From an uncultured Oscillospiraceae bacterium (GTDB taxonomy: Bacteria > Bacillota > Clostridia > Oscillospirales > Oscillospiraceae), in NCBI GenBank assembly GCA_944387015.1, contig CALXDH010000001.1, positions 1-64,000 of the forward strand: DNA of 64,000 nucleotides, in the 5' to 3' direction. Below the pieces are notes generated by a model. That model was not told where the DNA came from and did no database searches. It was given only the letters and a program-made list of their open reading frames with translations. Shown here piece after piece: positions 1 through 64,000 of the stretch. The position numbers and the translations under genes are program-made. Position 1 is the stretch's first letter, and every line of letters begins with the position of its first letter.

Positions 1-619
1 CATCTATATCGTGGACCTGCAGAAGACCGTCCGCAAGCTGGAGGAGGCCTATAACTTCGTCCGTCAGCTGTCTGAGAACGGCCAGTCTCTGCTGTTCGTG
101 GGCACGAAGAAGCAGGCTCAGGAGGCCATCCGCGAGGAGGCTACCCGCTGCGGCCAGTACTATGTGAACGCTCGTTGGCTGGGCGGCATGATGACCAACT
201 TCAAGACCATGCGTACCCGTGTGGACCGTCTCAACCAGCTCAAGACCATGCAGGCTGACGGCACCTTCGACATGCTGCCCAAGAAGGAAGTCATGAAGCA
301 CCTGGGCGAGATCGAGAAGCTGGAGAAGTACCTGGGCGGCGTGAAGGAAATGAAGAAGCTCCCCGGCGCTCTGTTCATCGTGGATACCCGCAAGGAGCGC
401 AACGCCATCGCTGAGGCTCACAAGCTGGGCATTCCCGTGGTGGCCATCGCCGATACCAACTGCGATCCCGATGAGATCGATTACGTCATCCCCGGCAACG
501 ACGACGCTATCCGCGCCATCAAGCTGATTTCTTCCATCATGGCCAACGCCGTGCTGGAGGGCAAGCAGGGCGAGCAGACCGAAGAGGCTGCCGCTGAAAA
601 GGCCGAGGACGCCGAGTAA
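1..619 (+). CDS. rpsB: 30S ribosomal protein S2 (5' end missing)
   Basis: The open frame enters the window already running (IYIVDLQKT from base 2) and stops at TAA 617-619, so the N-terminus lies upstream and the GTG at base 11 is an internal Val codon. About 205 residues are visible. Recognisable S2 blocks are [29 protein letters not shown] and the [15 protein letters not shown] segment near the C-terminus, followed by an acidic Glu/Ala tail. S2 binds the 30S head and helps recruit S1. The gene is followed 67 bp later by tsf, the usual bacterial rpsB-tsf operon. High confidence. Confidence 0.97.
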
Positions 620-686
620 TTTCGGACCTGGTCCGGCGGGAGAGCGGACGGCTCTCCGATTGAAATCAATATTGGAGGAAAGTAAA

Positions 687-1604
687 ATGGCATTTACCGC
701 TGCTGACGTAAAGAACCTGCGCGAAATGACCGGCGTGGGCATGATGGACTGCAAGAAGGCTCTGACCGCTTCCGACGGCGACATGGACAAGGCTGTCGAG
801 TGGCTGCGTGAAAAGGGCATGGCCGCCTCCGCCAAGAAGGCTGGCCGTATCGCCGCCGAGGGCATGGCTTATGCCACCGTCGTGGACGGCGTGGGCGTCG
901 TGGTCGAGGTCAACGCCGAGACCGACTTCGTGGGCAAGAACGAGAAGTTCGTGGACTTCGTCAAGGGCGTGGCTGCTACCGTGGCCAAGGAGAACCCCGC
1001 TGATCTGGACGCTCTGATGGAGTGCAAGTACAACGGCACTGATCTGACTGTCACCCAGCAGCAGCAGGAGATGGTCCTGGTCATCGGTGAGAACATCAAG
1101 GTCCGTCGTTTCGCCCGCTTCGAGGGCGGCGTGTCCGTTGCCTATGTTCATGCCGGCGGCAAGATCGGCGTGCTGGTGAACCTGGACACCGACCTGGCTG
1201 CTGAGAAGGTGGAAGAGGTCGGTAAGGACGTCGCCATGCAGATCGCCGCTCTGAACCCCCGTTTCTGGGACAAGAGCCAGGTGACCCAGGATGTTCTGGA
1301 CGAAGAGAAGAAGATCATGATGGTCCAGATGGCCAACGACCCCAAGATGGCTTCCAAGCCCGAGCAGGTGCGTGAGAAGATCGTTGTGGGCAAGCTGAAC
1401 AAGTTCTATGCTGAGAACTGCCTGCTGCAGCAGGAGTTCGTGAAGGACAACACCATGTCCATCGAGAAGTATATCGCCTCTGCTGCCAAGGCGCTGGGCG
1501 GTACCATCACCTTCAAGGACGCCGTGCGTTTCGAGAAGGGCGAGGGCATCGAGAAGAAGCAGGAGAACTTTGCCGAGGAGATCGCCTCCATGGTGAAGGG
1601 CTGA
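687..1604 (+). CDS. tsf: Translation elongation factor Ts
   Basis: EF-Ts exchanges GDP for GTP on EF-Tu. The protein has 305 residues. The N-terminal UBA-like part carries the family signature REMTGVGMMDCKKAL, and the core has NAETDFVGKNEKF, the TDFV loop that inserts into EF-Tu. I start at ATG 687, which has GGAGGAA at 674-680; an in-frame upstream codon at 660 has no ribosome site. It follows rpsB and is closed by an intrinsic terminator at 1665-1701. Length and order fit the family. Confidence 0.98.
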   Translation: MAFTAADVKNLREMTGVGMMDCKKALTASDGDMDKAVEWLREKGMAASAKKAGRIAAEGMAYATVVDGVGVVVEVNAETDFVGKNEKFVDFVKGVAATVAKENPADLDALMECKYNGTDLTVTQQQQEMVLVIGENIKVRRFARFEGGVSVAYVHAGGKIGVLVNLDTDLAAEKVEEVGKDVAMQIAALNPRFWDKSQVTQDVLDEEKKIMMVQMANDPKMASKPEQVREKIVVGKLNKFYAENCLLQQEFVKDNTMSIEKYIASAAKALGGTITFKDAVRFEKGEGIEKKQENFAEEIASMVKG

Positions 1605-1664
1605 GAGCCTGTGTCTCCGTCCCACGCAAAACGGACACATTGTCCCGCATAACCTGACCCGAAA

Positions 1665-1701
1665 GGGCCCGAGGGAATTCGTTCCCCCGGGCTCTTTTTT
1701 T
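1665..1701 (+). terminator. Intrinsic terminator of rpsB-tsf
   Basis: GGGCCCGAGGGAA and TTCCCCCGGGCTC form a 13-bp stem with one mismatch and one G-U pair around a TTCG tetraloop. Seven T residues follow directly. It lies 60 bp after the tsf stop. Confidence 0.93.
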
Positions 1702-1809
1702 GTATTTCCATCCGGAATTCGGCCCGGTCTTGCAGGAGTTTTCCAGTTATCGGCCCCTTTTTTGGAGGTTTCCGGAAGGGGGGAGGGGGATATGGGAGAG
1801 CTCCAAAAT

Positions 1810-1906
1810 CAGTGGCACAAATGCAGGGTTTTCGTTGGCATGAAAACAGCCTGCATCACTGCACCCCGAAAGGGACTCAAAGGACGAATCCTTTGAGTCC
1901 CTTTTT
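1810..1906 (+). ncRNA. Candidate small structured RNA with intrinsic terminator
   Basis: CAGTG (1810-1814) pairs with CACTG (1857-1861), ATGCAGG (1821-1827) with CCTGCAT (1850-1856), and GTTTTC (1828-1833) with GAAAAC (1842-1847). Seven bases later comes a perfect 16-bp stem, 1869-1884 with 1889-1904, with a CGAA loop and a T run. The terminator belongs to neither tsf, which has its own, nor the downstream gene, whose promoter is at 2100. The 5' end is unknown, so the extent is a minimum. No known RNA family is recognised. Confidence 0.4.
1869..1906 (+). terminator. Strong perfect-stem intrinsic terminator
   Basis: A 16-bp perfect inverted repeat (AAAGGGACTCAAAGGA and its complement) with a CGAA loop runs into six T residues. 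It would end a plus-strand transcript that starts after the tsf terminator. Confidence 0.88.
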
Positions 1907-2099
1907 TGTCGCCTTTTTCTCGCTGCTTCCTGTAAAGCATCTATCCTTTTCGGGTCGATCCCCGTTTCCATTGCTGAGGAGCAAGCAACGGGAAGAGGTA
2001 ATAGGACAAGCAGCATGGATTTTACCGGTACAGGCGAATGCCGGATGAATGCACTTTTCCGGTTTTGTTGTCGTAATCCGCTCAATCAGGGGATTTTCC

Positions 2100-2128
2100 T
2101 TGTATTTGGTGGGGCAAGCTGGTATAAT
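2100..2128 (+). promoter_or_regulatory. Sigma-A promoter of M50 peptidase/scpAB
   Basis: -35 TTGTAT (2100-2105), 17-bp spacer, -10 TATAAT (2123-2128). The start codon at 2165 lies about 30 bp after the expected start of transcription. Confidence 0.8.
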
Positions 2129-2164
2129 ACTTCTATATTTTGGGGTATTTTGACTGGAGACATT

Positions 2165-2827
2165 ATGCTGCACTATCTGCGAGAATTGTTTTACGCGCTG
2201 GACTTCGCATCTATGAGCGCCGCAGTGCTGCGGGTGGCCGCTATCATCCTGTGCATGACGGTCCACGAGACCTGCCACGGTCTGGCAGCCTACGCACTGG
2301 GTGATCCCACCGCGAAGTCGATGCACCGGCTGTCCCTGAACCCCCTGCGCCACATCGACTGGCTGGGCCTTGCCCTGATGTTTGTGGCGGGATTCGGCTG
2401 GGCAAAGCCTGTTCCGGTGGACCTGCGGTATTTCAAAAAGCCCAAGCAGGGCATGGCCCTCACTGCCCTGGCAGGGCCCGTATCCAATTTCGTGCTGGCC
2501 TTTCTGGCGCTGCTGGCCTGCAAGGCCATTCTCTATGTCCCTTACAGCGACGGTTGGGGCCTTGCCTTTTCCTTTTGTTATTACACCGCCATTTTGTCTA
2601 TCGGTCTGGGGGTATTCAACCTGATCCCCATTCCGCCGCTGGATGGTTCCAAGGTGTTGGCAGTGCTGCTGCCGGACCGGTTCTATGGCGCTTGGATGCA
2701 CTATGAGCGCTATGGCATGGTGGTGCTGCTGGCCCTGTCCTTCGCCGGCATCGGCACCGGTGTCATCGACGCTGCGATCAACGGTGTCTATTATGCCATG
2801 AGCATGCTGCTGGGCATGCCGTTTTAA
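2165..2827 (+). CDS. Site-2 protease family (M50) membrane peptidase
   Basis: A 220-residue integral-membrane zinc protease. The zinc-binding HExxH is H34-E35-x-x-H38 inside MTVHETCHG, in the first membrane segment, and the second metal motif is IPIPPLDGS near residue 160, giving the Asp ligand. At least four hydrophobic segments are visible. ATG 2165 is preferred because GGAGA lies just upstream and the promoter is at 2100-2128; the frame is open further upstream but crosses that promoter. Family members cut membrane proteins, but the substrate is unknown. It precedes scpA, a common arrangement in clostridia. Confidence 0.9.
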   Translation: MLHYLRELFYALDFASMSAAVLRVAAIILCMTVHETCHGLAAYALGDPTAKSMHRLSLNPLRHIDWLGLALMFVAGFGWAKPVPVDLRYFKKPKQGMALTALAGPVSNFVLAFLALLACKAILYVPYSDGWGLAFSFCYYTAILSIGLGVFNLIPIPPLDGSKVLAVLLPDRFYGAWMHYERYGMVVLLALSFAGIGTGVIDAAINGVYYAMSMLLGMPF

Positions 2828-2850
2828 GCTTTGTATGAGGTGAACATCCG

Positions 2851-3633
2851 TTGGAAAATCCCGTTTTCAAGCTGGAAAAGGTGGTCCGCTCCCGGTCTGA
2901 GGAAATGCAGGACTTTGAGGGACCGCTGGATCTGATCTTATATCTTCTGGGCAAAAACAAGATGGAAATCCAGGACATTTCCATTTCTCTGATCTGTGAC
3001 CAGTATCTCCAGTGGCTCTCCCAGCGCCAGCAGATGGACCTGGAAGTAGCCAGCGAGTTTGTCACCATGGCTTCCCATCTGGTTTACATCAAGACCCGGA
3101 TGCTGCTGGCCATTGAGGACGAAGAGGCTCAGAGTGAGATGGACGCTCTGATCCAGTCCCTGGAGGAGCGGCGCCGCAATGAAAACTACACCAAGATCAA
3201 AGCCATGGCCCAGCGTTTGGCCCCCATGGGGGAGTTTGGACGAAACATCCTCACCCGGGACCCGGAGCCCGTGGAGCGGGGGAAGGTCTATCTCTACTCC
3301 CAGGAGCCGGGAGACCTGATCCTGGCCATGGCGGAGATCCGCAGTCGGGCAGAGCGGGCCCTGCCGCCGCCCAGGACCGCTTTTCAGGACATCGTCCGCC
3401 ACGAGCCCTATCCGGTGGAGAGCAAGGCGCGGGAGATCATCCAGCGGCTCAAGCTCCACGGTATCACCAGCTTTCGCATGCTCTTCCGGGGCAACCGCAG
3501 CCGCAGCGAGGTGGTGGCTACCTTTCTGGCGGTTTTGGAGCTGTGCCGGGCCTGCATCATCCATCTGGCGGGCTCTGAGACGGACTGCACCGTCCGCCAG
3601 GAGCGGGAATTGCCTGATAATCTGACGCTGTAA
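2851..3633 (+). CDS. scpA: Segregation and condensation protein A
   Basis: Kleisin subunit of the SMC-ScpAB condensin, which bridges SMC heads and helps compact and separate chromosomes. 260 residues. The family opening FEGPLDLILYLL is at about residues 24-35, followed by the region with LVYIKTRMLL, and a C-terminal winged-helix part. The start is TTG 2851, supported by GAGGTGA at 2837-2843. It is 23 bp after the M50 gene and 13 bp before scpB, so the three form an operon. Confidence 0.95.
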   Translation: MENPVFKLEKVVRSRSEEMQDFEGPLDLILYLLGKNKMEIQDISISLICDQYLQWLSQRQQMDLEVASEFVTMASHLVYIKTRMLLAIEDEEAQSEMDALIQSLEERRRNENYTKIKAMAQRLAPMGEFGRNILTRDPEPVERGKVYLYSQEPGDLILAMAEIRSRAERALPPPRTAFQDIVRHEPYPVESKAREIIQRLKLHGITSFRMLFRGNRSRSEVVATFLAVLELCRACIIHLAGSETDCTVRQERELPDNLTL

Positions 3634-3646
3634 GGAGTAAGCTGAC

Positions 3647-4288
3647 TTGGAACACTTGGAGATGAAAGAGATCGAGTCCGCCGTGGAGGCAATTTTGTTC
3701 GCCTCCGGAGAGCCGGTGCAGACAGAGCGTATCTGCGTGGCCCTGGAGATCGACCAGCCCACCGTGGAACAGGTGCTGCAGCGGCTGATGGACTATTACG
3801 CCTATGAGCGGCGGGGCATCCGGCTGCTGCACATCGAAGACAGCTGGCAGCTGTGCTCCTCGCCGGACTATGCGGACCTGATCCGTAAAGCTTTCGAGAT
3901 CCGAAAGCCTGCCAAGCTCAGCCAGCCGGCGCTGGAGGTCCTCACCATCATTGCCTACTACCAGCCAACCACCCGGGCCTACGTAGATCAGATCCGAGGC
4001 GTGGACAGTGCCTATACCATCGGACTATTGCTGGAGCGCAAGCTCATTGAGGAGTGTGGACGGCTGCAGGTCCCGGGCCGGCCGCACCTCTACCGGACTA
4101 CCCGGCAATTCCTGCGGGCCTTCCATCTGAGCAGCTTGGAGGATCTGCCGGAGATGCCGGATCTGGGCGAGGAAGGGCAGATGCGCCTGGGAGAAAACGG
4201 GGAGATCGTGGACCCCGAGGCGGGGGCAGGGCCTCTGCCGTCCGACCCGCCGGAACAGATGGAGCCGGAGGACGGCGAAGAAGTTTGA
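3647..4288 (+). CDS. scpB: Segregation and condensation protein B
   Basis: A winged-helix partner of ScpA in the condensin complex. 213 residues. Visible family blocks are AVEAILFASGEPV, the segment QPALEVLTIIAYYQP and the motif RPHLYRTT. The start is TTG 3647 with AAGGAG at 3633-3638. The last 45 or so residues are Glu/Pro/Gly-rich and probably disordered. ScpB is normally a dimer that docks on ScpA. Confidence 0.95.
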   Translation: MEHLEMKEIESAVEAILFASGEPVQTERICVALEIDQPTVEQVLQRLMDYYAYERRGIRLLHIEDSWQLCSSPDYADLIRKAFEIRKPAKLSQPALEVLTIIAYYQPTTRAYVDQIRGVDSAYTIGLLLERKLIEECGRLQVPGRPHLYRTTRQFLRAFHLSSLEDLPEMPDLGEEGQMRLGENGEIVDPEAGAGPLPSDPPEQMEPEDGEEV

Positions 4289-4314
4289 TGACCGAAGAAA
4301 AGAGGTGAAGGGAA

Positions 4315-4977
4315 GTGCGGCTGCTCATCATCATTTTGGGCATCCTGATCGTACTGCTGACGCTGATCAGCCGCCTGCGGCTGGGACTGCTGGCAGCGAT
4401 TGCCGGAGGAGAACCTACGCTTTCCCTGCGGATCGGTCCTGCTTCCATTCACCTTTACCCGCCCCGGAAGGAAGCTTCCTCAGCGGCACCTGTTCCGGAA
4501 GAACCCAAAGAAATCAGGGTAAAAAAGAAAACAGAGGGAAAGCTGGTCAAGCCGGGGCTTTCCGATTTGAAGGATGCTTGGACAGTCCTTTGGCCGCCTA
4601 TCCGGCGGGCGCTGGCACGGACCCGGCAAGGGATCCGAATCGATCCGCTGGACCTCTCTGTCACAGTAGGCGGGGCGGAAGACCCCGCAGAGGCCGCCAG
4701 GACCTGCGGTATGCTGGAAATGTTGGTCTGGACCGTGATGCCGGCTCTGGAACAGCTCTTGGTGATCCCGCATCCGCACATCCATGTGGGCGTAGATTTT
4801 GATGTTGGGAAGACCCGGCTGGACGGCACTGCCGCCGTCACGATCCGACTTGGAACGCTGGCAGCAGTGGCATTGGGCGCAGGCATTCCTGTCTTGCGCT
4901 GGTTTTTGAAGCTTCAAAAGCGGGATACGCAGCCTTCCAAGGAGACTCCTCCCACAACCGTTGACGCACATGCATAA
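4315..4977 (+). CDS. DUF2953 membrane-anchored protein (YtfI-like)
   Basis: 220 residues with a first hydrophobic helix (LLIIILGILIVLLTLI), a charged Lys/Glu-rich middle, and a second hydrophobic stretch near residues 180-195. The GTG start at 4315 has AGAGGTGAAGG upstream. Its neighbour downstream is gerW; in Bacillus the equivalent pair is ytfI-ytfJ, which is the main reason for the call. The function is unknown, but association with GerW suggests a role in the developing spore. An alternative frame covers the first half but has no such context. Confidence 0.8.
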   Translation: MRLLIIILGILIVLLTLISRLRLGLLAAIAGGEPTLSLRIGPASIHLYPPRKEASSAAPVPEEPKEIRVKKKTEGKLVKPGLSDLKDAWTVLWPPIRRALARTRQGIRIDPLDLSVTVGGAEDPAEAARTCGMLEMLVWTVMPALEQLLVIPHPHIHVGVDFDVGKTRLDGTAAVTIRLGTLAAVALGAGIPVLRWFLKLQKRDTQPSKETPPTTVDAHA

Positions 4978-4993
4978 AGAAAGGACGAAGAAT

Positions 4994-5392
4994 ATGGACG
5001 ATACAATGGAGAAAAAGCACCCCCTCAACGATCTGATGCGGGAGACCATGGCCAAGATCCGGGAGATGGTAGATACCAACACCATCGTGGGCCAGCCAAT
5101 CACTACCCCTGACGGTGTGACGCTGATCCCCATCTCCAAGGTCAGCTTCGGTTTCGGCAGCGGCGGCGGCGACTATGGAAAAACCCCGCCCAAGGATTTC
5201 GGCGGCGGCAGCGCCGCAGGTGTGAAAATTGACCCTGTGGCGTTCCTGGTCATCAAGGACGGTACTACCCGAGTATTGCCCGTGGCGGTGCCGCCGGTGT
5301 CCACTGTGGACCGTATCGTAGAGATGGTTCCCGATATTCTGGATAAAGCGGAAAAATATTTCGACAAGAAACAGGAAGATCCCACCTGCTAA
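4994..5392 (+). CDS. gerW: Spore protein GerW (YtfJ family)
   Basis: 132 residues. The family core is TIVGQPITTPDGVTLIPIS, followed by the Gly-rich FGFGSGGGDYG and later GVKIDPVAFLVI. ATG 4994 is chosen because AAAGAAAGGA lies about 8 bp upstream; in-frame upstream codons overlap the previous gene. In Bacillus, GerW is a forespore-made protein needed for normal spore germination. It sits directly after the DUF2953 gene, the conserved pairing. Confidence 0.92.
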   Translation: MDDTMEKKHPLNDLMRETMAKIREMVDTNTIVGQPITTPDGVTLIPISKVSFGFGSGGGDYGKTPPKDFGGGSAAGVKIDPVAFLVIKDGTTRVLPVAVPPVSTVDRIVEMVPDILDKAEKYFDKKQEDPTC

Positions 5393-5434
5393 GCGGGGTA
5401 TACTACCATCACTCTGTTTGTGAGGTGATGGCGG

Positions 5435-6532
5435 TTGTTCAAGCCTGTTCGGATCTGCGCCTGTTTTCTGGCCGCGGTTTTGCTGTTTAGTATTTTTCCT
5501 TGTCAGTCCACAGCAGTCAGCACATCGGCCACTTCTGCGATCCTGATGGATGTGGATAGCGGTCGGGTGCTGTATGCACAGAATCCGGATGCGAAAATGC
5601 TGATCGCCAGCACCACCAAGATTCTGACCGCTCTGGTGGCCATTGAAGAGGGAGATCTCTCCGCCACAGTGAAGGTGAGTCGTGAGGCTGCCTATACGGA
5701 AGGTTCCTCCATGTACCTGAAGGAAGGGGAGACTCTCACACTGGAGACTCTGCTCTACGGACTGCTGCTGTGCTCCGGCAATGACGCTGCCGTGGCGGTG
5801 GCGGAGGGGGTCAGCGGCAGCGTGGACAAGTTCGTGGACCAAATGAATGAAAAAGCCAAGGCTCTGGGGATGACACACTCCTCCTTTGCAAACCCCAACG
5901 GCCTGGATGATGAAAAACACTACTCTACTGCCCGGGACATGGCGATCTTAGCCTGTGCGGCGGTAGAAAATGAGACGCTGGTCCGCATCGCCTCCACTCG
6001 TCAGGTGACCATCGGGGGACGCACTATGACCAACCACAACAAGCTCCTGAGTTATATTGACGGGTGCATCGGCCTCAAGACCGGATACACCATGGCGGCG
6101 GGCCGGACGCTGGTGAGCTGTGTGGAGCGCAACGGCCAGCGGCTGGTGGCGGTGACGCTGCAGGACGGAAACGACTGGGCGGACCACCAGGCACTGTATG
6201 AATACGGCTTTTCCACTTATCCCGCCCGCCGTGCCGCCGTGCTGGGGCAGCCTCTGGAGACGGCAGAGGTCCGGGGCGGAGCGGAGGATACGGTGCCGCT
6301 GGTGGCGGCGGAGAGCTTTGCCTGGCCCCTGGCGGAAGGGGAATCCCTGGAAACAGCGGTGGAGCTGGATGAGCCCCTGACCGCGCCGCTGAGCGCGGGG
6401 ACCCGGGTAGGGGAGGCGGTGTTCCGTCTGAACGGGAAAGAGGTGGGCCGCGTAGATCTGCTGTGCGGCGCAGGAGTTGCGCCCCAGCTGGAACCGGCGC
6501 TCCACCAGCTGCATCTGGCCCTGCCGGAATAA
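5435..6532 (+). CDS. D-alanyl-D-alanine carboxypeptidase (S11, DacB/DacF type)
   Basis: A low-molecular-mass penicillin-binding protein that trims the terminal D-Ala from peptidoglycan stem peptides. 365 residues. It has a signal peptide (about residues 1-28), the catalytic SxxK at S59-T-T-K62, SxN at S114-G-N116 and KTG at 215-217, then a C-terminal beta domain. The start is TTG 5435 after GAGGTGATGG. It lies between gerW/scpAB and an RluB-type gene, much like dacB in Bacillus, which shapes the spore cortex. Whether this one is vegetative or sporulation-specific cannot be told. Confidence 0.92.
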   Translation: MFKPVRICACFLAAVLLFSIFPCQSTAVSTSATSAILMDVDSGRVLYAQNPDAKMLIASTTKILTALVAIEEGDLSATVKVSREAAYTEGSSMYLKEGETLTLETLLYGLLLCSGNDAAVAVAEGVSGSVDKFVDQMNEKAKALGMTHSSFANPNGLDDEKHYSTARDMAILACAAVENETLVRIASTRQVTIGGRTMTNHNKLLSYIDGCIGLKTGYTMAAGRTLVSCVERNGQRLVAVTLQDGNDWADHQALYEYGFSTYPARRAAVLGQPLETAEVRGGAEDTVPLVAAESFAWPLAEGESLETAVELDEPLTAPLSAGTRVGEAVFRLNGKEVGRVDLLCGAGVAPQLEPALHQLHLALPE

Positions 6533-6546
6533 GGAAGAGAGAGACG

Positions 6547-7254
6547 ATGGAAGAACGCGTACAAAAGCTGCTCTCCGCCGCGGGAGTCTGCTCCCGGCGG
6601 ACGGCGGAAACCTATATCGCAGCCGGGAGGGTGAGCATCAACGGAGAGACTGCCCAGCTGGGCCAGCGGGCAGACCCGGAGCGGGATGACATCCGCTTGG
6701 ACGGTCACCCCCTTGGTGAGAAGGCAGCACCGGTGTATCTGCTGCTGAACAAGCCACGGGGCTATGTCACGACCCTTTCGGATGAGAAGGGACGCAAAAC
6801 CGTGGCGGATCTGGTGGCGGACTGCGGCGTCCGGGTCTATCCCGTAGGACGGCTGGATCTGGACTCCGAGGGATTGCTGCTGCTGACCAATGACGGTGCA
6901 CTGATGCAGCACTTGCTGCATCCCAGGCATCAGGTAGACAAGACTTACCATGTGACGGTCTTCGGCGACATCCGGGACGCAGCTGTCCGTCTTGCTGCTG
7001 TCACCGACCTGGAGGGGGAGCCCATCTGCCCCGCTCAGGTGTCCCTGTTACATCAAAGCGGCCGCAAAGCGGTGCTGGAAGTCACCATCCACCAGGGGAA
7101 AAACCGTCAGATCCGGCGGATGTGCGCCCAGTGCGGATGGAAGGTCCAGCGTCTGCGGCGGGTAGGGGAGCATACCCTGGAACTGGGAAACCTGCCCGTG
7201 GGAGCCTGGCGGCATTTGACGGAAGGTGAAGTGGCCGCGCTGCGGGAGGCATAA
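6547..7254 (+). CDS. rluB: Pseudouridine synthase, RsuA/RluB family
   Basis: Converts a uridine in rRNA to pseudouridine; RluB acts on 23S rRNA near position 2605. 235 residues: an S4 RNA-binding domain (about 1-60, EERVQKLLSAAGVCSRR) and a catalytic domain with PVGRLDLDSEGLLLLTNDG, whose Asp attacks the uridine. ATG 6547 has AAGGAAGAGAG upstream; the open frame before it overlaps the carboxypeptidase. An intrinsic terminator follows at 7266. RsuA is the alternative; order next to scpAB favours RluB. Confidence 0.9.
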   Translation: MEERVQKLLSAAGVCSRRTAETYIAAGRVSINGETAQLGQRADPERDDIRLDGHPLGEKAAPVYLLLNKPRGYVTTLSDEKGRKTVADLVADCGVRVYPVGRLDLDSEGLLLLTNDGALMQHLLHPRHQVDKTYHVTVFGDIRDAAVRLAAVTDLEGEPICPAQVSLLHQSGRKAVLEVTIHQGKNRQIRRMCAQCGWKVQRLRRVGEHTLELGNLPVGAWRHLTEGEVAALREA

Positions 7255-7265
7255 AAAGTCCATCA

Positions 7266-7299
7266 GAGGTGCGGCGTTGCTCCGCACCTTCTTTTTTTG
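7266..7299 (+). terminator. Intrinsic terminator after rluB
   Basis: AGGTGCGG (7267-7274) pairs with CCGCACCT (7282-7289) around CGTTGCT, then CTTTTTTT. Confidence 0.9.
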
Positions 7300-7331
7300 C
7301 AAGATTGCAGTAAAATCCTGCAAAAAGCAGT

Positions 7332-7359
7332 TTGAATTTGGCGGGAAGTGTGGTACAAT
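7332..7359 (+). promoter_or_regulatory. Sigma-A promoter with extended -10
   Basis: TTGAAT (7332-7337), 16-bp spacer, TACAAT (7354-7359) preceded by TGG (extended -10). It drives the RpiR regulator and probably the genes behind it. Confidence 0.75.
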
Positions 7360-7420
7360 ACCTTACCGCAAGCAACACCCACAAATCTGTCGAATCAGCG
7401 GGTGGAGGGAGGATGACACC

Positions 7421-8287
7421 GTGGCAAAGAGTATCTTACATATCATTGAGACCAATATGAGCAGCTTTTCCAAGGGGCAGAAGCTGATTGGCCACTACAT
7501 CCTGGAAAACTACGATAAGGCCGCTTTTATGACCGCCAGCAAGCTGGGTCGGCTGGTGGGCGTCAGCGAGTCCACCGTGGTCCGTTTCGCCTCGGAACTG
7601 GGCTATGATGGTTATCCCAGTATGCAGCGGGCCCTGCAGGAGATGATCCGCAGCCGTCTGACCTCTACCCAGCGTATCCAGCAGGCGGGGGACATGCTCT
7701 CCGGGCAGGATCTGCTGACGGCAGTGGTTCAGACGGATATGGATAAGCTGCGGATGGTGGTGGACGAAGCAGACCGCAAAGAATTTGACAAGGTGGTCAA
7801 TCTGCTGATGGGGTGCAGCCACCTGTATATCCTAGGGGTGCGCTCGTCCTACTTTGTGGCGGGTTATCTGAATTTTTACATGCATCTGCTCTCGGAAAAC
7901 GTGACGCTGGTGCAGTCCAACGCCGCCGGCGAGATCTTTGAGCAGCTCTTCCGCATCGGACCGGGAGACGTACTGCTGGCCATCAGCTTTCCCCGGTACT
8001 CCAACGTGACGGTGAACACCGTGAAATTCGCCCGGGACCGTGGGGCCACCATCGTGGCCATCACAGACAATGAGCTCTCCCCGGTATATCAAATGTCCGA
8101 TGCGGCGCTGCTGGCACCCAGTGAGATGATCTCCTTCGTGGACTCCATGGTGGCGCCGCTGTCGCTGATCAACGCGCTGTTGGTGGCCATCGGTTACCGG
8201 ATGGGGAAGGATGTCTCCAAGACCTTTGGAGAGCTGGAGGATATTTGGAACGAGTACGGCGTATTCGGAAGGACGGACGATGAGTAA
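7421..8287 (+). CDS. MurR/RpiR family transcriptional regulator
   Basis: 288 residues: an N-terminal helix-turn-helix domain (about 1-80, with LGRLVGVSESTVVRFASELG) and a C-terminal sugar-isomerase (SIS) domain that binds a phosphosugar (about 125-265, ILGVRSSYFVAGYLNFYM). The start is GTG 7421 with GGAGGGAGG at 7404-7412 and the promoter at 7332-7359. No sugar operon is adjacent; its last 8 bp overlap the flavoprotein gene, so the usual local target is not evident. The ligand is unknown. Confidence 0.92.
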   Translation: MAKSILHIIETNMSSFSKGQKLIGHYILENYDKAAFMTASKLGRLVGVSESTVVRFASELGYDGYPSMQRALQEMIRSRLTSTQRIQQAGDMLSGQDLLTAVVQTDMDKLRMVVDEADRKEFDKVVNLLMGCSHLYILGVRSSYFVAGYLNFYMHLLSENVTLVQSNAAGEIFEQLFRIGPGDVLLAISFPRYSNVTVNTVKFARDRGATIVAITDNELSPVYQMSDAALLAPSEMISFVDSMVAPLSLINALLVAIGYRMGKDVSKTFGELEDIWNEYGVFGRTDDE

Positions 8288-9512
8288 ACGGATCACAGTG
8301 ATAGGCGGCGGTGCCGCCGGCATGATGGCCGCTATCACCGCGGCGGAGCGGGGGGCTCAGGTCACGCTGCTGGAACCCAACGAGCGGCTGGGCAAGAAGC
8401 TCAACATCACCGGAAAGGGCCGCTGCAACGTCACCAACAACGCGGGACTGGAGACGCTGCTGGCCAATGTACCCGGCAACGGAAAATTTCTGTACAGTGT
8501 CTTTTCCCGCTTTGACGGTCAGGACGCCATGGCCTTTTTTGAATCCCTGGGTGTCCCCCTGAAAACGGAGCGGGGCAATCGGGTCTTTCCCGTCAGTGAC
8601 CGCTCCTTTGACATCAGCGCCGCCCTGGAGCGTCGGCTCAAAGCGCTGCGGGTCCGTCTGGTCCGGGACCGGGCGATCCGGCTGGATATTGAGGAGGGCG
8701 TCATCCGCGGCGTGCAGGGGGAGCAGGGAAGCTACCCGGCGGAGGCGGTGATCCTGGCCACCGGCGGCGTCAGCTATCCCGCAACCGGCTCCACCGGCGA
8801 GGGGCACCGGATGGCAGAGGCCGCCGGCCACACGGTGACGCCCCTGCGGGGATCTTTGGTGCCACTGCGGGACTACGGTGCCTGCCGGGAACTGCAGGGA
8901 CTGAGCCTGCGGAACGTGGAACTGACGGTATTTGAAAACGACAAGAAGCTCTATTCGGACTTCGGAGAGCTGCTTTTTACCCACTTTGGCGTCAGCGGTC
9001 CGCTGGTGCTCTCGGCGTCCGCCCATATGCGGCGCTTCGGCCAAAAGAAATACCGGCTGGAGATCGATCTCAAGCCGGCGCTGGAGGAGACTCAGCTGGA
9101 CAAGCGGCTCCTCTCGGACTTTGCCAAGTACGCAAACCACGATTTCTGCAACGCGCTGGGCGACCTTCTGCCTCAGAAGATGATCCCGGTGGTGGTGCGG
9201 CTCTCGGCGATTCCGCCCCATGAAAAGGTCCACGATCTGACCCGGGAGCAGCGCCGGAATCTGGTGCATCTGCTCAAGCATTTCCCTGTGGACATCTCCG
9301 GTCCCTGTCCGGTGACGGACGCCATCGTCACCGCCGGGGGCATCAAGACCAAGGAGATCGATCCGAAAACCATGGAATCAAAGATTGTAAAGGGATTATA
9401 CTTTGCAGGCGAACTCATTGATGTGGACGCCTATACCGGCGGGTTCAACCTGCAGATCGCCTGGGCCACCGGGCGGGCGGCAGGCATGGCCGCCGCTGAG
9501 CAAGGAGAGTAA
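8280..9512 (+). CDS. NAD(P)/FAD-dependent oxidoreductase, HI0933/BaiN type
   Basis: 410 residues. The N-terminus has the dinucleotide-binding motif VIGGGAAGMMAA, then KLNITGKGRCNVTN typical of the HI0933 family, ATGGVSYPATGSTG in the middle, and the C-terminal FAD motif GLYFAGELIDVDAYTGGFNLQ. The family includes BaiN, implicated in bile acid dehydroxylation, but most members have no proven substrate. It overlaps the regulator by 8 bp and precedes cmk; this position before cmk-plsC-ispH is common in clostridia and suggests a housekeeping role. Confidence 0.92.
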   Translation: MSKRITVIGGGAAGMMAAITAAERGAQVTLLEPNERLGKKLNITGKGRCNVTNNAGLETLLANVPGNGKFLYSVFSRFDGQDAMAFFESLGVPLKTERGNRVFPVSDRSFDISAALERRLKALRVRLVRDRAIRLDIEEGVIRGVQGEQGSYPAEAVILATGGVSYPATGSTGEGHRMAEAAGHTVTPLRGSLVPLRDYGACRELQGLSLRNVELTVFENDKKLYSDFGELLFTHFGVSGPLVLSASAHMRRFGQKKYRLEIDLKPALEETQLDKRLLSDFAKYANHDFCNALGDLLPQKMIPVVVRLSAIPPHEKVHDLTREQRRNLVHLLKHFPVDISGPCPVTDAIVTAGGIKTKEIDPKTMESKIVKGLYFAGELIDVDAYTGGFNLQIAWATGRAAGMAAAEQGE

Positions 9513-9525
9513 GGAGAGAACAAGC

Positions 9526-10212
9526 ATGAACGAAACCCATCCCATCAGCATTGCCATCGACGGCCCCTCCGGTGCCGGAAAGAGCACGCTGGCCCGGCGG
9601 TTGGCGACAACACTTCGCTTTTTATATGTGGATACCGGTGCCATCTACCGGACCATTGCCTATTATACCTTTGCCAACCACCTGGATCCGGCGGATGAGG
9701 CGGCGGTGCTGGCAGCGCTGCCAAACATCCGCATCGAACTGCGCCATGACGCCGAGGGGCTGCAGCGTATGATTCTCAATGGAGAAGATGTGACAGATGC
9801 CATTCGCCTGCCTCAGATCTCCCAGTACGCCTCCGTGGTGTCCGCATATCCCGGTGTCCGGGCCTTTTTGCTGGAGATGCAGCGGGACTTTGCCCGGAAG
9901 GGCAGCGTCATCATGGATGGCCGGGATATTGGCACCGTGGTGCTGCCCCAGGCGGACGTGAAGATCTTCCTGACGGCCTCCCCGGAGGCCCGTGCCCGCC
10001 GCCGGTGCCTGGAGCTGGAGCAGCGGGGAACGCCGGAACCCTTTGATCAGGTGCTCTCGGAAATCCAGCAGCGGGACTGGGACGACTCCCACCGGGAGAC
10101 GGCCCCTCTGCGGCAGGCAGAGGACGCTGTGGTGGTGGACACCACGGAACTGAACTTTGAAGAAAGCCTGGCGGCGCTGTTGACGGTCGTCCGGGGAAAG
10201 GCGGCGCTATGA
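9526..10212 (+). CDS. cmk: Cytidylate kinase
   Basis: Phosphorylates CMP and dCMP with ATP. 228 residues. P-loop GPSGAGKST at residues 13-21, then VDTGAIYRT, the DGRDIGTVVLP substrate loop near 130, and the lid region with arginines SPEARARRR. ATG 9526 is preceded by AAGGAGAGAA. It overlaps the plsC start by 4 bp. Confidence 0.97.
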   Translation: MNETHPISIAIDGPSGAGKSTLARRLATTLRFLYVDTGAIYRTIAYYTFANHLDPADEAAVLAALPNIRIELRHDAEGLQRMILNGEDVTDAIRLPQISQYASVVSAYPGVRAFLLEMQRDFARKGSVIMDGRDIGTVVLPQADVKIFLTASPEARARRRCLELEQRGTPEPFDQVLSEIQQRDWDDSHRETAPLRQAEDAVVVDTTELNFEESLAALLTVVRGKAAL

Positions 10213-10853
10213 AACCCTTCAATCTCTTTTTTACTGTTGTCTACTATCTGGGACGCGCGTTGGTCAGTGTGCTCTTCCCGGCCACCGTGGAGGGACTGGA
10301 CCGGCTGCCTCGCAACGGCGTGCTGCTGTGTCCCAACCACTCCAGCAACTGGGACCCCATCCTAGTAGCCCTGCGGCTGCCGGTGAACTACCGGCTCCAC
10401 ATCATGGCCAAGGTGGATCTTTTCAAAAATCCGATTCTTGCCTGGATCCTGCGGCGGCTGGGCGCTTTCCCCGTCAGCCGGGGAAGCTCCGACATCCAGT
10501 CCGTCAAGACTGCTATGCAGGCCATCAAATCCGGCGACAACCTGTTGATCTTCCCGGAGGGCACTACCATCCACAACGGCATCGGCTATGTGGACGGCCT
10601 GCCGGCCCATGCCAAGGCCGGTGTGGCGGTGATCGGCGTACGTACCGGGGCCACGCTGGTGCCCGTGTTCGTGGACGGCCCCAAGAAGCCCTTCCGCCGG
10701 ACCCGGATCATCTTCGGCGAGCCCTATACACCGGTGTATACCGGCCGCCACGGAACCTCTGAGGAAATGCAGAAGATCGCAGACGATATTCTGGCTGCCG
10801 CCTATGCCCTGGGCGGTCAGGCCGTGGGAGGGAAGCCGCTGTGCGACGAGTGA
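10209..10853 (+). CDS. plsC: 1-acyl-sn-glycerol-3-phosphate acyltransferase
   Basis: Makes phosphatidic acid from lysophosphatidate at the membrane. 214 residues. The catalytic Hx4D is H44-SSNW-D49 in CPNHSSNWDP, and the substrate motif FPEGT is near residue 117. One N-terminal hydrophobic segment is visible. It overlaps cmk (4 bp) and the ispH fusion (13 bp), so translation is probably coupled. Confidence 0.95.
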   Translation: MKPFNLFFTVVYYLGRALVSVLFPATVEGLDRLPRNGVLLCPNHSSNWDPILVALRLPVNYRLHIMAKVDLFKNPILAWILRRLGAFPVSRGSSDIQSVKTAMQAIKSGDNLLIFPEGTTIHNGIGYVDGLPAHAKAGVAVIGVRTGATLVPVFVDGPKKPFRRTRIIFGEPYTPVYTGRHGTSEEMQKIADDILAAAYALGGQAVGGKPLCDE

Positions 10854-12805
10854 TCCTGGCCGAGAGCGCCGGCTTTTGCTATGGTGTCCGCCGGGCCGTG
10901 AAGCTGGCGGAGGAGACCGCGGCGGCCACTGCCGGCGGGTGCCGGATGCTGGGGGACCTGATCCACAATGCCCATGTGGTGGAGGATCTGGCTCGGCAAG
11001 GCGTCCGCAAGGTATCCGGCAGCGGGGAGCTGACGGCAGAGGACACCGTCATCATCCGCTCCCACGGGGAGCTCAAGAGCGTATTGGATGAGCTGGAACA
11101 GCGGGGCATCCGCTGCGTCAACGCTACCTGTCCCAACGTCATGCGTATCCAGACCCTGGTGGCCCAGGCAGAGCAGGAGGGACGCCGGGCCGCCATCATT
11201 GGCGAGCCCCACCATCCGGAGGTGATGGGCGTGGCCAGCTGGTGCCAGGATCCTCTGATCTTCGACGGGCCGGAGGCGGTCCGCACCTGGCTTGCCAAGG
11301 ACGAAAAACACCGCGAAATCCCCCTGACAGTGGTGGCTCAGACCACGTGTATCCGAAAACTTTTTGAAACTTCTTCAGAAATTCTGAAAAAAGAGTGTAC
11401 AAACGTAAAATTATTTGATACAATATGCAATGCTACGCATAAACGTCAAACCGAGGCGGCGGAAATTGCCTCCAAAGTGGACGTGATGGTCGTGGTGGGA
11501 GACTGTAAAAGCGCAAACACCAAACATTTGACAGAAATTTGTAAGATGAGCTGCCCCCGGGTTTTCCAGGTGGAAGATGCGGACGGGCTCTCGCCGGATT
11601 GGTTCAATGGTTGCTCTGTTGCGGGTCTTACGGCCGGTGCCTCCACGCCTGCGGGCATCATTAAGGAGGTATATGCAACGATGAGCGAAGAAATCAAAGC
11701 GGCCGAGGGCAAAGAGGAGTCCTTCGAGGAATTACTGAATCAGTCTTTTAAAACTTTAAATACAGGAGAGAAGGTCACCGGTATTGTCACGGCCATCACC
11801 CCCACCGAGGTCCAGGTGGATGTGGGTGCCAAGCAGGCTGCGTACATCAAGCTCAGCGAGCTGAGCGACGATCCCAGCGTCAAGCCCGAGGACGTGGTGA
11901 AGGTCGGCGATGAGATCGAGACCTATATCGTCCGTGTCAACGACATCGAGGGCTATGCTGAGCTGAGCAAGAAGCGCCTGGATGCCGTGAAGGTCTGGGA
12001 GAATATCGAGCAGGCCGTGGAAGAGAAGACGATTCTCGAAGGCGTTGTCACCGAAGAGAACAAGGGCGGCATCGTGGTTTCCGTCAAGGGCGTGCGGGTG
12101 TTCGTTCCCGCTTCCCAGAGCGGCCAGCCCCGCGGCGCTGACCTGTCCAAGATGATCAAGCAGAAGGTCCAGCTGCGCATTACCGAGGTCAACCGTGCCC
12201 GCCGCCGCGTGGTGGGTTCCATCCGCTCCGTCACCGATGAGGCCCGCAAGGCCGCGCAGGACGAGCTGTGGGCCAACATCGAGGTCGGCAAGCACTACAC
12301 CGGCACCGTCAAGTCCATGACCAGCTACGGCGTGTTCGTGGACATCGGCGGCGTGGACGGCATGGTCCACATCTCCGAGCTGAGCTGGAGCCGCATCAAG
12401 ACTCCCGCCGAGGTCTGCAAGGTGGGTGACACCCTGGATGTGTACGTCATCTCCTACGACCCCGAAAAGCGCAAGATCTCTCTGGGCGTCAAGGATCGCA
12501 GCATCGATCCCTGGCAGGTGTTCATGGACAAGTATCAGGTTGGTGATGTGGCCTCCGTGCGCATCGTCAAGCTGATGAGCTTCGGCGCCTTCGCCGAGGT
12601 CGTTCCCGGCGTGGACGGCCTGATCCACATCTCCCAGATTGCGGATCGCCGCATCGAGAAGCCGGAGGACGTCCTGTCCGAGGGCCAGATCGTCGACGCC
12701 AAGATCACCGCTATCGACGAGGAGAAGCAGAAGATCTCCCTGTCCATCCGTGCGCTGCTGGGCACTTCCGCTGAGGAAGATGTCCCCGCCGAGGACGAGG
12801 AGTAA
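10841..12805 (+). CDS. ispH: Bifunctional IspH / ribosomal protein S1 fusion
   Basis: 654 residues. Residues 1-280 are 4-hydroxy-3-methylbut-2-enyl diphosphate reductase, the last MEP-pathway step; the three [4Fe-4S] cysteines are C13, C97 and C196. Residues 281-654 are S1-like, with four S1 RNA-binding repeats (about 306-375, 390-455, 478-545 and 563-632). The GTG start overlaps plsC by 13 bp. Such fusions are known in clostridia. The IspH half has an AT-rich patch (about 11350-11450) with promoter-like sequence, and AAGGAGG before an in-frame ATG at 11681, so a free S1 form is possible (inference). A terminator follows. Confidence 0.96.
   Translation: MRRVILAESAGFCYGVRRAVKLAEETAAATAGGCRMLGDLIHNAHVVEDLARQGVRKVSGSGELTAEDTVIIRSHGELKSVLDELEQRGIRCVNATCPNVMRIQTLVAQAEQEGRRAAIIGEPHHPEVMGVASWCQDPLIFDGPEAVRTWLAKDEKHREIPLTVVAQTTCIRKLFETSSEILKKECTNVKLFDTICNATHKRQTEAAEIASKVDVMVVVGDCKSANTKHLTEICKMSCPRVFQVEDADGLSPDWFNGCSVAGLTAGASTPAGIIKEVYATMSEEIKAAEGKEESFEELLNQSFKTLNTGEKVTGIVTAITPTEVQVDVGAKQAAYIKLSELSDDPSVKPEDVVKVGDEIETYIVRVNDIEGYAELSKKRLDAVKVWENIEQAVEEKTILEGVVTEENKGGIVVSVKGVRVFVPASQSGQPRGADLSKMIKQKVQLRITEVNRARRRVVGSIRSVTDEARKAAQDELWANIEVGKHYTGTVKSMTSYGVFVDIGGVDGMVHISELSWSRIKTPAEVCKVGDTLDVYVISYDPEKRKISLGVKDRSIDPWQVFMDKYQVGDVASVRIVKLMSFGAFAEVVPGVDGLIHISQIADRRIEKPEDVLSEGQIVDAKITAIDEEKQKISLSIRALLGTSAEEDVPAEDEE
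11396..11424 (+). promoter_or_regulatory. Possible internal promoter for the S1 part
   Basis: TGTACA (11396-11401), 17-bp spacer, TACAAT (11419-11424) with TGA before it (extended -10), in an AT-rich patch inside the IspH-coding half. The -35 is poor, so the call is weak. Confidence 0.35.
11663..11683 (+). promoter_or_regulatory. Possible internal ribosome site and start for free S1
   Basis: AAGGAGG at 11663-11669 lies 11 bp before an in-frame ATG at 11681, exactly at the IspH/S1 junction (residue 281). The AAGGAGG also encodes the conserved IspH C-terminal IIKEV, so it could be chance. Confidence 0.4.
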
Positions 12806-12821
12806 GATTCTCATCCAACAT

Positions 12822-12854
12822 AAAGAGGCAGTCCCCTGGGGCTGCCTCTTTTTT
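12822..12854 (+). terminator. Intrinsic terminator after ispH-rpsA
   Basis: AAAGAGGCAGTCCCC pairs with GGGGCTGCCTCTTT almost perfectly, followed by T residues. Confidence 0.92.
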
Positions 12855-12886
12855 CGAAAAAAATGTGATTTTTTTGACAAGCCCCA

Positions 12887-12915
12887 TTGCATTTCTTGAC
12901 TGACCATGATATAAT
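12887..12915 (+). promoter_or_regulatory. Sigma-A promoter of the CoA-transferase gene
   Basis: TTGCAT (12887-12892), 17-bp spacer, TATAAT (12910-12915) preceded by TGA (extended -10). A leader of about 65 bases follows. Confidence 0.78.
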
Positions 12916-12985
12916 CCTGGCAGCAAGAGGTCTGACTACGCCATACTGATGTCATACAACATAATGATCAACGGGAGGAAGTATC

Positions 12986-14332
12986 ATGAGCTATCAGGAG
13001 GAATACCAGCAGAAGCTGACTACGGCGGAGAAAGCCGTCGCATGTGTGGACTCCGGCATGTGGCTGGATTACGGCTGGAGCGTTTGCACCCCGGTGGCGC
13101 TGGATAAGGCGCTGGCCCAGCGGATGGAGGGCCTGACGGACGTCAATATCCGCGGCGGCATCTTGACCCACCGTCCTGCCATTTTCGATGTTCCCAACGC
13201 GGCTGAACACTTTGCCTGGAATTCCTGGCATATGAGCGGCGTGGAGCGCAAGGCCGTCAAGGAGGGATTTTCCTACTACATCCCCCTGCGGTATTCCGAA
13301 CTGCCCGGCTATTATCGCAACTGCATCAAGTCTGTGGATGTTGCCATGTTCCAAGTGCCTCCCATGGATGAGCACGGCTGGTTCAACTTCGGCCCCGGCG
13401 GTTCCCACATGAAGGCCGTGTGCGAAGTGGCCAAGAAGGTCATCGTGGAAGTCAACAAGAACATCCCTGTCTGTCTGGGCGGTTTCGACAACTGCATCCA
13501 CATCAGTGACGTGGATATGATCGTGGAAGGCGACAACCCGGTGATGGACGAACTGGGCGGCGGCGGTGAGCCCTCCGACGTGGATATGGCTGTGGCCAAG
13601 CTGGTGGTGCCCGAGATCCCCGACGGTGCCTGCCTGCAGCTGGGCATCGGCTCCATGCCCAATGCCATCGGCAAGATGATCGCTGAGTCCGATCTGAAGG
13701 ATCTGGGCGTGCATACCGAGATGTACGTAGACGCCTTCGTGGATATGTCCAAGGCTGGTCGTATCACGGGCCTGCGCAAGCCCTTCGACCGGGGCCGTCA
13801 GACCTACGCCTTTGCTGCGGGCACGCAGAAGCTCTACGACTTCCTGAACAACAACCCCGAGTGCATGGCCGCACCTGTGAGCTATGTCAACGACATCGCC
13901 CGGGTGTCCCAGATCGATAACTTCATCTCCATCAACGGCGCGGTGGACATCGATCTCTATGGCCAGGTCTCTTCCGAGTCCTCCGGTACCCACCACATCT
14001 CCGGCGCCGGCGGACAGCAGGACTTCGTCATGGGCGCTTACCTGGCCAAGGGTGGCAAGAGCTTCATCTGCTGCTCCTCCTCCTTCATGGACAAGAAGAG
14101 CGGCCAGCTCAAGTCCCGTATCCGTCCCACGCTGCTGGAGGGCTCCGTGGTCACCGCCACCCGCACCAACCTCCACTGGATCGTGACGGAGTACGGCAAG
14201 TTCAACGTCAAGGGCAAGTCCACCTGGGAGCGTGCCGAGGGCCTCATCTCCATCGCTCATCCCCAGTTCCGGGAGGAGCTGATCGCTGAGGCAGAGAAGA
14301 TGCACATCTGGCGTCGTTCCAACAAGAAGTAA
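12986..14332 (+). CDS. Acetyl-CoA hydrolase/transferase family (butyryl- or 4-hydroxybutyrate-CoA transferase)
   Basis: 448 residues. It moves CoA between acyl groups, with acetate as likely acceptor. The probable catalytic Glu is E245 in LGVHTEM, close to the position known in clostridial 4-hydroxybutyrate CoA-transferase (about 238). Other family blocks are [16 protein letters not shown] and [12 protein letters not shown]. The opening strongly recalls butyryl-CoA:acetate CoA-transferase of gut butyrate producers. It stands alone with its own promoter and GGGAGGAAG ribosome site. Exact substrate cannot be decided between butyryl- and 4-hydroxybutyryl-CoA. Confidence 0.88.
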
Positions 14333-14347
14333 TTTCCAAACCCCAGA

Positions 14348-14382
14348 CCCCCGGCAGACCTAGCGGCCCGCCGGGGGCCTTT
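14348..14382 (+). terminator. Hairpin after CoA-transferase gene, weak T tract
   Basis: CCCCCGGC (14348-14355) pairs with GCCGGGGG (14370-14377), followed only by CCTTTCC. A likely terminator, imperfect tail. Confidence 0.6.
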
Positions 14383-14405
14383 CCATTCAAAATTTGGGGA
14401 ACAGC

Positions 14406-14434
14406 TTGTCAAGCGGGAAAAGACCCTGTATAAT
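14406..14434 (+). promoter_or_regulatory. Sigma-A promoter of carD-ispD-ispF
   Basis: TTGTCA (14406-14411), 17-bp spacer, TATAAT (14429-14434). Near-consensus. Confidence 0.85.
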
Positions 14435-14511
14435 AAAAATCAGATATACAGGTTGCGACGGAAGTAATGGGGACGGGACCCGGCTAAACGGCCGGAGGGA
14501 AGGAGTTCGCC

Positions 14512-15003
14512 ATGTTCAGCGTTGGAGATCTGGTAGTCCACCCGATGCACGGAGCCGGCGTCATCGACGACATCGTGCGGGAGCGGGTGGCGGGCAGCAC
14601 GCAGGAGTATTATGTCTTCAAGATGCCTGTGGGAGGTTTGCTGCTGAAGATTCCCATCGCAAAGAGCCAGCTTATCGGCCTGCGCGCCATCATCGGACGG
14701 GCGGAGGCGGAGCAGCTCATCAGCTCCATCCCGGAAATCGCCGTGGATCAGGACAGCAACTGGAATAAACGCTACCGGGAGAATCTGGAACGGCTGAAAA
14801 GCGGTGATTTATACCAGGTAGCCCGGGTCATCAAGGGTTTGATGCACCGGGACCGGCGCCGGGGCCTGTCCACCGGGGAGCGGAAAATGCTCCACGCTGC
14901 ACGGCAGATCCTGCTCTCGGAACTGGTTTTATCCGAGCATGAAGCATATGATGTCATGGAGACCCGGGTGGACCGGGCCATGATGCAGTCCCCGGCGCAG
15001 TAG
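14512..15003 (+). CDS. CarD family transcriptional regulator
   Basis: 163 residues. The N-terminal half is the RNA-polymerase-interacting Tudor-like domain (FSVGDLVVHPMHGAGVI at residues 2-18; KIPIAKSQLIGLR), and the C-terminal half is helical. CarD/CdnL proteins bind the polymerase beta subunit and steady the open complex, often at rRNA promoters. GGAAGGAG precedes ATG 14512. It heads an operon with ispD and ispF, a common clostridial order. Confidence 0.92.
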   Translation: MFSVGDLVVHPMHGAGVIDDIVRERVAGSTQEYYVFKMPVGGLLLKIPIAKSQLIGLRAIIGRAEAEQLISSIPEIAVDQDSNWNKRYRENLERLKSGDLYQVARVIKGLMHRDRRRGLSTGERKMLHAARQILLSELVLSEHEAYDVMETRVDRAMMQSPAQ

Positions 15004-15019
15004 AGAGGATTGGAATGGC

Positions 15020-15751
15020 ATGATCCCATTTTTCAAAAAGATCCGGGCGGCCCAGCGACCCCGCTGTGCCGCCTTAGTTGCGGCTGCCGGAAGTTCCAGC
15101 CGTATGGGCGGTATCAATAAGCTGCTTGAGCCTCTGGACGGTATCCCGGTATTGGTGCGGACTCTTACCGCCCTGGAGCGGGCTCAGCGGGTGGACAGTA
15201 TCGTCATCGCTACCCGGGAGGAGGACCTCATCACCGTCTCCCAGCTGTGCAAGACCTACGGCATCACCAAGTGCAAAAAAGTGATCCGGGGCGGGGAAGA
15301 CCGGGAGCACTCCGTACTGCTGGCGGCACTGGAGGCGGATCCGGACACGGAGCTGCTGGCCGTCCAGGACGGCGCCCGGCCGCTGGTGTCACCGGACCTG
15401 ATCGACCGGGTGATCGAGGCGGCTCAGCGCTGCGGCGCCGCGGCGCCCGCCGTTCCCGTGAAGGACACCGTCAAGACCGTCCGGGAGGACGGGGCCGTGG
15501 AGGAGACGCTGGAGCGCAGCCGTCTGCGGGCGGTGCAGACCCCCCAGGTATTTGAGGCATCTTTGCTCAAGGCCGCGCTGCAGGCAGCGCTGGAAGAGGG
15601 TGCCGCCCTCACCGATGACTGCTCCGCCGTGGAGCGGCTGGGGAAGGTGGTCTACCTGATTGAAGGGGAGGAGACCAATCTAAAAATCACCACGCCTACC
15701 GACCTGATTTTGGCGGAGGCGCTGCTGGCAGCGGAGGAGGATGTGCGATGA
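15020..15751 (+). CDS. ispD: 2-C-methyl-D-erythritol 4-phosphate cytidylyltransferase
   Basis: Third MEP-pathway step: adds CMP to methylerythritol phosphate. 243 residues. The nucleotide-binding start is [14 protein letters not shown] (about 18-31), with [11 protein letters not shown] and [14 protein letters not shown] further on. It begins 16 bp after carD and overlaps ispF by 4 bp. Confidence 0.96.
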
Positions 15752-16233
15752 CACCACTGCGGATCGGACACGGATATGACGTCCATCAGCTGACGGAGGG
15801 CCGGAAGCTGATCCTGGGCGGCGTGGAGATCTCCTATGAGCGGGGCCTTCTGGGCCACTCCGACGCGGACGTACTGACCCATGCCGTCATGGACGCCCTT
15901 ACCGGGGCCGCCCGGCTGGGGGACATCGGCCAGCTCTTCCCGGACACGGACCCGGCTTATGCGGGGGCCTCCAGCCTGGGCCTTCTGGCACAGGTGGGCC
16001 GGCTGTTGCGTGAGAAAGGCTACACCGTGGTGAATATCGACGCTACGCTGATCGCCCAGGCTCCCAAGGTAGGGCCCTACAAGCAGCAGATGGCCCGGAA
16101 TCTGGCTCAGGCTTTGGGAATCAGCCCCGAGCAGGTCAATGTCAAGGCCACCACCGAGGAGCATCTGGGTTTTACCGGGGACGGCTCCGGTATGGCCGCT
16201 CATGCCGTGGTTCTGGTGGAGCAAATACAGTGA
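15748..16233 (+). CDS. ispF: 2-C-methyl-D-erythritol 2,4-cyclodiphosphate synthase
   Basis: Cyclises CDP-methylerythritol phosphate and releases CMP. 161 residues, the usual size. Metal ligands are in GHGYDVHQL (D11, H13), with [12 protein letters not shown] and the C-terminal [16 protein letters not shown]. It overlaps ispD by 4 bp and is the last gene before a structured gap. Confidence 0.97.
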
Positions 16234-16240
16234 GCATCAC

Positions 16241-16276
16241 AGCGATGCGGAGACATGCGCTCCGCGTCGCTGTTTT
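16241..16276 (+). terminator. Hairpin after ispF, possible terminator
   Basis: AGCGATGCGGAG (16241-16252) pairs with CTCCGCGTCGCT (16260-16271) with one G-U pair, then GTTTTCC. It is 8 bp after the ispF stop; the T tract is short. Confidence 0.55.
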
Positions 16277-16427
16277 CCTGTCTGGAATCACTAAAAGAAG
16301 GTGGCTTCCCAAAAGGTCCCATCCGACCCTGTTTTCGGAGCGGCAGAAGGCTCCTGTCCCGCGTCAGAGATGTGGTTCCCCAGATCAGTGGTGTCCCTGC
16401 CGGAAATCTTTTTGACACCTTCCCTGT

Positions 16428-16445
16428 CCCATCCCATAGGATGGG
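16428..16445 (+). promoter_or_regulatory. Hairpin just before the DUF3343 ribosome site
   Basis: CCCATCC, loop CATA, GGATGGG: a 7-bp perfect stem ending 5 bases before AGGAGG (16451-16456). It may affect translation of the next two genes; no ligand is known. Confidence 0.35.
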
Positions 16446-16463
16446 GGGAGAGGAGGAGTGTCT

Positions 16464-16718
16464 GTGGAGAACTATCTCATCATCGCCCGCTCGGTAACCT
16501 ATGCCCAGCGGATGCAGAACGTGCTGGGCCGGGCGGGGATCCGCTGCCGGATCTTCCGTGCCCCCCGGGACCTGACAGATCTGGGCTGCGCCTATGCGGT
16601 ACAGATCCAGGCGGGGGATCTTTCCAGAGCCCTGACCACCCTGCACCGGGCATCGTTGGACCCGGTCCAGATTTTCATGACGCAGCAAAAGGGTCTCTAC
16701 CGCGAGGTGGAGCCATGA
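16464..16718 (+). CDS. DUF3343 protein, putative Se/S carrier
   Basis: 84 residues from GTG 16464, chosen because AGGAGG (16451-16456) is 7 bp upstream; GTG 16458 is too close to it. Sequence features: NYLIIARSVTYAQRMQNVL at the N-terminus and a C-terminal MTQQKGLYREV. DUF3343 proteins have been proposed as selenium or sulfur carriers because they sit beside cysteine-desulfurase-like genes, as here: the next gene starts within its stop codon (ATGA). One Cys lies in GIRCRIFRAPRDL and another in DLGCAYAV. Function is inferred only. Confidence 0.75.
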   Translation: MENYLIIARSVTYAQRMQNVLGRAGIRCRIFRAPRDLTDLGCAYAVQIQAGDLSRALTTLHRASLDPVQIFMTQQKGLYREVEP

Positions 16719-17842
16719 TCTACTTTGACAGCGCAGCCACCACGTTTCAAAAACCCCCCGCAGTGGCGGCTGCTGTAGAAGATGCACTTCGAACCATGAG
16801 TTCCCCGGGCCGGGGCGGGTATCCGGCGGCCATGCGGGCCGCCGATACCGCCTTTGCTTGCCGGAACGAACTGGCGGAGCTGTACCACGTGGGGAGTCCG
16901 GAGCAGGTGGTCTTTACCCTCAACGCCACCCATGCTCTGAACCTTGCCATCAAAAGTCTGGTACCGCCGGGGGGAAAGGCAGTGGTATCCGGATACGAGC
17001 ACAACGCCGTCACCCGGCCTTTGGCTGCTCTGGGTGCCCAGATCGACGTGGCCGCGGGACCGCTGTTTCAGCCGGCGGTGGTGACGGAGACCTTTGACCG
17101 TATGGTCACACCGGATACAGACGCGGTGATCTGCAATCACATTTCCAATGTCTTCGGTTTTGTACAGCCGGTAGAGGACATCGCCGCGCTGTGCCGCCAA
17201 AGGGGCGTTCCCCTGATCGTGGACGCCTCCCAGTCGGCAGGGATCCTGCCGCTGGACATGACTGCCCTGGGGGCTGCCTTTGTCGCCATGCCGGGCCATA
17301 AAGGACTTTACGGTCCGCAGGGCACCGGCGTGCTGCTGTGCGGCGAAGGCCAAAAAACTGCCACGCTTCTGGAGGGCGGCACCGGCAGCCAATCCATCCA
17401 GCAGTCCATGCCGGATTTTCTGCCGGATCGGCTGGAGGCGGGGACCCACAATATGCCCGGCATCGCCGGGCTGCTGGCCGGGGTCCGCTTTGTCCGCCGC
17501 CAGGGTCTGGAAGCCATCTGCCGAAAGGAGCGGCGCCTTGCCCAGCTGGCGGCGGAGGGCCTGCGGACCATTCCCGGCGTTCATGTCTGGGCCACGCCGG
17601 ATCTCACGGCTCAGGCCGGCGTGGTCTCCTTCACCGCCGACGGCTGGGATGTGGAGGAGCTGGCTGGCGCCTTGGGAGAGCGGGAGATCGCCGTCCGGGC
17701 GGGACTGCACTGCGCACCGCTGGCTCACCGTACCGTGGGCACTCTGGAGAGCGGAACGGTACGGCTGAGCTTTTCCGCCATGAACACGCCTGCCGAAGTG
17801 TGCCGATTTCTGGCGATCCTGCGCAAATTGTCCCGGGGATAA
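16715..17842 (+). CDS. Aminotransferase class V / cysteine desulfurase family
   Basis: 375 residues. It starts MIYFDSAATTFQKP, the family opening. The PLP lysine is in AMPGHKGLYGPQG, and the likely reactive Cys is in RAGLHCAPLAH near residue 330. Family members take S or Se from (seleno)cysteine. The start overlaps the DUF3343 stop by 4 bp, so the two are probably translated together. There is no IscU-like scaffold next to it, so Fe-S assembly is less likely than sulfur or selenium delivery through the DUF3343 protein (inference). Confidence 0.88.
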   Translation: MIYFDSAATTFQKPPAVAAAVEDALRTMSSPGRGGYPAAMRAADTAFACRNELAELYHVGSPEQVVFTLNATHALNLAIKSLVPPGGKAVVSGYEHNAVTRPLAALGAQIDVAAGPLFQPAVVTETFDRMVTPDTDAVICNHISNVFGFVQPVEDIAALCRQRGVPLIVDASQSAGILPLDMTALGAAFVAMPGHKGLYGPQGTGVLLCGEGQKTATLLEGGTGSQSIQQSMPDFLPDRLEAGTHNMPGIAGLLAGVRFVRRQGLEAICRKERRLAQLAAEGLRTIPGVHVWATPDLTAQAGVVSFTADGWDVEELAGALGEREIAVRAGLHCAPLAHRTVGTLESGTVRLSFSAMNTPAEVCRFLAILRKLSRG

Positions 17843-17885
17843 GGGCATTTTTCTGAACAGACCGTGAATTTTCATGCGGTTCACC

Positions 17886-17914
17886 TTGCAATCCACTGGT
17901 ATATTTTATATAAT
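17886..17914 (+). promoter_or_regulatory. Sigma-A promoter of cdaA-cdaR
   Basis: TTGCAA (17886-17891), 17-bp spacer, TATAAT (17909-17914), 37 bp before the cdaA start. Confidence 0.82.
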
Positions 17915-17950
17915 ATCAGTATTCATGACCTGGAAGGGATGAGGTGCAAC

Positions 17951-18838
17951 ATGGGAGTGAGTTTCGCGCAGCTGCCGGCTGTGATCGTCCGCTATCTGCT
18001 GACGATCCAGATCACGGATCTGCTGGACATCGCGATCATGGTGTTCGTTCTGTATAAAGTCCTGATGCTGGTGCAAAGTACCAAGGCGGCCAGCCTGGTG
18101 AAGGGGTTGCTCGTTTTTCTGGCGGCGCTGGCTCTGTCTTCGTTTTTCCATCTCAACGGCATCAACTATATCATGAGCAAGATGGTGGAGTGGGGCGTGC
18201 TGGCTCTCATCATCCTGTTCCAGCCGGAGATTCGCCGGGTCCTGGAGCAGATGGGCAGCCGCCGCTTCATTGCCTTTTTCACCCACGCCGAGACCGGCAA
18301 CACTATGGACACTACCATTGGCCAGACTGTACTGGCTTGCTCGGAGATGTCCCAGTCCCGCACCGGTGCCCTGATCGTCTTTGAACGGGAGATTTTGCTG
18401 GACGATATGGTCCGCAGCGGCACCGTGCTGGATGCTTCGGTCTCCAGCGAGCTTTTGAAAAATATCTTCTTTGTCAAAGCACCCATGCACGACGGCGCCG
18501 TCATCATCCGCAACGGGCGGGTGTTGGGCGCCGGCTGCATGCTGCCCCTGAGCAAGAACGTCAACCTCAGCCGGGATCTGGGCATGCGCCACCGGGCCGG
18601 CATCGGTATGAGCGAGAACTCCGACGCGGTGGTGGTCATCGTCTCCGAGGAGACCGGCTCCATCTCCGTGGCCATCGGCGGTATGCTCAAGCGCCACCTC
18701 AAACCGGAAACGTTGGAAAACCTCCTGCGGAACGAACTGCTTCCGCAGGAGGAGTCCGATTCGGACAAGCAGAAGTTCTTCTCTTTGCTGAGTCTGCTCC
18801 AGCCCAAAAAGAACGGAGGCAAGGACGATGCAGAGTAA
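17951..18838 (+). CDS. cdaA: Diadenylate cyclase CdaA
   Basis: Makes c-di-AMP from two ATP. 295 residues: three N-terminal membrane helices (about 15-100) and a cytoplasmic DAC domain with APMHDGAVII (DGA motif) and MRHRAGIGMSE (RHR motif). ATG 17951 follows GAGGTG. It overlaps cdaR by 11 bp. In Firmicutes CdaA activity is controlled by CdaR and is tied to cell-wall and potassium homeostasis. Confidence 0.97.
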   Translation: MGVSFAQLPAVIVRYLLTIQITDLLDIAIMVFVLYKVLMLVQSTKAASLVKGLLVFLAALALSSFFHLNGINYIMSKMVEWGVLALIILFQPEIRRVLEQMGSRRFIAFFTHAETGNTMDTTIGQTVLACSEMSQSRTGALIVFEREILLDDMVRSGTVLDASVSSELLKNIFFVKAPMHDGAVIIRNGRVLGAGCMLPLSKNVNLSRDLGMRHRAGIGMSENSDAVVVIVSEETGSISVAIGGMLKRHLKPETLENLLRNELLPQEESDSDKQKFFSLLSLLQPKKNGGKDDAE

Positions 18839-20123
18839 TATGAGTAAGCGGAAAGCCCTTTACATTGTTCTGTCCCTGGTGGTAGCCATGGCGATCTGGG
18901 TCTATGTGGACATTACCGGAGACCGGAACATCAAAAAGACCTTTACCGATGTGCCCGTGGAGTTTCTGGATGAGGACACCGTCCTGGCGGAGCGGGGGCT
19001 CATGCTGCTGGAGGATGGTACCACCACCTCCATCGACCTGACCCTTTCCGGCTCCCGCTGGAACATCGCAAGACTGGACCCGGATGAGCTGCGTGTCCAG
19101 GTGAGTCTGGCGGACATCACCACCACCGGTTCCCAGCTCATCAAGTACACGACCCGCTATCCCGACGGCCTTTCCAGCAGCTTCACCACTTCCGATGCCA
19201 GCGCCTACATGATCCGGGTCAATATCGGCGAGCTCAATACCCGCACCGTGGATGTCAAGGCTGAGATCGTGGGCAGCGTGGCGGAGGGCTATACCGCCGG
19301 CGAACTGCTGCTCTCTCCGGCGCAGCTGGAGATTCGGGGACAGCCAGAGGACATCGATCCTGTCAGTTACGCCAAGGTCACCATCAATCTGGACAACGCC
19401 GAGTCCACCTTTACCGGCATGCTGGACTACCAGTTCTATGACGCAAACGACCAGCTGCTGGACTCTACCGGTATCCATGCCACCGTGGATCAGGTGCAGG
19501 CCACGCTGCCGGTGAATGTCACCAAGGAACTCAAGCTGGTGGTGGACTTCATCGAATCCCCCGGCGCCAGAGCCAGCAACCTCAATTATACCATCGAGCC
19601 GGAGACCATTACGGTCTGCGGCGACGCGGAAAAGCTCAAGGACGTGGACAGCATCACACTGACGTCCTTTGACCTCACCAAGCTCAACAGCGCTACCCTC
19701 TACAACTACACCATCCCCCTGCCGGAGGGCTGTGAGAACCTCAGCGGCGTAACGACCGCCACGTTCCGTGCCTCTTTCAAGGACCGCACCTCCGCCACAC
19801 TGACAACCTCCAACTTCTCCCTGCGGAATCTGCCGGAGGGGAAGGACGTTTCCATGCTCACCGAGGAGCTGACTGTCACCGTGTTCGGAACATCCGAAGA
19901 CGTGGCGTCCCTCACCGGCAGCGACCTGGAGGTCATCGTGGATCTGGCAGATTTCGGCTCTGCTGCCGGCGGCTATACCGTTCCTGCTACCGTGCGGGTA
20001 AAAAACGGTGCGGATGTGGGCGTCTCCGGTACCTATCAGGTCCGGGTGACCATTCAGGACAACGCCTCCGGTGAGGATACCGGCTCCGAAGAGGAATCCG
20101 GTGAGGAAGAGCCCGCACAATGA
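18828..20123 (+). CDS. cdaR: CdaR, YbbR-domain regulator of CdaA
   Basis: 431 residues. One N-terminal membrane helix (ALYIVLSLVVAMAIWVYV, about 9-26), then an extracellular region of repeated YbbR domains, each with a pattern like DVPVEF or TVDVKAEIVG, and a C-terminal acidic tail. GGAGG at 18814 supports ATG 18828 over the Met four codons later. CdaR binds CdaA in the membrane. The canonical third gene glmM is not adjacent. Confidence 0.93.
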   Translation: MQSNMSKRKALYIVLSLVVAMAIWVYVDITGDRNIKKTFTDVPVEFLDEDTVLAERGLMLLEDGTTTSIDLTLSGSRWNIARLDPDELRVQVSLADITTTGSQLIKYTTRYPDGLSSSFTTSDASAYMIRVNIGELNTRTVDVKAEIVGSVAEGYTAGELLLSPAQLEIRGQPEDIDPVSYAKVTINLDNAESTFTGMLDYQFYDANDQLLDSTGIHATVDQVQATLPVNVTKELKLVVDFIESPGARASNLNYTIEPETITVCGDAEKLKDVDSITLTSFDLTKLNSATLYNYTIPLPEGCENLSGVTTATFRASFKDRTSATLTTSNFSLRNLPEGKDVSMLTEELTVTVFGTSEDVASLTGSDLEVIVDLADFGSAAGGYTVPATVRVKNGADVGVSGTYQVRVTIQDNASGEDTGSEEESGEEEPAQ

Positions 20124-20141
20124 CAAAAGGAGATCTTTCAC

Positions 20142-20552
20142 ATGACACAGATTGCAACGGTTGAACGGATTTTGGACGCGGATTACGCGGAGATCTCCGT
20201 GCCGAGAAAGTCCGCCTGCGGACACGATTGCGAAGAGTGCGCCGGCTGCGGTGTCACCGGCGCCGCTGTCCGGGCCAAGGCCAGCAACCCCATCGGCGCC
20301 CGCCCAGGGCAGAAGGTGGTGGTCCAGAGCGACACCCAGAAGATGCTGCGCATCGTGGCGTTGGTCTACCTGATCCCGGTGGTGCTGTTCCTGGCAGGCT
20401 ACGTGATCCCTACCATGCTTTCCGCCAGCGCCGGGCTTTCCATTTTCATCGCAGTGCTTGGCTTTGTGGCTGGTATTTTGATCGCTGTGCGCTATGACCG
20501 CTTTTTGCGCCGGCAGGGAGGACTGTCCTTCCGCATCGTTCGGCTGTTCTGA
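20142..20552 (+). CDS. SoxR-reducing system protein RseC family
   Basis: 136 residues. A cysteine cluster near the N-terminus (CGHDCEECAGCG) is followed by two membrane helices (about 72-92 and 95-115) and a short basic tail. RseC proteins work with Rnf-type electron transport in reducing SoxR or similar Fe-S proteins; no rnf genes are next to it here. AAAGGAG precedes ATG 20142. Its local neighbours are cdaR and a DUF5685 gene. Confidence 0.88.
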   Translation: MTQIATVERILDADYAEISVPRKSACGHDCEECAGCGVTGAAVRAKASNPIGARPGQKVVVQSDTQKMLRIVALVYLIPVVLFLAGYVIPTMLSASAGLSIFIAVLGFVAGILIAVRYDRFLRRQGGLSFRIVRLF

Positions 20553-20564
20553 GCAACCGGCGGG

Positions 20565-21473
20565 ATGTTTGGTTATGTTCGTCCGCCTCTGGAGGATCTC
20601 CCTCCGGAGGAGACTGAGCGGTTCCGGCAGGCCTACTGCGGATTGTGCCACACGCTGGCAAAACGGCATGGTCTGGCGGCTCGGTTCATCCTGAACTACG
20701 ACTTTACCTTTCTCGCGATCTTGCTCTCCCAGCGTGAGGCGGCTCCGACGGCCTGCGCCCGCTGCCCCGCAAGCCCGCTGCGCCGGCGTTCCTTTCTGGA
20801 GCCGGATGCGGCCATGGAACTGGCGGCAGATGAGAGCGTGATCCTGGCCTATTGGCAGCTGCGGGACGGTGTGGCAGACCACGGCTTCTGGAAGAGTCTC
20901 CTCTACCGGCTGTTTTCCCGGCTGCTGTACCGTGCCTACCGGCGGGCGGCGGCTCTCCGGCCGGAATTTGACCGGACTGCCCGGCTGCAGCTGGACAAGC
21001 TTGCACAGCTGGAGACAGACCGGGTTCCCGCTCTGGACCCGGCGGCAGATGCCTTTGCCACGCTGCTCAGCGCCGCAGCTGAAGAGGTGGACGACCCCGT
21101 CCGGCGAAGAGTTTTGGAACAGCTTTTATATCATCTGGGCCGCTGGGTTTATCTGATCGACGCGGCGGATGATCTGCAAAAAGACGCCGCTTCCGGGAAT
21201 TATAACCCCGTGGCCCTGCGATATGGTCTGATGAACGGCGTCTGGACGGAGGAAAGCCGGCATGCATTTGCCAACACGCTGGATCACTCCATCCATATGA
21301 TGACCACCGCATTCGAGCTGGCGGATTTTGGCTGCTGGCGACATCTGCTGGAGGCCACATTTTATCACGGCTTATTCCGGGTGGGCCGGGCGGTGCTGGA
21401 CGGCACCTTCCACAGTGCCCCCTCCGGAAAAGATAGAAAGAAAAGCAAGGATTTGAGGAAACCACATGAATGA
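20565..21473 (+). CDS. DUF5685 family protein
   Basis: 302 residues, starting MFGYVRPPLEDL with a nearby CGLCHTLAKRHG, the family opening. A second CxxC is in CARCPASPLRRR. The rest is mainly helical and looks like an all-alpha prenyltransferase-like bundle: YLIDAADDLQKD recalls an Asp-rich motif. The role is unknown. It overlaps the DnaJ gene by 8 bp; this DUF5685-DnaJ order suggests the two act together (inference). Confidence 0.82.
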   Translation: MFGYVRPPLEDLPPEETERFRQAYCGLCHTLAKRHGLAARFILNYDFTFLAILLSQREAAPTACARCPASPLRRRSFLEPDAAMELAADESVILAYWQLRDGVADHGFWKSLLYRLFSRLLYRAYRRAAALRPEFDRTARLQLDKLAQLETDRVPALDPAADAFATLLSAAAEEVDDPVRRRVLEQLLYHLGRWVYLIDAADDLQKDAASGNYNPVALRYGLMNGVWTEESRHAFANTLDHSIHMMTTAFELADFGCWRHLLEATFYHGLFRVGRAVLDGTFHSAPSGKDRKKSKDLRKPHE

Positions 21474-22164
21474 TCCCTATCAGGTCTTAGGGGTTCCCGA
21501 GACCGCAACGGACGCAGAGGTCAGAAAGGCATACCTGAACCTGGCCCGGAAGTACCATCCGGACAACTATCACGACAGCCCTCTGGCAGATCTGGCGCAG
21601 GAGAAGATGAAAGAGATCAACGCCGCCTATGAGCAGATCACTAAGGAGCGCAGCGGCCGGTCCTCCGCCTCTTCCGGCGGCAGTGCCGGCTATGGGTCAT
21701 CCTATGGCGGATCCGGCTACGGCTCCTCTTACGGCGGTTACGGCGGAGCAGGCTATGGGGGATATGGGCAGCAGTACGGCCGCTCCGCCTCCGGCAGTTC
21801 TGTTCTGGATCAGGTGCGCATCGCCATTGCCACCGGCAACCTGACCCGGGCCGAGGCGCTGCTTGCCAACTATTCCGACCATAACGCAGAGTGGAACTTT
21901 TTGAAGGGCGCCATCTGCTATCGCCGAGGTTGGATGGACGAGGCCAAGCGCTACTACCAGACCGCCTGCCAGATGGACCCGAACAACGTGGAGTACCGAC
22001 AGGCCCTGGAGTATATGGAGCATGGAACGCAGAATGCCTATCGGCCGGACGGCAGTCCCTTCGGCACGGAACTGTGCGGCGGGAATCTCTGCTCCAAGAT
22101 GTGCTGCGCGTATCTGCTGTGCAACAGCTGCGGCTACGGCGGGATTCGCTTTTGCTTTATCTAA
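21466..22164 (+). CDS. DnaJ-domain protein with Gly/Tyr linker and Cys-rich tail
   Basis: 232 residues. The J domain (1-70) has DPYQVLGVPETATDAEVRKA and the HPD motif in RKYHPDNYH. Next comes a Gly/Ser/Tyr-rich linker (about 70-110), a TPR-like helical part (about 115-185, with RGWMDEAKRYYQTACQMDP), and a short Cys-rich hydrophobic tail containing CSKMCCAYLLCNSCGYGG. It is not a full-length DnaJ: it lacks the CxxCxGxG zinc domain. Family relatives probably bring Hsp70 to a special client. Confidence 0.9.
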   Translation: MNDPYQVLGVPETATDAEVRKAYLNLARKYHPDNYHDSPLADLAQEKMKEINAAYEQITKERSGRSSASSGGSAGYGSSYGGSGYGSSYGGYGGAGYGGYGQQYGRSASGSSVLDQVRIAIATGNLTRAEALLANYSDHNAEWNFLKGAICYRRGWMDEAKRYYQTACQMDPNNVEYRQALEYMEHGTQNAYRPDGSPFGTELCGGNLCSKMCCAYLLCNSCGYGGIRFCFI

Positions 22165-22182
22165 CCAGAAAAGAGGGAGAGC

Positions 22183-23064
22183 ATGATCAAAAGTATGACC
22201 GGCTACGGCCGGGCTCGGAAGGAGCTCCACAAGCGGGACATCACCGTGGAGGTGCGCTCCGTCAATAACCGGTATCTGGACTGCACGGTAAAGATACCAC
22301 GGATGTATGGCTTTGCCGAAGAGGCGGTGAAGGCCTGTGTCCAGCGGGCCGTCTCCCGGGGAAAGGTGGACGTGTACATCACGGTGGATGCCTCCGCCGC
22401 TGATGTGGCCAAGGTCAGCGTCAACCGGGAGCTGGCGGCTCAGTATGCTGCTGCCCTGGGGGAGCTGGCGGAGCTGTGTGGTCCCACGTCCTATAAGCTG
22501 ACACCCGAGACCCTGGCCCGGTTCCCGGATGTCCTGACCGTCACAAAGGAGGACGAGGACCTGGAGACCGTCAGCGCGGACCTGTGTGCCGTGCTGGAAG
22601 AGGCTCTGAGCGCATATAACGAAATGCGTGCCGTGGAAGGAGAAAAGCTTGCCGCAGACATCTCCGGCCGGCTGGATACTATCCTGGCCTGCACTGCGCA
22701 GGTGGAGGAGCGCTCCCCGGAGACGGTGGCCGAGTACCGGCAGAAACTGACGGCCAGAATGGAGGAGGTCCTGCACAGCGCCTCTGTGGATCCTCAGCGC
22801 ATTTTGATGGAGGCCGCCATCTACGCCGACAAGGTGGCCGTGGATGAGGAGACCGTCCGTCTGCGCAGCCATGTCTCTCAGCTGCGGACCATGCTGGAGG
22901 CCAATGAACCCATGGGCCGGAAGATGGATTTCCTGATCCAGGAGGTCAACCGGGAGTCCAACACCATTGGCTCCAAGTGCAACGATGTGGCCATCGCCCA
23001 GGTGGTGGTCCAGCTCAAGGCCGAGGTGGAGAAGATGCGCGAGCAGGTCCAGAACATCGAGTGA
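22183..23064 (+). CDS. YicC/YloC family endoribonuclease
   Basis: 293 residues. N-terminal [11 protein letters not shown] is the family signature, and the C-terminal part has KVDFLIQE-like text ([21 protein letters not shown]). YicC proteins have been shown to be RNases in Bacillus and E. coli. It starts the conserved Firmicute run yicC-remA-gmk-rpoZ-priA. AGAGGGAGAG precedes ATG 22183. Confidence 0.94.
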
Positions 23065-23074
23065 GGACCTGTCT

Positions 23075-23323
23075 ATGAAACTCATCAACATCGGCTTCGG
23101 CAATCTGGTGTCGGAGGAGCGTCTGGTGGCCATCGTCAGCCCGGATTCCGCTCCCATCAAACGGATGGTCCAGGAGACCCGGGAGCGGGGCATGCTCATC
23201 GACGCCACTTACGGCCGCAAAACTGCGTCCATTTTTATCATGGACAGCGACCATGTGATTCTTTCCGCTCTGCCGCCGGAAAAATTCGGGCAGCGGGCGC
23301 AAAGTGAACGAGAGGAGACCTGA
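23075..23323 (+). CDS. remA: RemA (DUF370) regulatory protein
   Basis: 82 residues, starting [12 protein letters not shown] with [14 protein letters not shown] in the centre, the RemA core. In Bacillus RemA binds DNA and controls matrix genes and osmoprotection. GTGAGGACC precedes ATG 23075; the frame is open further upstream but overlaps yicC. Position between yicC and gmk is the usual one. Confidence 0.93.
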
Positions 23324-23326
23324 CCA

Positions 23327-23923
23327 ATGAGAAGAGGAAGAACCTTCATCATCTCCGGCCCCTCCGGGGTTGGCAAGAGCACTGTGCTCCACGCTTTGAT
23401 GGAAAAGCGCAAGAACGTGTACTTTTCCGTGTCCGCCACCACCCGGGACCCCCGTCCCGGCGAGATCGACGGCGTACATTACCACTTCCTGGACGTGGAC
23501 ACCTTCCGCAATTGGATCGCCAAGGACGAGTTTCTGGAGTACGCGGAGTACGTGGGCAACTTCTACGGCACTCCCAAAAAGTATGTAGATGCCGCTATGA
23601 ACGAGGGCAAGGACGTGATTTTGGACATCGAGGTCCAGGGTGCTATCCAAGTCACCAGCAAGCGGCCCGACACCGTTCGGATCTTTATCGCTCCACCCAG
23701 CTGGTCCGAGTTGGAGCGCCGCCTTACCGAGCGCGGCACCGACACTGAGGAGAAGATCCAAAAGCGCCTGCTGCGGGCCAAGGTGGAATTCCAGACCGCC
23801 CATACCTACGACTATTTCGTTATCAATGACACGGTGGAGAACGCCGTGGAGGAGCTCAATGCCATCATGACGGCAGAGCACTGCAAACCCAAGGAGCGGA
23901 TGGAGATCATCAGCGGCCGCTGA
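23327..23923 (+). CDS. gmk: Guanylate kinase
   Basis: GMP + ATP to GDP + ADP. 198 residues. P-loop ISGPSGVGKST at 9-19, then SVSATTRDPRPGE and GVHYHFLD for GMP binding. It follows remA by 3 bp. Confidence 0.97.
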   Translation: MRRGRTFIISGPSGVGKSTVLHALMEKRKNVYFSVSATTRDPRPGEIDGVHYHFLDVDTFRNWIAKDEFLEYAEYVGNFYGTPKKYVDAAMNEGKDVILDIEVQGAIQVTSKRPDTVRIFIAPPSWSELERRLTERGTDTEEKIQKRLLRAKVEFQTAHTYDYFVINDTVENAVEELNAIMTAEHCKPKERMEIISGR

Positions 23924-23983
23924 TGGTTTTCCCGCTTTCTCAGATATTTTGAGCCGAAAACGGCAGAATGGAAGTTGATTATT

Positions 23984-24214
23984 ATGATGCTCTATCCCGC
24001 AATGAACAAACTGACCTCTTATATTCCCAACCGCTATATGTTGGTCAACGTGGTGGCCCGTCGGGCCCGCCAGATCGCAGACGCGGCCGAGGAGACCGGT
24101 GAGCACCTGGATGAAAAGCCGGTGACTCTGGCCATCCATGAGGTGGCGGACGGCAAACTGGATGCCAGTCATATGGATCTGACCATCGAAGAGCCGGAGG
24201 ATATGGAGGCATAA
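23984..24214 (+). CDS. rpoZ: RNA polymerase omega subunit
   Basis: 76 residues. Family block MLYPAMNKLTSYIPNRYMLV and VVARRARQIAD near the N-terminus. ATG 23984 or 23987 fits the GGAAG at 23970; an in-frame TTG at 23975 is too close. Omega helps assemble beta-prime. Gene order gmk-rpoZ-priA is conserved. Confidence 0.93.
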   Translation: MMLYPAMNKLTSYIPNRYMLVNVVARRARQIADAAEETGEHLDEKPVTLAIHEVADGKLDASHMDLTIEEPEDMEA

Positions 24215-24236
24215 GCACGAAAGGGAGGGGCGAGGC

Positions 24237-26684
24237 ATGGAGACCGCAGAGATTGTAAAAGTCGCGGTCAGCGCCGCGCCCTATTCCATTGACCGGCCCT
24301 TTGACTATCAGGTCCCGGCACTCCTGCTGGAACGGGCGCTGCCCGGCGTGCGGGTCACTGTCCCCTTCGGGCGGGGCAACCGCACCAGCGAGGGTATCAT
24401 TCTGGCCCGGGGCAGCGGGGAAAAGCTGCCGGGGCTCAAACCGTTGGAGGCGGTGCTGGACGACGAGCCGGTGCTGGACAGCCAGGGGATCGCCCTGGCC
24501 CTTTGGATGCGTCAGCGCTACTTCTGTACCATGTTTGAAGCGGTCAAGACCATTTTGCCGGCGGGGCTTTGGTACCGCCTGCGGGAGATCTGGCGCCTGG
24601 CAGATGGTCTGGACCGTACCGGTGCGGAGGCCCTGTGCGGCCGGATGAAGCGCTCCGGCGCCGTGCTGGACGCCCTGGAGGCCCACGGCGGCTCCGCGGA
24701 GCTGGAAACCCTTCGGGAGTTGTGCGGAGACGAGGTCTCCGCCACCCTCTCCGCCATGAAGCGGGCGGGGGCCGTGGTCTGCGAGACCGCGGCGCAGCGG
24801 AAGGTGGGGGACCGGACCCGGCGGATGGTTTCCCTGGCGGCGGACGCCGGGGAGCTGCTCTCCCCGGGAGAGGGCCGGCGCATCTCCCCCCAGCGTCGGG
24901 ACGTCATTATGCTGCTGGCTGCCGCCGGATGCGTCCCTGCCCAAGAAGTGTGCTACTTCACCGGCGTGGGGATGTCCACCCTCCGGGCCATGGAAAAGGC
25001 GGGACTTGTGACCTTCTCCCAGGAGGAGGCGCTGCGGCTGCCGCCGCCCCGGGACGTTCCGCCCGGGCCGCCCATCGTCCTCAGCGAGGAGCAGCAGGCG
25101 GCCTTTTCTCAAATCCTCGATCTGACCCGCAGCTCCAAGCCGGAGGCGGTGCTGCTCCAGGGCGTCACTGGCAGCGGAAAGACCCAGGTCTATCTGCGGC
25201 TGGTACAGGAGGTGCTCGCTGTCGGACGCACTGCCATCGTGCTGGTGCCGGAGATCGTTCTCACCCCCCAGATGATGCGCAAATTCGCCTCCTATTTCGG
25301 AGACCGGGTGGCTATGCTCCACAGCGGCCTGCGGATGACGGAACGGTACGACCAGTGGAAGCGCATCCGCCGGGGGGAAGTCCAGGTGGTCCTGGGCACC
25401 CGATCTGCCGTGTTTGCCCCGCTGAAGAACCTGGGCCTCATCGTACTGGACGAGGAGCAGGAGGGAAGCTACCAGTCGGAAAATTCCCCCCGCTATCATG
25501 CCCGGGACATTGCCAAGTACCTCTGCGCCCGGGACCACGCCACGCTGGTGCTGGGCTCCGCCACCCCGGCGGTAGAGAGCGCCTGGCGGGCAGAACAGGG
25601 GATCTACCACCACGCGCTGCTGCGCAAACGCTACAACGACCATAGCCTTCCCCAGGTGGTGATTGCGGATCTCCGGCAGGAGGTCCGGGCTGGAAATCCC
25701 GGCCTGATTGGGGAGGCGCTCCAGGCGGAGATGGAGGAAAACCTCCGCCGGGGCGAGCAGAGCATCCTCTTTTTAAACCGCCGGGGCAGCAGCCGGATGC
25801 TGCTATGCGGCGAGTGCGGCTATGTGCCGGAATGTCCCCGGTGCAGTGTGGCGCTGACATACCACTCCGCCAACGGGCGGCTCATGTGTCACTACTGCGG
25901 CCACTCCCAGCGCTCCAGCGATACCTGCCCCGTCTGCGGCGGCATCATGAAGCATGTGGGCACCGGGACTCAGAAGGTGGAGGAGGAACTGCGGGAGCGG
26001 TTCCCCGATACCCCCATTCTCCGGATGGACGCCGACACCGCTGCCGGCGGACACGAGCAGATCCTGGATCGCTTTGAAAAGGAGCGGATCCCCATTCTCC
26101 TGGGCACTCAGATGGTGGCCAAGGGACTGGACTTTGAAAATGTGACGCTGGTGGGGGTCCTGGCGGCGGACCTCTCCTTGTATGTAGACAACTACCGCGC
26201 CGCCGAACGGACCTTCAGCCTGCTCACCCAGGTGGTGGGCCGGGCCGGGCGGGGCACCCGGCAGGGACGGGCGGTCATCCAGACCTACACCCCGGAAAAC
26301 GACGTCATCCAATGCGCCGCCCGGCAGGATTACGAATCCTTCTACCGGGGGGAGATCCGGCTGCGGCAGCTGCGGCGCTGCCCGCCCTTTGCGGACCTCT
26401 TCACCGTCACCGTCTCCGGAACGGAGGAAGGGCGGGTACTGCGTGGAGCCGCCCTGGTGCGGGAGAGACTGCGCCAGCTCTGTCCCGGACCGGAAAATGA
26501 GGTCCTGGGTCCCGCCCCGGCACCGGTTCTGAAGCTCAATAACCGCTTCCGCTACCGCTGCACCCTGGTGGGGCACAACGACCGTGCCACCCGGGAAGCC
26601 CTCAGCTGTCTGCTGAAAGAATTTGCAAACGACCGCGCAAACCGCGGACTGAATATTTATGTGGACTGCAACACCATCGAGTGA
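24237..26684 (+). CDS. priA: Primosomal protein N' (replication restart helicase)
   Basis: 815 residues. A 3'-DNA-binding N-terminal part, then a helicase core with Walker A GVTGSGKTQ, DEEQEGSYQ as the DExx box, and TQMVAKGLDFENV. A zinc region has eight Cys (CGECGYVPECPRC and CHYCGHSQRSSDTCPVC). It reloads the replicative helicase at stalled forks. GAGGGGCGAGG precedes ATG 24237. It is followed 24 bp later by def. Confidence 0.97.
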   Translation: METAEIVKVAVSAAPYSIDRPFDYQVPALLLERALPGVRVTVPFGRGNRTSEGIILARGSGEKLPGLKPLEAVLDDEPVLDSQGIALALWMRQRYFCTMFEAVKTILPAGLWYRLREIWRLADGLDRTGAEALCGRMKRSGAVLDALEAHGGSAELETLRELCGDEVSATLSAMKRAGAVVCETAAQRKVGDRTRRMVSLAADAGELLSPGEGRRISPQRRDVIMLLAAAGCVPAQEVCYFTGVGMSTLRAMEKAGLVTFSQEEALRLPPPRDVPPGPPIVLSEEQQAAFSQILDLTRSSKPEAVLLQGVTGSGKTQVYLRLVQEVLAVGRTAIVLVPEIVLTPQMMRKFASYFGDRVAMLHSGLRMTERYDQWKRIRRGEVQVVLGTRSAVFAPLKNLGLIVLDEEQEGSYQSENSPRYHARDIAKYLCARDHATLVLGSATPAVESAWRAEQGIYHHALLRKRYNDHSLPQVVIADLRQEVRAGNPGLIGEALQAEMEENLRRGEQSILFLNRRGSSRMLLCGECGYVPECPRCSVALTYHSANGRLMCHYCGHSQRSSDTCPVCGGIMKHVGTGTQKVEEELRERFPDTPILRMDADTAAGGHEQILDRFEKERIPILLGTQMVAKGLDFENVTLVGVLAADLSLYVDNYRAAERTFSLLTQVVGRAGRGTRQGRAVIQTYTPENDVIQCAARQDYESFYRGEIRLRQLRRCPPFADLFTVTVSGTEEGRVLRGAALVRERLRQLCPGPENEVLGPAPAPVLKLNNRFRYRCTLVGHNDRATREALSCLLKEFANDRANRGLNIYVDCNTIE

Positions 26685-26708
26685 CGCAGCCAAGGAGGAG
26701 ATACAATC

Positions 26709-27224
26709 ATGGCATTGCGTAAGATCGTGGAAATGGGCGAAGACTGCCTGAATAAGGTCTGCCGTCCCGTGACGGAGTTCAATCCCCACCTGCACGTCCT
26801 GCTGGACGATATGGCGGAGACCCTGGCGGACGCCAACGGCGCCGGCCTGGCCGCGCCCCAGGTAGGCGTGCTGCGTCGGGTCTGCCTGGTATTGGACGAG
26901 GACAGCGGGGAATACATTGAGCTCATCAACCCCAAGATCATCACCTGGAGCGGCGAGCAGACGGGCCTGGAGGGCTGCCTGAGCGTCCCCGGAAAGTGGG
27001 GCATCGTCACTCGGCCCAACGTGGTGCGGGTCCGCGCCCAGGACCGCAACGGCAACTGGTTTGAGGCACAGGGCGAGGGATTGACGGCCCGGGCCTTCTG
27101 CCACGAGATCGAGCATCTGGACGGCCACCTCTTTGTGGAGCATATCGACCACTTCCTCTCCGACGAGGAGCTCCGGGAATATCTGGAGCAGGAGGAACGC
27201 CAAGCCCAGCAGGGAGAGGAGTGA
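26709..27224 (+). CDS. def: Peptide deformylase
   Basis: Removes the formyl group from new proteins. 171 residues. The three motifs are GAGLAAPQVG (about 39-48), EGCLSVPG with the metal Cys, and HEIEHLDG with the metal histidines. AAGGAGG precedes ATG 26709. The partner fmt follows 4 bp later. Confidence 0.97.
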   Translation: MALRKIVEMGEDCLNKVCRPVTEFNPHLHVLLDDMAETLADANGAGLAAPQVGVLRRVCLVLDEDSGEYIELINPKIITWSGEQTGLEGCLSVPGKWGIVTRPNVVRVRAQDRNGNWFEAQGEGLTARAFCHEIEHLDGHLFVEHIDHFLSDEELREYLEQEERQAQQGEE

Positions 27225-27228
27225 GCCC

Positions 27229-28143
27229 ATGCGCATCCTGTTTATGGGAACGCCGGACTTCGCCGTGGCCTCGCTGCGGCGGTTGGTGGAGGACGGCCAC
27301 GAGATCTGCGGTGTATTCACCCAGCCCGATAAGCCCAAAAACCGGGGGCACAAGTTGCTTCCAACACCTGTAAAGGAATATGCCCTGTCGCAAAATCTTC
27401 CGGTCTACCAGCCGGAGAAGATGCGGGACGGTACGGCCCTGGCCATCGTGCAGGAGCTGGCGCCGGAACTGATCGTGGTGGCGGCCTACGGCCGGATTTT
27501 GCCGGTGGACATTCTGGAGGCCCCCAAGTACGGTTCCATCAACGTCCATGCGTCGATTTTGCCGAAATATCGGGGTGCTGCGCCCATCAACTGGGCAATA
27601 CTAAATGACGAGCCGGAGACCGGTGTGTCTATCATGTATATGGCCCAGGCACTGGACGCCGGCGATGTGCTCCGGGTGGCCCGGACTCCCATCGGCCCGG
27701 AGGAGGATCTGCCCTCTCTCTGGAACCGGCTGGCGGAACTGGGTGCCCAGGCGCTCTCCGAGACCATTCCTACCCTGGCGGACGGCACCGCTGTCCGCAC
27801 GCCCCAGGACGAGACCCAGATGACCTACGCGCCCATGCTCAGCAAGGAACTCTCTCCCATCGACTGGAGCCGCAGCGCCCGGGCCATCGACTGTCAGGTC
27901 CGGGGCCTGCAGCCCTGGCCCTGCGCCGCGGCGGAGCTGGCCGGGACGTCCTTTAAGATCTACCGCACCGCCCCCGGTGCTCCCTGCACCCAGGCACCCG
28001 GCACCATTCTCTCCGCTGGCAAGCAGGGGATCGAGGTGGCCTGCGGCGACGGGATGAGCCTGTTCGTTACGGAACTCCAGGCCCAAGGCGGGAAGCGCAT
28101 GAGCGCCGCGGCCTATCTGCTGGGGCATCCGATTTCCCTTTGA
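27229..28143 (+). CDS. fmt: Methionyl-tRNA formyltransferase
   Basis: Adds formyl to Met-tRNA for initiation. 304 residues, with MRILFMGTPDFA at the N-terminus, the catalytic region GSINVHASILPKYRGAAPI, and a C-terminal tRNA-binding part. ATG 27229 follows GAGAGGAGTGAG. The upstream open frame overlaps def. Confidence 0.97.
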   Translation: MRILFMGTPDFAVASLRRLVEDGHEICGVFTQPDKPKNRGHKLLPTPVKEYALSQNLPVYQPEKMRDGTALAIVQELAPELIVVAAYGRILPVDILEAPKYGSINVHASILPKYRGAAPINWAILNDEPETGVSIMYMAQALDAGDVLRVARTPIGPEEDLPSLWNRLAELGAQALSETIPTLADGTAVRTPQDETQMTYAPMLSKELSPIDWSRSARAIDCQVRGLQPWPCAAAELAGTSFKIYRTAPGAPCTQAPGTILSAGKQGIEVACGDGMSLFVTELQAQGGKRMSAAAYLLGHPISL

Positions 28144-28163
28144 AAAGTGAGTGATAACGTTTT

Positions 28164-28916
28164 ATGTTCTACCCTTACGGCTATGGCTATTACGGCTATG
28201 GAGACTTTCTGGCCAACAACCTCTATGTGCTGTTGCTGATTCCAGTAATGCTGCTCTCGCTGTGGGCGCAGTTCCAGGTATCCGGCAACTTCCGGCGCTA
28301 TAACGCTGTCAACAACCGCCGGCATCTTACCGGCGCCCAGGCGGCGGAGGCGGTGCTGCGGGCCCACGGGGTCTTTGACGTGGGCATTCGTATGTGCCGT
28401 GGGCACCTGACGGACCACTACGACCCCCGGGACAACACCATCTACCTCTCTGAGGAGGTGTACAACGCTCCCACCATTGCGGCGGTGGGCGTGGCGGCCC
28501 ATGAGGCGGGCCATGCCGTGCAGTATGCGGAACACTACAGCCCTGTGCGGCTGCGGACGGCCATCATCCCCATTACCCAGCTTGGGTCCAATTTGTCCAT
28601 GATATTACTGCTGATCGGGTTGTTTTTGTACAGCCAGACGCTGTTCCTGGTGGGCATCATCCTCTTTTCCTTCACCACCTTCTTCCAGCTGGTGACGCTG
28701 CCGGTGGAGTTCAACGCCTCCCACCGGGCCATTGAGACCATCGGCGGAAGCGGTCTTTTGGACGAGGATGAGCTTTATGGTGCCCGGAAGGTATTGCGGG
28801 CCGCCGCGCTGACGTATGTAGCGGCGCTGCTGATGTCGCTGGTGCAGCTGTTGCGGTTCGTGCTGATCTTTCTGGCCCGGGGCGGCAGCGGGAACCGGGG
28901 AGGAGGCCGTGAATGA
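28164..28916 (+). CDS. Zinc metallopeptidase, YugP/PF04298 family
   Basis: 250 residues. The Gly/Tyr N-terminus (YPYGYGYYGYG) is followed by membrane helices; zinc ligands are H113-E114-x-x-H117 in AAHEAGHAV, and two more hydrophobic helices lie at about 130-170 and 220-240. The substrate is unknown. It sits between fmt and rsmB in the conserved island; its stop overlaps the rsmB ATG. Confidence 0.9.
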   Translation: MFYPYGYGYYGYGDFLANNLYVLLLIPVMLLSLWAQFQVSGNFRRYNAVNNRRHLTGAQAAEAVLRAHGVFDVGIRMCRGHLTDHYDPRDNTIYLSEEVYNAPTIAAVGVAAHEAGHAVQYAEHYSPVRLRTAIIPITQLGSNLSMILLLIGLFLYSQTLFLVGIILFSFTTFFQLVTLPVEFNASHRAIETIGGSGLLDEDELYGARKVLRAAALTYVAALLMSLVQLLRFVLIFLARGGSGNRGGGRE

Positions 28917-30241
28917 GCCATTCTGCCCGTGATACCGCGCTGAAGGTCCTGATCGCCTGCCGGACCCACGGTGCCTGGGCGGACGCCGCCCTGAAGGCCC
29001 AGCTGGCCCGGGATCAGTTGCCCACCCAGGATGCGGCTCTTTGCAGCCGCATGGTGTACGGCGTGACCCAGAACCGGTTGCTGCTGGACTTTTACCTGGC
29101 CGCCTACTGCTCCCAGAAGCCGGATCATCTGCAGCCTCCGCTGCTGGATATTCTGCGGCTGGGTGCTTACCAGATCCTCTTTCTGGATAAGGTGCCGGAC
29201 CGGGCCGCCGTCAGCGAAGCGGTGGAACTTGCCAAACGGTCCGGTCGGGGCCAGGCCGCAGGCTTGGTGAACGCTGTGTTGCGCAAGCTTTCTCAAAATA
29301 AAAATGCGCTGCCGCCCATCCCGGACCGGGATGAGGCAAAATTCCTCTCCATCCGGTACAGCCATCCCAAGTGGCTGGTCAAGCGGCTTTTGGAGCTGTT
29401 GGGCAGGGAGGAAACAGAGGCCTTCCTGGCGGCGGACAACACCGCCGCACCGTTGACGGTGCAGGTCAACCCCTTGAAAACCACCCAGGAGAAGCTGACG
29501 GCAGAGCTGGAGGCCCTGGGCGTCCGTGTGACGCCTCACGCCTGGGTGCCCGGCTGCCTGGAACTCTCCGGCACCGGTGATCTGACCGCTCTGGAGCCTT
29601 TCCAGGCGGGACATTTCCTGGTGCAGGACGGTGCGGCGGCGCTGGCAGCCCGGGCTGCGGCGGTGACGCCGGGCCAGCGGGTTCTGGATGTATGCGCCGC
29701 CCCCGGCGGGAAATCCTTTGGTGCTGCCTTCGCCATGGAGGACCGGGGCGAGATCCTGGCGTGTGACCTCCACGAAAACAAGCTCAAGCGCATTCAGGAC
29801 GGTGCCCGGCGGCTGGGACTCACTTCCATCCGCACAGCAGCCGCCGACGGCCGGGAATTCCGGCCGGAATGGGAGGCAGCTTTTGATACCGTGCTGGTGG
29901 ACGCCCCCTGTTCAGGCCTGGGCATCATCCGAAAAAAGCCGGACACCCGGTATAAAAAGGCCGACGATCTGTTTACCCTTCCTGTGGTGCAGCAGGCTAT
30001 TCTGGACAACGCCTGCCGGTATGTGAAACCCGGCGGCGTGCTGGTCTATTCCACCTGTACCATTTTGCCGGAGGAGAATCAGCAAGTGACGGACGCGTTC
30101 CTGGCCCAGCACCGGGACTTTTCCCAGGAGGACCTCCCACTGCCGGATCAGGCGGGTCAGGCGGACGGTCAGGTGACGCTGTGGCCTCACCGCCATGACA
30201 CCGACGGCTTTTACATCTGCCGCATGCGGCGGCAAGCATAA
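28913..30241 (+). CDS. rsmB: 16S rRNA m5C967 methyltransferase
   Basis: 442 residues. An N-terminal NusB-like domain (about 1-135) and a C-terminal SAM-methyltransferase with the SAM loop VLDVCAAPGGKS, the motif DAPCSGLG, and the catalytic Cys in STCTILPEEN. It overlaps the metallopeptidase stop by 4 bp and lies 14 bp before rlmN. Confidence 0.95.
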   Translation: MSHSARDTALKVLIACRTHGAWADAALKAQLARDQLPTQDAALCSRMVYGVTQNRLLLDFYLAAYCSQKPDHLQPPLLDILRLGAYQILFLDKVPDRAAVSEAVELAKRSGRGQAAGLVNAVLRKLSQNKNALPPIPDRDEAKFLSIRYSHPKWLVKRLLELLGREETEAFLAADNTAAPLTVQVNPLKTTQEKLTAELEALGVRVTPHAWVPGCLELSGTGDLTALEPFQAGHFLVQDGAAALAARAAAVTPGQRVLDVCAAPGGKSFGAAFAMEDRGEILACDLHENKLKRIQDGARRLGLTSIRTAAADGREFRPEWEAAFDTVLVDAPCSGLGIIRKKPDTRYKKADDLFTLPVVQQAILDNACRYVKPGGVLVYSTCTILPEENQQVTDAFLAQHRDFSQEDLPLPDQAGQADGQVTLWPHRHDTDGFYICRMRRQA

Positions 30242-30255
30242 GAGGGAAAACTCCT

Positions 30256-31302
30256 ATGACTGACTTGAAATCCAAAACACTGCCGGAGCTGACTGACTTC
30301 CTCAAATCTATGGGGCAGCCGGCGTTTCGGGGCAAACAGGTGTTCACTTGGCTCCACCGGGGCGTTCGTTCCTTTGAGGAGATGACCAATCTCCCCAAGG
30401 CACTGCGGGATCAGCTGGCGGAAAACTGTGTTATTACCGCCCCTACCGTGGCCCGCAAACAGGTCTCCGCGTTGGACGGGACCCGGAAATACCTGTGGGA
30501 GCTCTCCGACGGCAACTGCATTGAGACCGTTCTCATGCAGTACCACCACGGAAACACGGTGTGTATCTCCTCCCAGGTGGGCTGCCGGATGGGCTGCGCA
30601 TTCTGCGCTTCCACCATTGCAGGTAAGGTGCGGGACCTGACGCCCTCGGAGATGCTGGATCAAGTGCTCTTCACCCAGCTGGATTCCGGGCTGGAAATCT
30701 CCAACATCGTGCTGATGGGAATCGGCGAGCCCATGGACAACCTGGACAATGTGCTGCGGTTTTTGGAGCTGGTAAACCACCCCGACGGGCTGAACATCGG
30801 CATGCGGCACATCTCGCTTTCCACCTGCGGCGTCATCCCCGGCATCCGCCGCCTGGCGGAACTGGGACTGCAGCTGACGCTGTCTGTGTCCCTCCACGCA
30901 CCGGACAGCGAGACCCGCTCCAAAATCATGCCGGTGAACCGGGCCTATGACGTGGAGCAGCTCTTTGAAGCCTGCCATGATTACTTCCAGAAGACCGGGC
31001 GGCGCATCTCCTTTGAATACGCCATGATCGACGGGGTCAACGACCACGACTGGCAGGCGGATCTCATCGCCCAGAAGCTCCGGGGCATGCCGGGACACGT
31101 GAATCTGATCCCCCTCAACGATGTAGCGGAGAGCCCCTTCAAGCCCTCCCGCCGGATCGAGGCATTTCAAAAGCGGCTGGAATCCCACCATATCACCGCC
31201 ACAGTCCGCCGGAGCCTGGGCGGAGATATTGACGCCTCCTGCGGACAGCTCCGCCGGAAGGCCATGTTGGAACAAGCAAAGAAAGGGGAGCGATCCCAAT
31301 GA
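30256..31302 (+). CDS. rlmN: 23S rRNA (adenine2503-C2)-methyltransferase
   Basis: A radical-SAM enzyme, 348 residues. The cluster CxxxCxxC is C110, C114, C117 in GCRMGCAFC; the GEPMDNLDNVLR motif is typical. It methylates A2503 of 23S rRNA. GGGAAAACTCCT precedes ATG 30256. Its TGA overlaps the ATG of the phosphatase. Confidence 0.97.
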   Translation: MTDLKSKTLPELTDFLKSMGQPAFRGKQVFTWLHRGVRSFEEMTNLPKALRDQLAENCVITAPTVARKQVSALDGTRKYLWELSDGNCIETVLMQYHHGNTVCISSQVGCRMGCAFCASTIAGKVRDLTPSEMLDQVLFTQLDSGLEISNIVLMGIGEPMDNLDNVLRFLELVNHPDGLNIGMRHISLSTCGVIPGIRRLAELGLQLTLSVSLHAPDSETRSKIMPVNRAYDVEQLFEACHDYFQKTGRRISFEYAMIDGVNDHDWQADLIAQKLRGMPGHVNLIPLNDVAESPFKPSRRIEAFQKRLESHHITATVRRSLGGDIDASCGQLRRKAMLEQAKKGERSQ

Positions 31303-32042
31303 ATCCGATGAAATTATGGACCATGACGGACGTGGGCCTGGTTCGTAAGGACAACCAGGACGCTTTCGCCACCCGGCAGCTGGAGAGCGGCTGCACGATC
31401 TGTGTGGTGTGCGACGGCATGGGCGGCGCTGCCGGCGGTCAGCTGGCCAGCCACATCGCGTCGGAGACCTTCATATCTGAGTTGGAGAAGGTCCTGAAGC
31501 CGGAGATGACGCCGGAGCAGCTGCGGGAGGCATCTTCCTATGCGGTGGCCCTGGCTAACCGGGCTGTACGGGAGGCTGCCAGCACCAATCCAGAGTGCCG
31601 TAACATGGGTACCACCTTGGTCGCCGCCGTGAGCTATGAAGGCGGCACGGTGATCTCCAACGTAGGGGATAGCCGGGCTTACCATATCACGGAAGGCGGC
31701 ATCGTCCGGGTCACCAAGGATCACTCTCTGGTGGAGAGCATGGTGGACCGGGGCGACATCACTGCAGAGGAGGCCCGCCGCCATCCCAACCGCAACCTGA
31801 TCACGCGGGCTCTGGGACCGGACATCAGTGCTGTCTGTGATGGGTACATATGCCCTATGGCAGTGGGGGACTTCCTGCTGCTGTGTACAGATGGACTGGT
31901 GGACACAGTGACGGACCAGGAGATGCTCTTTGAAGTGATCCATGGCAGCGATCCGGACACTTGTCTCGGGCGGCTGCTGGAAATTTCCAAGAGCCGCGGC
32001 GCCGCGGACAACGTGACTGCCGTGCTGATGCAAAAGCAGTAA
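31299..32042 (+). CDS. prpC: PP2C Ser/Thr phosphatase PrpC/Stp
   Basis: 247 residues. Metal-binding blocks are RKDNQDAF, CDGMGGAAGG, GDSRAYHI and SRGAADNVTAVL. It reverses phosphorylation by PrkC. It starts in the rlmN stop and precedes prkC by 12 bp, the standard pair. Confidence 0.96.
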   Translation: MNPMKLWTMTDVGLVRKDNQDAFATRQLESGCTICVVCDGMGGAAGGQLASHIASETFISELEKVLKPEMTPEQLREASSYAVALANRAVREAASTNPECRNMGTTLVAAVSYEGGTVISNVGDSRAYHITEGGIVRVTKDHSLVESMVDRGDITAEEARRHPNRNLITRALGPDISAVCDGYICPMAVGDFLLLCTDGLVDTVTDQEMLFEVIHGSDPDTCLGRLLEISKSRGAADNVTAVLMQKQ

Positions 32043-32054
32043 GGGGGGAGAGAC

Positions 32055-34088
32055 ATGGAACACAAAGACCCGTATATCGGAAGAATGCTGGATAACCGCT
32101 ACGAGATCCTGGAACGTATCGGGACCGGCGGTATGGCCGTTGTCTACAAGGCCAAATGCCATCGACTCAACCGGCTGGTTGCCATCAAGATCTTAAAGGC
32201 GGACCTTGCTCAGGATGAGGACTTCCGGCGCCGCTTCAACGCTGAGTCCCAGGCCGTCGCACAGCTCTCTCATCCCAACATCGTCTCGGTGTATGATGTC
32301 TCCCGGGGGGGAGACACCGAGTATATCGTCATGGAGCTCATTGACGGCATTACACTCAAGCAGTATATGGAAAAGCGGGGCCAGCTGAATTGGCGGGAGT
32401 CGCTGCACTTCATCACCCAGATCATGCGGGGCCTGAGCCATGCCCACAGCCGCGGCATCGTCCACCGGGACATCAAGCCTCAGAATGTGATGGTGCTGCG
32501 GGACGGCAGTGTGAAGGTGGCTGACTTCGGCATCGCCTGCCTGGAAAACGCCGCCCAGACCCTGACCCAGGAGGCATTGGGTTCCGTTCACTATATCTCT
32601 CCGGAACAGGCACGGGGAGATCGGATCGACGCCCGCAGCGACATTTACTCCGCCGGTGTCGTCCTCTACGAGATGCTCACTGGGCGGTTGCCCTTTGAAG
32701 GGGACAGCGCCGTGTCCGTAGCCATCCAGCACCTGAGTTCCATCCCCCTGGCACCCCGGGAGATCAATCCCGACATCCCTGAGCAGCTGGAACTCATCTG
32801 CATGAAAGCCATGACGCCGGATCTGGAAAAGCGTTACCCCTCGGCAGACGCCATGATCGCCGACCTGGAGGCCTTCCGAAAGAATCCTGGCGTGAATCTG
32901 GATTTCCAGATGGAAGACCTGCGGCCGGAGGAGCCGGATGAGCCTACCCGTCTGCTGCGGACCGGATCTTACGCCGCAGCCGCCGCTTCCAGCCACGCTT
33001 CTGCCCGGGAGCCCGTCCGTGAGCGGGAACGCCGCCGGGAGGACTATTATTACGATGAGCCTGCTCCCAGGAATAGCAAACAGCGCACCGCCATTATCGC
33101 GGGCGCAGCAGTGGTGGCCGTGGTGGTCATCTTCCTGCTGTTCCGTACCATTCTGGGGTCCTTCGGTTCTGTGGACGAGTATACGGTCCCGGATGTGACA
33201 GGCATGACTCAGGAGGAAGCTGAGGAATTTCTGGAGGAGCAGGGGCTGGATACCATCTTCACGCTGGATTACCAGGGCAGTGAGGAGAGTAAAGATGTGG
33301 ATGCCGGAGACATCCTGCGCCAGAGCCCGGAATCTGATAAGGCGGTCAAAAAGCCTGACGAGGAGCTTTTGACCATCAAGATCTGGGTCAGCTCCGGCAT
33401 GGAGGAGGACGTGATGCCCGATCTGGTCTCCTCCAAGAATTACAGCCTCGCCAGCGCCCGCCTGGAAATGGCGGACCTGCTGAAAAAGTATGACATTGAG
33501 ATCGAGGAGGCCGGTCAGGAGGCATCCGACGACGTGGAAGCCGGTATGATCCTCTCCACGGACCCGGCAGCCGGTGAACCCCTGGAGGAAGGCCGGAACA
33601 TCCAGGTCATCATCAGCAGCGGCAAGGAAAAGGTCAAAGTCCCGCCCTTCACCAACATGCCCATTGACGGCGTGCTCAGCCAGCTCGGGACTATGGGTCT
33701 GGAGCAGGGATATATTACAGAAGAGGAGAGCGATAAGGCCAAGGGCACCGTTCTGGAGCAAAGCATCCCCGCCGACACAGAGGTGGACAAGGGCACGAAG
33801 ATTGATTTCGTCATCAGCTCCGGTCCTTCTACCGACGAGGAAGGTGGAAGTTCCAGCTCTGGCTCCCAGGGAACCGACTCCATCTCCGTCCCTCTGCCCT
33901 CGGATCAGGACAGCGGCCGGATCACGGTCTATATGAACGGGGAGAGCGTCTTTGACGCGGATCTGAACTTCCGGGATCTGAACTGGACCTTCTTCCATAC
34001 GTTCTACGGCTCCGGCACCGCGGAGGCGGAGGTCTATCTCAACGGAGAACCCTACAAGACTTATTCGCTGGATTTTGGCAATGGCTAA
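32055..34088 (+). CDS. prkC: PASTA-domain Ser/Thr kinase PrkC/Stk
   Basis: 677 residues. Cytoplasmic kinase (about 8-280): Gly loop GTGGMAVVYKAK, VAIKIL, HRDIKPQNVM and the ADFG loop. A basic, Ala-rich linker is followed by one membrane helix (about 346-366), then three PASTA repeats (about 375-445, 448-520 and 525-590) that sense muropeptides, a Ser/Gly-rich linker, and an extra C-terminal beta-like module. In Bacillus it signals germination and dormancy exit. It overlaps rsgA by 8 bp. Confidence 0.96.
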   Translation: MEHKDPYIGRMLDNRYEILERIGTGGMAVVYKAKCHRLNRLVAIKILKADLAQDEDFRRRFNAESQAVAQLSHPNIVSVYDVSRGGDTEYIVMELIDGITLKQYMEKRGQLNWRESLHFITQIMRGLSHAHSRGIVHRDIKPQNVMVLRDGSVKVADFGIACLENAAQTLTQEALGSVHYISPEQARGDRIDARSDIYSAGVVLYEMLTGRLPFEGDSAVSVAIQHLSSIPLAPREINPDIPEQLELICMKAMTPDLEKRYPSADAMIADLEAFRKNPGVNLDFQMEDLRPEEPDEPTRLLRTGSYAAAAASSHASAREPVRERERRREDYYYDEPAPRNSKQRTAIIAGAAVVAVVVIFLLFRTILGSFGSVDEYTVPDVTGMTQEEAEEFLEEQGLDTIFTLDYQGSEESKDVDAGDILRQSPESDKAVKKPDEELLTIKIWVSSGMEEDVMPDLVSSKNYSLASARLEMADLLKKYDIEIEEAGQEASDDVEAGMILSTDPAAGEPLEEGRNIQVIISSGKEKVKVPPFTNMPIDGVLSQLGTMGLEQGYITEEESDKAKGTVLEQSIPADTEVDKGTKIDFVISSGPSTDEEGGSSSSGSQGTDSISVPLPSDQDSGRITVYMNGESVFDADLNFRDLNWTFFHTFYGSGTAEAEVYLNGEPYKTYSLDFGNG

Positions 34089-34971
34089 GGGAAGGATTAT
34101 CAAAGCCCTCAGCGGCTTCTACTATGTACAGACGGAGGAAGGCCTCTTAACTTGCCGTGCCCGAGGCAAGTTCCGCAAGGAGGGAATCTCCCCCCTGGTG
34201 GGGGATTGGGCGGAGGTCCGCCCCTTGGGCAACCAGGAGGGATTTGTGGAGGCCATTCTGCCCCGTCGGAACGCCTTTGACCGACCGGCGGTAGCCAATA
34301 TCGATCAGTTGGTGGTCATCGGTTCCAGCGCCATCCCCAAAACAGATCCCTTCCTCATTGACCGGGTGGCGTCCATCGCCGCGCTGAAGGGATGCGACGT
34401 CATCGTGGTGCTCAACAAATGCGACTTGGACAGCGCCGACAATCTCTATGACCTCTACCGGGCCGCTGGCTTCCAGACTCTGCGCGTGAGCGCAGAGACC
34501 AGGGAGGGAATCGAGGAGTTAAAGCCTCTGATCTCCGGAAAGCTATCTGCCTTTACAGGCAACTCCGGCGTAGGGAAATCCAGCATTTTGAATGCGCTGG
34601 ACCCCACGTTCCACATCCAGGTGGGAGAGGTCAGCACGGCCCTTGGCCGCGGACGGCACACCACCCGCCATGTGGAGCTCTATCGTCTGGACTGCGGGGC
34701 AGATGTGGTGGATTCCCCAGGCTTTTCCTCCTTCGAGACCGATGCGCTGAACCTGGAACTCAAGGCCCATCTGCCGGAGACCTTCCGGGAGTTTGTGCCG
34801 TATTTGGGCAAGTGCCGCTTTGTGGGATGCAGCCACACCAAGGAGGCAGGCTGCGCCGTACTGGAGGCCGTTCGCAGCGGTTCCATCCAGAAGAGCCGTC
34901 ATGAGAGCTATCTGCGGCTCTATGAAGAACTCAAGCCGCTGCAGGAGTGGCAGCAAAAAAGAAAGAAATAA
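34081..34971 (+). CDS. rsgA: Ribosome small-subunit GTPase RsgA
   Basis: Helps mature 30S subunits. 296 residues. N-terminal OB domain, then a circularly permuted GTPase: NKCD (112-115) precedes GNSGVGKS (160-167), the family hallmark. A zinc region CRFVGCSHTKEAGCAV follows. ATG 34081 is chosen over an in-frame TTG two codons earlier. A strong terminator follows at 34979. Confidence 0.96.
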   Translation: MAKGRIIKALSGFYYVQTEEGLLTCRARGKFRKEGISPLVGDWAEVRPLGNQEGFVEAILPRRNAFDRPAVANIDQLVVIGSSAIPKTDPFLIDRVASIAALKGCDVIVVLNKCDLDSADNLYDLYRAAGFQTLRVSAETREGIEELKPLISGKLSAFTGNSGVGKSSILNALDPTFHIQVGEVSTALGRGRHTTRHVELYRLDCGADVVDSPGFSSFETDALNLELKAHLPETFREFVPYLGKCRFVGCSHTKEAGCAVLEAVRSGSIQKSRHESYLRLYEELKPLQEWQQKRKK

Positions 34972-34978
34972 CCGCCGG

Positions 34979-35012
34979 CCGCCGGACACCCAAAGTGTCC
35001 GGCGGTTTTTTT
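34979..35012 (+). terminator. Intrinsic terminator after rsgA
   Basis: CCGCCGGACAC (34979-34989), loop CCAAA, GTGTCCGGCGG (34995-35005), then seven T. Confidence 0.94.
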
Positions 35013-35068
35013 CGCACGCCCGGACACCTAGGTGGATATACTGATACTGAGAAAGGGGTGTGTGCGGC

Positions 35069-35224
35069 ATGTTTCGAAGAGGCGGAAGCTGCTGGATGCT
35101 GGGCGTGTGCGCGGTGGCGTTGGGTGCTGGAATCCTGATCGCGGCAATCTTTCCGGTGGGCGCGCTGCTGTTTCTGGTGGCCTTTTTGCTGATCGCGTGC
35201 GGCTGCGCCTGCTGCAGACATTGA
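35069..35224 (+). CDS. 51-residue Cys-rich membrane peptide
   Basis: ATG 35069 has GAAAGGGGTG about 9 bp upstream. The peptide begins MFRRGGSC, has one long hydrophobic stretch (about 11-44) and ends CGCACCRH, with six Cys in 51 residues. It is directly before spoVM and shares its apparent transcript. A -10-like GATATACT at 35035-35042 (sigma-E consensus, 7 of 8) lies upstream, without a good -35. No family is recognised; the position suggests a spore-envelope protein (inference). Confidence 0.55.
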   Translation: MFRRGGSCWMLGVCAVALGAGILIAAIFPVGALLFLVAFLLIACGCACCRH

Positions 35225-35239
35225 GAAAGGGGCATTGCA

Positions 35240-35314
35240 ATGAATATTGTGGTTTGGAAATCTCCCAAGGCACTGCGGGGTATTTTGCGCAGACTTTTCA
35301 AAGTCCAGGAATAA
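35240..35314 (+). CDS. spoVM: SpoVM, 24-residue spore coat anchor peptide
   Basis: ATG 35240 has GAAAGGGG upstream. The peptide MNIVVWKSPKALRG... matches Bacillus SpoVM (26 residues) at K7, P9, K10, L12, G14, I15 and R17; Pro9 is the residue that lets the helix lie in the membrane and sense curvature. SpoVM marks the forespore membrane and recruits SpoIVA. Position supports it: in Bacillus spoVM follows prpC-prkC-rsgA, as here, and sipL is the next gene. At this length, automated gene finders would probably miss it. Confidence 0.85.
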   Translation: MNIVVWKSPKALRGILRRLFKVQE

Positions 35315-35375
35315 GCCCTGCCGGCGGTTCATACAGTAGAGCAGAACATGAACAGCCGGAAAGGAAGGGCGCAAG

Positions 35376-36917
35376 ATGGAACTGGAATTGAAAAAAGCAG
35401 GGTTCGACACCTATGAGATCGGTGGGGAGCTGACGCTGACCCAGGAAGAGACAGCGGAGACCATCGTCCCCGATTATTGCCCGGACATCGCCCGGATCAT
35501 TGAGACGGAAGGGCGGGTCTTTCTACATAGCCGGGAACTGCGGGACGGAAAGGCGGAGCTCTCCGGTACGGTCCGGGTGACGGTGCTGTATACACCGGAG
35601 GCGGAGGGCGGCATCCGCACCCTGGAATTCGCCATGCCCTTCACGGTGGAGAGCGAATCCAGAGCACTGCCGGACTGTACGGTGCTCATCGCTCAGACCC
35701 AGGCGGAGTTCCTGGAGACACGGATGCTCAATCCCCGTAAGATCTTCACCCATTGCAAACTGGTCAGCCGCCTTACCGGCTACCGGCGCTCCCCAGTGGT
35801 ATTTTGTACGGACACAGCGCCGGAGGATGAAACCCTATGCCTGGAAAAGCGGCAGGAGCGGCAGCGGGTATTTTTGCTGACCCACATCGCAGAGAAGGAC
35901 TTCACCTGTTCGGAGGAGCTGAATCTTTCCCCCGGCCGGGACGGCGCCGCCGAGCTTCTCACCAGCCAGGTCACCAGCTCCGTCACGGAGACCAAGCTGG
36001 TGGGCAGCAAGCTGATCCTCAAGGGCGTCTTTACGGTGAGCCTTCTCTACCGCACCGCGGACGGCCGCTGCTGCTCCAGCACCGGTGAGCTGCCCTTCTC
36101 CCAAATCCTGGAGGTGGAAGGTGCTGCCGAGGGCGCTGTGGCTTCGGTGATGCTGCAGCTTACCGGTACAGATCTGCAGATCGACGGGGGAGATCCGGAG
36201 GGGCGTCAGATCGCCGTAACACTGTATCTCCATGCCACGGCGCTGCTGCGGCAGGAGCAGGAGGTAACGCTGTTGAGCGATCTCTACTCCACTGCCTACG
36301 ACGTGGCCTACGACGCCGCTCCGTTGGCACTTACCGGGCTGTGGGAACCCATGACCCGCCGTCAGAACGTGCGGGAGGTGCTGGAGATCGGCGTGGTGGC
36401 GGATGCGCTCCTCTCACTGTCGGTGACCTGCGGCACGGTAAACGTCAGCCGGGAAGGGGAGTCGGTGGTGCTGCGGACCGGTGCCGCAGTACGAGCGCTG
36501 TATCTGGATGAGGGCGGCTCGCCGTTGGTGGCGGAGCGGACTGTGGAGGTCTCCTGCCAGCTAGAGCTGCCGGAGGAGTGTACTGTCTCCGCCCGGGCCA
36601 TCTGTGCCGACGAGATTCAGGGAAGCCTAACCGCCGGCGGCATCGAAGTGCGTTTCCCGGTGGACTTCCGGGCAGAGGCCGCCAGCCGATGCAAGCGAGT
36701 GTGCATCACCGCAGCCCGGGTGGATACGGAGCATCCCAAGGACCTCTCCGGGGCACCGTCCCTGGTGCTGCGGTGCCTGGGAAAGCAGGAAAACGCCTGG
36801 GATCTGGCAAAGCGCTACAACACCACCATCCCCGCCATTCTTGCTGCCAATCAGCTGGATGGAGAGGAGGCTCTGCCCCGGGACCAGCTGCTGCTGATTC
36901 CCCGGAAACGGGGCTGA
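35376..36917 (+). CDS. sipL: SipL, DUF3794/LysM spore coat morphogenesis protein
   Basis: 513 residues: repeated DUF3794 beta-rich domains (first with ETIVPDYCPDIARII near residue 30) and a C-terminal LysM domain (about 465-510, AWDLAKRYNTTIPAILAANQL). In Clostridioides difficile SipL binds SpoIVA and anchors the coat. GGAAGGG precedes ATG 35376. It is 61 bp after spoVM, probably in the same operon, and 2.8 kb from spoIVA. A terminator follows. Confidence 0.9.
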   Translation: MELELKKAGFDTYEIGGELTLTQEETAETIVPDYCPDIARIIETEGRVFLHSRELRDGKAELSGTVRVTVLYTPEAEGGIRTLEFAMPFTVESESRALPDCTVLIAQTQAEFLETRMLNPRKIFTHCKLVSRLTGYRRSPVVFCTDTAPEDETLCLEKRQERQRVFLLTHIAEKDFTCSEELNLSPGRDGAAELLTSQVTSSVTETKLVGSKLILKGVFTVSLLYRTADGRCCSSTGELPFSQILEVEGAAEGAVASVMLQLTGTDLQIDGGDPEGRQIAVTLYLHATALLRQEQEVTLLSDLYSTAYDVAYDAAPLALTGLWEPMTRRQNVREVLEIGVVADALLSLSVTCGTVNVSREGESVVLRTGAAVRALYLDEGGSPLVAERTVEVSCQLELPEECTVSARAICADEIQGSLTAGGIEVRFPVDFRAEAASRCKRVCITAARVDTEHPKDLSGAPSLVLRCLGKQENAWDLAKRYNTTIPAILAANQLDGEEALPRDQLLLIPRKRG

Positions 36918-36926
36918 AACCAAACA

Positions 36927-36967
36927 CGCCCGCGGGCCGTCGAAAACGGCCTGCGGGCGCTTCTTTG
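36927..36967 (+). terminator. Intrinsic terminator after sipL
   Basis: CGCCCGCGGGCCGT and ACGGCCTGCGGGCG form a 14-bp stem with one mismatch and a CGAAA loop, then CTTCTTTG. Confidence 0.85.
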
Positions 36968-37014
36968 TTCCGGAGATGAGACGGCAGGTGCCTGCGGCGG
37001 TCCTTGCTCCCGCA

Positions 37015-37047
37015 GAAAAAATACGGCCCTGCCTTTTGGCAGGGCCG
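37015..37047 (-). terminator. Intrinsic terminator of the ABC operon (minus)
   Basis: CGGCCCTGCC and GGCAGGGCCG (37024-37033 and 37038-37047) form a perfect 10-bp stem; on the minus strand a T-rich tail follows. Confidence 0.9.
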
Positions 37048-37063
37048 CACTGGCTGTAAGAAA

Positions 37064-37831
37064 TCAGTTTTCAGCGTAATGGGAGAGGAACTGCCGGGTA
37101 CGCTCCTCCCGAGGATGATCGATAACCTGGTGGGGATCGCCCTGTTCCACGATCACGCCGCCATCCATGAAGATTACCTGGTCCGCCACATCCCGGGCAA
37201 AGGCCATCTCATGGGTCACAATGATCATGGTGGTTTTCTGCTCCGCCAGGTTCCGGATCACCCGCAGCACTTCGCCGGTAAGCTCCGGATCCAAAGCGGA
37301 GGTGGGCTCGTCAAAGCAAAGAATGTCCGGGTGCAGCGCCAGGGCACGGGCAATAGCCACACGCTGCTGCTGACCGCCGGAGAGCTGATGCGGATAATGG
37401 CCCGCCCGGTCCGCCAGGCCCATCTGGGCCAGCAGTTCCCGGCCTGCGGCCTCGATTTCCTCTTTCGTTTCACCGCCCCGCTCCTTGGAAAGAAGCTCCC
37501 GGGCCAGCGTTACGTTCTGCAGGGCCGTATACTGGGGGAAGAGGTTGAAATTCTGGAACACCAGGCCAAAGTGGAGCCGCTTTTTGCGGATCTCATTTTC
37601 CAGCTGCGTCTTGGGATCCGCCGCGTCAAAGAGGGTCTCGCCCCGGACGGAGATGGAACCGCCGTCAGGCTTTTCCAGAAAATTCAGGCACCGCAGCAGC
37701 GTGGTCTTGCCGCTGCCGGAAGAGCCGATGATAGAGATAGCCTGCCCCTCTTCCAGGGTAAAGCTGATGTCATTGAGCACCTGGGTGGCACCGAAGTGCT
37801 TTTCAATGTGTTTGACTTCCAGAATGGACAT
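37064..37831 (-). CDS. Polar amino acid ABC transporter, ATPase
   Basis: 255 residues. Walker A GSSGSGKTT (36-44), signature LSGGQQQRVAIARAL, Walker B ILCFDEPTSALD, and the H-loop VTHEM. It belongs to the GlnQ/ArtP group and powers uptake of a polar amino acid. It is the last gene of the operon with the permease and binding protein, 12 bp after the permease. Confidence 0.93.
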   Translation of the reverse strand: MSILEVKHIEKHFGATQVLNDISFTLEEGQAISIIGSSGSGKTTLLRCLNFLEKPDGGSISVRGETLFDAADPKTQLENEIRKKRLHFGLVFQNFNLFPQYTALQNVTLARELLSKERGGETKEEIEAAGRELLAQMGLADRAGHYPHQLSGGQQQRVAIARALALHPDILCFDEPTSALDPELTGEVLRVIRNLAEQKTTMIIVTHEMAFARDVADQVIFMDGGVIVEQGDPHQVIDHPREERTRQFLSHYAEN

Positions 37832-37843
37832 TTCGGTGCCTCC

Positions 37844-38515
37844 TTAACGGAAATAGCTGAGCTTCTTCTCAACCCAGCCGAAGAGCAGCGTCAGTGCGCC
37901 GTTGAAGATCAGATAGTATACACCGGTGAAAAACAGCGGCCACAGCAGTCCCTTGTAGCCGTGGGAGCTTTTGAGGAATGCGTAGCCCGCCCAGATGACC
38001 TCCTGCAGGGAGATGATACGGGCAATGGAGGTATCCTTCACCAAGGTGATAATCTCGTTGGACATAGGGGGAACGATACGCTTAATCATTTGAAGCAGCG
38101 TTACCTTAAAGAAAATCTGGCTCCGGGTCATACCCAGCACCTCGCCAGCCTCCTGCTGTCCTACAGGAACGCCTTGGATACCGCCCCGGTAGATTTCGGA
38201 GAAGTAGCAAGCGTAGTTGATGATGAAGGCCACAGCGGAGGCCAGGAAGCGACCGCTCTCGCCGCTGGGCCACGGGCTTCCGCTTTCAAGCAGATACCCA
38301 GGGATGTAGAAGATGATGATGAGCTGGAGCATCAGCGGTGTGCCGCGGATGATCCAGACGACAGTCTTGGTCAGCCACCGAAGGGGGGTGAAATGGCTCA
38401 TGGAGCCAAAGGACACCACCAGTCCCAGGGGGATGGCGCCGATCAGTGTAACTGCAAAGAGCTTCAGAGTTTGGAGAAAGCCCTCATTCAGGGCTCCGAT
38501 GACGGTTGCAAACAT
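37844..38515 (-). CDS. Polar amino acid ABC transporter, permease
   Basis: 223 residues, five hydrophobic segments. The cytoplasmic EAA loop is visible as QQEAGEVLGMTRSQIFFKV, and RGTPLMLQLIIIFY is typical of the His/Glu/Gln/Arg group. A single permease gene implies a homodimer. It is separated from the upstream binding-protein gene by a strong hairpin (38553-38594). Confidence 0.93.
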   Translation of the reverse strand: MFATVIGALNEGFLQTLKLFAVTLIGAIPLGLVVSFGSMSHFTPLRWLTKTVVWIIRGTPLMLQLIIIFYIPGYLLESGSPWPSGESGRFLASAVAFIINYACYFSEIYRGGIQGVPVGQQEAGEVLGMTRSQIFFKVTLLQMIKRIVPPMSNEIITLVKDTSIARIISLQEVIWAGYAFLKSSHGYKGLLWPLFFTGVYYLIFNGALTLLFGWVEKKLSYFR

Positions 38516-38552
38516 GCTTTGGAACCTGCCTTTTCTCGTTCTTTCGACTGGG

Positions 38553-38594
38553 AAAAACCGCCCAAAAGCAGAGGACGATGCCTCTGCTTTTGGG
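38553..38594 (-). terminator. Intercistronic terminator/attenuator between binding protein and permease
   Basis: A perfect 14-bp stem CCCAAAAGCAGAGG / CCTCTGCTTTTGGG with a 6-base loop, then CGGTTTTT on the minus strand. It should let most transcripts stop after the binding-protein gene. Confidence 0.82.
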
Positions 38595-38620
38595 ATAAGT
38601 GTTTGAAATTTTTCAGACGT

Positions 38621-39460
38621 TTACTCCTGCACCAGAGCGTCCTGCACGCCGTAGGTCTCCGCCAGGGTCTGGATGGAGCCGTCGGCATACTTGCCGTCTA
38701 GGAACTCATTGAGGGCGGCGGCTAGGTCAGAACCCTTCCGGAAGCCCACACCGTACTCCTCGCTGGTGAGAGCCACAGTGGAGGTCAGATCGGCATAGCT
38801 GGTGCCCTCGCCGATCATGGCACCGGCCATGAGGGAGTCGATGATGGCGGCATCAGCGGTACCGGAGGCGACCTCCAGCAGCGCGGTAGCCTGGTCGGCG
38901 ACCTCGGTGTAGTTGTAGCCGTTGGCGGCGGCAATCTCGCAGCCGGCGGAGCCGATTTCCACGGCGAATGCCAGATCCGTCAGACTGTCCTCACTCTGAT
39001 ACTGGTCGGCTACAGCGGCGGGGACCACCACCACCTGCTGGTTGATAAGGTAGGGCTGGGAGCACTCCATGGCGCTGGTAACATCCTCGGTGAGGGTCAT
39101 GCCGTTCCAGACCACGTCAATGGTCTTGCCGTCCAGTTCCATGATCTTGCTGTCCCAGTCGATGATCTGGAACTGGGCCTCCACGCCCAGGCTCTCAGCA
39201 AACTCCTTGGCAAGGTCGGCGTCAAAGCCTACCCATTCACCGCTCTCGTTCTGATAGTCCATAGGCTCAAACTCCGTGATGCCTACCACCAGCGTGCCCT
39301 TATCCTGCACATAGGCCAGATCACTGGCCTCGGCGGTGTCGGTATTCTCCGCATCCGAATTGTCCGCATCACTCGTATCTTCCGCTGTATCGCCGCAGGC
39401 GGCCAGGGAGAACACCATCGCAAGCGCCATCAGCAGCGCCCAGATCTTCTTTGCTTTCAT
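38621..39460 (-). CDS. Amino acid-binding lipoprotein of the ABC transporter
   Basis: 279 residues. A lipoprotein signal with lipobox LAAC (Cys at about 22), a Ser/Asp/Thr linker, and a periplasmic-binding-protein type 3 domain (FEPMDYQNESGEWVGFDADLAKEFA). The ligand is a polar amino acid, not further resolvable. It is the first gene of the operon; a promoter is at 39512-39540 and the following hairpin favours its excess over the membrane parts. Confidence 0.92.
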   Translation of the reverse strand: MKAKKIWALLMALAMVFSLAACGDTAEDTSDADNSDAENTDTAEASDLAYVQDKGTLVVGITEFEPMDYQNESGEWVGFDADLAKEFAESLGVEAQFQIIDWDSKIMELDGKTIDVVWNGMTLTEDVTSAMECSQPYLINQQVVVVPAAVADQYQSEDSLTDLAFAVEIGSAGCEIAAANGYNYTEVADQATALLEVASGTADAAIIDSLMAGAMIGEGTSYADLTSTVALTSEEYGVGFRKGSDLAAALNEFLDGKYADGSIQTLAETYGVQDALVQE

Positions 39461-39511
39461 CGTTCATCCTCCAAATCCCGAAGCGGTGACCCGCTCGTTT
39501 AATTCATTAGC

Positions 39512-39540
39512 AGTTTACCATACTAAATCATCCCTGTAAA
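39512..39540 (-). promoter_or_regulatory. Sigma-A promoter of the ABC operon
   Basis: On the minus strand TTTACA (39540-39535), 17-bp spacer, TAAACT (39517-39512). Confidence 0.6.
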
Positions 39541-39615
39541 GATGCAAAACAAGACAAGAAGGCCCGTTGTTTTACTGCCTGTTTTTGTGCAACACGCCCA
39601 ATGGCAGACGGGCTG

Positions 39616-39644
39616 TCATACTTTCGGGGCCATGGACATAGAGA
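39616..39644 (+). promoter_or_regulatory. Possible sigma-E promoter of spoIVA
   Basis: TCATACT (39616-39622; 6 of 7 to a sigma-E -35), 14-bp spacer, CATAGAGA (39637-39644; 5 of 8). Alternatively CATACTTT (39617-39624) is itself a -10. Weak. Confidence 0.3.
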
Positions 39645-39682
39645 TGGAACATGACTATGGAGCGGAAAAAGGACGGGATGCT

Positions 39683-41158
39683 ATGAATACCAGTATCTAT
39701 CAGAATATTGCCACCCGCACCGCCGGAGACATCTATATCGGCGTGGTGGGACCGGTGCGGACAGGCAAGTCCACTTTTATCAAACGGTTCATGGAGACCC
39801 AGGTGATCCCCAACATCGAAAATGTGTACCGGAAGGAACGGGCCCGGGATGAACTGCCCCAGAGCGGGTCCGGCCGGACCATCATGACTGCCGAGCCCAA
39901 GTTCGTTCCCGAAGAGGCGGCCCAGATCCAGCTGCCGGACGGCGCCGCTTTTTCTGTGCGGCTGATCGACTGCGTGGGGTACATGGTGCCGGGGGCCATC
40001 GGCCAGTACGAAGACGACGCCCCCCGGATGGTCACCACCCCCTGGTTCGACCACGAGATCCCCATGACCGAGGCGGCGGAGATCGGCACCCGGAAGGTCA
40101 TCACGGAGCACTCCACCATCGGCATCGTCATCACCACCGACGGCACCATCTCCGACATCCCCCGGGAGGACTATCTGGAGGCAGAGGAACGGGTGATCCG
40201 GGAGCTGCAGGAGCTGGGAAAGCCCTTCATCGTCCTGCTTAACTCTGCCGAGCCCCGCAGTGACCGGGCCCAGGCCATCGCCCGGGATGTGACCTCTCGC
40301 TACGAGGTCCGCTGCATGCCGGTAAACTGCCTGGAACTGGGAGAAGAGGACGTAACAGAGATCCTCAAGGCAGTGCTCTATGAATTCCCCATGCAGGAGT
40401 TGGATCTCTATCTGCCGCCCTGGGTAGACGCGCTGCCCGCCGAACATCCCATCAAGGCGGGACTCTACGACGCCGTGCGACAGGGAACAGGCCAACTCCG
40501 CCACATCCGGGAGGTGGAAGGCGTCATCGCGGCGCTGGGGGCCAGTGAAAATATCAGCGAGGCCAAGATCACTTCCATTGACCTGGGCACCGGCGTGGCT
40601 GCCGCTCGGCTGGGTCTGCCGCGGGAACTGTTCTACAAGACCCTCTCCGAACAGTCCGGCTTCGATGTCTCCGACGATGGGGATCTGATGAGCCTTCTGA
40701 CCAAGCTGGCGGCGGTGAAGTCGGAATACGACAAGGTGGCTGGTGCCCTGAAGGACGTGCGGGAGACCGGGTACGGCATCGTGGTCCCCGGCATCGACGA
40801 ACTGAAGCTGGAAGAGCCGGAGATCATGAAGCAGGGAGGCCGGTATGGCGTGCGCCTCAAGGCCAGTGCCCCCAGCATCCACATGATCCGGGCGGACATC
40901 GAGACCGCCGTCTCGCCCATCGTGGGCAATGAGAAGCAGTCTGAAGACATGGTCAACTACCTGCTCCAGGAATTCGAGGGAGATACCAGCAAGATCTGGC
41001 AGTCTAACATCTTCGGACGCAGTTTTCACGAATTGGTCAACGAGGACCTGCAGGCCAAGCTCAAGCGCATGCCGGAAGATGCCCGGAAAAAGCTGCAGGA
41101 GACCTTGACCCGCATCATCAACGAGGGCAGCGGGGGACTGATCTGCATCATCTTATAA
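39683..41158 (+). CDS. spoIVA: Stage IV sporulation protein A
   Basis: 491 residues, the family length. A Walker A motif GPVRTGKS (23-30) and a TRAFAC-like GTPase fold; SpoIVA hydrolyses ATP and polymerises into the coat base layer on SpoVM. C-terminal FGRSFHELVNEDLQAKL is conserved. I start at ATG 39683, after AAAGGACGGG; the 47 extra codons upstream of it are not family-like. It is a solo gene 2.8 kb from sipL and 4.4 kb from spoVM, its known partners. Confidence 0.96.
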   Translation: MNTSIYQNIATRTAGDIYIGVVGPVRTGKSTFIKRFMETQVIPNIENVYRKERARDELPQSGSGRTIMTAEPKFVPEEAAQIQLPDGAAFSVRLIDCVGYMVPGAIGQYEDDAPRMVTTPWFDHEIPMTEAAEIGTRKVITEHSTIGIVITTDGTISDIPREDYLEAEERVIRELQELGKPFIVLLNSAEPRSDRAQAIARDVTSRYEVRCMPVNCLELGEEDVTEILKAVLYEFPMQELDLYLPPWVDALPAEHPIKAGLYDAVRQGTGQLRHIREVEGVIAALGASENISEAKITSIDLGTGVAAARLGLPRELFYKTLSEQSGFDVSDDGDLMSLLTKLAAVKSEYDKVAGALKDVRETGYGIVVPGIDELKLEEPEIMKQGGRYGVRLKASAPSIHMIRADIETAVSPIVGNEKQSEDMVNYLLQEFEGDTSKIWQSNIFGRSFHELVNEDLQAKLKRMPEDARKKLQETLTRIINEGSGGLICIIL

Positions 41159-41177
41159 AATGATAAGAGTTGAACCG

Positions 41178-41215
41178 GGGAGAGGCGCTGAGAAATACGC
41201 AGCGCCTCTCCCATT
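41178..41215 (+). terminator. Hairpin after spoIVA, weak T tail
   Basis: GGGAGAGGCGCTG and CAGCGCCTCTCCC (41178-41190, 41200-41212) form a perfect 13-bp stem, then ATTTG. Confidence 0.7.
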
Positions 41216-41280
41216 TGCGTTCATATTTCAGAGGACTTGATCTAATTGCCTTTTTTCAGCTGTTGTAAAGTGATATTCCA

Positions 41281-41811
41281 TCACAGAGCTGTTCCGTGCT
41301 TCGGGACATAGAGATGAGAAAGATCCGCCCCCTCCAGCGTCAGCAGGAATCTTTTTTTCTCCACGCCGCCGGCATAGCCCGTCAGGCTCCCGTCCGCCCC
41401 CACGCAGCGGTGGCAGGGGATGAGGATGGAGATGGGGTTGTGGCCCACCGCGCCGCCCACCGCCTGGGGAGCGGCGGAGATTCCACGTTGGCGCAGCCGC
41501 CTGGCCAGTGCGCCGTAGGTGGTAGTCTCACCGTAGGGAATCTCCAGCAGCAGCTGCCAGACCGCCTGACGGAAGTCGCTGCCCACCGGGGCCAAAGGCG
41601 GCAAGGCAGGAAGGAGACGCCTCGCAAAATAAGCATCCAGCCATGATGCTGCCTGACGGAATACCGGCAGGTCATCCCGCCGGAGGGCATCCGACGGCAG
41701 GGTGGCGGCAAAGTATTTCTGCCCCGGCAGCCAGAGCCCAGTCAGTGCCTCTTCACTGCCCGCCAGGGTCAACGTCCCCAACGGGGAGTCGTAATTGGTC
41801 CATGCGTACAT
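41281..41811 (-). CDS. ogt: Methylated-DNA--protein-cysteine methyltransferase
   Basis: Repairs O6-methylguanine by transferring the methyl to its own Cys. 176 residues. Acceptor C133 in ILIPCHRCVG; the helix FRQAVWQLLLEIPYGETTTYG is typical. I start at the Met (41811) preceded by AAGGAGCGCAAGG; the frame upstream is open but not family-like. Confidence 0.94.
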   Translation of the reverse strand: MYAWTNYDSPLGTLTLAGSEEALTGLWLPGQKYFAATLPSDALRRDDLPVFRQAASWLDAYFARRLLPALPPLAPVGSDFRQAVWQLLLEIPYGETTTYGALARRLRQRGISAAPQAVGGAVGHNPISILIPCHRCVGADGSLTGYAGGVEKKRFLLTLEGADLSHLYVPKHGTAL

Positions 41812-42029
41812 CCTTGCGCTCCTTTCCGTCTGTACGGTCCCGGAAATACCCTGCGGGGCAAAGGATGCCGCCGCGCTTCGGCCCGGGTCCGCAAGAGCCG
41901 ACCTCATTCTACCATAGATTCCCGCCCTGCCGCAACCATGGATTGGGATATGATTCCGCCCCTTGCAAGCCGAGGCGGAGCGTGATACCATGGAACGGTA
42001 AAACAATCCGCTGAAAGGGGAATTTTCAT

Positions 42030-42800
42030 ATGCTGCTTGCCATTGACGTAGGCAACTCCAATACTTCCGTGGGGCTTTTCGACCGGGACAAGAAGCTATG
42101 CTTCCTGGCGTCCTTGGATACCGACAGCCGGAAAACCGCCGATCAGATCTCTATCGATCTGATGAACCTTTTCACCCTCTATCGCTATCGCTTCTCCGAT
42201 GTCACCGGTGCCATCTTGTGCAGTGTGGTGCCGCCGCTGAACTTCATGATGGAAAAGGCCCTGACCCGCCTGCTGGGAAAGCCACCCATGGTGGTAGGCC
42301 CCGGCGTCAAGACCGGGCTGAACATCCGTTTGGCGGTCCAGAGCCAGGTGGGTGCGGACATCGTTGCAGACGCCGTGGCTGCGCTGGAGAAGTTCCATCC
42401 GCCCATTATCACCATCGATATGGGAACTGCCACTACCGTGGGCGTCATTTCGGAGGGCCGCAATTATGAGGGCGGCCTGCTGCTGCCGGGGGTCAACGTG
42501 TCTCTGGACGCTTTGAGCCACCGGACAGCTCAACTCCCGGCCATCTCTCTTCAGCACCCTAAGACCCTTATCGGAAAAACCACCGAGGACTGCATGCGCT
42601 CCGGCATCGTCTACGGCACCGCCGGTATGCTGGACGGGATCATCGACCGCATCCGGGAGCAGTTCGGCGGACAGGACATCAGCGTGGTGGCCACCGGCGG
42701 CAACGCCCCGGTGATCGTCAAATACTGCCGGAATAAAATCGTCTATGACAAGTATTTGCTGATGGACGGCCTCTGGGCCATTTACCAGAAGAACAAATGA
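42030..42800 (+). CDS. coaX: Type III pantothenate kinase
   Basis: First step of CoA synthesis. 256 residues. ATP motif LAIDVGNSNTSVGLF at the N-terminus, IITIDMGTATTVGVI in the middle (second phosphate motif) and VVATGGNAPV near the end. GAAAGGGGAA precedes ATG 42030. Confidence 0.96.
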   Translation: MLLAIDVGNSNTSVGLFDRDKKLCFLASLDTDSRKTADQISIDLMNLFTLYRYRFSDVTGAILCSVVPPLNFMMEKALTRLLGKPPMVVGPGVKTGLNIRLAVQSQVGADIVADAVAALEKFHPPIITIDMGTATTVGVISEGRNYEGGLLLPGVNVSLDALSHRTAQLPAISLQHPKTLIGKTTEDCMRSGIVYGTAGMLDGIIDRIREQFGGQDISVVATGGNAPVIVKYCRNKIVYDKYLLMDGLWAIYQKNK

Positions 42801-42820
42801 CTGCCGCAGCACAGCAGCAG

Positions 42821-42857
42821 AAAAACAGCCGGAACGGACATCCGCTCCGGCTGTTTT
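42821..42857. terminator. Bidirectional terminator between coaX and pfk
   Basis: AAAACAGCCGGA and TCCGGCTGTTTT, with inner ACGGA/TCCGC, form a stem with T tails on both strands. Confidence 0.85.
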
Positions 42858-42874
42858 GCATTTTGCAGGGAATC

Positions 42875-44113
42875 TTACTTCGCCAGGACCTTCTTGAGCT
42901 TGGCAAAGCGGGGGAGGGAGTCCTCCTTGGGAAGCGCAGGCTCACCCTGGATCAGGGGCAGCACATAGTCGATGAAGGGCTTCTCCACGCCGTTATGGGC
43001 AGCGTTGATCCACTCCAGAGGAACCTTCTTCTCGGTGTTGGCCACGTCAGTCAGGGGCAGCAGCTTGGTCTTGCAGACATACTTGCCGCCCTCGTAGCTG
43101 CGCTCAAAGCCCACCATCTTGTCGGTAATGCCGGCCACAGCGTTCTCCACGGCGGCCTTGCCGGACATGTAGCTCTCCTCAATGTCGGTCTCGGAGGCCA
43201 GGTGTGCGCCGCAGCGCTGCAGCAGGCTCAGCTCGATGCCGCGGACCTTGGCGCCGGTGCGCTCCTTGACCACGTTGGCAAGCAGGGACGCCAGGCCGCC
43301 CAGCTGGGCATGACCGAAGCCGTCGGTAGCAGAGGTCTTGGCCTCGGAGACAAAGGTGCCGTCAGCATAGTGGATGCCCTCGGACACCGCCACCATGCAG
43401 TTGCCCTTTTCCTTATAGATCCGGTCCACATCTGCCAGGAACTGATCCATGTCAAAGTCCACCTCGGGCAGGTAGATCAGGTCGGGGCCTGCGCCGTAAG
43501 CGGTGGCAAGACCTGCCGCACCGGCCAGCCAGCCGGCATGACGGCCCATGATCTCGATAATGCAGACCATGCCGGTGTCGTACACGCGGGCGTCCTGATA
43601 GACCTCCATGCAGGAGGTTGCGATATACTTGGCCGCAGAAGCGAAGCCGGGGCAGTGATCCGTGCCGAAGAGGTCGTTGTCGATGGTCTTGGGCACGCCC
43701 ATCACACAGCACTCGTAGCCGACCTTCTGCATGTACTTGCTGATTTTGTTGCAGGTATCCATGGAGTCGTTGCCGCCGTTGTAGAAGAAATAGCGAACGT
43801 CGTACTTCTTGAAGATCTCCAGGATCCGCTTATAATCGGTGTCGTCCACATCCGGGTCCTTCATCTTATACCGACAGGAACCCAGAGCGGAGGACGGGGT
43901 ATACTTCAAAAGCTCCAGCTCCTTGGGGTCCTCCTGACCCATGTCAAAGAGACGGTCATTCAGCACGCCCTTAATGCCATGCTCCGCGCCCAGAACCCGC
44001 GTGATATTGGGGTTTTGCAGCGCGGTATGGATCACGCCGTACGCGCTGGCGTTGATGACGGAAGTGGGACCGCCGGACTGGCCAAAGATGCATGCGCCTT
44101 TCAATGCACTCAT
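42875..44113 (-). CDS. 6-phosphofructokinase, PPi-dependent type
   Basis: 412 residues. It phosphorylates fructose 6-phosphate. The motifs YNGGNDSMD (Asp where ATP enzymes have Gly) and GVPKTIDNDLFGTDH (Lys before TIDND) are those of the pyrophosphate enzymes (diphosphate-fructose-6-phosphate phosphotransferase). The Met at 44113 is chosen, preceded by GGAGGCTTTC; upstream codons are unconserved. It is divergent from fba, so the glycolytic pair share a regulatory region. Confidence 0.88.
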   Translation of the reverse strand: MSALKGACIFGQSGGPTSVINASAYGVIHTALQNPNITRVLGAEHGIKGVLNDRLFDMGQEDPKELELLKYTPSSALGSCRYKMKDPDVDDTDYKRILEIFKKYDVRYFFYNGGNDSMDTCNKISKYMQKVGYECCVMGVPKTIDNDLFGTDHCPGFASAAKYIATSCMEVYQDARVYDTGMVCIIEIMGRHAGWLAGAAGLATAYGAGPDLIYLPEVDFDMDQFLADVDRIYKEKGNCMVAVSEGIHYADGTFVSEAKTSATDGFGHAQLGGLASLLANVVKERTGAKVRGIELSLLQRCGAHLASETDIEESYMSGKAAVENAVAGITDKMVGFERSYEGGKYVCKTKLLPLTDVANTEKKVPLEWINAAHNGVEKPFIDYVLPLIQGEPALPKEDSLPRFAKLKKVLAK

Positions 44114-44144
44114 GGTGAAAGCCTCCTCAAAAATCTGTATTCTT

Positions 44145-44173
44145 ACTATATCATCGGCAAAATCAATTGTAAA
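44145..44173 (-). promoter_or_regulatory. Sigma-A promoter of pfk (minus)
   Basis: On the minus strand TTTACA (44173-44168), 17-bp spacer, TATAGT (44150-44145) with TGA before it. Confidence 0.75.
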
Positions 44174-44245
44174 TACTTGCATTTTAAAATTATTGTGATA
44201 TTATCATAGAGGATAAACGTTTTCGCCTATGGGTATCGTAGAAAT

Positions 44246-44275
44246 TTGACAATCAGTTAACAGGAACTTTACGAT
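44246..44275 (+). promoter_or_regulatory. Sigma-A promoter of fba
   Basis: TTGACA (44246-44251), 18-bp spacer, TACGAT (44270-44275). Confidence 0.7.
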
Positions 44276-44315
44276 ATTGCGGGCGGGACGGATCAAAGGA
44301 TTAGGAGTTGATCTT

Positions 44316-45284
44316 ATGGCACTGGTTACCACTACCGAGATGTTCAAAAAGGCCTATGACGGCGGATACGCTATCGGCGCATTCAACGTCAACAACATGG
44401 AGATCGTCCAGGGCATCACTGAGGCTGCCCGGGAGGAGAAGGCTCCGCTGATTCTGCAGGTTTCCAAGGGCGCCCGCGCCTACGCCAACCACACGTACCT
44501 TGTGAAGCTGGTGGAAGCTGCTGTAATTGAATGCCCCGAGATTCCCATCGCACTGCACCTGGACCACGGCCCCGACTTTGAGACCTGCAAGTCCTGCATT
44601 GACGGCGGCTTTACCTCTGTCATGATCGATGCCTCCAGCAAGCCCTTTGCGGAGAACATTGAGATCACCAAGAAGGTCGTGGAGTACGCCCATGATCACG
44701 GCGTGGTGGTCGAGGCTGAGCTGGGTGCTCTGGCCGGTATCGAGGATGATGTGAAGGTCTCTGCTGAGGAGTCCCACTATACCCATCCCGAAGAGGTGGA
44801 GGAGTTCGTCTCCAAGACCGGCTGCGACTCCCTGGCCATTGCCATCGGTACCAGCCATGGCGCTTACAAGTTCACTGCTGCTCAGTGCACCCGCAATGAA
44901 AAGGGCGAGCTGGTTCCGCCTCCGCTGCGCTTCGACATTCTGGACGAGGTGGTCAAGCGCCTGCCCGGATTCCCCATCGTGCTCCACGGCTCTTCCTCCG
45001 TGCCTCAGGACTTCGTGCGTATGATCAATGCCAACGGCGGCAAGATGCCCGATGCCGTGGGTATTCCCGAAGAGCAGCTGCGCCAGGCTGCCCGCAGCGC
45101 CGTGTGCAAGATCAACATTGACTCCGATCTGCGCCTGGCCATGACCGGCACCATCCGTCAGTTCTTCAATGAGCACCCCGACAAGTTCGACCCCCGCGAG
45201 TATCTCAAGCCCGCCCGTGCTGCCATCAAGGAGCTGGTCCGGCACAAGCTCATCGACGTTCTGGGCTGCAACGGCAAGGCCTGA
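44316..45284 (+). CDS. fba: Class II fructose-bisphosphate aldolase
   Basis: Cleaves fructose 1,6-bisphosphate. 322 residues. Zinc/substrate blocks: ALHLDHGPDF, EAELGALAG, and FPIVLHGSSSVP near the C-terminal half. ATG 44316 follows AGGAGTTG; the preceding in-frame codons lack a ribosome site. It is divergent from the PPi-PFK gene, with its own promoter and terminator. Confidence 0.96.
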   Translation: MALVTTTEMFKKAYDGGYAIGAFNVNNMEIVQGITEAAREEKAPLILQVSKGARAYANHTYLVKLVEAAVIECPEIPIALHLDHGPDFETCKSCIDGGFTSVMIDASSKPFAENIEITKKVVEYAHDHGVVVEAELGALAGIEDDVKVSAEESHYTHPEEVEEFVSKTGCDSLAIAIGTSHGAYKFTAAQCTRNEKGELVPPPLRFDILDEVVKRLPGFPIVLHGSSSVPQDFVRMINANGGKMPDAVGIPEEQLRQAARSAVCKINIDSDLRLAMTGTIRQFFNEHPDKFDPREYLKPARAAIKELVRHKLIDVLGCNGKA

Positions 45285-45321
45285 TCCATATCTGATTTTC
45301 TTCAGCCATCTGTTTGGCTGG

Positions 45322-45353
45322 AAAGGGAGACGCATTACGCGTCTCCCTTTTTT
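45322..45353 (+). terminator. Intrinsic terminator after fba
   Basis: AAAGGGAGACGC, loop ATTAC, GCGTCTCCCTTT, then T residues: a perfect 12-bp stem. Confidence 0.93.
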
Positions 45354-45419
45354 GTATCCGGCGGCAGAAAAGAACAGGGAGAGAAGTGTCCGCCTGCGGA
45401 CGTAAAATTCCCCGGATAT

Positions 45420-45448
45420 TTGTCTTTTTTACACGGATGTGGTATACT
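45420..45448 (+). promoter_or_regulatory. Sigma-A promoter of pepD
   Basis: TTGTCT (45420-45425), 17-bp spacer, TATACT (45443-45448) with TGG before it. Confidence 0.78.
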
Positions 45449-45483
45449 CTCCTTGTCAATATCATCACAAAGGAGTGTTTCCA

Positions 45484-46944
45484 ATGGAGTACAAGATCAA
45501 GGGCCTCCAGCCTGAGACGCTGTTCCGGTTCTTTGAGGACATCAGCGCCATTCCCCGGGGATCCGGCAACGAAGCGGCCATCAGCGACCATCTGGCAGCG
45601 TTCGCCCGGGAGCGGGGACTGTGGGTCCACCAGGACGCATCCCACAACGTTATCATCAAGAAACCTGCCTCTCCCGGTGCAGAGGATAAGGCTCCGGTCA
45701 TGATGCAGGGACATCTGGACATGGTCTGCGAAAAGCGGGCCGGTGTGGACCATGACTTTGAAAAGGAGGGCCTGGACCTTATCGTGGAGGACGGCGTCCT
45801 CCGGGCCAACGGCACCACCCTGGGCGGCGACAACGGCGCGGCGGTGGCGGTGATGATGGCCATTCTGGACAGCAACACCCTCCAGCACCCGCCGCTGGAA
45901 TGCGTATTCACCGTCAGTGAGGAGGTGGGCCTGGTTGGTGCCAAGGCCCTGGACTACTCCCTCCTGGACGCCCGCACCATGATCAATCTGGACTCTGAGG
46001 AAGAGGGAGTTGCTACCGTCAGCTGTGCCGGCGGCATGCGCTATGCCCTGGTGCGTCCCACGGAGCGGGAGGAAGACCACGGCTTCCCGCTGTCTCTGGG
46101 TGTCAGCGGCCTTCTTGGCGGCCATTCCGGCAGCGACATCGACAAAGAGCGCATCAACGCCGTCAAGCTCATGGCCCGGGTGCTGCGGCACCTGACTGCG
46201 GGAACGGACTGCCGCATCATCTCCTTTGACGGCGGCAGCAAGGATAACGCCATCCCCCGGGAGTGCACCGCCTCTGTTCTCTATCCCACGAAGGCAGCGC
46301 TTCACCAGGCTCAGGAGCAGGCCCAGGCCATGGGCAAGGCCCTGGCGGAGGAGATCCTCCCCACCGAGCCCGCCTTTGCCTTCGCCAGTGCAGCAGGGGA
46401 GGAGGCCACCTGTTCCGTCCTCACCGCCCAGGCTGGCTGCGCCTTGGTGAACGCCGCCTGCCTTGCTCCCAACGGCGTGCGCCATCGTAATCCTAAGGAG
46501 GGCAACTTTGTGGTGACCTCTTTGAATCTGGGCATCGTCCGCACCGCAGGGGAACAGTTGGAACTGGTGTTTGCTCCCCGCAGCAGCGTGGAGTCCCTGC
46601 AGGAGGAGACTCTGGAGGCTCTGGACCTGCTGGGGGAAACCTTCGGCTTCACACCGCATATCACCGGCCGCTATCCCGGCTGGGCCTTTACGGAGCACTC
46701 TCCCATCCGTGATGTGTTCTGCGAGAGCTACCGTACCCTCTTCGGAAAAGAACTCTCCATCGAGGCCATTCACGCGGGACTGGAGTGCGGCCTCTTCTCC
46801 CAGGCTCTGCCGGGACTGGACGCCATCGCCGTGGGTCCTACCATCCGGGGCTGCCATACACCGGATGAACACCTGCCTCTGGACTCGTTCTCCAGATTCT
46901 ACCAGTTGCTGACGGACGTGCTGACCAGACTGGCAGAAAAATAA
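45484..46944 (+). CDS. pepD: Aminoacyl-histidine dipeptidase (M20)
   Basis: 486 residues, near the 485 of E. coli PepD. Zinc blocks are MMQGHLDMV and LGGDNGAAVAV, and a Glu pair occurs in TVSEEVGLVGA. It hydrolyses Xaa-His and other dipeptides in the cytoplasm. AAAGGAGTG precedes ATG 45484. It is followed by the OPT oligopeptide transporter, so uptake and cleavage of small peptides may be linked (inference). Confidence 0.94.
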   Translation: MEYKIKGLQPETLFRFFEDISAIPRGSGNEAAISDHLAAFARERGLWVHQDASHNVIIKKPASPGAEDKAPVMMQGHLDMVCEKRAGVDHDFEKEGLDLIVEDGVLRANGTTLGGDNGAAVAVMMAILDSNTLQHPPLECVFTVSEEVGLVGAKALDYSLLDARTMINLDSEEEGVATVSCAGGMRYALVRPTEREEDHGFPLSLGVSGLLGGHSGSDIDKERINAVKLMARVLRHLTAGTDCRIISFDGGSKDNAIPRECTASVLYPTKAALHQAQEQAQAMGKALAEEILPTEPAFAFASAAGEEATCSVLTAQAGCALVNAACLAPNGVRHRNPKEGNFVVTSLNLGIVRTAGEQLELVFAPRSSVESLQEETLEALDLLGETFGFTPHITGRYPGWAFTEHSPIRDVFCESYRTLFGKELSIEAIHAGLECGLFSQALPGLDAIAVGPTIRGCHTPDEHLPLDSFSRFYQLLTDVLTRLAEK

Positions 46945-47085
46945 GGGACTTTTTCTATCTTTCGCACAAAATATTCCCATGCTTCATGTTTTTCTTTCAT
47001 TTAGTGCTAAGATATGATAAAGTAGTAAAGATACTTCGTTAAGATTTTAAACGAAAGCAAAAAAGAAAAAGGAAGGGTTATTTGA

Positions 47086-48969
47086 ATGTCCAACAAAAAC
47101 AGCGACTTTAAGCCGTATATACCGGCTGACCGTGTGGTCCCGGAATTTACGGTGACGTCCGTCCTCATCGGCATTCTGCTGGCCATCGTCTTTGGTGCAG
47201 CAAATGCCTACCTGGGTCTGAAGGTCGGTATGACCATCTCCGCGTCTATCCCCGCGGCGGTCATCTCTATGGCCATCATCCGGGTGATCCTGCGCCGGGA
47301 TTCCATCCTGGAGAACAACCTGGTCCAGACCATCGGCTCCGCCGGTGAGTCCGTGGCCGCAGGCGCCATCTTCACGCTGCCCGCTCTGTTCCTGTGGGCC
47401 AAAGACGGCATCATCGACATGCCCAGCGTGGTGACGCTGGGTCTGGTTGCCCTGGTGGGCGGCGTTCTGGGTGTCATCTTCATGGTGCCCCTGCGCCAGG
47501 CCCTGATCGTGGAGGAGCACGGTGTGCTGCCCTTCCCCGAGGGCACCGCCTGCGCCGAGGTGCTGCTGGCCGGTGAAGAGGGCGGCAGCAAGGCAAGCGC
47601 CGTGTTCTCCGGCCTGGGCATCGCCGCCCTCTATAAGCTGGTGAGCGACGGCTTCAAGATCTTCCCCAGTGAGATCGGCCATGACATCGCCTTCTACAAG
47701 GGTTCCTCCATCGGCATCCAGGTGCTGCCCTCCCTGGTGGGCGTGGGCTACATCTGCGGTCCCAAGATCTCCAGCTATATGTTCGCCGGCGGCACCCTGA
47801 GCTGGTTTGTCATCATGCCCATGATCGCCCTCTTCGGCGGCGACGCCATCGTGTTCCCCGGCTCCACTCCCATCAGCTCCCTGGCTCCCTCTGATCTGTG
47901 GGGCACCTATGTCAAGTACATCGGCGCCGGCGCTGTGGCTACCGGCGGCATCATCAGCCTCATCAAGAGCTTCCCCCTGATCGTGCGCACTTTCCGCCAG
48001 GCCATGAAGGGCATGAAGAGCGCCGGCAAGGCCTCCTCTCTTCGCACCGAGCAGGACATCCCCATGCCCGTGCTGATCGTGGCTATGGTGGTCATCGCCG
48101 TGGCCATCTGGCTGCTGCCCGCATTCCCCGTGAACCTGCTGGGCGCTTTGATCGTGGTGGTCTTCGGCTTCTTCTTCGCCACCGTGTCCTCCCGGATGGT
48201 GGGCCTCATCGGCTCCTCCAATAACCCGGTGTCCGGCATGGCCATCGCCACCATCATCATCACTACCATTCTCCTGAAGGCTACCGGCACCGTGGGTACC
48301 ACCGGCATGACCGGCGCCATCTGCATCGGCGGCATCATCTGCGTCATCGCCGCCATCGCCGGCGACTGCTCTCAGGACCTGAAGACCGGCTTCATTCTGG
48401 GCGCCACCCCCAAGAAGCAGCAGATCGGTGAGATCATCGGCGTCATTGCTTCCGCTGCCGTCATCGGATTCGTGCTGTACCTGATGAACGCTGCCTGGGA
48501 ATTCGGCGGCGAGGAGATCCCCGCTCCCCAGGCTACCATGATGAAGATGCTGGTGGAAGGCATCATGAACGCGGAGCTGCCTTGGGCTCTGATCCTCACC
48601 GGCGTGGGCGTTGCCATCGTGGTGGAGATCGTGGGCGTCCAGGTGATGCCCTTCGCCGTGGGCATGTATCTGCCCTTCAGCCTCAGTGCCGGCATCATGG
48701 TCGGCGGTATCGTCCGCTGGTTCATGGAGCGTCGTAAGAACGTCTCCGACGAGGAGCGCCGGGCCGGTGTGGACCGCGGTGTTCTGTACACCTCCGGCCT
48801 CATCGCAGGCGAGGGCCTGATGGGCGTCGTTCTGGCGGCTCTTGCCGCCGGCAAGGTCAATACCGACTTCTCCGGCATCGTGGACCTGGGCAGCTTCGGC
48901 TCCATCGTGCTTTTCCTGGCTCTGCTGGGCACTCTGGTGAAGGTGTGCCTGGGCAAGAAGAAGGCCTGA
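47086..48969 (+). CDS. OPT family oligopeptide transporter
   Basis: 627 residues with about 14-16 hydrophobic helices, starting with FTVTSVLIGILLAIVFGAA and containing NAYLGLKVGMTISASIPAAV, a family signature. OPT carriers import peptides with protons; some move metals or siderophores. GGAAGGG precedes ATG 47086. A -10-like TATGAT is at 47013-47018, without a clear -35. Confidence 0.92.
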   Translation: MSNKNSDFKPYIPADRVVPEFTVTSVLIGILLAIVFGAANAYLGLKVGMTISASIPAAVISMAIIRVILRRDSILENNLVQTIGSAGESVAAGAIFTLPALFLWAKDGIIDMPSVVTLGLVALVGGVLGVIFMVPLRQALIVEEHGVLPFPEGTACAEVLLAGEEGGSKASAVFSGLGIAALYKLVSDGFKIFPSEIGHDIAFYKGSSIGIQVLPSLVGVGYICGPKISSYMFAGGTLSWFVIMPMIALFGGDAIVFPGSTPISSLAPSDLWGTYVKYIGAGAVATGGIISLIKSFPLIVRTFRQAMKGMKSAGKASSLRTEQDIPMPVLIVAMVVIAVAIWLLPAFPVNLLGALIVVVFGFFFATVSSRMVGLIGSSNNPVSGMAIATIIITTILLKATGTVGTTGMTGAICIGGIICVIAAIAGDCSQDLKTGFILGATPKKQQIGEIIGVIASAAVIGFVLYLMNAAWEFGGEEIPAPQATMMKMLVEGIMNAELPWALILTGVGVAIVVEIVGVQVMPFAVGMYLPFSLSAGIMVGGIVRWFMERRKNVSDEERRAGVDRGVLYTSGLIAGEGLMGVVLAALAAGKVNTDFSGIVDLGSFGSIVLFLALLGTLVKVCLGKKKA

Positions 48970-48991
48970 TCTTTCTTCCCATGCGTTTTCC

Positions 48992-49034
48992 GGGCACGGC
49001 CCGCCCCTGCGGGCTGGCCGTGCCCATCTTTTTA
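48992..49034 (+). terminator. Intrinsic terminator after OPT gene
   Basis: GGGCACGGCC (48992-49001) pairs with GGCCGTGCCC (49016-49025), inner CGCCC/GGGCT also pairs partly; ATCTTTTTA follows. Confidence 0.85.
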
Positions 49035-49078
49035 CCGGGCCGGTCTCCGGTCCCATCCCACAAAGGAGGCTTCCATCC

Positions 49079-49438
49079 ATGAAAAAGAAGCAGTCCGAAA
49101 ATTACCTGGAATACGTGCCCCAGCGCACTCCGGAGACGGAGTTTTCCGAGGATGAGACGGGCATCGTCACCCTCACCAAAGAGTGGACCGGGTTCTACAA
49201 CCGCATCGCCCAGCGCTTTTTCCATCGTCCCCGGGTCAGCCACATCGACCTGGACGGCTACGGCAGCTTCATTTGGAAGCTCATCGACGGGAAGCGGACC
49301 GTGTATGACATCTCTCGGAAGTTGGACGAAGCCTATCCCCGCATGGAAAAGTCCCTGTCCCGGCTCATCAAATTCCTGGAGATCCTGCGGGACCACCACT
49401 TCATCGTCTGGAAAAACGCGGGGGAGAAGGCAAAATGA
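49079..49438 (+). CDS. PqqD-like peptide chaperone protein
   Basis: 119 residues. The PqqD fold is visible: VSHIDLDGYGSFIWKLIDGKRTVYDI and a C-terminal helix LIKFLEILRDHHFI. PqqD proteins usually deliver a precursor peptide to a radical-SAM enzyme, but no radical-SAM maturase or precursor is nearby. It could be a stand-alone PqqD-like regulator or part of a split system. AAAGGAGG precedes ATG 49079. Stop overlaps the next gene. Confidence 0.8.
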   Translation: MKKKQSENYLEYVPQRTPETEFSEDETGIVTLTKEWTGFYNRIAQRFFHRPRVSHIDLDGYGSFIWKLIDGKRTVYDISRKLDEAYPRMEKSLSRLIKFLEILRDHHFIVWKNAGEKAK

Positions 49439-49788
49439 ACCTGCTGCACTATCTGCCCTATCTCCTGGCCTTCATGGTCATTACGGCGGTGGTTTATGCC
49501 TGGGGTCTTTACCGGGCCCAGACCGCGGACCGGGACGACCAGGCCCTGCTGGAGTCCAAAGGCGCGTCCCGCATCCGGCGGGCGCTGCGGAAAAAGGGCC
49601 CTATGACCCGAGCCCAGCTGCGTCCCGTGGTGGAGGGGCTCACCGCCAGCCGCCCCTTTTCCCAGCGGCGCATTGCCGTCACGGACCCGGACCAGTTTCT
49701 GGATGCGCTGCTGCCTTATCTGGTAGAACAGAGATTTGTGTCCGTCCGGAAGGAGCGAGGCACGGAGCTCTACGAACTGCGTAAATAA
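49435..49788 (+). CDS. Hypothetical membrane-anchored protein, partner of PqqD gene
   Basis: 117 residues, one N-terminal helix (LLHYLPYLLAFMVITAVVY) and a basic soluble part (ALLESKGASRIRRALRKKG). It starts inside the PqqD-like stop codon (ATGA), so the two are co-translated. A terminator follows. No family is recognised; it may anchor the PqqD-like protein to the membrane (inference). Confidence 0.7.
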   Translation: MNLLHYLPYLLAFMVITAVVYAWGLYRAQTADRDDQALLESKGASRIRRALRKKGPMTRAQLRPVVEGLTASRPFSQRRIAVTDPDQFLDALLPYLVEQRFVSVRKERGTELYELRK

Positions 49789-49793
49789 TGGTT

Positions 49794-49823
49794 CAGCCGC
49801 CCGGAGTGGGCGGCTGTTTTTTT
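49794..49823 (+). terminator. Intrinsic terminator after PqqD pair
   Basis: CAGCCGCCC, loop GGAGT, GGGCGGCTG, then seven T. Confidence 0.93.
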
Positions 49824-49876
49824 GTGTTCTCGCCGCCTCTTGCCGCATAAGCTGGTGAGAAAGGGGAGGGGAGACC

Positions 49877-50383
49877 ATGCGCTTTTTACAGGATTACGAC
49901 CGTAAGGCCGCCGTATTGTACGCCCACGCCTGGGCCTATGGACGCAACCCGGCATTTTACGACTACGAACAGGTGGGGGGTGACTGCACCAATTTTGCCT
50001 CCCAGTGCATCTTCGCCGGCTGCGGTATCATGAACTTCACACCCACCTACGGCTGGTACTACATCACCGCCAACCAGAAAGCTCCTGCCTGGACCGGGGT
50101 ACCGTTCCTGTGGAACTTTCTCACTCGCAAGACCTTCTCCGTGGGACCGGTAGGGGAAAGTGCCGCCCTGGAGGATCTCCGGCCCGGAGACATCGTTCAG
50201 CTCTCTTTCACCGGAGACGGCACCTTCCAGCATTCCCCGGTAGTGGTGGCCACCGGCACTGTCCCCACATTGGAAAACACACTCATTGCTGCCCACAGCT
50301 ACGATGCTGACAACCGCCCGCTGTCCACCTATCAGTTTCAGGACATTCGTTTTCTCCATATCACCGGTACCATCCGTCCTTAA
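49877..50383 (+). CDS. Amidase-6 domain protein
   Basis: 168 residues. The nucleophile is probably C37 in VGGDCTNFASQC, with a His in FQHSPVVVA. This is the putative amidase domain PF12671. It begins MRFLQDYDRKAAV and has no signal peptide, so it may act inside the mother cell or forespore, or be secreted another way. GGGAGGGGAG precedes ATG 49877. A GH18/SLH gene follows. Confidence 0.85.
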   Translation: MRFLQDYDRKAAVLYAHAWAYGRNPAFYDYEQVGGDCTNFASQCIFAGCGIMNFTPTYGWYYITANQKAPAWTGVPFLWNFLTRKTFSVGPVGESAALEDLRPGDIVQLSFTGDGTFQHSPVVVATGTVPTLENTLIAAHSYDADNRPLSTYQFQDIRFLHITGTIRP

Positions 50384-50461
50384 AGGAAATTCATAATTTG
50401 TTCACATCTTCCCCGGGGCAGATGGTATCATGAAAGCATCACAAAAGAGAGGGTGGTTCCC

Positions 50462-52120
50462 ATGAAGAAGTTCCTCTGCGGACTGCTGTCGGCGGCGCTG
50501 GCAGTCAGCCTCACGGTCCCCATGGCTGGCGCGGCCTACACAGACGTCCCATCGGAGAGCACGCTGGGCGGGGAAGTGGAGAAGGCCGTCCGGTACGGCC
50601 TCATGAACGGGTACAGCGACACGACCTTCGGCTACGGCGATTCCATGACCCGGGCCCAGTTCGCCGCCGTGCTGGTGCGGATGATGGGCTGGGAAACAGT
50701 CACACCCGCCACGGCAGACTTCACCGATGTGCCGGTGAGCCACACTTGGTACGGTGCGGTGGAGACCGCAGCTGCCCATGACGTGGTGGACGAAGGCGGT
50801 GCATTCCGTCCCGGCGACGCCATCACCCGGGGAGAGATGTCCGAGATGCTGGTGCGGGCCCTGGGCCTCAAGTCCACGGCGGAGATGGTGGAGACCAGCT
50901 GGACGGACCGGCGGAGCGCCTGGTATTTCGCTTCGCCCTTCAGCGATGTCTCCGGCGACCAGTCGAGCTACATCGCCGTGGCTTATACCATCGGTATGAC
51001 CAACGGCACTTCCGACCAAACCTTCAGCCCCGACGCCACCGCCACCCGGGCCCAGGCGGCGGCCATGCTGGTGCGGATCTATGAAAAGCTGCACCAGGAG
51101 ACGGATTTCACCCACGGGTTCTACGCCATCTCCTCTTACAGCCAGCTGGATCTCGTCCGGCAGATGGATGCGGTCAGCGCCGGCTGGAGCCGCATGACCT
51201 GGGACGGCACCGCGGCGCTGCTGTCCACCACCAACGCCAACGGCAATGAGTACGCCGTTCCCAGCGGTTATGAGGAAGTAGCGGACACGGTGACCTCCGC
51301 CGGCGGCGCGCTGAACCTGAGCGTCTACATGGATACCGGCGACGGCGTCCGGGACCTGCTGGCCTCCGCCGACGGCCGCAGCCAGGCGGTGGATCAGATC
51401 GTAAACGAGCTGACCGTCACCTACAAGACCCTGGGCCGCAATCCCTACGACGGCGTGACCATCGACTTTGAGGGGCTGCGTAGTGAACAGAGAGCGGACT
51501 TCACCGCCTTTTTGACGGAGCTGGCGGACGCCGTCCACGGGATGGACAAGACGCTGTACGTGTGCGTGTCCCCGGTGCTGCTCTCCGGCAGCTACTACGA
51601 CGGCTATGACTACGGCGCCATCGGCGCTCTGGCGGACAAGGTCATTCTGATGGCCTACGACTACGAGGCCCGGGACATGAGCGACTTCGTGGGGACGGAG
51701 TACTACAAGACCTCCGCCACGGTGCCCCTGGATCAGGTGTTCCTGGGGATCTCCGCGCTCAAGTACCAGGGCGTGGCCGCCGACAAGATCGTGCTGGGCC
51801 TGAGCTGCAAGAACGTGGCCTGGAAGATCGACGGGGAAGGGAAGATGGTCTCCGGCGCGCCGGTGACTGTGTCCAATGAGACGCTGCACCAGCGGCTGGC
51901 CCAGTCCGATACAGTGAAAGGCTGGTCCGACACTTATCAGCAGTCCTACGCCGTCTACACCACCGAAGACGGCAGCCGGTACTTTGTCTGGTATCAGGAC
52001 GACGAAAGCATTACCCGGGAACTGGAGACGGCAAAACTGCTGGGTATCTCCGGCGTGTCGCTGTGGCGGCTGGGCACCATCCCGGCGTACAGCGACTGGT
52101 CCTGGATCAGCGCGCTGTGA
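50462..52120 (+). CDS. SLH-domain glycoside hydrolase family 18 protein
   Basis: 552 residues. A signal peptide (1-25), three S-layer homology repeats (about 27-75, 85-140 and 155-210; FGYGDSMTRAQFAAVLVRM is typical), then a GH18 barrel (about 225-552) with the catalytic Glu E337 in DGVTIDFEGL. SLH repeats hold it to wall polysaccharide. Similar GH18 enzymes (YaaH/SleL) act on spore cortex, but with LysM anchors; the SLH anchor points to the vegetative wall. AGAGAGGGTGG precedes the ATG. Confidence 0.9.
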   Translation: MKKFLCGLLSAALAVSLTVPMAGAAYTDVPSESTLGGEVEKAVRYGLMNGYSDTTFGYGDSMTRAQFAAVLVRMMGWETVTPATADFTDVPVSHTWYGAVETAAAHDVVDEGGAFRPGDAITRGEMSEMLVRALGLKSTAEMVETSWTDRRSAWYFASPFSDVSGDQSSYIAVAYTIGMTNGTSDQTFSPDATATRAQAAAMLVRIYEKLHQETDFTHGFYAISSYSQLDLVRQMDAVSAGWSRMTWDGTAALLSTTNANGNEYAVPSGYEEVADTVTSAGGALNLSVYMDTGDGVRDLLASADGRSQAVDQIVNELTVTYKTLGRNPYDGVTIDFEGLRSEQRADFTAFLTELADAVHGMDKTLYVCVSPVLLSGSYYDGYDYGAIGALADKVILMAYDYEARDMSDFVGTEYYKTSATVPLDQVFLGISALKYQGVAADKIVLGLSCKNVAWKIDGEGKMVSGAPVTVSNETLHQRLAQSDTVKGWSDTYQQSYAVYTTEDGSRYFVWYQDDESITRELETAKLLGISGVSLWRLGTIPAYSDWSWISAL

Positions 52121-52137
52121 CCGTCCGGCATTCCAAA

Positions 52138-52172
52138 TCAAAAAAGCCACCCCGACCGGGGTGGCTTTTTTT
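52138..52172. terminator. Bidirectional terminator between GH18 and xerC
   Basis: AAAAAGCCACCCC, loop GACC, GGGGTGGCTTTTT: a perfect 13-bp stem with T tails both ways. Confidence 0.93.
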
Positions 52173-53184
52173 AGCTCTCGTTTTTCTTTTTTCGTTTGAT
52201 ATGTGACAAGGGATTTGCCTTTGCAGCTGTTCGCAGCGCGTCGTTATCGATGTGGGTGTAGATCTCGGTAGTGTTGAGATGGTCGTGGCCCAGCACCTCC
52301 TGGACCGCCTTGACGTCCACGCCGTTTTGCAGCATCAGCGTGGCGGCGGTGTGGCGCAGCTTGTGAGAGGAGTACTGGGTGCTGTCCAGTCCGGCCTCCC
52401 GCAGCCGCTTTTTCACCATGGCGTGGACCGTGGAGCGGCTGATCCGCTCGTTCTGGGAGGACAAAAACAGCGCGTTTTCATCCCGGCCCCGGATGGGCCG
52501 CCGCACCGCCAGATACCGCTGCAAAGCATCCTGACAGGTCTCATTCAAATAAACGATGCGCACCTTGTTGCCTTTGCCCAGAATTCGCAGGGCGTCGTCC
52601 TGAATGTCGTTGAGGTTCAGCCCAACCAGCTCGGAAATCCGCAGCCCGCAGTTTAGGAACAGCGCCAAAATACAGTAGTCCCGATCTTGATTCTTACCGT
52701 CCACAGACTCCAGCAGATGCAGACTCTCATCCAGCGTCAGATATTTGGGCAGCGTTTTCTTCAGCTTGGGAGAATCCATATCTTTGACAGGATTTTCACG
52801 AAGTAAATGCATCTTGTTGGTGAGGTAATTATAAAAGGAGCGGATCGTAGCGATCTTGCGGGCTCGTGAGGCCGCGTTGAGGCCGTAGTCGGGATTGCGG
52901 CTGTTTTGGTTGCGGACCCGGTCACGGCTGAGATAGGCCATGTAGCCGTAGATGTCCGTCAGGGTGACGCTGGCCACAAAATTCAGATCGACGTCCCGAA
53001 TGTCGATCTCATCCAGCGCAAGACCGGCAAGCGACGGGTCCCGGGTCTGCTTGAGATAGCGGAAAAAATTTCTCAGGTCCAGGAAATATTCGTCCACTGT
53101 GCGCTTGGAGTGGGCTTTGATCGTCTCATGGTACGCCAGAAAATCACGTAAAATCTGTGGAGCTTCCGTACGATAATCAGCCAT
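52171..53184 (-). CDS. xerC: Tyrosine recombinase XerC type
   Basis: 337 residues: an N-terminal SAM-like DNA-binding domain and a C-terminal catalytic domain with NCGLRISEL (first Arg), HKLRHTAATL (His, Arg), LGHDHLNTTEIYTHI (His, Tyr). Xer recombinases resolve chromosome dimers at dif. Length exceeds the usual 300, with a 10-30-residue insert. A dif-like inverted repeat lies 70 bp upstream of the start (53254-53283). It lies 3' of radA on the same strand, but with a 400-bp gap. Confidence 0.9.
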   Translation of the reverse strand: MADYRTEAPQILRDFLAYHETIKAHSKRTVDEYFLDLRNFFRYLKQTRDPSLAGLALDEIDIRDVDLNFVASVTLTDIYGYMAYLSRDRVRNQNSRNPDYGLNAASRARKIATIRSFYNYLTNKMHLLRENPVKDMDSPKLKKTLPKYLTLDESLHLLESVDGKNQDRDYCILALFLNCGLRISELVGLNLNDIQDDALRILGKGNKVRIVYLNETCQDALQRYLAVRRPIRGRDENALFLSSQNERISRSTVHAMVKKRLREAGLDSTQYSSHKLRHTAATLMLQNGVDVKAVQEVLGHDHLNTTEIYTHIDNDALRTAAKANPLSHIKRKKKNES

Positions 53185-53484
53185 AGGTCATCCATCTGCA
53201 GGAACCGCCAAAACCGCCTGAAAACGGCTTTTCCCGGGGGAGCCTCTCCTCCGAATTGAACAAAATTTTTATTTTGTTCAATTTTATGTGTCCCGCAAAA
53301 TCCTCCTTCCTCTCTTCCCGATTCGGCCTGCCGGCAGTTTATCGGCAGGTACGCGGCATGCGCCGCTTGTTTGTAATCATCGTCCCGCGGCGCGGTGTCT
53401 GCCGGCCGTGGGACTTGTCCTGATAAAAACGGCCATTTCAGGCCATGCTAGATGTAAATCTCTTTGCAGAAACGGATGGTGCTT
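53185..53484. other. 300-bp gap with dif-like inverted repeat
   Basis: Between xerC (minus) and a small plus-strand gene. It holds the 30-bp inverted repeat at 53254-53283 and a weak AAAACCG/CGGCTTTT hairpin near 53213-53233. No convincing sigma-A promoter for xerC was found. Nothing else is recognised. Confidence 0.6.
53254..53283. repeat. AT-rich inverted repeat, element 1 (dif-like architecture)
   Basis: AATTGAACAAAA, 6-base centre TTTTTA, TTTTGTTCAATT: a perfect 12-bp inverted repeat. The same architecture recurs at 63831-63860. Each inner 11-bp arm agrees with the E. coli XerD arm TTATGTTAAAT at 9 of 11. Function unknown; xerC starts 70 bp away. Confidence 0.7.
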
Positions 53485-53718
53485 ATGAGTTTGATTCCCT
53501 GTACCAGTGCCTGCGTTTATCAGCAGGACGGCCTCTGCACCCTGGACAGCGCCGCTGCAGCAGGAACGCCCTCTCTGGGCGGTGCCTGCGTCCACTTCAT
53601 TCCCGCCGCTGGAGAGCGGCTCGGATCGCCTCACCGATATTGCGGGCCGGGATCAGCCGCAGACCTTCCGGGGCCTTCAGCGTATCCGCCCGATGGGCCG
53701 GGACCACACACTGCTTAA
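53485..53718 (+). CDS. Small Cys-rich protein, 3' end over radA
   Basis: 77 residues: MSLIPCTSACVYQQDGLC then an Ala/Gly stretch and GGACVHFIPAAG. The four Cys (C-x3-C-x7-C-x15-C) and YQQDG recall short Cys-rich proteins seen in other clostridial genomes, function unknown. The last 40 residues overlap the 3' end of radA on the other strand and look unlike the start, so the natural stop may be read through or lost. The ribosome site is weak. Confidence 0.45.
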   Translation: MSLIPCTSACVYQQDGLCTLDSAAAAGTPSLGGACVHFIPAAGERLGSPHRYCGPGSAADLPGPSAYPPDGPGPHTA

Positions 53719-54982
53719 AGCCCAGCCGATGCACCTCGGAGATACGCTGAGACAGCTGGTTCACCGACCGCAGTTCTCCTGTCAGACCTACCTCGCCGAT
53801 GGCCACCAGGTCTCCGGGCACCGACGCGTCCAGATAGCTGGACGCCAGGGCGATCACCGCCGCCAGGTCTGCGGCGGGCTCGTCCAATGAGAGGCCGCCG
53901 ATGATATTCAGATAGGCGTCGCAGGCAGAGACCCGCAGCCCTCCCCGCTTTTCCAGCACCGCCAGCAGCATGGCCGCTCGGTTGTAGTCAAAGCCGTTGC
54001 TGGTGCGCCGGGGATTGCCCCCGGCAGAGGTCACCACCAGGGCCTGGATCTCCGCCAGCACCGGCCGCACGCCCTCCATCACGCAGGTGACGCAGGTGCC
54101 CGGCGCGTCATCCGGGCGGCCGGAGAGCAGCATCTCCGAGGGATTCTCTACCTCCGCCAGGCCCTGGTCCTGCATCTCAAAGACGCCGATCTCATTGGTA
54201 GCGCCGAAGCGGTTTTTTGCTGCCCGCAGGATGCGGTATGTGGTGTGCTGGTCCCCCTCGAAGTACAGCACGCAGTCCACCATGTGCTCCAGCACCTTGG
54301 GACCGGCGATGGAGCCCTCTTTGTTGACGTGGCCGATAACGAACACCGTGATCCCCTGCCCCTTGGCCAGCTGCATCAGCGCCATGGTGCAGTCCTTCAC
54401 CTGGCTGATGCTGCCCGCGGGAGAATCCAGAGCGTCGTTGTAGAGCGTCTGGATGGAGTCCACGATCAAAATGTCCGGCTGCTCCGCTGCCACAGACTCC
54501 ATCAGATCCCCCAGACAGGTCTCTGAGATCACATAAAGGTTGCTGTTCTCTACGCGTAATCGTTTTGCGCGCAATTTCAGCTGGTGCTCAGACTCCTCCC
54601 CGGATACATACAGTACCTTGGACGTTTCGCAAAGCTTGCTGCAGATCTGCAGCATCAGCGTGGACTTGCCGATGCCGGGGGCACCGCCCACCAGCACCAG
54701 CGAGCCCTTCACGGCGCCGCCGCCCAGCACCCGGTCCAGCTCCCCCATTCCCGTGGGAAAGCGGATCTCCTCTGCGGTCTGCAGATCCGTTACCGGGCAG
54801 GCCCGGCGAACGCCCTGAGCTGCCCGGACTGCCGCCTTGCCGGAGGTCTTTCCCCCAGCGGTACGGACTGGCTCCGGCTGTTCCACTACGGTGTTCCAGG
54901 CGCCGCACGCCGGGCACCGCCCCGCCCACTTGGGCGTCTCATTGCCGCAGGCGGTACAGTAAAACATGGTCTTTGCTTTCAT
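53597..54982 (-). CDS. radA: DNA repair protein RadA
   Basis: A branch-migration ATPase helping homologous recombination. 461 residues. N-terminal zinc finger (CTACGNETPKWAGRCPAC), Walker A GGAPGIGKST, the RadA motif KNRFGATNE, and a C-terminal Lon-like domain. GAAGGAGCAAC precedes the ATG at 54982. Its start overlaps the cwlD stop by 4 bp. Confidence 0.96.
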   Translation of the reverse strand: MKAKTMFYCTACGNETPKWAGRCPACGAWNTVVEQPEPVRTAGGKTSGKAAVRAAQGVRRACPVTDLQTAEEIRFPTGMGELDRVLGGGAVKGSLVLVGGAPGIGKSTLMLQICSKLCETSKVLYVSGEESEHQLKLRAKRLRVENSNLYVISETCLGDLMESVAAEQPDILIVDSIQTLYNDALDSPAGSISQVKDCTMALMQLAKGQGITVFVIGHVNKEGSIAGPKVLEHMVDCVLYFEGDQHTTYRILRAAKNRFGATNEIGVFEMQDQGLAEVENPSEMLLSGRPDDAPGTCVTCVMEGVRPVLAEIQALVVTSAGGNPRRTSNGFDYNRAAMLLAVLEKRGGLRVSACDAYLNIIGGLSLDEPAADLAAVIALASSYLDASVPGDLVAIGEVGLTGELRSVNQLSQRISEVHRLGFKQCVVPAHRADTLKAPEGLRLIPARNIGEAIRAALQRRE

Positions 54983-55707
54983 GTTGCTCCTTCTTCACTG
55001 CCCCACCGCAGATACCCTGTGGTGATGGCCGCCGCCAGCAAACGCTGGTGGGGCGGCTCCTCCAGCCGAGCAGTCTCTGCCTGGTTGGATAAAAAGCCAC
55101 ACTCCACGATCACGCCGGGGGCCGTTGCATTCTTTAAAAGGTAAATGGTGTCCGCGATCTCCTTGGCCTCTTTGGGCCGCTCGGGATTGATGCATTGGTT
55201 CAGCGCCTCCTGCATCTCCCCCGCCAGATCTTGGGCACCGGGCTGCTCATTCCAGAACACCTGGGCACCATGGGTCGACGGAGACGAGGGCAGGCTGTTT
55301 TGATGGATGCTGACCAGCACGGCGTTTTCCGTGCCGTTCACCAGCGCCACCCGGTTTTTCAGATCCGAGACCTTTCGCTGCCGGATAGTGCCACCCTCAG
55401 TGTAGGTGGACACGTCCTCACTGCGGGTCATCACCGTCTCCACTCCGGAAAAAGTCATCAGGTCCCGGACCCGCAGGGCAATCTCCAGATTCAGCCCGCT
55501 CTCCGTCACCGCGCCATCACCGGAGACAGCGCCGCCATCCTCCCCACCGTGGCCTGGGTCCAGTACCACGATCTTCCCGGACGTCTGTGTCTGGGGCGCG
55601 AACACCTGGGCAACTCCGCCGTGGCCCTCCACAAGTACTGCCCCAATCAGTGCCACACAAAGCACTGCTGCCGCTGCGATGTGGCGTTTTCGTATGATGA
55701 AGATCAT
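54979..55707 (-). CDS. cwlD: Muramoyl-L-alanine amidase CwlD
   Basis: Needed to make muramic-delta-lactam in spore cortex. 242 residues. One N-terminal membrane helix (about 7-26), then Amidase_3 with zinc ligands H53, E69 and H135 and catalytic E202 (DPGHGGEDGG, SIHQNSL, ECGFLSNQAE). The Met at 55707 follows GGGGGG; more codons upstream are open but not conserved. The upstream sequence has a good sigma-E promoter and a sigma-A one. It overlaps radA. Confidence 0.93.
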   Translation of the reverse strand: MIFIIRKRHIAAAAVLCVALIGAVLVEGHGGVAQVFAPQTQTSGKIVVLDPGHGGEDGGAVSGDGAVTESGLNLEIALRVRDLMTFSGVETVMTRSEDVSTYTEGGTIRQRKVSDLKNRVALVNGTENAVLVSIHQNSLPSSPSTHGAQVFWNEQPGAQDLAGEMQEALNQCINPERPKEAKEIADTIYLLKNATAPGVIVECGFLSNQAETARLEEPPHQRLLAAAITTGYLRWGSEEGAT

Positions 55708-55727
55708 CCCGCATCCCCCCTGCCAGG

Positions 55728-55757
55728 AGGGTATGCCCCACCGCTTATCCCATATTC
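55728..55757 (-). promoter_or_regulatory. Sigma-E type promoter of cwlD
   Basis: On the minus strand GAATATG (55757-55751, 6 of 7), 15-bp spacer, CATACCCT (55735-55728, 7 of 8), ending 21 bp before the start codon. In Bacillus cwlD is a sigma-E gene. Confidence 0.6.
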
Positions 55758-55768
55758 CCGATGTTTTG

Positions 55769-55797
55769 ATTATACTGTCTTCCCCTCTGAAAAGCAA
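55769..55797 (-). promoter_or_regulatory. Sigma-A promoter upstream of cwlD-radA
   Basis: On the minus strand TTGCTT (55797-55792), 17-bp spacer, TATAAT (55774-55769). It would keep radA expressed in growing cells. Confidence 0.65.
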
Positions 55798-55824
55798 GGT
55801 CAGGCTCCTCTTTCCCTCCTGCGG

Positions 55825-55832
55825 CATACACT
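55825..55832 (+). promoter_or_regulatory. Sigma-E/K -10 of cotJ
   Basis: CATACACT matches the late-sporulation -10 consensus fully, 64 bp before the start; no good -35 was found. Confidence 0.35.
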
Positions 55833-55895
55833 GGACTGAGCGTCGCGGCCCTGCGGACTGCGATGCCATCCCTTTCAAAGGAGGATTCCACTCAG

Positions 55896-56378
55896 ATGGA
55901 AAACAATCCTGAAACCAATAAGCCCTCCGCGCCTCCTGCAGCCCCCAATGGCTGCGGCGCCGGTCAAGGATCTCTCCCCGGCCGCTGCGGTGCGCTGGCG
56001 TTTCCCTTTGTAGCCATGCAGGAAAACAACCCCGTCCGCTTCAGTCGGATGGAGGCACTCCAGACCGGAACACTGTTTCCTGGCCTGGACCTGCCTTTCA
56101 AGGCCGCCATTCAGGCCAAGACGCAGCTGAAAAACACCGCCCTAGTGGAGCTGATGGCCCTGGACTTTGCCATCGATGAACTGGGGCTCTATCTTGTCAC
56201 CCATTCCCAGGATCAGGAGGCTTTGCAGCTGTACTGGTCCTACATCAAGCTGGCCCAGGAGGGCCGGCAAAAATACCAGGAGCTCTATGGTCCTCTGCTT
56301 CAGACGGATCTGACCCCCGAGGACGGATACGCCTGGCTGAAAGATCCGTGGCCCTGGGATGAGGGAGGGAATGCCTGA
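55896..56378 (+). CDS. CotJA-CotJB fused spore coat protein
   Basis: 160 residues. The first half is CotJA-like: FPFVAMQENNPVRFSRMEAL then GTLFPGLDLPF. The second half is CotJB-like: LVELMALDFAIDELGLYLVTH through a region ending YGPL. In Bacillus these are two genes, cotJA and cotJB, before cotJC; here they are one frame with no internal stop. AAAGGAGG (55877-55884) is 11 bp before ATG 55896. The stop overlaps cotJC. Confidence 0.85.
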   Translation: MENNPETNKPSAPPAAPNGCGAGQGSLPGRCGALAFPFVAMQENNPVRFSRMEALQTGTLFPGLDLPFKAAIQAKTQLKNTALVELMALDFAIDELGLYLVTHSQDQEALQLYWSYIKLAQEGRQKYQELYGPLLQTDLTPEDGYAWLKDPWPWDEGGNA

Positions 56379-56974
56379 TGTTTGTCTATGAAAAAAAGCT
56401 CCAGTACCCGGTGAAAATCAAAAATATCAATCCCAAGCTGGCCTCCATTATCATCTCCCAGTACGGCGGGCCGGACGGCGAGCTGGGAGCTTCCCTGCGC
56501 TATCTGAGCCAGCGGTACTCCATGCCCTACCCGGAGCTCAAGGCTCTGCTGACGGACATCGGCACTGAGGAGCTTGGGCACCTGGAAATGATCGGCACCA
56601 TCGTTCATCAGCTGACCCGAAACCTCAATGAAGATCAGATCCGCGCCGGCGGCTTTGAGCCCTACTTTGTGGATCACACCACTGGCGTGTACCCCACCGC
56701 CGCCTCCGGCTCCCCCTGGAACGCCGCCGGCATGGCGGTAAAGGGCGATCTGATCGCAGACCTCACCGAGGACCTCGCTGCAGAGCAGAAGGCCCGGGTT
56801 ACCTACGACAACATCCTGCGTCTTTCTGACGACCCGGATGTCAACGACGCCATCAAGTTCCTCCGGGCACGGGAAATCGTCCACTTCCAGCGCTTCGGCG
56901 AGGGACTGCGGCTTGCCAAGGACCGCATGAACGAGAAAAACGTCTATCTGGTCAACCCCTCCTTCGACCAGTGA
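56378..56974 (+). CDS. cotJC: CotJC, manganese-catalase-like coat protein
   Basis: 198 residues, ferritin-like four-helix fold. Metal-binding candidates are in TDIGTEELGHLEMIGT and the E-x2-H of REIVHFQRFGEGL; DLTEDLAAEQKARVTYDNI is another helix. The ATG overlaps the previous TGA. CotJC is found in the spore coat. A terminator follows. Confidence 0.93.
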   Translation: MFVYEKKLQYPVKIKNINPKLASIIISQYGGPDGELGASLRYLSQRYSMPYPELKALLTDIGTEELGHLEMIGTIVHQLTRNLNEDQIRAGGFEPYFVDHTTGVYPTAASGSPWNAAGMAVKGDLIADLTEDLAAEQKARVTYDNILRLSDDPDVNDAIKFLRAREIVHFQRFGEGLRLAKDRMNEKNVYLVNPSFDQ

Positions 56975-56997
56975 CAGCCTTCCCTTCAAGACAACAA

Positions 56998-57034
56998 CCC
57001 CCGCCGCCGGATAATTCCGGCGGCGGGGGCTTAT
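56998..57034 (+). terminator. Intrinsic terminator after cotJ operon
   Basis: CCCCCGCCGCCGG and CCGGCGGCGGGGG form a perfect 13-bp stem with loop ATAATT, then CTTATT. Confidence 0.88.
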
Positions 57035-57058
57035 TGATGATTCAGGATGTTCGGGTCT

Positions 57059-57316
57059 TCAGCCGGCCTGAGCGGCATCGCTGCTCATCAGGTCCGCCAC
57101 CAGGTTCATCAGCCGGGCACGGTCTTCACGCCGGTCGGCGAACAGTTCCAGATCATCACCCTGCTCCTCGATGAGCTGGCCCACCGCGATATAGCGGGAG
57201 AGAGAAGACTTCAAATTGAAAATGTCTCCCTCTGGGCTTTGCAGGTACACACCGCCCTCACAGGATTCCACAACTTTCAAAAACTCCTGGACATCTGCTT
57301 CGGAACGCAGTCTCAT
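57059..57316 (-). CDS. Small HPr-like protein, 85 residues
   Basis: The C-terminal part FNLKSSLSRYIAVGQLIE is like the NLKSIMGVMSLG segment of HPr; the His of HPr is absent, so it is probably not a phosphocarrier. It starts MRLRSEADVQEFLKVVE. Single gene, with a weak promoter at 57372-57401. Function unknown. I recall similar short proteins in other clostridia. Confidence 0.6.
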   Translation of the reverse strand: MRLRSEADVQEFLKVVESCEGGVYLQSPEGDIFNLKSSLSRYIAVGQLIEEQGDDLELFADRREDRARLMNLVADLMSSDAAQAG

Positions 57317-57371
57317 TGGAAAGACATCCTTTCTTTCTAGATTTGCGGTCGGGGCTCCCGACTGCGTCTAT

Positions 57372-57401
57372 AAAATATCACGAGACAACGCTGGCTGTCT
57401 A
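57372..57401 (-). promoter_or_regulatory. Possible promoter of the HPr-like gene
   Basis: On the minus strand TAGACA (57401-57396), 18-bp spacer, TATTTT (57377-57372) with TGA before it. Confidence 0.45.
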
Positions 57402-57580
57402 TGGAAGATATGGATAAGGTTTCCCGCTTCACCGGCGTTCTTTTTTTGCAACCCGCACAAAAACAAGCAACTTTTTTTCTATTTTGTAACATATGTAATC
57501 GTTTTGCTTTTTAATAAATGCAATTTTTAAGGTAATATCCTTCTTTTTTGGACGGCAGGCTGCTCAGAGGCTCCGGCATA

Positions 57581-57612
57581 GAAAATCCCGGAGGGCGATG
57601 AGCCCTCCGGGG
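57581..57612 (-). terminator. Intrinsic terminator after YczE-like gene
   Basis: CCCGGAGGGC and GCCCTCCGGG (57587-57596, 57602-57611) form a perfect stem; on the minus strand ATTTTC follows. Confidence 0.8.
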
Positions 57613-57644
57613 AAATGCAGATTCGTTGCTCGCCTTTTGGTACC

Positions 57645-58304
57645 TTACAAAACCGCTCTCTCCAGCGTCTTCATCAGCGGCTGGAACCTTTTGGTGATCT
57701 GGCCCACCAAAAGGGCGGCCGCCACTGTGCCTTCCCGGACACCGTCCAGCTGGCCCAAAAACGATAGCGACAGCACGATGGAGATGCACACCAGTGTGAT
57801 GTCAAAGGCCATCTTCATATTGCCGAACTTTACCGGCACCACCTTGCAGATGGCCAGCACGATCCCCTCGCCCGCCGTGGTGACCAGATTGGCCATGACT
57901 TCCACACTGACCCCAAGAGCAATGAAGAAAATACCTGCGGCACACAGCAGCCACTGCTGAGCATAGTTCCCGGCGGGAAGGGGCGCAAGCACCGCCTCCG
58001 CCACGTCGATCATCACGCCGAACAAAACGGCGGCTGGAAACTGCAGCAGTTGGAACCACTCGTATTGACGGCGCAAAATGGCGATCTGGATCAGTACAAA
58101 AAGGAAGTTCATGATGATGGTAGTGGTGCCTACGGACAGCCCAGAGATCCGCGCTGTCACATAGGGGACGCTGGAAATTGGCGAGGTCCCCAGCGCCGCT
58201 TTGATGGAAAACGCCACACCAAATGCCATGATGATGAGACCCGCACTCAAAAACGCCAGCCGTCGCGCCGGATGGGACCACCGTTTCCCTAAAGATTGCG
58301 TCAT
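57645..58304 (-). CDS. YczE/DUF6198 family membrane protein
   Basis: 219 residues, about five or six hydrophobic helices: LAFLSAGLIIMAFGVAF, FLFVLIQIAIL, LLCAAGIFFIALGV and VCISIVLSLSF. The text FSIKAALGTSPISSVP is a family feature. The role is unknown. It overlaps the MarR gene by 4 bp, so it is probably controlled by it, and might be an exporter or part of a stress response (inference). Confidence 0.82.
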   Translation of the reverse strand: MTQSLGKRWSHPARRLAFLSAGLIIMAFGVAFSIKAALGTSPISSVPYVTARISGLSVGTTTIIMNFLFVLIQIAILRRQYEWFQLLQFPAAVLFGVMIDVAEAVLAPLPAGNYAQQWLLCAAGIFFIALGVSVEVMANLVTTAGEGIVLAICKVVPVKFGNMKMAFDITLVCISIVLSLSFLGQLDGVREGTVAAALLVGQITKRFQPLMKTLERAVL

Positions 58305-58741
58305 GTCTTGTTCTTCTTCCCTTCATTTTGTGATTCCATTGCTGTACACAACTTGTCCAGCAACTCCCGCAGCCGCGCCTCTTCTTCGTCGCTCAACTCC
58401 GCAGAGGCGATCGTTTCCGCATCGTGAAAGACGCCCGTCATGCGGTTCGCCGCCTCCAGGCCCTTCTCCGTCAAAGAGACATAGAGAGAGCGCCGGTTCC
58501 CCGCCTTCTGCCGCCGGAGGATCAGTCCGCCCTCCTCCATCCGCAGCAGGATGCTGCCCACTGTGGCCGGCTCGATCTCGCAGTAAGCCGCGATGGTCTT
58601 TTGATCGCTCTCCCCGTGGTGGAGCAAAAACTCCAGCACCTTGGGCTGGCCAGGCGTCAGGCCCAGCTTACCCGCCTCTGACAAAATCCTGCGGGAAAGC
58701 ATCGCATTGGACTTCATCAGCAGATAGTGAAGACTCTCCAT
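58301..58741 (-). CDS. MarR family regulator
   Basis: 146 residues with the winged-helix core: LGLTPGQPKVLEFLLHHGE, then the recognition part IEPATVGSILLRMEEGGLI and wing RRQKAGNRRSLYVSLTEKG. The start has a GGCGG ribosome site. An AT-rich partial palindrome upstream (58751-58775) overlaps a TATAAT on the minus strand and is the likely self-operator. Cotranscribed with the YczE-like gene. Confidence 0.9.
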   Translation of the reverse strand: MESLHYLLMKSNAMLSRRILSEAGKLGLTPGQPKVLEFLLHHGESDQKTIAAYCEIEPATVGSILLRMEEGGLILRRQKAGNRRSLYVSLTEKGLEAANRMTGVFHDAETIASAELSDEEEARLRELLDKLCTAMESQNEGKKNKT

Positions 58742-58750
58742 AAAACCGCC

Positions 58751-58775
58751 TTAATAATAAGGATCATTATAATAA
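58751..58775. promoter_or_regulatory. Possible MarR operator and -10 region
   Basis: TTAATAATAAGG and CATTATAATAA form an imperfect AT-rich palindrome that contains TATAAT on the minus strand, 10 bp before the regulator gene; no good -35 was found. Confidence 0.4.
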
Positions 58776-58929
58776 CAAAGCTTATCATATTCCCTTTTTT
58801 CCAAATGTCAAGGCCTTCCCCCGCCGCTGCGGCGCAAAAAGCGGCAGGCCCGCGTCCCCGAAGAGAGGCAGACCTGCCGGAAACGATATTGAGATCTGAA
58901 ACGGGGCGCAGCGGTTCAGGGACCATCCC

Positions 58930-61675
<2,746 letters not shown>

Positions 61676-61731
61676 GGGCCTCCCCCCTTTCCCGCCATCT
61701 TATGCGGGAACAGGTTGACCTCATGAACGGC

Positions 61732-63108
61732 TCACGGCAGGGCGTTGACAATCTCTTTAAACACCCGGCCCCGCTCCATGAAGTTTGCAAAGCGGTCAAA
61801 GGAAGTGCTGGCCGGTGAGAGGATCACCACGTCTCCTTCCACGGCGCGGCTGTCGGCGATAGAGACGGCATCCTGATAGTCTGCCACGTCGATGATCTCC
61901 AGGCCGGCGTAATTCTCCGCCTGCTCCACCGCCTGCCGGATCACGCCGGCAGTAGCGCCGCACAGCAGCAACAGCTTCACATGCTCGTTCACCACTGGGC
62001 CCAGCGGCGCATAGGAGATGCCCTTGTCCTTGCCTCCGGCGATGAGGATGACCTTTTCCGGGAAGGAGTTGAGCCCCGCAATGGTGCGGCTGGGGCTGGA
62101 GGCGATGGAGTCGTTGTACCAGCGGACGCCCCGGCGGGTGCGGATCAGCTCGATCCGGTGCTCCACGCCGCCGAAGGTCCGGGCGAAGTCCCGGATGATG
62201 TCGTCGGGCACCAGGCCATCCACTGTGGCGATGGCGGCCAGGTAGTTTTCAATGTTGTGGACCCCCGGCAGTTTAATGTCCCCGGTGTCCATCACCGTCC
62301 GCTCCTGCCCGTTGCTGCGGGCGATCACCGCCGTGCCCCGGAGGAACACGCCGTCGTCCACCTCCCGCTTCCGGGAGAACAGCCGCACCCGGCCCGGCGC
62401 CTTGGCAGAGAGGGCAAGCGTCTCGTCGTTGTCCGCGTTGAAGACGGCAATATCCTGTGCCGTCTGATGTGTAAAGATATTTGCCTTTGCAGAAATATAC
62501 TCTGCATAGTCCTTGTGGACATCCAGGTGGTTGGGTGAGAGATTGGTCATCACGGCAATATGGGGGCTCTGGGTCATGGTCATGAGCTGGAAGGAGCTCA
62601 GCTCCAGCACCGCCACGTCCTCCGGGGCGATGGTACCCGCCTCCGCCAGCAGCGGATGGCCGATATTGCCTCCCAGGTGTACCGTCCGCCCAGCCCGCTT
62701 CAAAAGCTCGGCGATGATGGTGGTGGTGGTGGTCTTGCCGTCGCTTCCCGTAACAGCAATCATCGGGCAGGGACACACCTGGAAAAATACCTCCATCTCA
62801 GAGGTCAGCTTGCTGCCTCCGGCCACGGCCGCCGTCAGGCCAGGAAGGTCCGGCCGCATCCCAGGGGTACGGAAGATCAGGTCCTGGCTCAGTCCCTCCA
62901 GATACCCCTCGCCCAGGTGCAACCGGCAGCCCTTGGTCTCCAGCTCCCCGGCGATGTCCCCCAGAGCCTCCCGGTCCTTCTTGTCGCATGCGGTGACGTC
63001 CACCCCCCGCTCCAGCAGCAGCTGGATCAGCGGGCGGTTGGAGACGCCGATGCCCATCACGGCCACCGTCTTGTCCCGCAGGGAATTCAGATACTCCTCG
63101 AACTTCAT
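61732..63108 (-). CDS. murD: UDP-N-acetylmuramoylalanine--D-glutamate ligase
   Basis: Adds D-Glu to the peptidoglycan precursor. 458 residues. P-loop TGSDGKTTTTT (120-130), with the N-terminal VMGIGVSNRPLIQLLL and C-terminal AGGKDKGISY. Met 63108 follows ATAAGGAGCG. It is not in a dcw cluster here. Divergent from rnpB. Confidence 0.96.
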   Translation of the reverse strand: MKFEEYLNSLRDKTVAVMGIGVSNRPLIQLLLERGVDVTACDKKDREALGDIAGELETKGCRLHLGEGYLEGLSQDLIFRTPGMRPDLPGLTAAVAGGSKLTSEMEVFFQVCPCPMIAVTGSDGKTTTTTIIAELLKRAGRTVHLGGNIGHPLLAEAGTIAPEDVAVLELSSFQLMTMTQSPHIAVMTNLSPNHLDVHKDYAEYISAKANIFTHQTAQDIAVFNADNDETLALSAKAPGRVRLFSRKREVDDGVFLRGTAVIARSNGQERTVMDTGDIKLPGVHNIENYLAAIATVDGLVPDDIIRDFARTFGGVEHRIELIRTRRGVRWYNDSIASSPSRTIAGLNSFPEKVILIAGGKDKGISYAPLGPVVNEHVKLLLLCGATAGVIRQAVEQAENYAGLEIIDVADYQDAVSIADSRAVEGDVVILSPASTSFDRFANFMERGRVFKEIVNALP

Positions 63109-63213
63109 GGAATCGCTCCTTATCGGCTCCGCCTTCCGGCGGGAATTTTGCATACGTTGAAATTATACCGCAAGCGGCGGGAAATTACAACGCGGCGGGC
63201 CAATTTTCCGCCG

Positions 63214-63242
63214 TTGACATTTCCCCCGCCTTCCTGTACAAT
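63214..63242 (+). promoter_or_regulatory. Consensus sigma-A promoter of rnpB
   Basis: TTGACA (63214-63219), 17-bp spacer, TACAAT (63237-63242). Confidence 0.9.
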
Positions 63243-63252
63243 AAATAGGCAT

Positions 63253-63599
63253 GAGTAAAACAGACAGTCGCGTGGGCAGGCCGAAAGGCCGTCCATGAGG
63301 AAAGTCCGGGCTCCACAGGGCAAGGATAACGGGTAACGCCCGCCGAAGGCGACTTCAGGAAAAGTGCAACAGAGAGATACCGCCGTCAGGGCTTGCTCTG
63401 GCGGTAAGGGTGGAAAGGTGCGGTAAGAGCGCACCCGACGGCTGGAGACTGTCCGTCGATGTAAACTCTATCCGGAGCAACACCGTGGTGGAAGCACATG
63501 GCTGGCCCGGCCGCTTCCGGGAGGTGGCTTGAGCGTACCGGCAACGGTACGTCGAGATAGATGACTGTCAAATACAGAACCCGGCTTACAGTTTTGCTC
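63253..63599 (+). ncRNA. rnpB: RNase P RNA, type A
   Basis: About 347 nt. The catalytic core GAGGAAAGTCCGGGCTCC is at 63297-63314 and its 3' partner ACAGAACCCGGCTTA at 63574-63588. Terminal helix P1 is GAGTAAAAC (63253-63261) with GTTTTGCTC (63591-63599). The GATAACGGGTAACGCCCG segment is the usual P-helix region. RNase P RNA cuts tRNA 5' leaders with the RnpA protein. Consensus promoter upstream; terminator 63615-63646. Confidence 0.97.
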
Positions 63600-63614
63600 G
63601 TGCCAAGACATGGT

Positions 63615-63646
63615 CCCGGCTGCGTGATCCGCAGCCGGGGCTTTTT
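63615..63646 (+). terminator. Intrinsic terminator after rnpB
   Basis: CCCGGCTGCG (63615-63624), loop TGATC, CGCAGCCGGG (63630-63639), then GCTTTTT. Confidence 0.94.
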
Positions 63647-63739
63647 CTAATCTGTTCCGGGGCGTACGACATCCCCCCGCCGTAGATCACACAGCATCCG
63701 CCCTCTGCCGGATGCACGTCCACTTGCAACTTCCGCAGA

Positions 63740-63768
63740 ATTTTATAAAATTTGCCCGTTGATGTCAA
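63740..63768 (-). promoter_or_regulatory. Possible minus-strand promoter antisense to rnpB
   Basis: On the minus strand TTGACA (63768-63763), 17-bp spacer, TAAAAT (63745-63740). The -10 lies in AATTTTATAAAATT, a perfect palindrome (63739-63752). No gene seen downstream; it points towards the 3' end of rnpB. Confidence 0.45.
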
Positions 63769-63825
63769 TGTTAGTGTCATTGCCGCAGGTCCTTCCCAAC
63801 CCGGTCCTGTATGACGTCGCCCGGA

Positions 63826-63865
63826 ATCATAATTCAACAAAACCAAACTTTTGTTGAATTATGAT
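63826..63865. repeat. AT-rich inverted repeat, element 2 (dif-like architecture)
   Basis: A perfect 17-bp inverted repeat, ATCATAATTCAACAAAA and its complement, around CCAAAC. The core 63831-63860 has the same 12-6-12 layout as the element at 53254-53283; the arms differ only by G to C, with the matching C to G on the other side. Confidence 0.72.
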
Positions 63866-63881
63866 AATGAACAAAGTCAAA

Positions 63882-63910
63882 CAAAAAGCGGAGACGGTTT
63901 CCCGTCTCCG
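63882..63910 (-). terminator. Intrinsic terminator of the yebC-type gene
   Basis: CGGAGACGG (63889-63897), loop TTTC, CCGTCTCCG (63902-63910); on the minus strand CTTTTTGTTT follows. Confidence 0.88.
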
Positions 63911-63932
63911 TTTCTTGTTATCAAGCAGATGC

Positions 63933-64000
63933 TCAGTCGTTGTCCCAGTTGTGCCAGACGTTCTGGACGTCGTCGCTGTCCTCCAGCATATCGATGAGCT
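63933..64000 (-). CDS. YebC/PmpR family protein, C-terminal end only
   Basis: The minus strand reads LIDMLEDSDDVQNVWHNWDND and stops at TGA (63935-63933). The LIDMLED-x-DDVQ-x-V block is the C-terminus of YebC-type proteins, which rescue ribosomes stalled at proline runs or act as regulators. The rest lies to the right of the window. Confidence 0.85.
   Translation of the reverse strand, partial: LIDMLEDSDDVQNVWHNWDND

Follow-up and report, generated by a model that had tools for sequence, protein, structure and literature searches.

Two palindromes and their genes

We analysed a window of 64,000 nt from a draft genome (2.42 Mb, 72 contigs) of the Oscillospiraceae, which are common gut bacteria. 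A divergent Xer tyrosine recombinase of 337 aa is encoded at 52171..53184 on the minus strand (Pfam Phage_integrase, 1.2e-39). A palindrome of 30 letters (53254..53283, no strand) begins 69 bp before its ATG, and radA (53597..54982, minus strand; TIGR00416, 593.7 bits) lies on the other side. This primary palindrome, the proposed dif, is perfectly symmetric, with 12-bp arms, an 11-6-11 core at 53255-53282 and the centre TTTTTA on the plus strand. A secondary palindrome (63831..63860, no strand) with the centre CCAAAC is flanked by two genes that converge around it: rnpB, for RNase P RNA (63252..63604, plus strand; Rfam RF00010, 277.3 bits), and yebC, the 3' end of which occupies 63933..64000 on the minus strand and the ORF of which runs on to C1:64670 beyond the window (NF001030, 333 bits). 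A terminator-like hairpin (63889-63910, minus strand) follows yebC, and the palindrome comes directly after it. Positions, arms and centres of both palindromes are exactly as given in the initial annotation, which also rightly placed the first one upstream of a Xer-type gene.

Allowing up to three mismatches, these two palindromes were the only matches in the window, and none arose in 100 dinucleotide shuffles of it. The source genome as a whole contained three matches, the third an imperfect copy at C20:7299-7328, and thus not the many copies unlinked to xerC or the terminus that the initial annotation had named as evidence against a recombination site. The T-N4-A class of centre occurs once in this genome, and the other two related sites belong to other classes. 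Centres of the secondary class start with G or C instead; the secondary palindrome, though related, belongs to a class of its own and is no second copy of the first.

A dif site is expected to be intergenic and about 28-31 bp long, with a centre of 6-8 bp between two inverted arms of some 11 bp, and the primary palindrome has this form. Canonical XerCD dif has unlike XerC and XerD arms, the XerD arm beginning with TTATGT; the primary palindrome departs from this form in that its arms are identical and its inner arm reads TTTTGT. The E. coli XerD arm is TTATGTTAAAT, and the agreement of each inner arm with this sequence at 9 of 11 positions, noted earlier, is right by eye.

Conservation and position at the terminus

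The palindrome was matched in 55 of 99 relatives and in 46 of 61 genus genomes, the source genome included; the other 15 genus genomes, many of them incomplete, had no match at the cut-off used. A xer homologue was present in 26 of 30 loci of relatives. The pattern found no site in three of 12 family genomes with xer (G222, G201 and G229, the sample of G222 being partly masked). Named loci were found with a pattern in which each arm could carry G or C independently. Among the matches listed, the arms were nevertheless complementary in 114 of 117 named loci, which bears out the earlier proposal of a compensatory G/C exchange, and the centre was TAAAAA or TTTTTA in 83 of the 117.

Linkage to xer was assessed in the same 117 named loci among the matches listed. 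The gene starts less than 1 kb from the site in 79 of them (median 101 bp), as expected of a single recombinase that adjoins its site; it is not within 1 kb in 22, two of which have it at less than 1.7 kb, and 16 loci end too early to judge. The xer start faces the site in all 79 close cases, 31-861 bp off, and the orientation of the centre towards xer varies (48 TAAAAA, 14 TTTTTA). A single match with at most one mismatch was found in each of 14 genomes picked for having no nearby xer, consistent with one dif per chromosome, and 13 of these encode a xer homologue elsewhere.

The site also lies where a dif would be expected, at the terminus and the switch of GC skew. Measured from dnaA as a fraction of the circle, its position was 0.478, 0.517, 0.533, 0.551 and 0.566 in five single-contig family genomes; in a sixth, G038, dnaA was not located. 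A sign change of the skew coincides with the site or is close to it in these five genomes, in source contig C1 and in G045, either in the same bin or up to about 31 kb off. Of 65 loci, 41 had positive skew to the left of the site and negative skew to the right, and 60 had higher skew on the left than on the right, compared to 10.4% and 50.1% for random control points and 11.0% and 45.4% for intergenic control gaps. A clean flip was not shown by 24 of the 65 loci. Gene orientation was rejected as the cause, since sites exceeded control gaps in every class of flanking genes: 20/41 versus 9.7% for same-direction, 15/16 versus 15.9% for convergent and 6/7 versus 9.5% for divergent genes. Among the matches listed, 16 of the 22 loci with the site apart from xer still flip at the site. 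In G491 the flip is at the site (155,691) and not at xer (141,932), and in G493 it is at 31,628 and not at xer (76,889).

A canonical dif was considered for the same region. Scanning the terminus stretches of G176, G195, the source genome (C1 and C20) and G045 with up to nine mismatches gave four matches to the 28-bp dif of Bacillus subtilis, with 8-9 mismatches, and the candidate was dropped. Two of the four lie upstream of the xerD region, away from the palindrome, and are XerD-arm-like direct repeats of 14 bp.

Elements inserted at the palindrome

In G045, G024 and G013, the palindrome is the point at which host flanks that adjoin in 12 empty relatives have been split, in agreement with the earlier suggestion that the first element serves as an attachment site. 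The occupied genomes have a second, hybrid site, and it is the radA side that holds this second junction. The G045 insert is a gokushovirus-like prophage with six ORFs, none of them an integrase, while the inserts of G024 and G013 encode Rep and Phage_integrase proteins, the integrases being 178-193 aa long. Rep and integrase elements occupy the same gap in L064, L083 and L144, although the junction is less clear there because the radA-side site has a spacer of 8 or 10 bases; the insertion in G014 is also less clear, its flank being repeated on either side. Since the Rep elements carry their own integrase, only the microvirus cases point to a host enzyme.

The Phage_F capsid gene was found in only three of 400 family genomes (G045, G385 and G151). 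It is at the site in G045; no such site lies near the G385 microvirus, and a relaxed scan of the G151 locus, where the capsid gene is partial, found none. None of 80 IMG/VR capsid relatives had the palindrome core, and L170, an IMG/VR entry found by pattern, has it. With G385 away from the site and 0/80 capsid relatives carrying the core, the microvirus was rejected as general proof. Taken together, the insertions lend indirect support to the predicted resolution of dimers at the palindrome.

The probable recombinase and other readings

The divergent Xer is a tyrosine recombinase by its residues R182, K207, H274, R277, H300 and Y309, which are conserved to at least 98% in 74 aligned sequences and which we take to be the catalytic R-K-H-R-H-Y set. 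Its NCBIfam scores for XerC, XerD, XerS and XerA all fall short of the cut-offs, and those for XerC and XerD (TIGR02224, 234 bits against a cut-off of 335; TIGR02225, 223 against 330) do not tell its lineage. No XerH model was among its hits, in which XerH appeared only as a distant PDB match (5jjv, 2.7e-18). A tree places it, with moderate support (91/91), outside E. coli XerC and XerD and the XerDs of the family; branches are long, so this placement is only suggestive. A canonical XerD scored above its cut-off in all seven genomes examined. Its distance is about 9-56 kb to the site in six of them and, in G222, 86 kb to xer; no third Xer of similar score was detected in these seven.

We consider it well supported by comparative sequence evidence (probability of about 0.83) that 53254-53283 is the dif of Oscillospiraceae and relatives, with the adjacent divergent Xer most likely its recombinase. 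In this model each of the identical arms would be occupied by an Xer monomer, a chromosome dimer would bring its two palindromic sites together in a synapse, and strand cleavage and exchange would follow around the 6-bp centre, presumably under control of a translocase. Because the arms are identical, one enzyme could serve both, as in single-recombinase systems. This symmetry favours one enzyme, and since the source genome has a gene for canonical XerD at a distance of 20 kb, we infer rather than assert that the divergent Xer acts alone, which appears likely. Small mobile elements with a look-alike site would insert at the same place. The initial proposal, a dif-like site at which one Xer-type recombinase acts, is thus strongly supported for the first element, given its terminus position, skew flip, few copies, xer linkage, symmetry and inserted elements. 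It is not supported for the second, which is of a separate class, has another centre and is conserved beyond yebC or tyrS.

The alternative that deserves most attention is a two-recombinase system, in which the divergent Xer would be a diverged XerC and act with canonical XerD on a palindromic dif. The constant presence of XerD, mostly within tens of kilobases of the site, the lack of a third Xer in the seven genomes and the resemblance of TTTTGT to the TTATGT of the XerD arm are consistent with it. However, identical, co-varying arms would be odd if each enzyme reads one arm, the tree places the divergent Xer outside XerC and XerD, and the XerD-arm-like repeats lie elsewhere; we regard this reading as possible, and tentatively as the less probable one.

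An operator in the xer promoter, bound by Xer itself or by another regulator, would explain both the perfect symmetry and the xer starts that invariably face the site in close cases. Yet no sigma-70-type promoter was called around the palindrome, elements insert at it, and its centre is conserved in variable orientation to xer. The skew switch, moreover, stays with the site when xer is more than 1 kb apart, and an operator-only role is very unlikely. It is hardly credible either that the palindrome is a hot spot for integrases and not a host dif: several elements do use it, but empty sites are conserved too (12 shown), and sites free of any element keep both the terminus position and the single match per genome. 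Since hairpins can form in AT-rich palindromes, chance or a structural repeat, for instance a transcription terminator, might be invoked; neither palindrome was called terminator-like, the shuffles gave no match and conservation across genera includes compensatory changes, so that we give this reading practically no weight.

By analogy, the preferred single-enzyme reading would bring the palindrome and its Xer close to XerS/difSL, XerH/difH and especially Legionella XerL/dif. The last has perfectly symmetric arms near the GC-skew switch, was revealed by an inserting element and uses one divergent Xer (PMC9765430). The present site shares these traits, most likely the single enzyme too; it differs in phylum and enzyme, in its 12-bp arms, in being known from sequence alone, in usually adjoining xer and in the additional canonical XerD gene. 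XerS/difSL of streptococci and lactococci (PMC5357621), also Firmicutes, likewise has an xer gene adjoining its site, and a single one, but difSL is 31 bp long with an 11-bp centre and imperfect arms, and the window protein scores 157 bits against an XerS cut-off of 267. XerH/difH of Helicobacter and Campylobacter (PMC5357621) is a single-recombinase system, as is probable here, with the site near the gene and with imperfect arms of 11 and 10 bp; XerH itself is only a distant match. The CodV/RipX dif of B. subtilis (PMC5357621) shares the 11-6-11 layout at the terminus and differs in its two enzymes and unlike arms; its best match in the stretches scanned had 8/28 mismatches. The G045 prophage parallels gokushovirus prophages at E. 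coli dif, where an integrase-less microvirus has a constant site from the host on one side and a variable one from the phage on the other (PMC7062461), although host and site differ and there are two cases only, one from IMG/VR.

No description of dif for Oscillospiraceae was found among the literature matches listed, judged by title and start of abstract and with subscription papers mostly outside reach, nor did any bench experiment come to light. The palindrome would mark the end of replication in a large group of gut Clostridia, and could serve as a terminus marker for draft genomes and as a predicted target of integrase-less phages of these hosts. A symmetric dif beside a divergent Xer, with canonical XerD retained, would make the origin of single-recombinase from two-enzyme systems testable. 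Rather doubtfully, we suggest a takeover, in which a new Xer with its own symmetric dif performs dimer resolution and the old XerD is kept in the terminus for a non-recombining task, e.g., SMC unloading, marked by half-sites in the form of the 14-bp direct repeats. The secondary class would then serve the new Xer as a docking site without recombination. The secondary palindrome is kept 62-102 bp beyond yebC in nine genus genomes; in four others it follows tyrS, at 62-68 bp.

The first palindrome and its neighbouring recombinase gene

Two palindromes, at 53254-53283 (centre TTTTTA) and 63831-63860 (centre CCAAAC), had been proposed as dif-like Xer targets, and both were confirmed exactly, layout included, in the window sequence. 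They were its sole matches in a pattern scan allowing three mismatches, and 100 dinucleotide shuffles of the window gave none. The window covers the initial 64 kb of the 191-kb contig C1 (CALXDH010000001.1), and the genome holds only one further copy, imperfect, on contig C20, and not the many copies without link to xer or the terminus that the initial annotation had weighed against recombination. The proposal stands for the first palindrome, which very probably serves this lineage as its dif, and not for the second, which forms a class apart.

The first palindrome lies between radA and a tyrosine recombinase gene, here xer (52171-53184, minus strand, by profile search). The product of xer scored 234 bits against the NCBIfam XerC model (cut-off 335) and 223 bits against the XerD model (cut-off 330), and was likewise below the cut-offs of the XerS and XerA models. 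An alignment of 74 sequences shows at least 98% conservation of its catalytic residues, and its nearest solved sequences are E. coli XerD and archaeal XerA. In a 30-row tree, with moderate support and long branches, the divergent Xer proteins formed a branch of their own, outside E. coli XerC and XerD and seven XerDs of the family.

The site was matched in 55 of 99 relatives with at most three mismatches (46/61 in the genus, 9/38 in the order), and a xer homologue was present in 26 of 30 relatives' loci among the matches listed. Nine of the 12 family genomes with xer carry an exact-core site, which was not found in G222, G201 and G229 although xer is present. Scanning named genomes with the palindrome pattern returned at least 117 loci; the record names of those listed are mostly Oscillospiraceae, Oscillibacter, Clostridia and similar, with a few others such as Thermotoga and Runella. 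The arms, both left free in the pattern, were complementary in 114 of these at least 117 loci, which bears out the earlier reading of the G/C change between arms as compensatory. The centre was TAAAAA or its complement in 83. In 79, a xer gene lay no more than 1 kb away (median 101 bp, range 31-861), its start facing the site in every one among the matches listed, and the centre's orientation relative to xer varied (48 TAAAAA, 14 TTTTTA, others rarer, among the matches listed). Another 22 had no xer within 1 kb, and 16 ended too close to an edge to judge. Fourteen genomes picked for having no nearby xer contained one match each, and 13 of them encode a xer homologue elsewhere (48-64% identity).

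Position at the terminus

In five single-contig family genomes the site lies, counting from dnaA, at a fraction of 0.48-0.57 of the circle, the position in G256 being corrected for where its dnaA lies; in a sixth, G038, it is at 3.55 Mb of the contig and dnaA was not located. In G302 and G256 the sign change of GC skew adjoins the 10-kb bin that holds the site; in G225 it falls within about 20 kb of the site. Cumulative skew maxima, taken over fetched stretches rather than whole chromosomes, are 15 kb (G176), 31 kb (G195), 14 kb (C1) and 5 kb (G045) from the site.

Local skew was compared at the 65 of the at least 117 named loci with 1.5 kb or more on each side. Among the matches listed, skew was positive on the left and negative on the right in 41/65, and greater on the left in 60/65. 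The corresponding values were 10.4% and 50.1% for 4,000 random points, taken from seven other genomes or contigs and no nearer to the site than about 46 kb. A stricter control of 291 intergenic gaps flipped in 11.0% of cases overall and 15.9% between convergent genes. Sites among the matches listed flipped in 20/41 cases between genes in the same direction, 15/16 between convergent and 6/7 between divergent genes (unclassed, 0/1), above the gap control in each of the three orientation classes. The flip persisted at 16 of the 22 loci without a close xer, among the matches listed, and it falls between 153 and 158 kb in G491 (site 155.7, xer 142) and between 27 and 34 kb in G493 (site 31.6, xer 77); therefore the site, not the xer gene, marks the terminus.

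Recombinases and inserted elements

The first palindrome is very probably a substrate of the divergent Xer, which likely works on it as a single recombinase. Canonical XerD could instead be its partner there: it was retained, above cut-off, in all seven genomes examined, separated from the site by 9-56 kb in six of them and from xer by 86 kb in G222. However, the palindrome arms are identical and change jointly. A further role of XerD in B. subtilis is the unloading of SMC at the terminus (PMC12322038), and one may speculate that the old XerD is kept solely for a similar task. About 0.8 kb upstream of canonical xerD on C1 are XerD-arm-like direct repeats 14 bp apart (TTATGTTAAC, TTATGTAAAC; C1:75471-75494, L250:15471-15494 in the fetched locus). 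Such 14-bp repeats of TTATGTAAAC-like half-sites occur upstream of the xerD region in C1, G045, G176 and G256; G302 and G195 have comparable repeats and G225 one half-site, and the fetched stretches hold a few isolated half-sites elsewhere.

In Legionella a single enzyme, XerL, serves a dif of perfect symmetry, which was discovered via an inserting element and is located near the skew switch (PMC9765430), and the XerS and XerH genes adjoin their sites (PMC5357621). The present system works alike but belongs to none of the three by sequence. Of the 100 Firmicutes organisms in the Kono survey, 97 had a predicted dif; its main text, as excerpted, does not mention Oscillibacter (PMC3025954). Among the publications listed in literature searches, none describes the first-palindrome site, judged by title and opening of the abstract.

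In 12 empty relatives, this genome included, the xer-side flanks are alike, as are the radA-side flanks. In G045 they are split by a 5.2-kb gokushovirus-like prophage (L266:1455-6697) with six ORFs (G2P-like replication protein, M15 peptidase, Phage_F capsid, pilot-like, Phage_ORF5 and Chp2-type scaffold proteins), among which no integrase was found. The host centre TTTTTA persists at the xer-side junction; the centre at the radA-side junction is a different one that shares the TA ending of the host centre. Elements of 2.8-3.0 kb split the flanks likewise in G024 and G013 and carry genes for a G2P-like replication protein and for a Phage_integrase (193 or 178 aa), with similar integrases in G014, L064, L083 and L144. 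The junction pattern matches that of gokushovirus prophages at E. coli dif, where the upstream site is constant (host) and the downstream site variable (phage) (PMC7062461). Microvirus prophages of Gram-positive bacteria were described as new in 2022 (PMC9239249). A relative of the G045 prophage, IMG/VR contig L170, has its Phage_F capsid gene flanked by two such sites; none was found near the G385 microvirus or at the G151 Phage_F capsid locus, and 80 IMG/VR capsid relatives lacked the palindrome core. A family of 2.7-3 kb elements with G2P-like Rep and an integrase of 173-193 aa occupies the radA-xer gap in L268, L270, L272, L064, L083 and L144, some radA-side sites having spacers of 8 or 10 bases. 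Phage contig L169 (3834-5899) carries ParA, ParB and an adjoining exact palindrome, perhaps a phage-plasmid dimer-resolution site.

The second palindrome

The second palindrome (63831-63860) lies between rnpB and yebC, immediately beyond the terminator-like hairpin of yebC. Among regions around secondary matches, the core is 62-102 bp past the last yebC codon in nine genus genomes, this one included (L048 and G031 being the same contig), and farther, 323 and 1620 bp, in two others. In four genus genomes (L278, L280, L281, L282) it lies 62-68 bp past the end of tyrS, confirmed as such in three. In G013, an HTH gene and a DUF6291 gene with low-complexity repeats (L273:7156-8613) lie between rnpB and the yebC-side palindrome; similar ORFs occur in other relatives and none in the window. 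Binding by the same Xer enzyme, or an attachment scar, would be a guess. The centres differ from the T-N4-A of the first class, starting with G or C in all 13 cases close to yebC (nine) or tyrS (four) and ending so in 10, and the arms are frequently just partly symmetric.
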